Below, in pieces: positions 1 through 35,193 of a DNA stretch of 35,193 nucleotides. The notes under the pieces are model-generated. The model had not been told where the DNA came from. It ran no database searches and saw only the letters and a program-made list of their open reading frames with translations. The stretch's first letter is position 1, and the number at the start of each line of letters is the position of its first letter. A program made the position numbers and the translations under genes. Source of the stretch: Acidiferrobacteraceae bacterium (GTDB taxonomy: Bacteria > Pseudomonadota > Gammaproteobacteria > Acidiferrobacterales > SZUA-150); contig QIGL01000028.1 of NCBI GenBank assembly GCA_003228915.1, positions 1 through 35,193 of the forward strand, written 5' to 3'.

Positions 1-152
1 AGGGAAGCTTTGATCAATTGTCATCTCGACCGCAGTGGAGAGATCTTAAGCCACGGAACTTCAGTAGTATCAGGAAGTGACAAGATTCCTCCGCTTCGGT
101 CGGAATGACAAACATGTCGGAATGACAGTCATATGCTGATTAGAGCTTCCCT
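1..152. repeat. MITE-like nested palindromic repeat
   Basis: The outer ends are inverted copies: the first 16 bases (AGGGAAGCTTTGATCA) match the complement of 137-152 at 14 of 16 positions. Inside lies a second inverted pair, 19-47 against 82-110, matching at 23 of 29 positions. That inner arm is of the TGTCATTCCGACC...GGAGGAATCTT type, a motif I know as a dispersed palindromic repeat in many bacterial genomes. A further short piece of the arm (GTCGGAATGACA) recurs at about 116-127. No coding sequence is seen. The nested structure fits a non-autonomous mobile repeat or a REP-like element. The left end coincides with the window edge, so the element may extend further. Confidence 0.65.
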
Positions 153-249
153 AAGTTGGGGCAGAACCTGTTTGGAGTCCGCCCTATAGTTAAAGACGAA
201 TAAGTGAGCGGTTTGATTGCAGGAAGATGAGAAAATCTGAAAATCTGTT

Positions 250-270
250 CCGGTTTATAACTAAAACCGG
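250..270 (-). terminator. Hairpin after the HD-domain gene
   Basis: A perfect 7-bp stem (CCGGTTT/AAACCGG) with a 7-base loop starts 2 bases after the stop codon of the HD-CBS gene on the minus strand. The following tract is only moderately T-rich, so it is a weak or partial intrinsic terminator. Confidence 0.45.
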
Positions 271-272
271 CG

Positions 273-1613
273 CTACTTACGCGTCATTTCTTCAACCAGC
301 ATACTCAAGCGGGCGATCTGCGGCCAGTCATGGGTCACGATATCCTGGGAATGGGCCAGGTGGTTGCGCAGGGATTCAAGTCGTTTAATAGTTTTTTTCG
401 CCACGCTTTTTGATTCCATGCCCAGGCGATCCAGTGATACCGGGTCCTGGAGTAAAATTTTGGCCTTATCGGAGAGTTGTAAGCAATCGACTAAATCGCA
501 ATACACATTGCGCCGTTGACGTTCAGTCTGAATCTCACGTGCCTTTTCCAGGCGATCGTCGGTGAGTGCCTGTTGCCAGCTATTATCAGGAAAACGCTCC
601 AGGACTAATTTCAGCAGTTGCTGTTCTAAAATAGTGACAATGCCAAACAACCACATACGCGCCATTGGTTTGTTCACATCATCTCGACAAATTACGCCGG
701 TAATGTTGTTCAATACTGTCACAAAACAATAATCATGGCGGGTTAACACGTGGATGACATCGCCGAAGGTGGCCGAGCCATTGACGACCTGATCAGCAGT
801 GAAGTGTTTAATTTTATCGGCACACAAACCCGCACTTAAATCAGACCCGCGAATATACCCCTGCACCGTACCACTAATGCGGACACTGGCGACTTCACGT
901 CGGTGTGTTTTAAGGGCACGCTTGACCTGTTCGCAAGAGGCATCATCATCAAAGGACAACAGGCCTTCGGCAAGATCTTTGGCGGTAAAAATTTCGACGA
1001 ACATTCGTCGGAAATAACGATCATCCAAACCATGCAACACTGCGCCATTAGAGTCCGGGTCCACGGACCCAGATTGATCCGCCTCTTTGGTGCTGAGTTG
1101 GCCGGTATACTTGGCATGGAGTTTACTCGCCCGCTTAAACAAGGCGGCATCACCATCACCAAGGACTTTTAACAGCGCGCCCATTTCGTTTAGATAAACC
1201 CGTGCAAAACGTTCATCATTCTTGCGAATGTCTTTACAGTTATCGATCAAATCTGCCAGCTTGACTGTCTTGGCACGTACCGACGCCTGTGAGCTATGGT
1301 TTCGATCTATCTCTTTTCGCTGTGCGCGATTCCCGTCACTGGCCATACTGACATCAGTTAATTCTTCAACCATCTCGGCCACCGCAGCGCCAAAATTCTT
1401 TTCAATATCATCGAGGGTGGCCGGGGTGTCTTCAACCGTATCGTGTAACCAGGCTGCGGCGATCATTTCAGCATCATCCGCCACTTCCTCAACCAGTTTT
1501 GCCACCGCGGCAAGGTGAGAATCGTAGGGTTGATTGGTGTACTTGCGACGTTGGCCAATGCGCTGATGGGCATTGGTGGCAAACTCACGCGCTCGATCAA
1601 TTAGATTAGTCAT
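273..1613 (-). CDS. HD (MESH1/SpoT-like) + CBS + HEPN-like fusion protein
   Basis: This 446-residue cytosolic protein has three parts. Residues 1-170 form a SpoT/MESH1-type HD hydrolase fold with the metal and catalytic set visible: H33, H57-D58, E61-D62, D121 and N125. Known members hydrolyse (p)ppGpp or, in MESH1, NADPH. Residues about 205-315 resemble a pair of CBS units, which in other proteins bind adenine nucleotides; the second ends in a GVICRDDV motif. Residues about 320-446 are helical and carry R416-N417-xxx-H421 (RNHLAH), the pattern of HEPN ribonucleases. No synthetase or TGS domain follows the HD part, so it is not a RelA/SpoT. The HD call is firm, the CBS call likely and the HEPN call tentative. 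It stands alone on its strand, with a hairpin directly after the stop. Confidence 0.8.
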   Translation of the reverse strand: MTNLIDRAREFATNAHQRIGQRRKYTNQPYDSHLAAVAKLVEEVADDAEMIAAAWLHDTVEDTPATLDDIEKNFGAAVAEMVEELTDVSMASDGNRAQRKEIDRNHSSQASVRAKTVKLADLIDNCKDIRKNDERFARVYLNEMGALLKVLGDGDAALFKRASKLHAKYTGQLSTKEADQSGSVDPDSNGAVLHGLDDRYFRRMFVEIFTAKDLAEGLLSFDDDASCEQVKRALKTHRREVASVRISGTVQGYIRGSDLSAGLCADKIKHFTADQVVNGSATFGDVIHVLTRHDYCFVTVLNNITGVICRDDVNKPMARMWLFGIVTILEQQLLKLVLERFPDNSWQQALTDDRLEKAREIQTERQRRNVYCDLVDCLQLSDKAKILLQDPVSLDRLGMESKSVAKKTIKRLESLRNHLAHSQDIVTHDWPQIARLSMLVEEMTRK

Positions 1614-1756
1614 TAGTAGTTCATCAGGGTGTCTGTGGACGCACGAGTAGGCTACCTTATTATTGGCCGAGGAAACAGCCAGGTCTTATTTTATTGGAGA
1701 ACTTTCGGAAACTTAAATTAATTAAAAATAATTTAAGATTTAAACGGGTTCGCTCG

Positions 1757-2239
1757 TTATTTCCCTGGCTTTAATTCCAGCTTCATCACACCCGTCATGG
1801 CCTGGCCCATTTGTTTGACGGTGAGGTAATTGCCCGAGTTACCATCCCAGCTACCGCAAACGATTTGGTTAACATCTGGTACATCGGTAGACTTGAGGGT
1901 CATTGTGATTGTGTAACTTGTAGTAGCGTCATTGATCGCTTCATCATCATAGCCCACTTTGGTAATTTTAAAACTACCTTTATCAAATATTCGTCGTTCT
2001 TTATCCTTGGTATTAAAGCTCAAACGACACCAGGGCGCATACTGGTTGCCTGATATTGCAGCAACAGGCTTGCCATCCTGGAAAAAAATTGAGGCCTTGC
2101 CCTGTGACAGGTCGATGTTACCAACAATCTCCCAGCTGGATCCCCGGGTAATTTTTTCGCCTGCCCAGGCTTGTGTGCTTAGCAAAACAAGACTGATAAG
2201 TATTCCCTGAAGTAAAATTCTCGTTCGCACATAAGGCAT
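1757..2239 (-). CDS. Secreted protein of unknown function
   Basis: The 160-residue product begins with a clear Sec signal peptide: basic start (RTR), hydrophobic core about residues 9-23, and an AWA/G cleavage site after residue 26. The mature part, about 134 residues, is rich in Ser, Thr and beta-prone stretches. It has two cysteines (C71 and C128) that could form a disulfide in the periplasm. I recognise no family. It lies 143 bp upstream of the HD-domain gene on the same strand, and its 3' flank is AT-rich without a convincing terminator. It is probably a periplasmic or extracellular lineage-specific protein. Confidence 0.6.
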   Translation of the reverse strand: MPYVRTRILLQGILISLVLLSTQAWAGEKITRGSSWEIVGNIDLSQGKASIFFQDGKPVAAISGNQYAPWCRLSFNTKDKERRIFDKGSFKITKVGYDDEAINDATTSYTITMTLKSTDVPDVNQIVCGSWDGNSGNYLTVKQMGQAMTGVMKLELKPGK

Positions 2240-2557
2240 TATATTCTTCTTTTGTAGTTATAATTTATTTGATAGAGTGAGAAGGGCCGCACTATAACTT
2301 ATAGAGATAAGGGTGATTAAAATAATACAAAATCTGGTCATGCGGTTAGTTCTCCAATTTATCTAAGTGGGTATCCACAAGGCCGGGCTCTCAATTATTG
2401 CTAGTATTCTTAATATAAGGATATTCAGAAGAGTATATTGAATACAGCAGAATTGTTCAAACCAGTATATATTTTCAATATTGGTCATTTACTTAAGCCT
2501 GTATTATCCGTCATAATGCACATTGCTAGTTAATCAGTAATCAATGGAGTGAAAACA
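2240..2557. other. Divergent intergenic region
   Basis: This AT-rich spacer separates two divergently transcribed genes and should hold both promoters. I could not assign a -35/-10 pair with confidence. A weak hairpin (CCAGTAT/ATATTGG, 2462-2484) lies upstream of the phosphoesterase gene. No small gene is evident. Confidence 0.5.
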
Positions 2558-4033
2558 ATGACCGAAAATACACTAACTGCCACTATTGCCCGACTAAAAG
2601 ACATCTTAGAAGATACCCTGGAAAACAAACCAGGTACAACCAGCGATGAAAATTCCTTAGAAGAATTTTTTACGTATCTGGTGGATAGTGAAAAACATGC
2701 ACTGGCGCTGATCGAATACGTTAAACACCCCAAGGGACCAAAACCCACCATACCAGCTGAGGGTAGCATTGAAGCTGGTTTCGTACTTTACTGGATTCAC
2801 TGGCCACCCGATGCTTTTAAAAAGTTACTGGACAAGCATAAATATCTTAAATTTTTTTGGAAAATCCTCCAGGATGAAGCACCTGCAACACATATTATAA
2901 CAAAAGACTACAATTTCATTATCGAAAAAATAAAGAAGGAATCAGTTCCCTGGGATGACGGCACACTGATTGGCACTAAAAAATATGAACAACTGGATGA
3001 AGGCTGGTTGTGGGCCGCATTAAACTATGCGATTAATATTAAGTTTCCAAAAACCATTCACCCATTTCCGAAAAATAAACCACACCAGGGTGATTTGTGC
3101 GCCAAATCAGGTAGCGGTGATCCGACCCTCGCCATTATCGGTGACTGGGGAACGGGTTTTTATAAGGACAGCAACGGGGCACATTGTCCGGCAAAAAGAG
3201 TAGTCGAAGATATAAAAACGCGTAAGTTCGATTACTTAATACATTTGGGCGATGTTTATTATGCGGGCACTGACCTGCGTCCAACGCCCGGTGAGGAATC
3301 GGACAATTTTATTAAAATCTGGCCTGACCAGGGAGCAGGGCGCAACTTTACCTTAAACTCCAATCACGAAATGTATGGCGATGCCCACGGATATTTTGAT
3401 CAGGCCCTGGCCCAGGACAAACCATTCAAGGTTCAAAATGGCAGTAGTTATTTCGCACTTACCTATACGCCGTGGCTGGTATTGGGACTGGACAGTGCTT
3501 ACTACTCCGATGCAAAAAATGGTCGCAAATTTTATATGAATGGTGCCATTGGTACCGCCAGGCATACCCAGCAAACAGACTGGCTCGAGGGATTTCGCGG
3601 ACACAACGGCCCGGTGATGGTGATGACCCACCACAACCCGGTTGCCCTGACAACGGGTATAAGCAATGAACTGTTTGCACAGGTTGAGAACGCTTTAGGT
3701 AAAATGCCCGATCTTTGGTATTGGGGTCATGTCCATAACGGTATTGTTTATGACAAGTTACATGTGGGTAACGAAAATAATCACGTGCCCACCAAGGGCC
3801 GCTGTTGTGGCCATGCCGCAATTCCTTTTGGTAATGGCTGGGGTCTGGAGCAAAATTCAAATATCCCTTACTACGCTCACACACCTGACCCGACTTTTGC
3901 GGCGGATTCACCACGGGTCTTAAACGGTTATGCTACCGTGACCCTCCATGGCGATGGTGGTTTTACCGAAAATTTTTATGAAGTCGGGAATAAAAACGCA
4001 GTGTGGTATAAAAAATGGCCTGCGGGCGGGTGA
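2558..4033 (+). CDS. Calcineurin-like metallophosphoesterase, purple acid phosphatase type
   Basis: The chosen ATG at 2558 sits 8 bases after a GGAG ribosome site; a GTG at 2549 is possible but overlaps that site. The protein is 491 residues. The catalytic half, from about residue 188, shows the dimetal motifs in order: GDWG (195-198), GDVYY (231-235), NHE (269-271), THHN (357-360) and GHVHNG (390-395). These match the purple acid phosphatase pattern GDxG, GDxxY, GNHE, xxxH, GHxH, except that serine replaces the first glycine of GNHE. The first 185 residues match no domain I know. No signal peptide or membrane segment is seen, unlike many purple acid phosphatases, so it is predicted to be cytosolic. 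The substrate is unknown. It converges with the next gene, with a 32-bp gap. Confidence 0.85.
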   Translation: MTENTLTATIARLKDILEDTLENKPGTTSDENSLEEFFTYLVDSEKHALALIEYVKHPKGPKPTIPAEGSIEAGFVLYWIHWPPDAFKKLLDKHKYLKFFWKILQDEAPATHIITKDYNFIIEKIKKESVPWDDGTLIGTKKYEQLDEGWLWAALNYAINIKFPKTIHPFPKNKPHQGDLCAKSGSGDPTLAIIGDWGTGFYKDSNGAHCPAKRVVEDIKTRKFDYLIHLGDVYYAGTDLRPTPGEESDNFIKIWPDQGAGRNFTLNSNHEMYGDAHGYFDQALAQDKPFKVQNGSSYFALTYTPWLVLGLDSAYYSDAKNGRKFYMNGAIGTARHTQQTDWLEGFRGHNGPVMVMTHHNPVALTTGISNELFAQVENALGKMPDLWYWGHVHNGIVYDKLHVGNENNHVPTKGRCCGHAAIPFGNGWGLEQNSNIPYYAHTPDPTFAADSPRVLNGYATVTLHGDGGFTENFYEVGNKNAVWYKKWPAGG

Positions 4034-4065
4034 TATAATAATAGTGAAGTGGCAAATAACCTGAC

Positions 4066-4482
4066 TCAGAATTGTTGCATGAAGTAATAATATTGCAGCT
4101 CTACAAGAATTCCTTTTTTTAGATTATTTGTCCACTTTGTTAGTTTTTTCGTCCAATTCCTGTTGCGAGCTGAGTCTACTTTAAACTTTGTGACTAACTC
4201 GATGGATTGCTCGTCAGGGAATTTTACCTCGACAAGCGCATCCTTATGGGTGGCAGTAATCACGTTATTTTCAACTGACTTTACTTGCCAATGATAATTA
4301 AGCAGTGCCCGCACAGCAGAACTTCTTAATTGCTGAGGAGTAGGGTTTAAATCTACAGTTTCTATTTTTACTATAATGGGATAAGGGTTGTTATTGCGCG
4401 AAGCTGCATGTGCTAATCCGGAGAATAATAAGATAAACATGAGAGTGGCGGTGCTTATTGATATTGGCGAACAATTTTTCAT
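4066..4482 (-). CDS. Secreted protein of unknown function
   Basis: The 138-residue product has a Sec signal peptide (hydrophobic residues about 12-24, AHA/A cleavage after residue 26). The mature domain is about 112 residues, basic at its C-terminus, with alternating beta-like segments such as HWQVKSVENNVITATHK and ALVEVKFPDEQSIELVTKF. This layout resembles small periplasmic proteins with an alpha-beta fold. I do not recognise the family. It converges with the phosphoesterase gene. Confidence 0.6.
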   Translation of the reverse strand: MKNCSPISISTATLMFILLFSGLAHAASRNNNPYPIIVKIETVDLNPTPQQLRSSAVRALLNYHWQVKSVENNVITATHKDALVEVKFPDEQSIELVTKFKVDSARNRNWTKKLTKWTNNLKKGILVELQYYYFMQQF

Positions 4483-4647
4483 TTTATTAATTGCCTGTTA
4501 ATTGTTTAAGTTATTCTTGTTCGTTTGGTGTGCCTGGTAGATTGGTGAAAATTCAGATCCTGTTTTTTCCGACAAACGCATAAAATTTTGGGGTGGTCGG
4601 ATTGTGGATTTAATTCAGTCATATTCAGAGTCTGATATAGTATATTG

Positions 4648-5664
4648 ATGTCACAATTGTCTGTCCATTTAAAACTAGTTATCGCATTCGCGATACTCGC
4701 ACTGACTGCCTGTTCGCCGTCTTCTGGTGGCTCAGACGGTCCAGGTGGCAGCAATCCACCCATCACCGGTGCTGGCGGCAGTATTCAGTTTACTGGCAAT
4801 GCTGCTAATATTGGTGGCATATTAAATTATGACTATGGCCGCCAGCTGGTTATTCCCCGGGGATTTGGCGCCGGGGAGTTTACGTTTGAGTTATGGATAA
4901 AACCGGACATCAGCTACCCATTTGGTCCAACTGCAGATGGTACGCCTGGCCAGTTAACCAACTGGACCAGTTTGCCACTGGATCCCAAGCCTACACTTAT
5001 GAACCCTGATGACTGGTGGTATAAGGGTAACTTCCTGCTCGATGGCCATGCCAATAACGGCAATAACGAAGGCACTTTTAGTTTGCAACTCTACAGCAGT
5101 GGTCGCATGCGTTGGCATTTTGTCGATACCGCCGGATACTGGGGCGTGCAAGGTGCAGTTGTAAATTCAGCACCATCAGTAGTAGATGGTAGCTGGCACC
5201 AGGTAACTTTAGTGCGTCGTTGGTCGGGCATGACAGGCGCCGACCTTGAGTTATGGGTAGATGGCGTTTTGATCAGAAGCATCACAACCACTGCACGAAC
5301 CGATATGCGAAATTACTGGGATACCTGGGCCGGTTTTGCAGCCAATAACGAGGGCTGGTTCTGGGGTGTTGAAAAAATTACTGCCATTGGTGATTTTGAC
5401 CAGTACGAAGATTACAAGGGGTTAGTGGACGAAGTACGTTTCTGGAACCGTGCCAAGACCGCTACAGAAATAATGAACAACTATGCTGCTCCCGTGGTTG
5501 GCAATGAAACTGATCTGGCTGGGTTATTTCGGTTTGCCGAGGGTACGGGCATGACAAGCTGTAATATTATAAATGCCAACGCAATGGCCGAAAATGACTG
5601 CATTGCACTTGTTAATATGAAAGCGGGGTACTGGGCCACTGAAGGCGCGCCACTTATGCCATGA
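4648..5664 (+). CDS. Outer-membrane lipoprotein with LamG/concanavalin-like domain
   Basis: The ATG at 4648 directly follows an alternative TTG, and the product is 338 residues. The N-terminus is a lipoprotein signal with lipobox LTAC (lipidated C22). The residue after it is serine, so Lol sorting to the outer membrane is expected. A Gly/Ser/Pro linker (about residues 23-45) leads into a domain of about 290 residues. Segments such as FTFELWIKPD, GSWHQVTLVRR, DLELWVDGVLI and GLVDEVRFWNRAKTATEI are hallmarks of LamG/concanavalin A-like (laminin G 3) jelly rolls, which bind carbohydrate or protein. No catalytic residues are recognised. It probably acts at the cell surface in adhesion or glycan binding. 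Confidence 0.75.
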   Translation: MSQLSVHLKLVIAFAILALTACSPSSGGSDGPGGSNPPITGAGGSIQFTGNAANIGGILNYDYGRQLVIPRGFGAGEFTFELWIKPDISYPFGPTADGTPGQLTNWTSLPLDPKPTLMNPDDWWYKGNFLLDGHANNGNNEGTFSLQLYSSGRMRWHFVDTAGYWGVQGAVVNSAPSVVDGSWHQVTLVRRWSGMTGADLELWVDGVLIRSITTTARTDMRNYWDTWAGFAANNEGWFWGVEKITAIGDFDQYEDYKGLVDEVRFWNRAKTATEIMNNYAAPVVGNETDLAGLFRFAEGTGMTSCNIINANAMAENDCIALVNMKAGYWATEGAPLMP

Positions 5665-5674
5665 TTTCAAACAA

Positions 5675-6130
5675 TCACCATGCCAGAGACGCGCTTGCAG
5701 CTAATGTTTCTGAATCCAGGCCAGTTGATTCTTTGGTACGGGTCACGATGTAAGATATTTTAATACCAGAAGCATGATTAATCGGGTAGGCAAAACTGAT
5801 CTTGGAGGCAACATTCTGTTCCCTGTCATTTTTATCAATACCATTTATTCTTTTTTCACCGCCATAATCATACGCCAGGCTCAAACTTGCCCAGAATCCT
5901 GGGCTAAAATTCCGAATCAGGTGGACTTGCCCAATCAACAGGGGTTTCTGCTCCAGTTTATTGCCATCAAAAAATTCATTGTTGTTGGTAAAGAAAGCAA
6001 CTTCGCCAGTGGCTTCTGTTATCCATTTGCTATGCGTATATGATATGCCGAGTTGAGGCCGTATTGTGTATCGATTCTTTCCCGGGTTTATCAGTTTATC
6101 TTTTTTATAATTCCCGGTAGGCAAACGCAA
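5675..6130 (-). pseudogene. Truncated outer-membrane barrel (phenol-degradation MetA family)
   Basis: The 151-residue frame matches the C-terminal half of the MetA-pathway transporter family (PF13557): it opens at the conserved LPTGNY segment and continues with amphipathic strands. It ends ASASLAW, with the terminal aromatic residue expected of a BAM substrate. The N-terminal half, including the signal peptide, is missing. Upstream on the minus strand the frame stays open for only about 8 codons before a TAA, and the next plus-strand gene begins 122 bp away. The only near start is a TTG without a ribosome site. I read it as a deletion remnant. A translated fragment could not be exported. Confidence 0.65.
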
Positions 6131-6252
6131 TTTATGTTTAAATGTACAAAATAATTACCACATAATTTCCGACAGTTAACCAGCAATCATATTATTCTGG
6201 ATATTCTGTTCGGAGTGATTTAGAAATACTACACAGGACACAAAAAATAATA

Positions 6253-6831
6253 ATGAAAATAGTAAAATTGTTTATACTGCTGGTACTGGTTACTGGCACT
6301 ATATCTTGTGCTTCAACAAAATTATACATCGACCCCCAGTATAAGCTCGCCAGTCAAAACCAGATAAAACGTGTATCACAAAAATATCCCGCCAGGATCG
6401 AAGTAGAATTTCAGAGTAACGGAAAATTGGTGGCAAAAGGGTATAGCATGCTAAGAAAAGAGGTGATGCGATCAATTCGGGAAACGGGTGTCATTATATC
6501 AGATGATACTGCCTCCATGTCGCTTATGGTCGTCGCAAATAGTGTTGGTAGTGCAGATCCGAATAGTGCAAATAATTTTGGAATAAGATCTTCGTTAGGA
6601 CTAACAGGGAAATCTAATGAGGGTAAATATGAATTCTCCATTACGATGATTAGGGCCAATGGCAAGGTAATCAGAAAAATTTACAGCCATGCCATTATTG
6701 TAACCGAAGAAGACGTACCAAAGTCATTAAATTTAAAACCAGTTGAACGAAGCCAGGCATTTGGCATAATTGTGAAAGATGCCATATTGAATTTTTTGAA
6801 GGATATGCAGGACAAAAATCTTCTTTCTTAA
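6253..6831 (+). CDS. Lipoprotein of unknown function
   Basis: The 192-residue product starts with a short basic segment, a hydrophobic core (residues 6-15) and a lipobox GTISC, giving lipidation at C19. The next residue is alanine, consistent with outer-membrane sorting. The mature part alternates beta-strands (RIEVEFQSNGKLVAKGY, YEFSITMIRANGKVIRKIYSH) with helices near residue 75 and at the C-terminus. This looks like a small periplasm-facing alpha-beta domain. I do not recognise the family. It is divergent from the barrel remnant. Confidence 0.6.
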   Translation: MKIVKLFILLVLVTGTISCASTKLYIDPQYKLASQNQIKRVSQKYPARIEVEFQSNGKLVAKGYSMLRKEVMRSIRETGVIISDDTASMSLMVVANSVGSADPNSANNFGIRSSLGLTGKSNEGKYEFSITMIRANGKVIRKIYSHAIIVTEEDVPKSLNLKPVERSQAFGIIVKDAILNFLKDMQDKNLLS

Positions 6832-6871
6832 CTTTTCTTTCTAAATACCAGGAGTATTCACTAATTTTTTG

Positions 6872-7363
6872 TTACTGGTTAAGTTGCTCAGTCAGGTTTT
6901 TATTTCTTTGGTTCATTATATTTTGAACGTCTTTTGCATCTTTAATAGCCGAAGTATAGGTATCGACTAAATCTTTATTGTTGTTATTGTTTTTGGTATT
7001 TGGTTGCCTGTTGTTTGACGCATTATCGCCCGCAGCAGTTCTGTCCTGGCCAGCAGCCTCTTTATTATCAGCAGGCGCTGGTTTGTGTCCCGGTACAACA
7101 TTCAAGTCACTTTCATACTCCACCACTTTAACATTCCTGGCATTATCGGGCGGTGTATTGCTAACATGTTTACGTCCATTTTCATCCTCCCACTGATATG
7201 TCCTGGATTTTCTTAAGCCAGAAGTTGCAAAAGAAAAACTGTTCATCGCTGCGGTTGTAATTGATGAGGGAGAAAATGAAGTGATCTTGCCCCAGTTATC
7301 GTAAGTGACCCAGCCAGCCAGGAGAATCAGGATCATGATAAATTTATAGAGTATAGAGCGCAT
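6872..7363 (-). CDS. DUF4124-like membrane-anchored protein
   Basis: The 163-residue product has one N-terminal hydrophobic helix (about residues 6-20) that could be a signal anchor or an uncleaved signal. Around residues 55-85 lies YQWEDENGRKHVSNTPP, which matches the DUF4124 pattern of a Trp-containing beta hairpin followed by a Thr-Pro-Pro segment. These domains occur in exported proteobacterial proteins and their function is unknown. The C-terminal third is low-complexity and rich in Asn, Lys and Asp, including a run of asparagines, so it is probably disordered. It lies 115 bp downstream of the ankyrin gene on the same strand. Confidence 0.6.
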   Translation of the reverse strand: MRSILYKFIMILILLAGWVTYDNWGKITSFSPSSITTAAMNSFSFATSGLRKSRTYQWEDENGRKHVSNTPPDNARNVKVVEYESDLNVVPGHKPAPADNKEAAGQDRTAAGDNASNNRQPNTKNNNNNKDLVDTYTSAIKDAKDVQNIMNQRNKNLTEQLNQ

Positions 7364-7478
7364 GAATAATAACAGTTATGTTAGTGAGTGTCGTTATCGT
7401 GAAATCAGATCACCATCTTAACTGACGTTGAGGTTTAATGCACAAACCCGTATAGGAATTGGGAAACAGGGGAGGGGA

Positions 7479-8129
7479 TCACCCTTTTGCACCCGCCGCG
7501 ATCAGGATTTCTGATACACGAGTAAATCCCTTGGTACGCGCATAAATGATTGCTGTTTTACCTGACTTATCCTTGCTATGGACGTTCGCACCTTTTTCTA
7601 TGAGCAGCTGCACCATATCTCCGAAACCTTTTGAAGCTGCAAAAATAAGAGGTGTATAACCTTCTTTAGTCATTAAATTAGCATTTACGCCCTGATTTAA
7701 TAGTGTGTTCACCGTAGACATTCTGCCTTTAGCAATGGCATTAAAAAGCGCAGATGCGCCATGAGTAGATTTTGTCTGCTTTTTTTGATCTATACCTGTA
7801 GGTATTTTGAATAACCTGTTTCCCAGCGATACCAACACCATCACAATTAGTGCCAGCACCATGATATTGGTATTGATGCCTAGCTCATCGGCCATTTTGG
7901 AGGGCAGGTTGGCGCCAATCATCATAATGGCAACAACCAGGACCAGGGTAAATTTAAGGTAACGGACGAGTGATACGGCAACAATAGCGATCAGCCCGGC
8001 CATTAAATAGCGTTTATCCAGCGCGACACTCACGGTATCAGGCAGATTCGCGCCAATGCTCATTAACGCAACCATTGTGATAACAAAGAAGTCGGTTATC
8101 CTGGAGGCTATTTGTTTTTGTTCGGCCAT
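7479..8129 (-). CDS. Membrane protein with duplicated two-helix unit and ankyrin repeats
   Basis: The 216-residue product has two halves. Residues 14-108 contain four hydrophobic helices arranged as a tandem duplication. Each copy, of about 47 residues, reads helix, IGANLP, short loop, helix, then a basic end; the IGANLP motifs are at 25-30 and 71-76. Residues about 124-216 form three ankyrin repeats with recognisable cores (GYTPLIFAASKG, KSGKTAIIYARTKG and AAGA at the end). Ankyrin repeats bind proteins, so the cytosolic half probably recruits a partner to the membrane. I know no family with this arrangement. Confidence 0.7.
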   Translation of the reverse strand: MAEQKQIASRITDFFVITMVALMSIGANLPDTVSVALDKRYLMAGLIAIVAVSLVRYLKFTLVLVVAIMMIGANLPSKMADELGINTNIMVLALIVMVLVSLGNRLFKIPTGIDQKKQTKSTHGASALFNAIAKGRMSTVNTLLNQGVNANLMTKEGYTPLIFAASKGFGDMVQLLIEKGANVHSKDKSGKTAIIYARTKGFTRVSEILIAAGAKG

Positions 8130-8310
8130 TTGTACCCCTTTTTTACTGGTAATATGCTGCTCTTACCGTATCTAATAGTTAAAAAACAATAGCTTGTAAA
8201 GACATGAAGTCCGATAAAACTAATATGCAATTAGTATGCCTGTAATAAGGCCACGAGTTCTCTAAGCTAACAGAATTTATGAAAATTCCAGTGTACCTCC
8301 CAGTTTTGCA

Positions 8311-8424
8311 TCAGAGTGGATTCAAGACAACGTCTATTTTCACTGCTGCAATGTAAAACACAATCATAAGCACAATACCGATGAAGAGTACTTTTGAGAT
8401 TAGTTTAATTAAATACTTAACCAT
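8311..8424 (-). CDS. Candidate 37-residue single-span membrane peptide
   Basis: An ATG-started frame encodes 37 residues: a basic N-terminus (MVKYLIKLISK), a hydrophobic helix of about 17 residues (VLFIGIVLMIVFYIAAV) and a short tail ending VVLNPL. The layout fits a small inner-membrane protein with a cytosolic N-terminus. It also resembles the first residues of an AsmA-type protein, so it could be a remnant. No good ribosome binding site precedes the ATG, which keeps confidence low. Confidence 0.3.
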   Translation of the reverse strand: MVKYLIKLISKVLFIGIVLMIVFYIAAVKIDVVLNPL

Positions 8425-8610
8425 AGGAACAGGGCAGATCACGCAAATAAGTGCGTATAAGCAAATATAGTCTATTTAACATAATATACATTATGCGAAT
8501 TATTAATTGGGATAGGGGCTGGCATGGGTTGAGTGTGTAAAGACCCTAGAATGACATTCCACAGGCACTCATTTGATATACCCGTCTAAAGGCCCGCCTA
8601 AAAGCAAGTT

Positions 8611-8628
8611 CAGAACGGAACTGTTCTG
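8611..8628 (-). terminator. Hairpin after the chemoreceptor gene
   Basis: A perfect 6-bp stem (CAGAAC/GTTCTG) with a 6-base loop begins just after the chemoreceptor stop codon on the minus strand. The downstream sequence has only a short T run, so termination would be partial. Confidence 0.4.
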
Positions 8629-8629
8629 T

Positions 8630-10330
8630 CTAGAAATCTTCCCAATCGGCATTATCAGTACCAGTACGCTTACTTTCCAGGTCTGATTTGCCAGGCATAA
8701 GGTTATCCGGACTGTCGACTGATCGTAATTGTTGTTCGGTAGCAACAACCAGTTTATTCGAATTAACATCTCGTACCTTAAAAAATGATACCACTTGCGC
8801 AAGGTAGCTTGACTGTTCTTGCAGTGAACGGCTGGTTGCCGCAGCTTCTTCAACCAGGGCTGCATTCTGCTGGGTCATGTCGTCCATTTGGGTAATGGCT
8901 GTGTTGACCTGTTCAATACCCCCGGTTTGTTCGCGAGATGCGGAAGCAATCTCAGAGACTATATTGGCTACATTAGCTATGCCTTCAACTATTTCTTTCA
9001 GGTTATGACCAGATTCATCTGCCAGGGCGGCACCAGCTTTCACCTTGCCTACGCTGTCTTCGATTAGTACTTTGATTTCTTTTGCTGCATCAGCAGACCG
9101 TTGGGCCAGGGTTCGTACCTCACTAGCGACTACCGCAAATCCCCTGCCCTGTTCACCTGCCCGGGCCGCTTCAACGGCTGCATTTAATGCCAGTAAATTT
9201 GTTTGAAAGGCGATGCCATCGATAGTCGAAATAATATCGGCAATCCTGATACTGGAAGTATTAATTTCATCCATCGCATCAATTGTTTTTTGAACCACCT
9301 CACCGCCTTTTATGGCTTGCGCCTGGGCACTGGCTGCCAGTTCATTTGCTTGCTGTGCGGAGTCGGCATTTTGTTTTACTGTACCGGTCATTTGCTCCAT
9401 GCTTGATGCCGTTTCTTCCAGTGAGGAGGCCTGCTCTTCTGTACGTTGAGACAGATTGGTATTACCTGAAGAAATTTCCTGGGTTGCTGTATTGATTGAA
9501 GACACACCTGTGCGAACCTTGACAACTACTGATTCAATTTTATCAGCAAATTTATTGAAGGCATTCGCCAGGTGGGCAATCTCATCGTTACCTGTATGTC
9601 GAAGCCTTTGCGTTAAATCACCATCACCTTCTGCAATATCTTGCATGGCATCAGCAACAATGTTTAATGGTTTCGTAATGCGCATGCCTGTGATATAGAC
9701 GGTTAAACCAATGACGGCGGCTATAATTAAAATAAGAATCGCAAGACTGTAAAGAGAGGCATCACCAATCTCGGTTAAAGTTTTGGTTAAATCATCAATC
9801 TTGGACTTACCAAAACTCCTGATTTCTTCAGCATTTACAGTTGCCCGTTTTTCTGTGTAACCAATTCTAACATTGCCCAGTACCACATCATCTTCTTTGA
9901 TTTCAGTGTCCAGCAATAACATTTCACTATTTTCAGTGGTGCCTGCATCGATCAAGGTGGTGCCATCACTATTGCTGAATTTAACGTAGAGGACATCAGG
10001 ATCTTCTACTACGACGTTCGCGTAATTTAAAAGAGAGGAAAGTTCCATTTCCGCGATTGCATTGGGTGCAATGCTTGCCAGTAATTTTACGAGCTGATCA
10101 ATCTTTACCTTTAATGCTTTTTTATTAGCACTCAATTCTTTTTTGTTAATGTCATCGACAATCTTTTGCGATGAAACTACAACAGTCTCAAAAACGGAAT
10201 TCTGTTGTGAATTAATCAGTGCACCCAGAATGACCATCATGGTGAATACGGCTGCCATGGTTGCGGTCGAAAACTTTGCCCCAAGACTGCCGCGCACATT
10301 CAGAAATCTGAAAATATTATTCATGCTCAT
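8630..10330 (-). CDS. Methyl-accepting chemotaxis protein
   Basis: This 566-residue chemoreceptor has a first membrane helix at about 22-40 and a periplasmic sensor at about 41-193. The sensor is sCache-like, with the segment VLYVKFSNSDGTTLID followed by LGNVRIGY. A second helix (194-214), a HAMP domain (about 215-267) and a long signalling hairpin follow. The CheA/CheW tip is intact (FQTNLLALNAAVEAARAGEQ), and Glu/Gln-rich methylation segments flank it. The protein ends DWEDF, which fits the xWxxF tether for CheR and CheB. A GGGAG site lies 7 bases before the ATG. It begins 19 bp after the PhnD-type gene, so the two are co-transcribed. The ligand is unknown. Confidence 0.95.
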   Translation of the reverse strand: MSMNNIFRFLNVRGSLGAKFSTATMAAVFTMMVILGALINSQQNSVFETVVVSSQKIVDDINKKELSANKKALKVKIDQLVKLLASIAPNAIAEMELSSLLNYANVVVEDPDVLYVKFSNSDGTTLIDAGTTENSEMLLLDTEIKEDDVVLGNVRIGYTEKRATVNAEEIRSFGKSKIDDLTKTLTEIGDASLYSLAILILIIAAVIGLTVYITGMRITKPLNIVADAMQDIAEGDGDLTQRLRHTGNDEIAHLANAFNKFADKIESVVVKVRTGVSSINTATQEISSGNTNLSQRTEEQASSLEETASSMEQMTGTVKQNADSAQQANELAASAQAQAIKGGEVVQKTIDAMDEINTSSIRIADIISTIDGIAFQTNLLALNAAVEAARAGEQGRGFAVVASEVRTLAQRSADAAKEIKVLIEDSVGKVKAGAALADESGHNLKEIVEGIANVANIVSEIASASREQTGGIEQVNTAITQMDDMTQQNAALVEEAAATSRSLQEQSSYLAQVVSFFKVRDVNSNKLVVATEQQLRSVDSPDNLMPGKSDLESKRTGTDNADWEDF

Positions 10331-10349
10331 TATTCAGCTCCCGCCGTTA

Positions 10350-11225
10350 TTATTTACTAAATGGCGGTAAATTTAGTGCTTTTAATGCCGCCAGGACTTT
10401 GTCTAGCGATAACGGTTTTACAAAACCTTTAATTTTCGCTTTTTTTGCAGCTGCATTAGAAGGGCTTAGGGACAAGGCAGCGGCTGCAAGTTTTTTAGAC
10501 TGGGATTTATTTGCGCTCTTTGTGGCTGACAAGAACCAGTGTGGATATAGTTCTGTGCTGTGTACTTTTTTCAGTGAATCATTTTGTTTGTCGATGATAT
10601 TAAAATCACTTATTTTAATTTTCTTTTCTTTTTCCATCGCCTCAAGCAGGCCTGATTTAACAAATCCAACATCAACTAAACCCGCCTTGACTGAAAGTAC
10701 AATATCATCCTGCTTTTTTCGTGTTTCAGTAAATGCAGAAAAATCTTTTGGTGTTATGCCTTTTTGTTTCAGGTGATAGACCTGGAAAGTATATGCCGCG
10801 GCCGAGGTTCCGAATTTATAAGCCATTACTTTTTTGCCTTTCAGGTCGCTGCTACTGGTAATATCGCTGCCTTTTTTTGAAAAAATGACACCAGCAAACT
10901 GGGAGCCAAATTTTTTCTTCAGGGTGGCCAGCGGAATAGTTTTGTACTTTTTATTGACAACAGCAGTGACCACTGGATTAACCAGAATATAATCAACGCG
11001 TTTCTGGCTGACTGCGGACTCAACCTGGTCTGGTGTTAATGTCACCAGTTTGACCGAGTCACCAATTTCATCACCGAAATACTTGGCCAACGGCCCCCAT
11101 TTTGCTTGCGCCTTGAGCGCTCCACGTGATGAAATAACCCCTAAATTAACCGCTGCTAATGCGACATTAGTGGTGAAAAAACTGATTAATGCGAAGAATA
11201 AGGCGAGTTTTACGGATATTTTCAT
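10350..11225 (-). CDS. PhnD-type periplasmic binding protein
   Basis: The 291-residue product has a Sec signal peptide (cleavage after about residue 24, ALA/A) and a periplasmic binding fold of the phosphate/phosphite/phosphonate class (PF12974). Typical segments include the start of the mature domain (NLGVISSRGALKAQAKWGPLAKYF), YILVNPVV, SSSDLKGKKVMAYKFGTSAAAY and VDVGFVKSGLLEAM. No ABC ATPase or permease gene is nearby. The next gene, 19 bp on, is a chemoreceptor, so I infer that it delivers ligand to the receptor rather than to a transporter. The ligand could be a phosphonate or another small anion. A GGAG site precedes the ATG. Confidence 0.85.
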   Translation of the reverse strand: MKISVKLALFFALISFFTTNVALAAVNLGVISSRGALKAQAKWGPLAKYFGDEIGDSVKLVTLTPDQVESAVSQKRVDYILVNPVVTAVVNKKYKTIPLATLKKKFGSQFAGVIFSKKGSDITSSSDLKGKKVMAYKFGTSAAAYTFQVYHLKQKGITPKDFSAFTETRKKQDDIVLSVKAGLVDVGFVKSGLLEAMEKEKKIKISDFNIIDKQNDSLKKVHSTELYPHWFLSATKSANKSQSKKLAAAALSLSPSNAAAKKAKIKGFVKPLSLDKVLAALKALNLPPFSK

Positions 11226-11521
11226 ACATTGCTCCGGTTGTTGTGCGTCCTTTTTCTAAGACGCTAGTGACAAGAGAACATTTTGCTCGAGGAGAACATT
11301 GATGCATGTCCGTAATCCTGGAAATTCGTGCTGGATGTCCGTCCGTAGATAAATTTTGAGTACAAGAATAAACATAGCAAAGCTTGAGTATGGGTCAAGC
11401 GTACCAGGGTGATTTGGAGCCCAATAGACAAGAAATAGCGAAGCAAGCAGATTTGTCACCTTACAAGCATCAAATGTGCATCAGGATTTACTTATAAACA
11501 TAACCGGGAAATAAATAGCAG
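11226..11521. other. Divergent spacer between binding-protein and aminotransferase genes
   Basis: The 296-base region should contain promoters for both divergent genes. A TATAAA is seen near 11492, upstream of the aminotransferase, but without a good -35. A 9-base direct repeat (GAGAACATT at 11274-11282 and 11292-11300, 18 bases apart) lies near the binding-protein gene. No gene is apparent. Confidence 0.4.
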
Positions 11522-12673
11522 ATGGATAAAAATGAGTTAAACGCCCTGATTCAGTCCGAATTCCAGTTAGACAAGGATATTTATTATCTTAATCATGCCG
11601 CGGTCTCGCCACTGCCTGCACGTAGTGGACTTGCCCTGAAAGCATTTGCCGATGAAAACGTCCATCAGGGTGCGCTTGAGTATCCGAACTGGATGGTGCT
11701 CGAGTTATGCTTGCGACAACGATTAGTTAACCTGATTGGCTCGCCTTCTGTGGACGATATTGCCCTGACTAAAAATACCTCGGAGGCCTTGTCTTTTGTT
11801 GCCCACGGCTTTCCCTGGAAAAATGGTGACAACGTGGTCATTAGCGATGAAGAGTTCCCGTCAAATCGTATAGTTTGGCAGTCACTTGATGTTTATGGCG
11901 TATCAGTTCGACAAGTCAGTCTCCGGGAAACCAAAGATCCTGAGCAGACGCTTATTGATGCCTGTGACAAACAAACCCGGTTATTGTCAATAAGCAGTGT
12001 CCAGTACGCCAGTGGCCTGAAGATGGATCTTGAAAAACTTGGCGGGCTTTGTAAAAAACGAGATATCGCATTTTGTGTTGATGCCATCCAGGGTCTTGGG
12101 ATAATGGCGCACCATGTTCAGGAGATGAATATTGATTTCCTGATGGCTGATGGTCACAAATGGATGTTGGGCGCCGAAGGCCTGGCTGTTTTTTATTGTA
12201 GTGAAAAATGGCGGAGTTTGATGCGATTGCATGAGTTTGGCTGGCACATGACAGACAATTATCATGATTTTGATGCGACGGACTGGCAATCTGCTGAATC
12301 TGCCCGTTGTTTTGAATGTGGCAGTCCTAATATGCTGGGCACAATTGTGCTTGATGCCAGTTTATCACTTATTGAAGAAGTAACGGTTGCAGAGATTGAG
12401 TTGCTTGTAAAAGAAAAAAGTGAATATCTTTTTGATCAAATAAATCAATCCCCTGCCCTGGAATTAATAACTAGTAATAGTAAAGATAGATATGCGGGCA
12501 TTGTCGTGTTCAGACACAAACAAAAGGACAGTAACACCCTCTATGAGTCACTGATGAAACATAAAGTTGTATGTGCCCACAGGGGCGGTGGTATTCGTTT
12601 TTCGCCTCATTTTTATACCAGCAACAGCGTGCTGGATAAGGCAATTGAGCTGGTGCACAGCGTCCAGAAGTAG
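11522..12673 (+). CDS. Class V aminotransferase family PLP enzyme
   Basis: The 383-residue product has the fold-type I pattern of class V aminotransferases. It opens with YYLNHAAVSPLPARS and has the TKNTSEAL phosphate-binding region. D187 in CVDAIQG should contact the PLP ring nitrogen, and the Schiff-base lysine is K213 in DGHKWM. The C-terminal domain ends with HRGGGIRFSPHFYTS, which positions the substrate carboxylate. It resembles cysteine desulfurase-like and isopenicillin N epimerase-like proteins. It lacks an obvious desulfurase cysteine loop, so the substrate cannot be assigned. It converges with tatD, with a 13-bp gap. Confidence 0.85.
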   Translation: MDKNELNALIQSEFQLDKDIYYLNHAAVSPLPARSGLALKAFADENVHQGALEYPNWMVLELCLRQRLVNLIGSPSVDDIALTKNTSEALSFVAHGFPWKNGDNVVISDEEFPSNRIVWQSLDVYGVSVRQVSLRETKDPEQTLIDACDKQTRLLSISSVQYASGLKMDLEKLGGLCKKRDIAFCVDAIQGLGIMAHHVQEMNIDFLMADGHKWMLGAEGLAVFYCSEKWRSLMRLHEFGWHMTDNYHDFDATDWQSAESARCFECGSPNMLGTIVLDASLSLIEEVTVAEIELLVKEKSEYLFDQINQSPALELITSNSKDRYAGIVVFRHKQKDSNTLYESLMKHKVVCAHRGGGIRFSPHFYTSNSVLDKAIELVHSVQK

Positions 12674-12686
12674 CGGAATTATTTGG

Positions 12687-13472
12687 CTAGTTTAATACTG
12701 GTTTGGCGTGTGAAAAAAGCCGGAAAAAATTATCTGTCGTCAGCTCGGCAATGTTTTCATAGGTTGTGCCCCGTAATTCAGCGATACATTCTGCCACATG
12801 CTTGACGTAGGCCGGTTCATTGGTTTTTCCACGATGGGGTGTCGGCGCCAGGTAAGGGCTATCTGTTTCTACTAACATCCGGTCTTCTGGTACCAGTTTA
12901 GCCACTTCTTTTAAATCTTTAGCGCTATTGAAAGTAACAATGCCGGAAAAGGAGATGTAAAAACCCAGCTCCAGTGCTTGCTGGGCTACTTCCCAGTTTT
13001 CTGCAAAACAATGCATGACGCCACCGCAATTTTCGGCGCCCTCCTCCTTCATTATGCGAATGGTATCGGCAGCAGCTTCCCGGGTATGGATAATCAAAGG
13101 TTTGCTGCTCTTGTTAGCGGCGCGGATATGTTGGCGAAAACGATTGTGTTGCCAGTCCAGTTCACCCGTTGAACGAAAATAGTCGAGACCGGTTTCGCCA
13201 ATTGCAATGACATTTTTGTCTTTTGCCAAGTCGTATAACTCAGATTCGTCAGGATCATGGCCTTGCTGTTCATTGGGGTGGACGCCAACCGAGGCAAAAA
13301 CATTTTTATATTGGCTTGCTAACGCATTAACCTCGTGGTAGTCCTCAAGATTTACAGAAACGCATAAAAAATAACCAACGTCATTATCCCGGGCACGCGT
13401 CAGGACATCTGGAACTTCGTTGCCAAGGGGGTCAAAATTAATATGACAGTGAGAATCTACGAGAAGTGGCAC
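12687..13472 (-). CDS. tatD: TatD-family metal-dependent nuclease
   Basis: This 261-residue TIM-barrel hydrolase has the full TatD metal set: H8 and H10 in DSHCH, E93 in GETGLDY, H129 in IIHTREA, H154 in MHCF and D204 in ETDSPYLAP. Members act as metal-dependent DNases or exonucleases. This one corresponds to the YcfH type, found after holB in E. coli and after holB-pilZ in Pseudomonas. It lies 12 bp after pilZ and is the last gene of the long minus-strand cluster. Confidence 0.93.
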   Translation of the reverse strand: MPLLVDSHCHINFDPLGNEVPDVLTRARDNDVGYFLCVSVNLEDYHEVNALASQYKNVFASVGVHPNEQQGHDPDESELYDLAKDKNVIAIGETGLDYFRSTGELDWQHNRFRQHIRAANKSSKPLIIHTREAAADTIRIMKEEGAENCGGVMHCFAENWEVAQQALELGFYISFSGIVTFNSAKDLKEVAKLVPEDRMLVETDSPYLAPTPHRGKTNEPAYVKHVAECIAELRGTTYENIAELTTDNFFRLFSHAKPVLN

Positions 13473-13484
13473 TTACAAAATAGC

Positions 13485-13856
13485 TTACATGGTATGTGTC
13501 GGTTTTTCTGACTTTAGTGCTGCTGCCAGGATACCTTCAATTTTATTGCGTGCTGCACCGGAATCTTTTGCGCTAAACTGGATACCGATACCGGCAGTAC
13601 GTGCGCCTTGTGCGCCTTGCGGGGTGACCCACGAGACGTGACCTGCAACCGGGATTTTTTCCTTGCTGTCCATGAGTGTGAGCAACATGAATACTTCGTC
13701 GCCAAGCTTATAGGCCTTGCTGCTTGGGACAAAAATACCACCTCCTTTAATGAAAGGCATGTATGCCGCATACAGGGCATTCTTGTCCTTGATGGTCAGG
13801 GACAATACACCGGGTCTGACTGGAACCGGGCCTTTTCTTTTTGGTGGTATTCCCAT
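13485..13856 (-). CDS. pilZ: Type IV pilus assembly protein PilZ
   Basis: The 123-residue product closely matches the PilZ of Pseudomonas type IV pilus assembly over its whole length, including RPGVLSLTIKDK, YAAYMPFIKGGGIFVP, LGDEVFMLLTLMDSKEKIPVAGHV and the ending PTHTM. Like that protein, it lacks the N-terminal RxxxR motif that c-di-GMP receptors use, so it should work by protein contacts (with PilB and FimX in Pseudomonas or Xanthomonas). No other pilus gene is in the window. It follows holB by 55 bp. Confidence 0.95.
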   Translation of the reverse strand: MGIPPKRKGPVPVRPGVLSLTIKDKNALYAAYMPFIKGGGIFVPSSKAYKLGDEVFMLLTLMDSKEKIPVAGHVSWVTPQGAQGARTAGIGIQFSAKDSGAARNKIEGILAAALKSEKPTHTM

Positions 13857-13911
13857 AATTATTTCGCTATCTATCCTGATTGTCTCACTATCTAATTGTC
13901 TTTACTGCAGA

Positions 13912-14913
13912 TCATGCCTTCATCAGGCCCTGCCATCTGACAAGAATATCCTCGAGTAACAACAGCTCATCCATTGGTGCATTGAGTAATTTTCTTGATT
14001 CTGAAAGTACATCAGAAAATTCAAACAACTGCCTCAAGTTTAACGTTTTTTTTGGCAGTTTCAAGTCTGAGCTTAACTCTATATTAGTAAGCCCTGGCAA
14101 GTTATTCGAAGTTTTAGCAGTATTTGCCATAGTTATTTTTATCAGGTCAGCCATAAAACCCTGGAACCACATCAAACACAAGTCGGCGCCTGTCTCTTTC
14201 CATCTTTTTGCACAGGCACTGAAGTCCGATTGTTGCCTGGCGATTCCAGACACATCGTCTAATAATTGCATTCTTGTTTGCGAGAAGTCTTTGGCCAATA
14301 AAGATTGTGCCAGTAGCGGTGCCCCGCCGGCGCACTTAAGCAATGAGGCTGCGTTATCAATATCAACGTTTGATTCCTGCATCTGCAACCAACTGGCTGC
14401 AAGATCATGGTTTGGCAAGTTAACAGAAATTTTGATGCACCTGCTTTTAATGGTCATCGGTAAATGAGAAATTTTACTAGTGACAAGTATAATAATATTA
14501 TCAAGCGGTGGCTCTTCAAGGATTTTAAGCAAACTATTGGCTGCATTAACATTCATGCTTTCAGCAGGATAGATAATGGCTACTTTTTTCCCCGCAATAT
14601 GCGATTTTAATTGCAATTGGCGACTGACTTCCCTGGTTTGATCAACAGAAATTATTTTTTTCTTCTCTTCCGGTGTTATAAAAATGTAATCTGGATGGTT
14701 GCCGGCTGCGATTAATTTGCATGATTTGCAAATTCCACAGGCTTCATTTTCTACGGGCGATTCACATAAAAGAAAAATTGCGAATCTCTCTGCCAACCGT
14801 TTCTTTCCAACGCCCGTTTGACCTGAAAATAAAATCGCGTGTGGCAATTTATTGACATCTTTGGTTAGCTTTGACCAAATTACATCATGCCAGGGTAGTG
14901 TATAATTTTTCAT
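13912..14913 (-). CDS. holB: DNA polymerase III subunit delta prime
   Basis: The 333-residue product is the delta-prime clamp-loader subunit. It has a degenerate P-loop region (GQTGVGKKRLA, 31-41) and four zinc-binding cysteines, C50, C59, C62 and C65, at the same positions as in the E. coli protein. The SRC motif is at 156-158; its arginine finger would serve ATP bound in the neighbouring subunit. The collar domain (after about residue 210) is less conserved. It starts 2 bp after tmk ends, the usual tmk-holB coupling. Confidence 0.95.
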   Translation of the reverse strand: MKNYTLPWHDVIWSKLTKDVNKLPHAILFSGQTGVGKKRLAERFAIFLLCESPVENEACGICKSCKLIAAGNHPDYIFITPEEKKKIISVDQTREVSRQLQLKSHIAGKKVAIIYPAESMNVNAANSLLKILEEPPLDNIIILVTSKISHLPMTIKSRCIKISVNLPNHDLAASWLQMQESNVDIDNAASLLKCAGGAPLLAQSLLAKDFSQTRMQLLDDVSGIARQQSDFSACAKRWKETGADLCLMWFQGFMADLIKITMANTAKTSNNLPGLTNIELSSDLKLPKKTLNLRQLFEFSDVLSESRKLLNAPMDELLLLEDILVRWQGLMKA

Positions 14914-14915
14914 TG

Positions 14916-15557
14916 CTATAAATTATCGAGCACGTCATCAAGAATAACATCCAGCTGATCATGTACTTCTGCAGATGTATTGTCAGAATTAATGATTTTG
15001 ACACGTCCTGGTTCCTGTCTCGCTATATCAAGATATTTTTTACGTACGCGCTCAAAGAAAGCCAGTGTTTCTTTCTCGAAACGATCCGGGCTGCTTCGGT
15101 TGTTCGCTCTTTCCAGGCCTAGCTCGATGGGCAAATCGAATAACAAGGTAAGGTCTGGTTCGCGACCAAGTTGTACCCATTGTTTCAGGGTGTTAATTCT
15201 GTCATCAGGTATGCCGCGGCCGCCGCCCTGGTAGGCAAAGGTGGCATCAGTAAAACGATCACATAACACTATCTTTCCCTGCAACAGTGCTGGCTCAATA
15301 ATTTCGTATAAATGCTGGGTGCGGGCAGCAAACATTAAAATTAATTCGGTATTGTCAGAAATGTTCTGGTCCTTGGCGTGTAATAATAATTCGCGTATGT
15401 TTTCACCAATTTTAGTCCCGCCTGGTTCCCGGGTAACCAGTACTTCATGGCCGGCATCGATAAACTTACGCTGGATATATTCAAGATTGGTACTCTTGCC
15501 GGCACCTTCACCTCCTTCCAGTGTAATAAATAGTCCTACTTTTTTTTTACTAGTCAT
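14916..15557 (-). CDS. tmk: Thymidylate kinase
   Basis: The 213-residue enzyme phosphorylates dTMP to dTDP. It has the P-loop GGEGAGKS (15-22), the LVTREPGGT substrate loop, the CDRFTDAT motif and the LID segment after LFDLP. Codons 4-6 contain a run of nine A bases that could allow slippage. The gene follows mltG by 38 bp and is tightly coupled to holB. Confidence 0.96.
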   Translation of the reverse strand: MTSKKKVGLFITLEGGEGAGKSTNLEYIQRKFIDAGHEVLVTREPGGTKIGENIRELLLHAKDQNISDNTELILMFAARTQHLYEIIEPALLQGKIVLCDRFTDATFAYQGGGRGIPDDRINTLKQWVQLGREPDLTLLFDLPIELGLERANNRSSPDRFEKETLAFFERVRKKYLDIARQEPGRVKIINSDNTSAEVHDQLDVILDDVLDNL

Positions 15558-15595
15558 GTCCCGTTATATTTACAAAATTTTACAAAAAACTGTAT

Positions 15596-16588
15596 TTATT
15601 TTTTCTTGAGCTGATATTTTCTGACTGCTTTATTATGATCTTTTAACGTTTTTGAAAATACATGACTGCCATCGCCGCGAGCAACAAAAAACAGGGCATT
15701 AGTCTTCGCCGGATGTAGTGCCGCGTATATTGCGTCGTCACCTGGCATAGCAATAGGTGTGGGAGGCAAGCCGTTTCTCGTGTAGGTATTATACGGGGTA
15801 TCTTTTCTTAAATCTTTTTTTCTGATATTTCCCTTGAAGATATTGCCCATGCCATAAATGACTGTCGGGTCGGTTTGTAGTCGCATGCCGATTCTGAGGC
15901 GATTAATAAAAACACCGGCGATGACGGGACGCTCACTGGCCTGGCCCGTTTCTTTTTCAACAATTGATGCCATGATCAATGCTTCATACCTGGATTTGTA
16001 GGGCAAACCTTTCTCACGAGCTTGCCATTGCTGATCTAGCCTGGATTGCATTCTCTCAAAGGCATTTTTTAAAATTGTAAAATCTGTACTGCCAGCAGAG
16101 TAAAAATAAGTGTCAGGGTAAAAATATCCTTCAGGGTGTAAACCATTGCGACCCAGCCTGGTCATAATTTCCTGGTTCGACAAATCCGCCACGGTTTGTT
16201 TTAGATTTTTGGATTTTTTTAAAATTTCTCGAAATTGTGAAAAATTCCACCCTTCCAGTAATGTCAGTGGATAAGTAATTACGCGCCCTGAGACAAATAA
16301 AGATAAAATCTCATTCTGGCTCATGTTTTTCTTCAATGCGTACTCACCCATGTGAACATTCCTGGTGTCACCGCGGAGCTGGGCAAGTATAACAAACGTC
16401 CTGAATTGCGAAATAATTCCTTTGTTATCCAGGCTCCTGGCCAATTTCCTGAAAGAACTGCCTTGTTCAATAGTAACAACAGTGTTTTTGTTAACTTGTG
16501 GGCCAAACCAGGACCAAAATAAATAAATAATCAAAGTTAGCAAAAGAACAAACCCGATTTTCATTATTTTTTTAATTTTTTCAGGCAT
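15596..16588 (-). CDS. mltG: Endolytic murein transglycosylase MltG
   Basis: The 330-residue product has one N-terminal membrane helix (about residues 10-28), a LysM-like segment and the YceG catalytic domain. The active-site glutamate lies in ASIVEKET (208-215), followed by FINRLRIGMRLQTDPTVIYG. MltG cuts nascent glycan strands in the inner membrane and sets their length. The ATG overlaps the pabC stop by 8 bases, so the two are translationally coupled. Confidence 0.95.
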   Translation of the reverse strand: MPEKIKKIMKIGFVLLLTLIIYLFWSWFGPQVNKNTVVTIEQGSSFRKLARSLDNKGIISQFRTFVILAQLRGDTRNVHMGEYALKKNMSQNEILSLFVSGRVITYPLTLLEGWNFSQFREILKKSKNLKQTVADLSNQEIMTRLGRNGLHPEGYFYPDTYFYSAGSTDFTILKNAFERMQSRLDQQWQAREKGLPYKSRYEALIMASIVEKETGQASERPVIAGVFINRLRIGMRLQTDPTVIYGMGNIFKGNIRKKDLRKDTPYNTYTRNGLPPTPIAMPGDDAIYAALHPAKTNALFFVARGDGSHVFSKTLKDHNKAVRKYQLKKK

Positions 16589-17435
16589 AATATTTTTCTT
16601 GTTTTATTGCTGTCATTAATTTACTTGTTATTTCGCCTACTTTAAACATATTATTGTTGATACGCTTAACCGGAACTATGCCAATTATACTGTTGGTTAA
16701 AAAAACTTCGTTTGCATTATTTAAACACGATTTCTCAAGTATTTTAATTTCTGTATTAATCCCCAGTCTATTGGCCTGTATCAAAACGTTTTCTCGCATG
16801 ACCCCTGCGACCCCGTAATTAATAAGTTCAGGGGTTTTCAGCGTATGTTTCTCGATTACGAATATATTTGACGAAATGGCTTCGACAAGATTATTGTCTG
16901 GATCACACATTATTCCAATCCGGTTATTATATCCTGACTCTTCATTATTGACCTCAATACTTGCCATCACTTGTGTCAGTCTGTTGAGGTGTTTGATGCC
17001 CGCCAGTTGCGGGTCAGGGTAAATGACATGATTGCTGATAAAAGTCTCGATGCCCCCTGCTCTTTCTTGCCCATCTTTTTTACCCGGCCACGGACTGCTA
17101 CTAAGAATGCGGGTACAGACCTGTTCGGGATCTGGCCGATAACCTCGCTTACCAATGCCTCGGGTTAATATTAATTTGATTACGCCTTTGTTGATTCTAC
17201 CAGCTAGTAATTTTAGTTCCTGGTTGATGGTTTCCTGGTCGGGAATTGTTAATGATAACTGCCTGCAACCCTTGGCTAAGCGCAACCAGTGCAAATCCCA
17301 AAGCAATGTCACACCATCATGCACGGCAATTGTTTCAAAGATCCCGTCGCCATAATTTAAGCCCCTGTCGTTTATATCGACCGTGCTGCCTGGTTTGCCA
17401 TTAATCAGGGTTATGTATTGTGATTGTTCAGTCAT
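16581..17435 (-). CDS. pabC: Aminodeoxychorismate lyase
   Basis: The 284-residue fold-type IV PLP enzyme releases pyruvate from 4-amino-4-deoxychorismate to give p-aminobenzoate for folate. The motifs are NDRGLNYGDGIFET (22-35), the PLP lysine K148 in GIKHLNRL, and EAISSNIF (185-192), which holds the cofactor phosphate. The KHLNRL pattern favours PabC over a branched-chain aminotransferase. It follows pabB by 31 bp. Confidence 0.94.
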   Translation of the reverse strand: MTEQSQYITLINGKPGSTVDINDRGLNYGDGIFETIAVHDGVTLLWDLHWLRLAKGCRQLSLTIPDQETINQELKLLAGRINKGVIKLILTRGIGKRGYRPDPEQVCTRILSSSPWPGKKDGQERAGGIETFISNHVIYPDPQLAGIKHLNRLTQVMASIEVNNEESGYNNRIGIMCDPDNNLVEAISSNIFVIEKHTLKTPELINYGVAGVMRENVLIQANRLGINTEIKILEKSCLNNANEVFLTNSIIGIVPVKRINNNMFKVGEITSKLMTAIKQEKYYA

Positions 17436-17466
17436 GTCGTTTAGTTAATACCTGCTTATAATCCCT

Positions 17467-18870
17467 TCAATTTGTGATCGCCTGGATTAAACCCCTGGCT
17501 TTGGCCCGCGTCTCATCCAGTTCTCGCTCCGGTTCGGAATCAGCGACCAGGCCACTACCGGCCCGAAAATGGAGATTACCTTTTTCGACAACCAGCGTTC
17601 GAATTAAAATATTTAAATCCATATCACCACTGGTATTGATATAACCCATGGCACCGGTATATGCCCCCCGCGAGCATTTTTCCATATCCCGTATGATTTC
17701 CATGCACCTGACTTTTGGGCAGCCGGTAATGGTCCCGCCTGGAAAAACAGCACGGATAATGTCAGCTGGAGATTTATTTTCTGCCAGTAAGCCTTCCACC
17801 TGGGATACGATGTGGTGTACGTGCTTATAAGTTTCTACGACCATCATTTCGCTAACCTCAACAGAGCCCGGGCGGCAGACTCTCCCCAGGTCATTTCGTT
17901 CCAGGTCAATCAGCATAATATGCTCTGCCCGTTCTTTCGCGTTTGCCACCAGTGCCGCAGGTAAGTCGTCATCAAGTGTTTGGTTGGAATTCCTGGGAAA
18001 AGTACCGGCAATAGGACGTGTTGTTACTTTATTGTTTTTACAGCTCACCAGTCTTTCAGGAGAAGAGCTAATGATAGCGCACTCATCGGACAACCTGGCA
18101 AGTCCTGCAAACGGGCCAGGATTAGTTTTGCACAAGTGCTGGTAAATTTCTGCGGCACTGCCCTGCTTGATGTTTGCATGCCATTTCCTGGATAAATTTA
18201 CCTGGAAAATATCGCCATCATGTATGTACTGTTTTACGCGGTTTATGTTGTCCAGGTATATTTTTTCATTTTCTTCATGTAAGCGGTTTATGCGAATTTC
18301 TTTTGTTTCTTCTTCGACCCCCAGATCGGCGATATCTTTATTTAGTTTTAAAAAGTCTGATTCTGAAACAGACTGTTCGGCGACGATTGTTATTTCGCCA
18401 GAATGTTTGTTACTAATAATTGCAGCAGGACACCTGACCGCCATGGCCACGGGAATATTTTTTTTGGTTGGTAACTGGCCCAGGCTTGTTTCAATCTGGG
18501 ATACCAGCTCATAAGACAGGAATATAAACCAGCCCCCAAGAAAAGGGAGCTCCTCTATATCTTGATAATTTAATTTTTTATTTTCTATATTTTCCCGGAG
18601 ATTGTTTTCAGATTTTTTATGTTTCCAGATATCATCAAATGCGCTCAGGAAATCGTTTTCCGGGAGCGGTTTATTGTCCAAAGACAATTCGTAGTGACTG
18701 TTGAGTACCAAGGCCTGGCCAGGTAATGCAAATAGAATGTCATAACGGGAGTACCGGTTCTGGTCCCCTGTATTTTTTGCGGTGCTCTGCAGCAGAAAAG
18801 GAAAATGTCGCGGGTTTGACTGATGGAGCCCGAGCAAGCTCACGTTATTATCTGAGCTGACGACTCGCAT
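17467..18870 (-). CDS. pabB: Aminodeoxychorismate synthase component I
   Basis: The 467-residue chorismate-utilising enzyme has the family signatures GDIFQVNLSR, SSSPERL, RPIAGTFPRN (285-294), AEHIMLIDLERNDLGRV and FPGGTITGCPKVR. It aminates chorismate with ammonia from a PabA glutaminase, which is not in this window. The motif at 286-290 is PIAGT, whereas E. coli PabB has PIKGT with a nucleophilic lysine. This makes the sequence alone ambiguous with TrpE. The adjacent pabC supports PabB, though not decisively. It lies 54 bp after fabF. Confidence 0.85.
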   Translation of the reverse strand: MRVVSSDNNVSLLGLHQSNPRHFPFLLQSTAKNTGDQNRYSRYDILFALPGQALVLNSHYELSLDNKPLPENDFLSAFDDIWKHKKSENNLRENIENKKLNYQDIEELPFLGGWFIFLSYELVSQIETSLGQLPTKKNIPVAMAVRCPAAIISNKHSGEITIVAEQSVSESDFLKLNKDIADLGVEEETKEIRINRLHEENEKIYLDNINRVKQYIHDGDIFQVNLSRKWHANIKQGSAAEIYQHLCKTNPGPFAGLARLSDECAIISSSPERLVSCKNNKVTTRPIAGTFPRNSNQTLDDDLPAALVANAKERAEHIMLIDLERNDLGRVCRPGSVEVSEMMVVETYKHVHHIVSQVEGLLAENKSPADIIRAVFPGGTITGCPKVRCMEIIRDMEKCSRGAYTGAMGYINTSGDMDLNILIRTLVVEKGNLHFRAGSGLVADSEPERELDETRAKARGLIQAITN

Positions 18871-18924
18871 TTAACTAAATATAAATTTCCTGGATAAATT
18901 CTAAAGTTGGACCTGGGCAGGCCT

Positions 18925-20166
18925 TTAATTAACCTTGCTCATTACCAGTGTGCCATTGGTACCGCCAAAACCAAAAGAGTTTGAGAGCGCAACATTAATG
19001 GTCATGTCTCTTTTTACGCCGGGTACAAAATCAAGATCGCACGCAGGATCCTGGTTGCTAATATTAATTGTCGGCGGTGCAACCTGATTGTATATGGATA
19101 GTGCCGTATAAATAGCTTCAACTCCACCAGCCGCGCCAAGCAAGTGACCGGTCATGGATTTTGTAGAGCTTATTGCCAGTTTGCTGGCATGGGTGCCAAA
19201 GGCAGCTTCCAGTGCCCGGGTCTCGGCCAGGTCACCCAACGGTGTTGACGTGCCGTGGGCGTTCACATAATCGACCTGTTCCGGCTTGATGCCCGCATAA
19301 CCCAACGCGGATAACATGCAGCGCCTGGCGCCATCGCCATCTTCTGGCGGGCTGGTCATGTGGTGGGCGTCGCCACTCATGCCAAACCCGTCAACCGAGG
19401 CATAAATTTTTGCACCTCGATTCATAGCGTGCTCATACTCTTCCAGTACCACCACACCTGCGCCTTCACTTAATACGAAACCATCACGGTCAAGATCCCA
19501 CGGGCGGCTGGCACCCTGGGGATCATCATTACGGAAACTAAGCGCCCTGGCATTACCAAATCCACTCATACTAGTTGGTGTAACAGCAGCTTCGGCACCG
19601 CCTGCTACCATGACATCGGCATCGCCATATTCAATCATACGGCTGGCGTCGCCAATACTGTGAGTCGCCGTTGTACAGGCAGTTACTATTGCCAGGTTGG
19701 GTCCTTTTAACCCCAGCATGATAGACAAGTCCCCGGATATCATATTGATGATGCTCATGGGAATATAAAACGGGGATACGCGACGTGGTCCCTTGGCGCT
19801 GATTACCGATGTTGTTTTTTCGATTGTATTGATACCGCCAATACCGGAACCAATTATCACGCCCATCCTGTGGGCATTGGCTGGTGTAACGGTTAAACCA
19901 GAATCTTTAAATGCTTCGAGACCAGCCGAGACGCCTAGCTGGATAAAACGATCCATTTTTTTTGCTTCTTTGAAAGGGATGAAATCAAGCGGGTCGAAAT
20001 CATTCACTTCACCGGCAAAAGTAGATGGAAAGCCCGTAGCATCGAAGTTTTCAATCGGTGCAATACCACTTTTGCCGGCAAGAATATTGATCCAGTTTTT
20101 TTCAACCCCAATACCAATGGGAGAAAGTACCCCAAGACCAGTAATCACGACGCGTCGCTTGCTCAA
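18925..20166 (-). CDS. fabF: 3-oxoacyl-ACP synthase II
   Basis: The 413-residue condensing enzyme elongates acyl-ACP with malonyl-ACP. It has the Cys-His-His triad C164 (VTACTTATHS), H304 (NAHGTSTPLGD) and H341 (MTGHLLGAAGG), plus K336. The start MSKRRVVITG is the family's usual one and is encoded by TTG. An AGAGG ribosome site lies 8 bases upstream. A terminator-like hairpin lies between acpP and this gene. Confidence 0.97.
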   Translation of the reverse strand: MSKRRVVITGLGVLSPIGIGVEKNWINILAGKSGIAPIENFDATGFPSTFAGEVNDFDPLDFIPFKEAKKMDRFIQLGVSAGLEAFKDSGLTVTPANAHRMGVIIGSGIGGINTIEKTTSVISAKGPRRVSPFYIPMSIINMISGDLSIMLGLKGPNLAIVTACTTATHSIGDASRMIEYGDADVMVAGGAEAAVTPTSMSGFGNARALSFRNDDPQGASRPWDLDRDGFVLSEGAGVVVLEEYEHAMNRGAKIYASVDGFGMSGDAHHMTSPPEDGDGARRCMLSALGYAGIKPEQVDYVNAHGTSTPLGDLAETRALEAAFGTHASKLAISSTKSMTGHLLGAAGGVEAIYTALSIYNQVAPPTINISNQDPACDLDFVPGVKRDMTINVALSNSFGFGGTNGTLVMSKVN

Positions 20167-20253
20167 GTATCCAGCCTCTCCAGGGAATTATTTATTGTTT
20201 TATTTAATCGCAGTAAAAAATTGTTACGGCTATCGCAAAAATAACAAAACAAA

Positions 20254-20271
20254 GTCAGCAATTTTGCTGAC
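20254..20271 (-). terminator. Terminator-like hairpin between acpP and fabF
   Basis: A perfect 7-bp stem (GTCAGCA/TGCTGAC) with a 4-base loop lies 76 bases after the acpP stop on the minus strand. It is followed by a T-rich tract with only a few interruptions (TTTGTTTTGTTATTTTT). This is a good intrinsic terminator or attenuator that would keep acpP mRNA more abundant than the fabF-onward message. Confidence 0.7.
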
Positions 20272-20347
20272 CTGAAAGCCATATCTGAAATACGGATTAA
20301 ATTTGCAATACCAGCGCTAATAATCAACAGATCACCAGCAGGTAGAT

Positions 20348-20581
20348 TTACTGGTTCTTGTTAACGTAATCTATTGCCTGTTGAACAGTTGTAATCTTTT
20401 CGGCATCTTCATCAGGAATTTCAGTATCAAATTCTTCTTCCAGCGCCATGACCAGCTCTACGGTGTCAAGCGAATCTGCACCAAGATCATCTACAAACGA
20501 AGCCGCATTGACTACTTCACCCTCGTTCACCCCAAGTTGTTCGATTACGATTTTTTTTACTCTTTCTTCGATACTGCTCAT
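20348..20581 (-). CDS. acpP: Acyl carrier protein
   Basis: This 77-residue acidic four-helix carrier holds the growing acyl chain on a phosphopantetheine attached to S37 in GADSLDT. The start chosen is ATG at 20581 ([10 protein letters not shown]). It is preceded by a strong AGGAGG site at 20593-20598, 11 bases away. A longer frame reading upstream through this site is not used. A possible own promoter lies at 20628-20657 and a hairpin-terminator follows, which fits the high and separate expression usual for acpP. Confidence 0.98.
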
Positions 20582-20627
20582 AGCTATAATTTCCTCCTGA
20601 TTTGAGCACAAGGCCCGGCGAGGGCGC

Positions 20628-20657
20628 ATTGTATTCTTATTTGACGACCAAGGTCTA
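20628..20657 (-). promoter_or_regulatory. Candidate acpP promoter
   Basis: On the minus strand a -35-like TAGACC (4 of 6 consensus) and a -10 TACAAT (5 of 6) are separated by 18 bases. Transcription would start about 40 bases before the acpP ATG. Confidence 0.4.
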
Positions 20658-20681
20658 GTTCTAGAATCAACCTGGAACTAG
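20655..20681 (-). other. Hairpin over the fabG stop codon
   Basis: A perfect 7-bp inverted repeat (CTAGTTC/GAACTAG) with a 13-base loop spans the fabG stop codon. It partly overlaps the candidate acpP -35. It could be a processing site, a weak terminator or an operator. Confidence 0.4.
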
Positions 20682-21424
20682 CCCATATAAAGGCCTCCAT
20701 TGACGTGCATGGTGGTACCCGTAATATATGCGCCAGCATCTGAGACCAGATACACGACCGCAGCAGCCACGTCCTCAGCGCTACCCAGGCGAGATAGCGG
20801 GATATTATCGCAAATGGCTGCCCGTTGTTCTTCTGATAATGCCCGCGTCATATCTGTATCTATAAAACCAGGGGCAACTGAGTTTACCGTAATATTCCTG
20901 GGAGCCAGTTCTCGCGCCAGCGCTCTTGTGAAGCCATTTACGCCTGCTTTAGCTGCGCAATAGTTGGTTTGGCCAGGATTGCCGACTTCGCCCACCACAG
21001 AGGAAATACTGACTATTCTGCCCTTTCTGGCCTTGGTCATGGGTCGGCAACAGGCTTTACTCAAACGAAATAAGGATTTGAGATTGGTTTCCATAATGGC
21101 GTCCCATTCCTCGTCCTTCATGCGCATGAGCAAATTATCCCGGGTAATACCGGCATTGTTAACCAGGATACTAGGCGCTTGGCCGGTTATTTCCTTAATG
21201 CTTGTCATGAGTGCGCTGACTGAATCTTGACTGGTCACATCTAACACCAATCCACTTCCATTAATATTATTTTCTTTCAAATACTTATCTATGCTATCTA
21301 CACCATTACTTGAGGTAGCAGTACCCATGACCTGGGCGCCCTCAGCGCCTAAAGCGAGGGCTATGGCCTTACCGATACCCCGTGTTGCCCCTGTAACCAG
21401 TGCTACTTCGCCCTGTAATGACAT
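20678..21424 (-). CDS. fabG: 3-oxoacyl-ACP reductase
   Basis: The 248-residue short-chain dehydrogenase reduces 3-oxoacyl-ACP with NADPH. The cofactor motif TGATRGIG is at 11-18, NNAG at 89-92, and the catalytic set N114, S142, Y155 and K159 has the spacing of E. coli FabG. It follows fabD by 9 bp and precedes acpP by 96 bp. Confidence 0.97.
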   Translation of the reverse strand: MSLQGEVALVTGATRGIGKAIALALGAEGAQVMGTATSSNGVDSIDKYLKENNINGSGLVLDVTSQDSVSALMTSIKEITGQAPSILVNNAGITRDNLLMRMKDEEWDAIMETNLKSLFRLSKACCRPMTKARKGRIVSISSVVGEVGNPGQTNYCAAKAGVNGFTRALARELAPRNITVNSVAPGFIDTDMTRALSEEQRAAICDNIPLSRLGSAEDVAAAVVYLVSDAGAYITGTTMHVNGGLYMG

Positions 21425-21433
21425 ATTTTCCCC

Positions 21434-22384
21434 TTATTGAGCAAGTGTTTGAGTCTGAACTCTCTCAAGTGCCGAATCGAGACTGGCGCTATCATAAACC
21501 GGTAATGTTTTTGCTTCTTTAGTGATGCGTTTGTTGAGCCCTGTTAATACCCTGCCAGGCCCACACTCTATGATTGTTTTTACGCCCTGGCTGGCTATTT
21601 TTTCAACTGTCTCCACCCATCGCACTGGGTTTTCTATTTGCTGCACTAACAAGGCACGGATATCTTCAGCTTTATTTTCTGCCTTAACATTTACATTATG
21701 TAAAACCGGAATTTCTGGCGTGCTGATGGTGACGGACGTTAAACGATCTGCCATGTTATTGGCTGCGTCATGCATTAATGCGCAGTGAGAAGGCACACTA
21801 ACAGGCAATATAATCGCTCTTTTAGCCCCTGCTGCACCGGCCTGGGCTACGGCGCGATCTACTGCAGCGGTATCACCAGCAATGACTACCTGGCCCGGTG
21901 AGTTGTAGTTGACGGCATCTAATACCTGCCCTGACGCCGCTGTCTCACACAGGACCCTGACTGCCGCATCCTCGAGGCCGATTATGGCCGCCATAGCGCC
22001 CTTGCCTGCAGGTACTGCAGCTTGCATAAACCTGGCGCGATCAGCCACTAAACGAACAGCATCAGAAAATGCCAGGGCACCAGCACAAACCAGCGCAGTG
22101 TATTCTCCGAGGCTATGGCCTGCCAGTACGGCAGGTAAAGGACCGCCACGTTGTTGCCAGACTCGCCAAACTGCAACGCCCGCAGTTAGCATGGCGGGCT
22201 GGGTGTTCTGTGTCTTATTTAAATCTGCTTCAGGTCCGTTGCACACCAATTGCCATAGGTCGTGCCCAAGCGCCTCACTGGCCTCGTGGTATGTTTTTGT
22301 TACAACATCAAAATTTTCTGCCAGCGCGCTGGACATGCCAACCGATTGCGAACCTTGGCCAGGAAAAACAAATGCCAATGCCAT
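21434..22384 (-). CDS. fabD: Malonyl-CoA:ACP transacylase
   Basis: The 316-residue enzyme loads malonyl groups onto AcpP. It has the nucleophile S91 in AGHSLGEY, the partner H200 in VPSHCALM, the oxyanion region FPGQGSQ (7-13) and arginine in RARFMQ. A strong candidate promoter lies 36-65 bases upstream of the ATG, so fabD and fabG can be transcribed independently of fabH. Confidence 0.97.
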   Translation of the reverse strand: MALAFVFPGQGSQSVGMSSALAENFDVVTKTYHEASEALGHDLWQLVCNGPEADLNKTQNTQPAMLTAGVAVWRVWQQRGGPLPAVLAGHSLGEYTALVCAGALAFSDAVRLVADRARFMQAAVPAGKGAMAAIIGLEDAAVRVLCETAASGQVLDAVNYNSPGQVVIAGDTAAVDRAVAQAGAAGAKRAIILPVSVPSHCALMHDAANNMADRLTSVTISTPEIPVLHNVNVKAENKAEDIRALLVQQIENPVRWVETVEKIASQGVKTIIECGPGRVLTGLNKRITKEAKTLPVYDSASLDSALERVQTQTLAQ

Positions 22385-22420
22385 AAAAACTATCCTTACC
22401 TTTAATTATTAAATTCTTAA

Positions 22421-22449
22421 ATTATAAAAAAACAAAATACTTTAGACAA
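22421..22449 (-). promoter_or_regulatory. Candidate sigma-70 promoter of fabD
   Basis: On the minus strand, TTGTCT (4 of 6 consensus) is followed after 17 bases by a perfect TATAAT. The spacer is T-rich. The start point would be near 22414, giving a leader of about 30 bases before fabD. Confidence 0.6.
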
Positions 22450-22534
22450 GATTAACAAGATTTACTGGATTAAAACGTACATCTGAATCCAATCTGCAAT
22501 GTTAAGTAATCATGTTCATCCCGGATGTACAAAT

Positions 22535-22563
22535 GCCGCAGGTGCAGGACGCACAGGAGCGGC
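22535..22563 (-). other. GC-rich hairpin in the fabH-fabD gap
   Basis: An outer 5-bp stem (GCCGC/GCGGC) encloses an inner 4-bp stem (GTGC/GCAC) with a 5-base loop, 23 bases after the fabH stop. No T tract follows, so it is not a canonical terminator. It may protect the 3' end or slow transcription into fabD. Confidence 0.35.
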
Positions 22564-22586
22564 CTGTCTATGTTTTTATTACTTGG

Positions 22587-23555
22587 TTAATATTTCAACA
22601 AGACCGATCCCCAGGTAAAACCTCCGCCAAATGCCTCCATCATGACAGTATCGCCACGCTTAATACGGCCATCACGGACGGCTTCATCGAATGCCAGCGG
22701 GATCGACGCCGCTGACGTATTACCGTGTTTGTTCACAGTGACAACAACATGATCAGTGGATATGCCAAGTTTTTTTGCTGTTGCATTGATGATCCTGATG
22801 TTTGCCTGGTGCGGCACGAGCCAGGTGATGTCTGATTTTTTCATGTTATTTGCTGCCAGCGTTTCATCAACAATTCGACCGAGCGTATTGACCGCAACCC
22901 GGAATACTTCATTGCCCTGCATCTGGATATAGGCCTCGGTTTGTTTTAATTTTTCATGACCGCTGGAAACACCGACGGGCACGGTTAACAGTTCCTTATA
23001 TTTGCCATCAGCATGTAAATGCGACGAGATAATGCCTTCTGAATCGCTCGCTTCCAGTATGACCGCACCAGCACCATCCCCAAACAGCACACATGTAGAA
23101 CGATCACGCCAGTCAATTATGCGGGACAATGTTTCTGCCCCTACTATTAGCGCTCGTTTTGCACTACCGGTTCGTATGAATTTTTCGGCAATACCCATAC
23201 CATAAACAAAACCCGTGCAGACGGCCTGGACATCAAAGGCGGCGCAGCCATGGATGCCGAGTCTTTCTTGCAATAAACAGGCGGTGCTGGGAAATATTCG
23301 GTCAGGCGTGGTGGTTGCAACAATTATGAGATCGATGTCTTTGGCGTTTATATTGGCCGCGCTTATGGCATTACGTGCTGCTGCTTCAGCTAAATCGCAA
23401 GTAAATTCATTGTCACCTGCTATTCGTCTCTCTTCAATCCCGGTGCGCGAGACAATCCACTCACTGGTGGTGTCGACAATTTTTTCCAGGTCGGCATTGG
23501 TGAGTATTTTTTCTGGCAGGTAACTACCGGTTCCGGTTATTTTAGAATATTTCAT
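22587..23555 (-). CDS. fabH: 3-oxoacyl-ACP synthase III
   Basis: The 322-residue enzyme starts fatty acid synthesis by condensing acetyl-CoA with malonyl-ACP. It has the triad C113 (VQAVCTGF), H249 (VPHQANIRI) and N279 ([10 protein letters not shown]). The ATG at 23555, giving [14 protein letters not shown], is 10 bases after plsX ends and matches the family's N-terminus. The frame is open upstream for 56 more codons, but that part overlaps plsX and has no homology. The ribosome site is weak, so coupling to plsX translation is likely. Confidence 0.96.
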
Positions 23556-23565
23556 CTTGAGTTTT

Positions 23566-24588
23566 TCATCCCTGTTTCTCCTCGGCAGACATCTTGCACA
23601 AGCCCGCACTAATTTTTTCCGGAACATTTGATTGAACTTCATCGAGCGCAACTTCAATGGCATGTTCAAAAGCCAGTTTGTCAGCACCGCCATGACTTTT
23701 AATGACGGTCCCCCTGAGTCCAATCAGGGTAGCGCCATTGTGGCGGCGATGGTCAACGCGTTTTCGAAAGGCCTTTAATACTGGCATGGCCACCAGGCCA
23801 ATAATTTTAGTGATCAGGTTTTTATTAAATTCCTGGCGAATCATTTGGGTAATCATTTGCGCCAGGCCTTCACTGGTTTTCAGGGCAATATTTCCCATAA
23901 ACCCGTCGCAAACAATCACATCGTAATCACTCAAAAATATTTCATTACCTTCTGCAAAACCAATGTAATTTATGGCGCTCTTCTGGAGTAACTCGGCAGC
24001 TCTTTTAACGACTTCGTTGCCTTTGATTTCTTCTTCGCCGATGTTCAGCAGCGCAATGGAGGGCGCAGTTTTACCCTCAAGAGCGGTGACGAGAATTGAC
24101 CCCATAATACCAAATTGCAACAAATGTTCGGGGGTGCAGTCAATATTTGCGCCCATGTCGAGTACCCGCAGGTGGCCATTCATGGTTGGCATGGCGCCAA
24201 TAATTGCCGGCCTGTCGATTCCAGGTAATGTTTTCAGGACAAATCTTGCCGTGGCGACCAGGGCGCCAGTATTACCAGCACTAACACAGGCATTGGCTGT
24301 GCCGTCCTTAACGAGATTAATGGCAACCCGCATGGAAGAATCTTTTTTTCTCCTCAACGCGTGGGTGACAGACTCGCCCATTGCGACTACTTGCCCGGCA
24401 TGGTGAATAACGAGACTCTCGCTCTCTTCGGCATGATGGTCTAGAAGAGACTGACGCAGAACATCCTGTTGACCAACCAGAACAAGCCTGACATCAGGAA
24501 AACGGCGCCTGAATGATAAGGCAGCGGGAATTGTGACGCTAACCCCATGGTCGCCGCCCATTGCATCAAGACTAATTACAACAGGCAA
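23566..24588 (-). CDS. plsX: Phosphate acyltransferase PlsX
   Basis: The 340-residue enzyme converts acyl-ACP to acyl-phosphate for phospholipid synthesis. The start [13 protein letters not shown] is diagnostic, as are [31 protein letters not shown] and [19 protein letters not shown]. The start codon is TTG; a short AGAG lies 6 bases before it and no upstream ATG fits better. It lies between rpmF and fabH, the standard order. Confidence 0.95.
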
Positions 24589-24636
24589 GTGAGGCTCTTC
24601 TATTGATTCAGTAAAGAATTTAATCAGGTGAGCCGG

Positions 24637-24819
24637 TTAAGACTCAGTCTGGGTATCGATTACTTTTTTGCCACGATAAAAACCGTTTGGGCTAACGTGA
24701 TGACGACGATGTGTCTCGCCACTTGTAGGCTCAACAGAAAGCGTGGTAGCGCTAAGTGCGTCATGAGATCTTCTCATCCCGCGCTTGGACGGGGTCTTGC
24801 GATTTTTTTGTACGGCCAT
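24637..24819 (-). CDS. rpmF: Ribosomal protein L32
   Basis: The 60-residue basic protein begins [20 protein letters not shown], the L32 signature, and ends near GFYRGKKVI. It has no cysteines, so it is the zinc-free form. An AGGA site lies 6 bases before the ATG. It follows yceD, as in most proteobacteria. Confidence 0.97.
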
Positions 24820-24876
24820 AACTATTCCTCATCTTTAAAATTGTTCATTCTCATTCCAGTAGAAAAAAATTGGCTT

Positions 24877-25473
24877 TTATTTCTTGCCAGCTTTCTTTCC
24901 CGATCTACTATCCTTCTTTTGGTTCTGACTCTTTTGGCCTGATTTCAATTTTGCTAATACTGCAAAAGGATTGTCCTCGCGGCTCGTTTTTTGTCCTTTA
25001 TCACTGCCGGAACCAGAGCCAGTACCATTGGCAGCAGATTTTACCTGTTCGCGCTTAATCTTGCAGTCACCAGCCCGGTGTTTTGGAAACATTGGCATGG
25101 CCAAAAGTAGTTCATCTTCAATCAAATCTGTGACCGGCATTTTACCCTTACAGACAATACCGTCGTTATTTTCAACGCCCTCCTCCTGACTACCTAGCAG
25201 GAGAATATTGATCTCACTGTCTAATTGCAAAGACATCTGCCCGAGGCAACGCTGGCAAATCACATCAAAAGAGGCACCGGCACTGCCTGTTACCCGGTTT
25301 TGCTGGTCTTCACCGCGACTAAATTGTAAATCCACCTCAACCTTACCAACAGCAGAATTGCAGCTTAATACCGCTAATCTGGGCAAAGCCTGCAAGGCCA
25401 ATTGACCATTGAGCCGTTTACCCTGCTTTGCCAGCTGCAAGGGATCAACGACAGCACTAAACCCGGCATCCAT
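24877..25473 (-). CDS. yceD: YceD/DUF177 large ribosomal RNA accumulation protein
   Basis: The 198-residue product belongs to the DUF177 family, whose members affect 23S rRNA accumulation and precede rpmF. Conserved parts are VDPLQLAKQGKRLNGQ near the start, the CQRCLGQM motif, the acidic segment DLIEDELLLAMPMFPKH and the NPFAVLAKLK ending. The tail after NPFAVL is Lys/Gly/Ser-rich and longer than in E. coli. No ribosome site precedes the ATG, and the promoter's -10 ends only 9 bases upstream, so the message should be leaderless. Confidence 0.92.
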   Translation of the reverse strand: MDAGFSAVVDPLQLAKQGKRLNGQLALQALPRLAVLSCNSAVGKVEVDLQFSRGEDQQNRVTGSAGASFDVICQRCLGQMSLQLDSEINILLLGSQEEGVENNDGIVCKGKMPVTDLIEDELLLAMPMFPKHRAGDCKIKREQVKSAANGTGSGSGSDKGQKTSREDNPFAVLAKLKSGQKSQNQKKDSRSGKKAGKK

Positions 25474-25482
25474 AGGGCGCGC

Positions 25483-25511
25483 ATCATATATTTGTACTTA
25501 TACTGTGTCAA
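25483..25511 (-). promoter_or_regulatory. Near-consensus sigma-70 promoter of yceD-rpmF-plsX-fab
   Basis: On the minus strand there is a perfect -35 TTGACA (25506-25511), a 17-base spacer and a -10 TATGAT (25483-25488, 5 of 6). The predicted start, about 7 bases on, is near 25476. That is 2-3 bases before the yceD ATG. Confidence 0.75.
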
Positions 25512-25562
25512 AAGCTTGTTGCAGCATTTACCGCCTTAAAGTGCGTCAGGCTCGCGACGGGA

Positions 25563-25591
25563 TTGACAGCCACAGGCCGTTTCCGTAAAAC
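25563..25591 (+). promoter_or_regulatory. Candidate sigma-70 promoter of pycA-pycB-maf
   Basis: A perfect -35 TTGACA (25563-25568) is followed after 17 bases by TAAAAC (25586-25591, 4 of 6). The start point would be near 25598, giving a leader of about 65 bases before the TTG start of pycA. Its -35 is about 50 bases from the divergent yceD -35. Confidence 0.55.
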
Positions 25592-25663
25592 AGCAACCCT
25601 AAATACGTGTATATAGTGCACAACGCCGCAGTTCAGGCGCTAATTACCGGGATAGTAGCGAAA

Positions 25664-27082
25664 TTGATCAAAAAAATACTTGTCGCCAATCGTGGTGAAA
25701 TTGCTGTACGGATTGTCCGTGCCTGCTCGGAAATGAGCATAAAGTCTGTGGCCGTTTATTCGGATGCAGATCGCCATGCCCTGCATGTCAAAAAGGCCGA
25801 TGAGGCCTTTAGTCTTGGTCCCGATCCCCTGGGCGGCTACCTGAACGCCCATAGACTGGTCAATATTGCGGTTATGTCCGGTTGTGATGCCCTGCATCCG
25901 GGTTATGGTTTTTTGTCAGAAAATCCCCAGCTTGCCGATATTTGTGAACGTCGCGGAATTACCTTCATTGGGCCCAAAGCGTCCGTTATCCGGAAAATGG
26001 GCAATAAAACCGAAGCTCGACGTGCCATGATTGCAGCCAAGGTGCCGGTCACACCTGGCACCGAAGATAATCTCAGGGATCTTGACGAGGCCATCGAGGT
26101 TGCCGGTGAAGTGGGTTACCCGGTCATGCTCAAGGCAACGTCAGGCGGCGGCGGCCGTGGTATTCGCCGGTGCGAAAATGAAAACGAATTAAAACAGAAT
26201 TTCGATCGGGTCGTTTCAGAAGCGACCAAGGCCTTTGGCTCCGCCGATGTTTTCCTGGAAAAATGCATCGACAACCCGAGACACATCGAGGTCCAGATAC
26301 TGGGTGATACAAGCGGTAACGTGATTCATCTTTTTGAGCGGGATTGTTCCATCCAGCGCCGCCATCAAAAATTAATCGAAATTGCACCGTCGCCACAACT
26401 GAACAGCAAGCAGCGTGATTATGTTTGTAAAATGGCGGTTCGTGCTGCCAAGGCCGTAGATTATGAAAATGCAGGCACTGTCGAATTTTTGCTGGATGAG
26501 AACGATGAATTTTATTTCATGGAAATGAATACACGCCTGCAAGTTGAACACACAATCACCGAACAAATAACAGGCATGGATATCGTGCAGGAACAAATAC
26601 AAATTGCAGCTGGTAATCCGTTATCACTACAACAAAAACAAATTCACATGCGCGGTTATGCCATGCAGTTCCGTATAAATGCCGAAGATCCAAAAAATGA
26701 TTTCTTGCCTAATTTTGGCCGCATTACACGTTATTACGCCGCCGGCGGGCCCGGGGTCAGAACCGATGCGGCAATTTATACCGGTTATATTTTTCCGCCC
26801 TTTTATGACTCCATGTGCGCAAAGTTAACGGTCTGGGCCCTGACCTGGGATCAATTACTGGCGCGGGCAAATCGTGCTTTGCGAGATGTTGGGCTGCACG
26901 GGGTCAAAACAACAAAACCCTTTCACCTGGAAATTTTGAAATCACCTGTGTTCAGGTCAGGTAAGTTTAATACCAGTTTTGTTGAAGAACATCCGGAACT
27001 GGTTGATTATTCGATCAGGCGGCCGCCAGCTGATTTGGCAGCAGTGGTTGCCTCGGCAATTATTGCCCATCACAAATTTTAA
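25664..27082 (+). CDS. pycA: Pyruvate carboxylase subunit A (biotin carboxylase)
   Basis: The 472-residue ATP-grasp enzyme carboxylates biotin with bicarbonate and ATP. It has the N-domain IKKILVANRGEIAVRI, the glycine loop SGGGGRG (160-166), SIQRRHQK (229-236) and EMNTRLQVEH (287-296). I chose the TTG at 25664 because it gives the family start MIKKILVANRGEIA; upstream GTG starts (25607 and 25616) add 16-19 unrelated residues. AccC of acetyl-CoA carboxylase is very similar. However, the next gene is the carboxyltransferase-biotin subunit of pyruvate carboxylase and no accB is present, so PycA is preferred. Confidence 0.88.
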   Translation: MIKKILVANRGEIAVRIVRACSEMSIKSVAVYSDADRHALHVKKADEAFSLGPDPLGGYLNAHRLVNIAVMSGCDALHPGYGFLSENPQLADICERRGITFIGPKASVIRKMGNKTEARRAMIAAKVPVTPGTEDNLRDLDEAIEVAGEVGYPVMLKATSGGGGRGIRRCENENELKQNFDRVVSEATKAFGSADVFLEKCIDNPRHIEVQILGDTSGNVIHLFERDCSIQRRHQKLIEIAPSPQLNSKQRDYVCKMAVRAAKAVDYENAGTVEFLLDENDEFYFMEMNTRLQVEHTITEQITGMDIVQEQIQIAAGNPLSLQQKQIHMRGYAMQFRINAEDPKNDFLPNFGRITRYYAAGGPGVRTDAAIYTGYIFPPFYDSMCAKLTVWALTWDQLLARANRALRDVGLHGVKTTKPFHLEILKSPVFRSGKFNTSFVEEHPELVDYSIRRPPADLAAVVASAIIAHHKF

Positions 27083-27099
27083 CTTTTAAAAATGAAATT

Positions 27100-28935
27100 A
27101 TGACAGCTTCATCAAAAGTACTTGTAACAGATGTAATTTTACGCGATGCCCATCAATCGCTGTTGGCAACTCGTATGCGAACCGAAGACATGCTGCCGAT
27201 TTGTGACAAACTGGACAAGGTTGGTTATTGGTCCCTGGAGGCATGGGGTGGCGCAACTTTTGATGCTTGTGTTCGTTTCCTGAAAGAAGACCCGTGGGAA
27301 AGACTGCGTAAACTAAAGGCTGCCCTGCCCAACACGCCGATTCAAATGTTGTTACGTGGCCAGAATTTGCTGGGTTACCGTCATTATTCAGATGATGTTG
27401 TCCAGGCATTTGTCGCCAGGGCCGCTGAAAACGGTGTTGACGTATTCCGAATTTTTGATGCCATAAACGATTTGCGTAACCTGAAAGTTTCAATTGATGC
27501 GGTTGTTAAATCAGGCAAACATGCCCAGGGCGCTTTAAGTTATACGGTTAGCCCGGTCCATACGATTGAACACTTTGTCGAGCAAGCCAAAGAGCTTGAG
27601 ACCATGGGCTGTCACAGTCTGTGTATAAAAGATATGGCCGGCTTGCTGACTCCGGTTAAAAGCGAAGAATTATTTGCAGCATTGTCTAAAGCAATTAAAA
27701 TACCACTGCATTTTCATTCCCATACTACGGCAGGCATTGCCGATATTTCCATGTTCAAAGCCGTAGAAAATGGTTGCAGGCATGTTGATACCGCAATCAG
27801 TTCTTTATCCTGGGGCACAAGCCATGCGCCGACCGAGAGTATGGTCGTTGCATTTACAGACACACCTTATGACACGGGGCTCAATCTTGAGCTACTGCAA
27901 GAGATCGGTGGTTATTTTTATGAGGTGAGAAAAAAATATCACCAGTACGAAAGTGAGTTCACCGGTATTGATACCCGTGTCCAGTTAAACCAGGTGCCCG
28001 GTGGTATGATTTCGAATTTATCGCACCAGCTAAAAGATCAGGGCGCCCTTGACCGTATGAATGAAGTGCTGGAAGAAATACCGCGAGTCAGAAAAGACAT
28101 GGGTTATCCACCACTGGTGACGCCATCTTCGCAAATAGTTGGCACCCAGGCAGTCCTGAACGTAATTACCGGGGAACGTTACAAGAGTATTACCAATGAA
28201 GTGAAGCTTTATATGCAAGGACGATACGGTAAAGCACCGGGGAAAATTGATGAAAAAATCAGGAGCATGGCCATTGGTAATGACGAAGTCATCACCTGCA
28301 GGCCCGCTGACAAGATAGCGCCCGAGCTGGACAAGCTTAAAAAAGAAATTGGTGATCTCGCTACTTCCGAAGAAGATGTGCTTACCTATGCCATGTTTCC
28401 AGAGATTGGCCGCCAATTTCTTGATGATCGTGCCAATGGTAACCTCCAGGCTGAAACCTTGTTGCCTGCGTCCAATGGCGAAATGGGGGCACAGATGGCG
28501 CCAACAGAGTTTAACGTCACCATGCATGGCGAAACTTACCACATCAAAGTAACAGGTGCGGGCCAGAAATATGACGAACAAAGACCTTTTTATCTCTCGG
28601 TTGATGGTGTGCCTGAAGAAGTCCTGATCGAGAGCCTGGAAGAAATTGAAGCAGCCAGCACTCAATCAGGAAACGGTAGCAAACAATCTGGCGTTAAATC
28701 TGGCAGGACCCGCGCCACAAAACAAGGCCATGTTACCAGTTCAATGCCTGGCACGATTGTCGAAATTATGGTTAAGGTGGGTGACACCATTAAAGATGGT
28801 GATCCGGTGCTTGTCGTTGAGGCCATGAAAATGGAAAATGAAGTCCCCGCCCCCATTAGCGGTACTGTTAAAGCAATCAATGTTAGCAAGGGTGACAGCG
28901 TAAATCCCGATGAAGCCCTGGTAGAGATTGAATAA
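27100..28935 (+). CDS. pycB: Pyruvate carboxylase subunit B (carboxyltransferase and biotin carrier)
   Basis: The 611-residue product transfers carboxyl from biotin to pyruvate, making oxaloacetate. The N-terminal TIM barrel has RDAHQS (15-20, with metal ligand D16), K177 in CIKDMAG (the carbamylated lysine of the family) and HFHSHTTAG (204-212). A conserved PYC/OADA domain, a Ser/Gly/Lys-rich linker (about 518-535) and a biotin domain with K577 in EAMKMENE follow. OadA of the sodium pump is homologous, but no oadB or oadG membrane genes are nearby, so an anaplerotic pyruvate carboxylase is inferred. It follows pycA by 17 bp without a clear ribosome site. Confidence 0.88.
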   Translation: MTASSKVLVTDVILRDAHQSLLATRMRTEDMLPICDKLDKVGYWSLEAWGGATFDACVRFLKEDPWERLRKLKAALPNTPIQMLLRGQNLLGYRHYSDDVVQAFVARAAENGVDVFRIFDAINDLRNLKVSIDAVVKSGKHAQGALSYTVSPVHTIEHFVEQAKELETMGCHSLCIKDMAGLLTPVKSEELFAALSKAIKIPLHFHSHTTAGIADISMFKAVENGCRHVDTAISSLSWGTSHAPTESMVVAFTDTPYDTGLNLELLQEIGGYFYEVRKKYHQYESEFTGIDTRVQLNQVPGGMISNLSHQLKDQGALDRMNEVLEEIPRVRKDMGYPPLVTPSSQIVGTQAVLNVITGERYKSITNEVKLYMQGRYGKAPGKIDEKIRSMAIGNDEVITCRPADKIAPELDKLKKEIGDLATSEEDVLTYAMFPEIGRQFLDDRANGNLQAETLLPASNGEMGAQMAPTEFNVTMHGETYHIKVTGAGQKYDEQRPFYLSVDGVPEEVLIESLEEIEAASTQSGNGSKQSGVKSGRTRATKQGHVTSSMPGTIVEIMVKVGDTIKDGDPVLVVEAMKMENEVPAPISGTVKAINVSKGDSVNPDEALVEIE

Positions 28936-28983
28936 GCCCAGGTTATATAACTTTTTTTATATTTCTGGCCAGCTATTTTATTT

Positions 28984-29559
28984 ATGAAACTTATCCTTGC
29001 CTCTTCATCGGTATATCGCAAGGAGTTGTTGGCACGTCTGCAGCTACCATTTACAACACAAAATCCGGACGTTGATGAAAGCCCACTTGCAAATGAAGCG
29101 CCTGCTGTACTGGTAGAAAGACTTGCCATAAAAAAAGCGAAAGCGATTGCCAGTCGCGAGGAAAATGCACTTGTTATTGGTTGCGACCAGGTTGCCGTTC
29201 ATGGTGGCGAAATTGTGGGCAAACCACGAGATCATGAACACGCGGTTTTACAATTAAAGGCGGCATCGGGAAAAACAATTACGCTCTACACAGGGCTGGT
29301 GCTGATTAATTCCCGTACCTCAAAAATACAGAGTGAAGTAGTTCCCTATAATGTTGTTTTCAAAAAACTCAAGCACGAGCAAATAGAAAATTATCTAAGA
29401 AAAGAAAAACCGTATAACTGTGCTGGCAGTGTTAAATCTGAAGGGTTAGGCATTGCCCTGCTTGAACGTTTTGACGGAGAAGACCCCAATACATTGATCG
29501 GGCTACCCCTGATAAGCCTGATCAAAATGCTTGAGCACGAAGGCCTTTCCGTCATCTAG
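28984..29559 (+). CDS. maf: Maf-family nucleotide pyrophosphatase (YceF type)
   Basis: The 191-residue product has the Maf pattern: LILASSSVYRKELL at the start, PDVDES, VIGCDQVAVHGGEIVGKP and YNCAGSVKSEGLG. It hydrolyses non-canonical or modified nucleoside triphosphates; the YceF subgroup prefers m7GTP in E. coli. It lies 48 bp after pycB and is probably on the same transcript. It ends only 4 bp from the convergent sppA stop. Its orientation relative to yceD and rluC is that of E. coli yceF. Confidence 0.93.
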   Translation: MKLILASSSVYRKELLARLQLPFTTQNPDVDESPLANEAPAVLVERLAIKKAKAIASREENALVIGCDQVAVHGGEIVGKPRDHEHAVLQLKAASGKTITLYTGLVLINSRTSKIQSEVVPYNVVFKKLKHEQIENYLRKEKPYNCAGSVKSEGLGIALLERFDGEDPNTLIGLPLISLIKMLEHEGLSVI

Positions 29560-29563
29560 GTTG

Positions 29564-30529
29564 TTATCTAAGTTGAATATTATTTTTCAATAGTGAAATA
29601 GATAAACTACTCGCCATCGCGGCACCAAATCTACTGGCAAACCGATCCAGCAGATTTTCCTTTTGGGTATAATCAACAATATCATCGGCTCCAATTACGT
29701 CCCGCGCCACCTGGCCGGCACTGCCCATATCATCAATAAGCCCCATTGCCAGCGCTTGCTCACCTGTCCAGAACAATCCAGAAAACATCTCCGGCGTTTC
29801 CTTGAGAGCTTTGCCTCGGCCTTCCCGGACAACGTCTATAAATTGGGCATGAATGTTGTTAAGTACGCCCTGGACATGTTTTTTGTCTTTACTTTTTATT
29901 GGTGAAAATGGATCCAGGATGCCCTTGTTTTCTCCTGCAGTCATCAATCGACGTTCAACTCCAAACTTTTTCATGGCATCAACGAATCCAAAACCATCCA
30001 TCAGCACACCTATAGAACCGACGACACTTGATGGGCTGGCATAAATTTTATCGACACCGGCTACGGCAAAATAACAACCTGAGGCGCATACATCGCCAAT
30101 GACTGCGTATATTTTTTTATCAGCGTATTTGGTTCGAAGTCGTTTAATTTCGTTGTAAATATAATTTGCCTGAACTGGACTTCCGCCTGGGCTGTTCGCG
30201 CGCAAAATAATACCTTTGGCCTCACTTTTAAAAGCCTCGCGCAGACCGCTTACCACCATGTCGGCACTTGCTTCGGTACCAGGCGCAATAATCCCCTGAA
30301 GATCAACCATGGCGCTGTACTCTCCAGATGGATCGGACTTGTTTGATATCCCGTCACCTGATGCCACGATCAGTAAAATGACAAAATAACCGACAAAAAA
30401 TAATTTAAAAAAGATTCCCCAGCGACGGGCCTTTTTTTGTTCATTTAGGGAAGCAAATGCCAGTTTTTCAAGGAGGCTGCGCTCCCACTCAGGTTTTGAA
30501 GTTCCATTTTGGTCGTCGTGCCCAGCCAT
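29564..30529 (-). CDS. sppA: Signal peptide peptidase SppA (S49, short type)
   Basis: The 321-residue inner-membrane protease has one helix at about 37-56 and a periplasmic S49 domain. It clears cleaved signal peptides. The nucleophile is S172 in VGSIGVLMD and the base is K202 in AGENKGILDPF; NSPGGSPVQ (112-120) forms the oxyanion region. The ATG at 30529 has an AAGGAG site 7 bases upstream. A start 45 bases earlier would overlap the Rieske gene and is less likely. It follows that gene by 28 bp. Confidence 0.93.
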   Translation of the reverse strand: MAGHDDQNGTSKPEWERSLLEKLAFASLNEQKKARRWGIFFKLFFVGYFVILLIVASGDGISNKSDPSGEYSAMVDLQGIIAPGTEASADMVVSGLREAFKSEAKGIILRANSPGGSPVQANYIYNEIKRLRTKYADKKIYAVIGDVCASGCYFAVAGVDKIYASPSSVVGSIGVLMDGFGFVDAMKKFGVERRLMTAGENKGILDPFSPIKSKDKKHVQGVLNNIHAQFIDVVREGRGKALKETPEMFSGLFWTGEQALAMGLIDDMGSAGQVARDVIGADDIVDYTQKENLLDRFASRFGAAMASSLSISLLKNNIQLR

Positions 30530-30557
30530 ATTGTTACTCCTTAAATTATCCAGTTTG

Positions 30558-30956
30558 TTAAGTATCCAGATCATTAGCCAATGATATAAATTCTAACCCG
30601 TCTTCAGCGACAAAACAGATATTTTTTTCTGCTTCAACCACTGGCAGTGGTGTTAACGAACGGCCATCACAACGGCCGCTGACACACAAGCCTTTGTCGG
30701 GACTATACAGCGCGCCATGGGTTGCGCAAATAATATATTGCCCGGACCGGTCAAAAAAAAGCCCTTTTTGCAAATCCAGTTCCATTGTCTGGTGGGCACA
30801 CTCATTAAGATACGCCCTGGGCTTGCCCATGAATCTGAGTACAAATGCTGGTCGGACTTCGTTATTTATTTTTACGAGAAACCTCTGGCCAGATCCTTTT
30901 TCTTTCAAGTCAGTACTTTTGCACAACACGAATTTTTTTTCAGTTACATCAGCCAT
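30558..30956 (-). CDS. Rieske [2Fe-2S] ferredoxin-like protein
   Basis: The 132-residue cytosolic protein has the Rieske ligands CxH (C53, H55) and CxxH (C77, H80), spaced as in ferredoxin-type Rieske domains. It has no membrane anchor or oxygenase domain, so it is probably an electron carrier or a redox-sensitive factor with an unknown partner. I chose the ATG at 30956, which overlaps the HAD gene end by 13 bases; a TTG at 30986 is also possible. I recall similar genes between a HAD phosphatase and sppA in Betaproteobacteria and some Gammaproteobacteria, so this is probably an old neighbour. Confidence 0.88.
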   Translation of the reverse strand: MADVTEKKFVLCKSTDLKEKGSGQRFLVKINNEVRPAFVLRFMGKPRAYLNECAHQTMELDLQKGLFFDRSGQYIICATHGALYSPDKGLCVSGRCDGRSLTPLPVVEAEKNICFVAEDGLEFISLANDLDT

Positions 30957-31594
30957 TTCAGAAGATCCGGAAATGTTTTCAGGCAATCCCTCGGTTGATA
31001 GGCAAGTAATTTATCGCACTCGTGGGCACCATAACTGACCGCCATGCAGGCCACATCAGCATTGCATGCCATTTCCATATCGTAGGTAGAATCACCAATC
31101 ATAATTGCCCTGTCAGGACGAACATTCGTAATGGCAAGCAATTCATTAAGCATTTGTGGGTCTGGTTTTGATGAGGTTTCGTCGGAGCATCGTGTGGCTG
31201 TAAAATATTTCTCGAAATCATGCAAATTTAACAACCGATCCAGGCCGACACGATTTTTCCCGGTAGCGACTGCAAGTTGATAACCATTGTCCTGAAGCTG
31301 CAATAATCCTGTTTCGACACCCTCAAAAAATGGCATTTCTGTTTCATCATGAATCAAAAAATGGTCGCGATACAAATCTATTACCTTAAGTTTTTCCTGA
31401 TCACTGCTACCAGGCATTAAAACAGCCATTGACTCCATTAAGCCCAGGCCAATTATATTGCGGATATCAGATTCTTCTGGCGGTGGAATATTCGCATCTT
31501 CCATGGCAGCAATAAAGCAACGCACAATTTTAGCCACTGAATCCATCAAGGTGCCGTCCCAATCGAAAATCACCAAATCAAATTCCCGTTTCAT
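30944..31594 (-). CDS. HAD-family phosphatase, phosphoglycolate phosphatase-like
   Basis: The 216-residue product has the HAD motifs DWDGT (D11 nucleophile, D13), ATGK (T111), SKPDP (K143) and GDSTYD (D168, D172), with an alpha-helical cap of the Gph/PGMB type. It should dephosphorylate a small substrate; phosphoglycolate or a nucleotide is possible. The ATG at 31594 lies 7 bases after the rluC stop. A TTG at 31609 overlapping rluC is an alternative. It corresponds to the HAD gene found after rluC in Pseudomonas. Confidence 0.9.
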   Translation of the reverse strand: MKREFDLVIFDWDGTLMDSVAKIVRCFIAAMEDANIPPPEESDIRNIIGLGLMESMAVLMPGSSDQEKLKVIDLYRDHFLIHDETEMPFFEGVETGLLQLQDNGYQLAVATGKNRVGLDRLLNLHDFEKYFTATRCSDETSSKPDPQMLNELLAITNVRPDRAIMIGDSTYDMEMACNADVACMAVSYGAHECDKLLAYQPRDCLKTFPDLLKWLM

Positions 31595-31601
31595 TCCAGT
31601 G

Positions 31602-32549
31602 TCATTCAAGTTTTTTGATTACTTTTTGAAGTTCTGGCGGCAAGGGGGCCGATACTTTGATTTTTTTGTCTTCATTAATTGCAAACTCGATTGAGGCAGC
31701 ATGCAAAAATAGTCTCTTTAAGCCAATACTTTTTAGTTTCTTGTTTGTCTCCGGATCACCATAACGCTGATCGCCAGCAATTGCCTGGTCTAAATGTGCG
31801 CAATGGACCCGGGCCTGGTGGGTACGTCCTGTTTTAAGCTGAATTTCTACCAGGGTATAGGCCTGGAATTGCTGCACAGGTTTGATAAAACTAATTGCTG
31901 ATTTCCCCGCTTCTGAAACGCGTACCATGCGCTCACCATTGGGGCCTGAAAGTCGCTCCAGGCTGGCAGATACTTTTTTGGTTCCACCTCGCCAGTTACC
32001 CTTGATCAAAGCCAGGTAGCGTTTGTCGACTTTGTGGGTCTGCAGCTGGGCGTGTAATGCCACCAGGGCACTCCTTTTTTTGGCCAGCAGGAGACAGCCT
32101 GATGTCTCTCGATCTAGACGATGTACGAGTTCCAGGAAGCGGTTTTGGCCGCGCAAGCTGCGCATTGCCTCAATTAATCCCAGGCTAATGCCGCTGCCGC
32201 CATGGACTGCCATACCAGATGGCTTGTCCAGCACAATAATCTGCTTATCTTCATGGAGTATACGATCTTCAAGCCAGCTTAAATTAGCTGGATCCCGTAT
32301 CTGCCCTACCCGCTCAGCCTGTGAAATTGGCGGAATTCTTACCCTGTCACCGATTTTTAACCGGTATTCCGGGCGTTTTCTGCCCTTATTGACCCGCACC
32401 TCTCCTTTGCGCACGAGGCGATAAATCCTGCTCTTGGGCACGCCTTTTAGGCGGGATACCAGGAAATTATCCAGCCTTTGGCCGTCATTATCTTCACTTA
32501 TATCAAACCACGAGACAGCCATGGACTTTTGGGCGTTAGCTACGATCAT
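31602..32549 (-). CDS. rluC: 23S rRNA pseudouridine synthase RluC
   Basis: The 315-residue enzyme has an N-terminal S4 RNA-binding domain (about 23-80, with GVPKSRIYRLVRKGEVRVN) and a catalytic domain with D146 in HRLDRETSG. RluC modifies U955, U2504 and U2580 in E. coli 23S rRNA. The neighbour across the divergent spacer is rne, as in E. coli, which supports RluC over RluD. An alternative ATG lies at 32522; neither start has a strong ribosome site. Confidence 0.93.
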   Translation of the reverse strand: MIVANAQKSMAVSWFDISEDNDGQRLDNFLVSRLKGVPKSRIYRLVRKGEVRVNKGRKRPEYRLKIGDRVRIPPISQAERVGQIRDPANLSWLEDRILHEDKQIIVLDKPSGMAVHGGSGISLGLIEAMRSLRGQNRFLELVHRLDRETSGCLLLAKKRSALVALHAQLQTHKVDKRYLALIKGNWRGGTKKVSASLERLSGPNGERMVRVSEAGKSAISFIKPVQQFQAYTLVEIQLKTGRTHQARVHCAHLDQAIAGDQRYGDPETNKKLKSIGLKRLFLHAASIEFAINEDKKIKVSAPLPPELQKVIKKLE

Positions 32550-33047
32550 GAGCCAATGATAACAGATTGCCCAAAACTACCAGCGCTGTTATTATTGCCA
32601 GTGATAGACGTGATTATTTAATTGAATCATTGTTTTACAAAAACACACTTATTTTAAGTGTTTTTAGGTTTGACGTTTATCTGGAATAAAGATTTTTTTG
32701 GCGACTGATATAAATAAACAATCAGCGCTATTTTTGTAACATGCCAGCGATCTCCAGAAATAAGATACGCGGCGACTAAAAGAGACAACCAAAAAAATTA
32801 CGGGTTTTGTATCCTTCGCCCATGCAGAGGGATACCAGCAAGAATAGACGTTCCGGGATGATATCCTGGTAAAGTAATTAATTTAAGTCGTACTGATAAG
32901 TGCGCGTGATTTTGCAACATGGCCTGACTTAAATCAGCATTAGTCGGCGTTTGTGAATCGCTTGTGACAATCTGGATTCAGTACACAGGACAATCTCGAT
33001 ATATTTGGAAGTTTTTGTCCGACCCCGGGACGTCGGGGATTTATAAC
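32550..33047. other. rluC-rne spacer and structured rne leader
   Basis: This 498-base region lies between divergent rluC and rne and has no gene. Hairpin candidates on the plus strand are 32645-32661 (ACACTT/AAGTGT followed by T's), 32809-32835 (GTATCC/GGATAC), 32853-32869 (CCGGGAT/ATCCTGG, one G-T pair) and a 9-bp perfect pair at 32881-32889 and 32926-32934. I could not assign the promoters. A long structured leader is known in E. coli rne, where it mediates autoregulation. Confidence 0.55.
33023..33038 (+). promoter_or_regulatory. Hairpin occluding the rne ribosome binding site
   Basis: A perfect 5-bp GC stem (CCCCG/CGGGG) with a 6-base loop ends 9 bases before the rne ATG. Its right arm is most of the GGGGA ribosome site, so folding would block initiation. 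Confidence 0.55.
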
Positions 33048-35193
33048 ATGAAGAGAATTTTATTTAACGCAACTCATACCGAGGAGTTGCGCATGGTCGT
33101 TGTTGATGGACAGAAGATACTGGATCTTGACATCGAATCTGCGGCCAGCATGCTCAAAAAGGGCAATATCTACAAAGGTAAAGTAACACGCGTCGAGCCA
33201 AGTCTTGAGGCGGCTTTTGTTGATTATGGAACGGAACGTCAGGGCTTTCTGCCACTAAAAGAAATCTCAAGGCTTTACTTTCAGGGAACGGACAGTCGTA
33301 CGCCCATGTCCCAGGTCAAGATTAAAGACGTGATCAAGGAAGGGCAGGAATTAATTGTCCAGGTTGACAAGGAAGAGCGCGGCAGTAAAGGCGCGGCCTT
33401 GACCACCTTTATTAGTCTCGCTGGTCGCTACCTGGTACTGATGCCAAATAATCCAAAAGGCGGCGGTATCTCCAGGCGCATAGAAGGTGAAGAACGTGCA
33501 GAACTGCGTGATGCCATGGCCGAGCTGGATGTGCCCCAGGATTTTTCGCTGATAGCCCGTACCGCTGGCATTGGCAAAAGTGCAGAAGATTTACAATGGG
33601 ATCTGGATTACCTCAATCACCTCTGGGATGCCATCAGCACGGCTGCTGTTGATCGGAGTGCGCCATTTCTTGTTTACCGGGAAAGTAACCTGGTGGTTCG
33701 AACCATTCGCGATTACTTGCGCACTGATATTGGTGAGATTCTTGTTGATAATCCCGATGTTTACGAAAGAATGCACAAGTTCATGGGGCAGGTCAGTCAG
33801 CAAAACCTGTCCAAGCTCAAATTGTACGACGAAGAAACACCCTTGTTCTCACGTTACCAGGTTGAACACCAGATAGACTCGGCATTTTCACGTGAGGTAC
33901 AACTTGATTCAGGCGGATCACTGGTTTTCGATCGCACCGAAGCCCTGATATCAATTGACGTGAACTCTGCCAGGGCCACTAAAGGCGCAGACATTGAAGA
34001 AACAGCGCTGAATACCAATCTTGAGGCTGCCGAAGAAGTGGCAAGACAGCTCAGGTTGCGTGATCTAGGCGGCCTGGTTGTCATCGACTTTATCGACATG
34101 ACGCCTTCGCGCAATCAAAGAGCGGTCGAACAGCGCCTGAATGAGTCAATGAAACCTGATCGTGCCAGGGTCCAGATTGGACGCTTGTCGAGATTTGGAT
34201 TGCTTGAATTATCTCGTCAAAGACTACGCCCGTCTCTTAGTGAAGCCAATAGTGATATATGCCCGCGCTGCAAGGGTACAGGACATGTCAGGTCGGTACT
34301 GTCGATCTCCCTGAATATCCTGCGCTTGATCCAGGACGAAGCCATGAAAGAAAATACTGCAGCAGTCCAGGTTCATTTGCCTGTTGATGTCGCTACCTAT
34401 TTACTTAATGAAAAACGACATGAAATTTCCTCAATCGAGTCAAAATTGGGTACGCCAATTATTGTGGTACCGACGCCTGAGTTGCAAACGCCCCACTACA
34501 CGATTCAACGACTCAAGATTGAAGAATATGAAGAGCAAATCGATACTGCCAGTCATGAATTAAATTATGCAGACTCTGAAGAAGCCAGGGAAGCTAAAGA
34601 AAAGGAGGACGCCGAGGCACGTCCTGTGACTGAAACTGCCGCAGTTGCCCAATTGACCCATGCCAGTGCCGCGCCTCAAAAAGCAAAACCAAAAGGGGAT
34701 GCATTTTCGATTATTGCCTTCCTGAAAAAATTATTTGGTCTTGATGGAAATACAAAAACAAAACAATCCAGGACTGGTAACAGGCGCCCAGGTAGCGGCC
34801 AACATAGACGCGGTGGCCAGAACAGGCAGCGTGATAATCAAAGAAACAGAAATCAGCGCCGCGGCCAGCAAAAGGGTGCCAGCAACAAACGCCCGCAAGA
34901 CGGTCGTAACCGGGACGGCCAAAACCAAAACAAGAACAGAAGCAGGCGGCCAGCAAATAAAAGTCGGCCACAAAATAATAACCAGGAGGCCAATCCTGTT
35001 TCTGAAAGCAATCAACAGAAACCGTCCAGCCGTAGAAGAAATGAACCCAGGCGTAACCGGTCTGGTCAACGGGCGCGTTCTGAAGCCAAGCAGGGCGATA
35101 CGTCTGTCGAAAAAAATGGCAATGTAAATCCTGATTTCAAGTCAAATGCTGGCGCCAATGACAATCCTGATGTCAATGCTACTAAACCGGCCA
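33048..35193 (+). CDS. rne: Ribonuclease E (N-terminal 715 residues, partial)
   Basis: The frame is open from the ATG at 33048 to the window end. The catalytic half has the S1 domain (about 35-125), the 5' sensor/RNase H-like region, and DNase I-like metal ligands D304 (ISIDVNSARATKGAD) and D347 (VVIDFIDMTP). The zinc-link cysteines are C405 and C408 (CPRCKGTGH). All are offset by one from E. coli numbering. Residues 552-565 (AFSIIAFLKKLFG) form a short amphipathic helix where E. coli has its membrane-binding segment. An Arg/Asn/Gln-rich RNA-binding tail follows from about 566. The distal scaffold is cut off, so partner-binding sites cannot be assessed. RNase G is excluded by this tail. Confidence 0.97.
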   Translation, partial: MKRILFNATHTEELRMVVVDGQKILDLDIESAASMLKKGNIYKGKVTRVEPSLEAAFVDYGTERQGFLPLKEISRLYFQGTDSRTPMSQVKIKDVIKEGQELIVQVDKEERGSKGAALTTFISLAGRYLVLMPNNPKGGGISRRIEGEERAELRDAMAELDVPQDFSLIARTAGIGKSAEDLQWDLDYLNHLWDAISTAAVDRSAPFLVYRESNLVVRTIRDYLRTDIGEILVDNPDVYERMHKFMGQVSQQNLSKLKLYDEETPLFSRYQVEHQIDSAFSREVQLDSGGSLVFDRTEALISIDVNSARATKGADIEETALNTNLEAAEEVARQLRLRDLGGLVVIDFIDMTPSRNQRAVEQRLNESMKPDRARVQIGRLSRFGLLELSRQRLRPSLSEANSDICPRCKGTGHVRSVLSISLNILRLIQDEAMKENTAAVQVHLPVDVATYLLNEKRHEISSIESKLGTPIIVVPTPELQTPHYTIQRLKIEEYEEQIDTASHELNYADSEEAREAKEKEDAEARPVTETAAVAQLTHASAAPQKAKPKGDAFSIIAFLKKLFGLDGNTKTKQSRTGNRRPGSGQHRRGGQNRQRDNQRNRNQRRGQQKGASNKRPQDGRNRDGQNQNKNRSRRPANKSRPQNNNQEANPVSESNQQKPSSRRRNEPRRNRSGQRARSEAKQGDTSVEKNGNVNPDFKSNAGANDNPDVNATKPA

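Follow-up and report, generated by a model that had tools for sequence, protein, structure and literature searches.

An SAH-type HD domain, a CBS pair and a probable Swt1-like HEPN domain joined in one conserved bacterial protein

The window, a 35,193-nucleotide stretch of the genome of an Acidiferrobacteraceae bacterium, carries near its first end a gene for a 446-residue protein with an N-terminal HD domain, a pair of CBS repeats and a C-terminal helical domain. The features of the locus are the following.

273..1613, minus strand: HD-CBS-CBS-HEPN gene with an ATG start, encoding 446 aa; homologues begin at the same Met.
1098..1613, minus strand: SAH-type HD domain of the PaSpo/phage-SAH group (residues 1-172), assigned from Pfam HD_4, the match of the model to MESH1 (Z 24) and the tree.
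1440..1445, minus strand: H57-D58, the metal-binding dyad of the HD domain, invariant in 33/33 sequences.
999..1097, minus strand: flexible linker (residues 173-205), with low pLDDT around 177-194 and relaxed dN/dS.
669..998, minus strand: CBS pair (residues 206-315) with the second-site loop R310-D311-D312, assigned from VIA (Z 12.5-13.6) and the conservation of R310 and D312.
276..668, minus strand: probable Swt1-like HEPN domain (residues 316-446), assigned from a sub-threshold Pfam match, hhalign to a Swt1 HEPN set and the model.
351..368, minus strand: R416-N-H-L-A-H421, the Rx4H motif of the HEPN domain, with R and H invariant in 33/33 sequences.
19..110, no strand: palindromic dispersed genomic repeat beside the gene and outside the system, with more than 45 genome copies.

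The AlphaFold model of the full protein, computed with 32 sequences, has a mean pLDDT of 85.5. Two CBS-type repeats are positioned between the helices of the HD domain and a C-terminal helical bundle, and the linker is disordered at residues 177-194. An earlier note, made from the DNA letters, had proposed that an HD domain, a CBS pair and a domain with an RNxxxH motif are joined in one protein. Pfam searches, the model and residue conservation recovered the three domains, and this reading of the 446-aa protein is correct. An alarmone synthetase domain is absent, as the only Pfam matches of note are to HD and HEPN, and the remainder of the chain consists of CBS and HEPN.

The HD domain matches Pfam HD_4 (E 8.8e-19), and residues 4-163 match MESH1 and the hydrolase domains of RelA/SpoT in a PDB sequence search. 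Model residues 1-171 align with MESH1 at Z 24 and with bacterial SAHs at Z 22-23 (VIA). The catalytic residues align with those of MESH1, and the 33 sequences that cover H33, H57, D58, E61, D62, D121, D124 and N125 show no variation at these positions. The claim of an HD domain with a full catalytic set was thus borne out, the surveyed dyad H57 and D58 included. Its description as MESH1/SpoT-like stood for the fold and the catalytic residues but not for the subgroup, since the domain groups with phage and plasmid SAHs, among them PaSpo. In the tree of HD domains, all fused HDs form one clade (support 96/98); phage SAHs and PaSpo-SSU5 join this clade, apart from MESH1 and long RSH proteins (98/96). 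The long branch of PaSpo, at the margin of the group, leaves its exact place unsure. The nearest stand-alone relatives of the fused HD domain are SAHs of phages and plasmids, with up to 58% identity.

PaSpo, the SAH of Salmonella phage SSU5, belongs to the same HD group as the domain described here, with 42% identity, a common DGNRxxR segment and common catalytic residues; it is, however, a stand-alone SAH without CBS or HEPN. MESH1/HDDC3 has the same fold and catalytic residues, but it is 32-33% identical over the structural alignment, is located on another branch of the tree and lacks the DGNR motif. The DGNRxxR signature, which was noticed in this analysis and is not a published one, is present in PaSpo and in 15 of 19 viral SAHs, and is missing from the MESH1 and long RSH rows. 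Its residues G94, N95, R96 and R99 are invariant in the HD-CBS-HEPN family. The HD domain belongs with the phage and plasmid SAHs, not with MESH1 or SpoT proper. Judging from these sequence relationships, it would hydrolyse an alarmone, (p)ppGpp or (p)ppApp. Hydrolysis of (p)ppApp is known for some SAHs, and the SAH of SSU5 alleviates the toxic effect of FaRel, a toxin that makes ppApp (PMC7644958). PaSpo-SSU5 also removes from tRNA the pyrophosphate added by FaRel2 (PMC11559606). The source genome additionally contains SpoT- and RelA-like genes and, on contig C18, a second stand-alone SAH of the MESH1 type in a 188-aa open frame, about 90 bases from another copy of the dispersed palindromic repeat.

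The CBS pair was recognized mainly by its fold. No Pfam CBS match was found in the 446-aa protein itself, and Pfam CBS matches 7 of the 32 family members, at best with 1.1e-4. In the AlphaFold model, the CBS region is composed of two β-α-β-β-α units, and residues 205-320 match CBS pairs with Z of 12.5-13.6 (VIA), including AMP/ADP/ATP-bound AcuB and AMP-bound PAE2072. The two repeats, these matches and the Pfam hits among relatives uphold the CBS-like pair that had been suggested from the letters. In the region of the S/T-x-x-D ribose-contact motif, R310 is kept in 31 of 32 and D312 in 23 of 32 sequences; the first site is weaker. The pair would most likely sense a nucleotide. A complete pair is not always needed, because a Burkholderiaceae homologue (L036:359-1588) is missing most of the first CBS repeat and has kept the HD and HEPN motifs.

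The C-terminal domain is probably a divergent Swt1-like HEPN domain. The RNHLAH motif occupies residues 416-421, and the homologue survey agrees with its earlier designation as HEPN-type: neither R416 nor H421 varies among the 33 sequences covering them. E330, Q379 and D382 are also identical in all sequences of the set without the frameshifted L021. The Pfam HEPN_Swt1 model matches residues 333-429 of this protein with 17.4 bits, below its cut-off of 27.5, and has matches at E<=0.01 in 25 of the 32 family members, the best being 1.5e-5. In hhalign comparison with genuine Swt1 HEPN domains (E 0.0013), RNxLAH is placed on RNxWAH, with a probability of only 18%. A PDB sequence-profile search with the HEPN region gave no significant match.

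The HEPN part modelled alone has a pLDDT of 86.5. Foldseek with this domain alone gave no match at E<=0.001, and the best VIA-align rows were HEPN-MNT and HepT-MntA toxins with Z of 4.5 and below. The best structural neighbours are of the kind expected for the proposed HEPN-like fold, but the resemblance is weak. At the end of the alignment with 7ae9_D, model residue 113 is paired with chain residue 108; if the alignment is ungapped there, R416 and H421 apparently fall on R102 and H107 of this chain, which are the residues named as mutated in HEPN toxin entries. The toxins (7ae9, 6m6u), whose Rx4H in 7ae9 thus appears to be in the same register, differ from the protein described here in that the Z is only 4.5 and the MNT partner and the CBS pair are not shared. 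The HEPN domain would probably cut RNA.

A search of GTDB contigs identified 33 related loci with 42-87% identity, 31 of them full-length or nearly so. The full architecture is retained by homologues from Gamma- and Betaproteobacteria, Nitrospirota and Desulfobacterota. In one homologue (L021:5983-7332), a duplicated segment is inserted and the C-terminus is frameshifted, which may reflect an assembly error. A CBS-HEPN profile, run against 369 sampled gammaproteobacterial genomes, detected 13 intact HD-CBS-HEPN proteins (source genome included), one HD-less protein, one copy with HEPN in another frame and one fragment. The damaged copies are L160 (G702), with the HEPN part in the other frame, and L161 (G506), a 115-aa piece only. 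The profile also gave weak matches in the CBS region (E ~1e-3 to 1e-5) to frames of ~500 aa, the length of IMP dehydrogenase. A Pfam HEPN_Swt1 search independently recovered five of the fused proteins. The occurrence of the gene is patchy, and among the sampled genomes of the window's order it was confined to the window's own genus. For the pair of the window protein and L007, dN/dS is 0.07 in HD, 0.06 in CBS and 0.05 in HEPN, and 0.23 in the linker; these values indicate purifying selection on each of the three domains. The HD-CBS-HEPN proteins constitute a real, conserved family, more than chance, since the full architecture is kept across phyla and dN/dS is low in the domains relative to the linker.

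CBS-HEPN proteins also exist without the HD domain. They comprise haloarchaeal plasmid proteins, annotated only as CBS, and two gammaproteobacterial proteins, and are homologous to the C-terminal part of the fused protein (hhalign E 2e-40) with LR-x4-H kept. The HD-less gene L124:1342-2220(-) shares 4 bases with the beginning of an HsdM-like gene for a type I restriction methylase, that of L040 has restriction endonuclease genes nearby, and that of L123 adjoins an integrase-like gene. Some HD-less CBS-HEPN genes are thus located in restriction-modification or mobile loci, whereas the HD-fused genes are not. No relative of the CBS-HEPN half was found in viral contigs.

The neighbors of HD-fused genes include transporters, AsmA-like, LpxR and other envelope, metabolic and housekeeping genes, with no recurrent partner. 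The neighborhoods examined have no defence-island context, and the PADLOC matches among the neighbors seem to belong to generic families (helicase, phospholipase D and methyltransferase). Alarmone synthetase genes did not recur among the neighbors, and no toxSAS gene was seen there. A defence role, which the earlier note had considered, gains no support from the neighborhood of the HD-fused family. The palindromic repeat was correctly noted beside the gene, but it has no relation to it: the sequence at 19-110 has more than 45 copies in the genome, many of them 90-98% identical, and is a dispersed REP/MITE-like element, which ruled it out as part of the system. Elsewhere in the window, the frame 2549-4033(+) encodes a 494-aa protein without a Pfam match at E<=1 that contains metallophosphoesterase-like motifs (GDWG, GDVYY and NHE).

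The architecture is not new: fusions of Swt1-like HEPN domains with CBS and HD, namely alr3009 and, in Pelobacter propionicus, gi 118580987, were listed by Anantharaman et al. (2013). They predict the HEPN-CBS-HD proteins to be active and propose a nucleotide-regulated RNA stability (PMC3710099). We liken these HEPN-CBS(-HD) proteins to the present family by architecture alone, as both are made up of HEPN, CBS and an HD phosphohydrolase. The earlier statement that no characterised protein has this order needs to be narrowed: the architecture had been listed, although it is not known to have been characterised. Beyond that listing, the present analysis assigns the HD domain to an SAH subgroup, places the fusions in a single clade, and adds a survey of residues, the extent of the family and a contrast between genomic contexts; the HD type, family extent and residue survey are not given in the accessible part of the 2013 paper (PMC3710099). 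DS-11, a one-protein CBS-HEPN system reported with DefensePredictor in 2026, protects E. coli from phage and needs HEPN residues and Y157 of CBS, a tyrosine predicted to touch adenine (PMC13092281). It shares CBS and HEPN in one protein with the HD-CBS-HEPN family, a link by architecture only; DS-11 was described without an HD domain, and the HD-fused family was not found in defence islands. DNA searches of E. coli genomes with two CBS-HEPN genes, seeking DS-11, gave no match.

We tentatively hypothesize, with somewhat less than even confidence, that the protein is an RNase gated by a nucleotide and carrying, in the same chain, an eraser of that signal. The computed support consists of the domain identities, the invariant active sites, the single clade of fused HD domains and the homology between the CBS-HEPN half and stand-alone CBS-HEPN proteins. 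We infer both activities, the ligand, the target RNA, the dimerisation and the reset role as follows. The CBS pair would bind an adenine nucleotide or an alarmone made under stress or infection. Ligand binding would rearrange the HEPN domains in a dimer and result in the cutting of RNA, perhaps tRNA, by which translation would be slowed. The SAH-type HD domain would hydrolyse the 3'-pyrophosphate of the alarmone, (p)ppApp or (p)ppGpp, and may in this way set a threshold and reset the switch, by analogy with Csm6-type self-erasure. Csm6 and similar CARF-HEPN effectors can break down the cyclic oligoadenylate that activates them. Csm6-type CARF-HEPN RNases likewise combine a nucleotide sensor with a HEPN RNase, and some are self-erasing; the analogy is one of logic, as their sensor and eraser domains are unrelated to those described here, where there is no CRISPR context. 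Against an RNase with its own eraser speak the weakness of the HEPN assignment by sequence (under the Pfam cut-off) and structure (Z 4.5), the substrates tRNA-PP or NADPH that the HD domain could serve instead, the L036 homologue mostly without its first CBS repeat, and the neighborhoods with no recurrent alarmone synthetase.

Alternatively, the protein could be a tRNA quality or counter-toxin enzyme, the HD domain of which would strip 3'-pyrophosphate from tRNA, while HEPN would cut tRNAs that cannot be rescued and CBS would sense the energy state. The closest solved HEPN structures are HEPN-MNT/HepT toxins, and work by Songailiene in 2020 reportedly found that the HEPN toxin of HEPN-MNT cuts tRNA 3' ends. 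In the tree, the HD domain is grouped with PaSpo-SSU5, an SAH that undoes the pyrophosphorylation of tRNA and counters toxSAS toxins (PMC11559606). However, PaSpo is placed peripherally in the HD group, on a long branch, the Z to the HEPN toxins is only 4.5 and no toxSAS neighbor was seen, and we regard such a function as unlikely. It is similarly improbable that the main output is (p)ppNpp hydrolysis under allosteric control by CBS, with HEPN serving only dimerisation or RNA binding. CBS and SAH are adjacent in the chain, and the CBS protein DarB provides a precedent, as it controls a Rel enzyme and turns off its hydrolase (PMC9848473). A specially regulated extra hydrolase is plausible because the host already has SpoT-, RelA- and MESH1-type proteins. 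However, R416 and H421 are invariant, other HEPN core residues are nearly so, and stand-alone CBS-HEPN proteins without HD exist.

We also give a low probability to a DS-11-type protein dedicated to antiphage defence, whose HD domain would counter or sense phage manipulation of alarmones. The validation of DS-11 against phage (PMC13092281), the HD-less relatives in or beside restriction-modification or integrase loci, the closest stand-alone SAH relatives carried by phages, the weak matches of 13 of 32 members to the PADLOC candidate PDC-M34B and the patchy distribution favor this role, but the neighbors of the HD-fused genes serve transport, envelope and housekeeping functions, and the PADLOC matches among them look generic.

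For the favored nucleotide-gated RNase with a built-in eraser, the CBS ligand could be the SAH substrate itself, an adenine alarmone, because some SAHs act on (p)ppApp and a CBS tyrosine of DS-11 is predicted to contact adenine. More speculatively, and with considerable doubt, CBS-HEPN RNases may be activated by alarmones, their ligand being an adenine alarmone, for instance (pp)pApp, and the HD-fused branch may be self-limiting through a phage-type SAH off switch. An alarmone-gated, self-limiting RNase would parallel the logic of CARF-HEPN effectors and ring nucleases. If true, alarmone metabolism and HEPN RNases would be linked in one polypeptide. The fusion makes alarmones a testable candidate trigger for CBS-HEPN defence proteins, and the SAH domain, from a group with tested members, shortlists (pp)pApp, (p)ppGpp and pyrophosphorylated tRNA as candidate ligands and targets.

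In all six haloarchaeal plasmid loci (L040, L041, L176, L177, L178 and L179), a divergent small gene precedes the CBS-HEPN gene. The product of the small gene is conserved, has no Pfam family in the five of six that were scanned, and is 115-118 aa long. It is possible that it is a partner or antitoxin of the CBS-HEPN protein.
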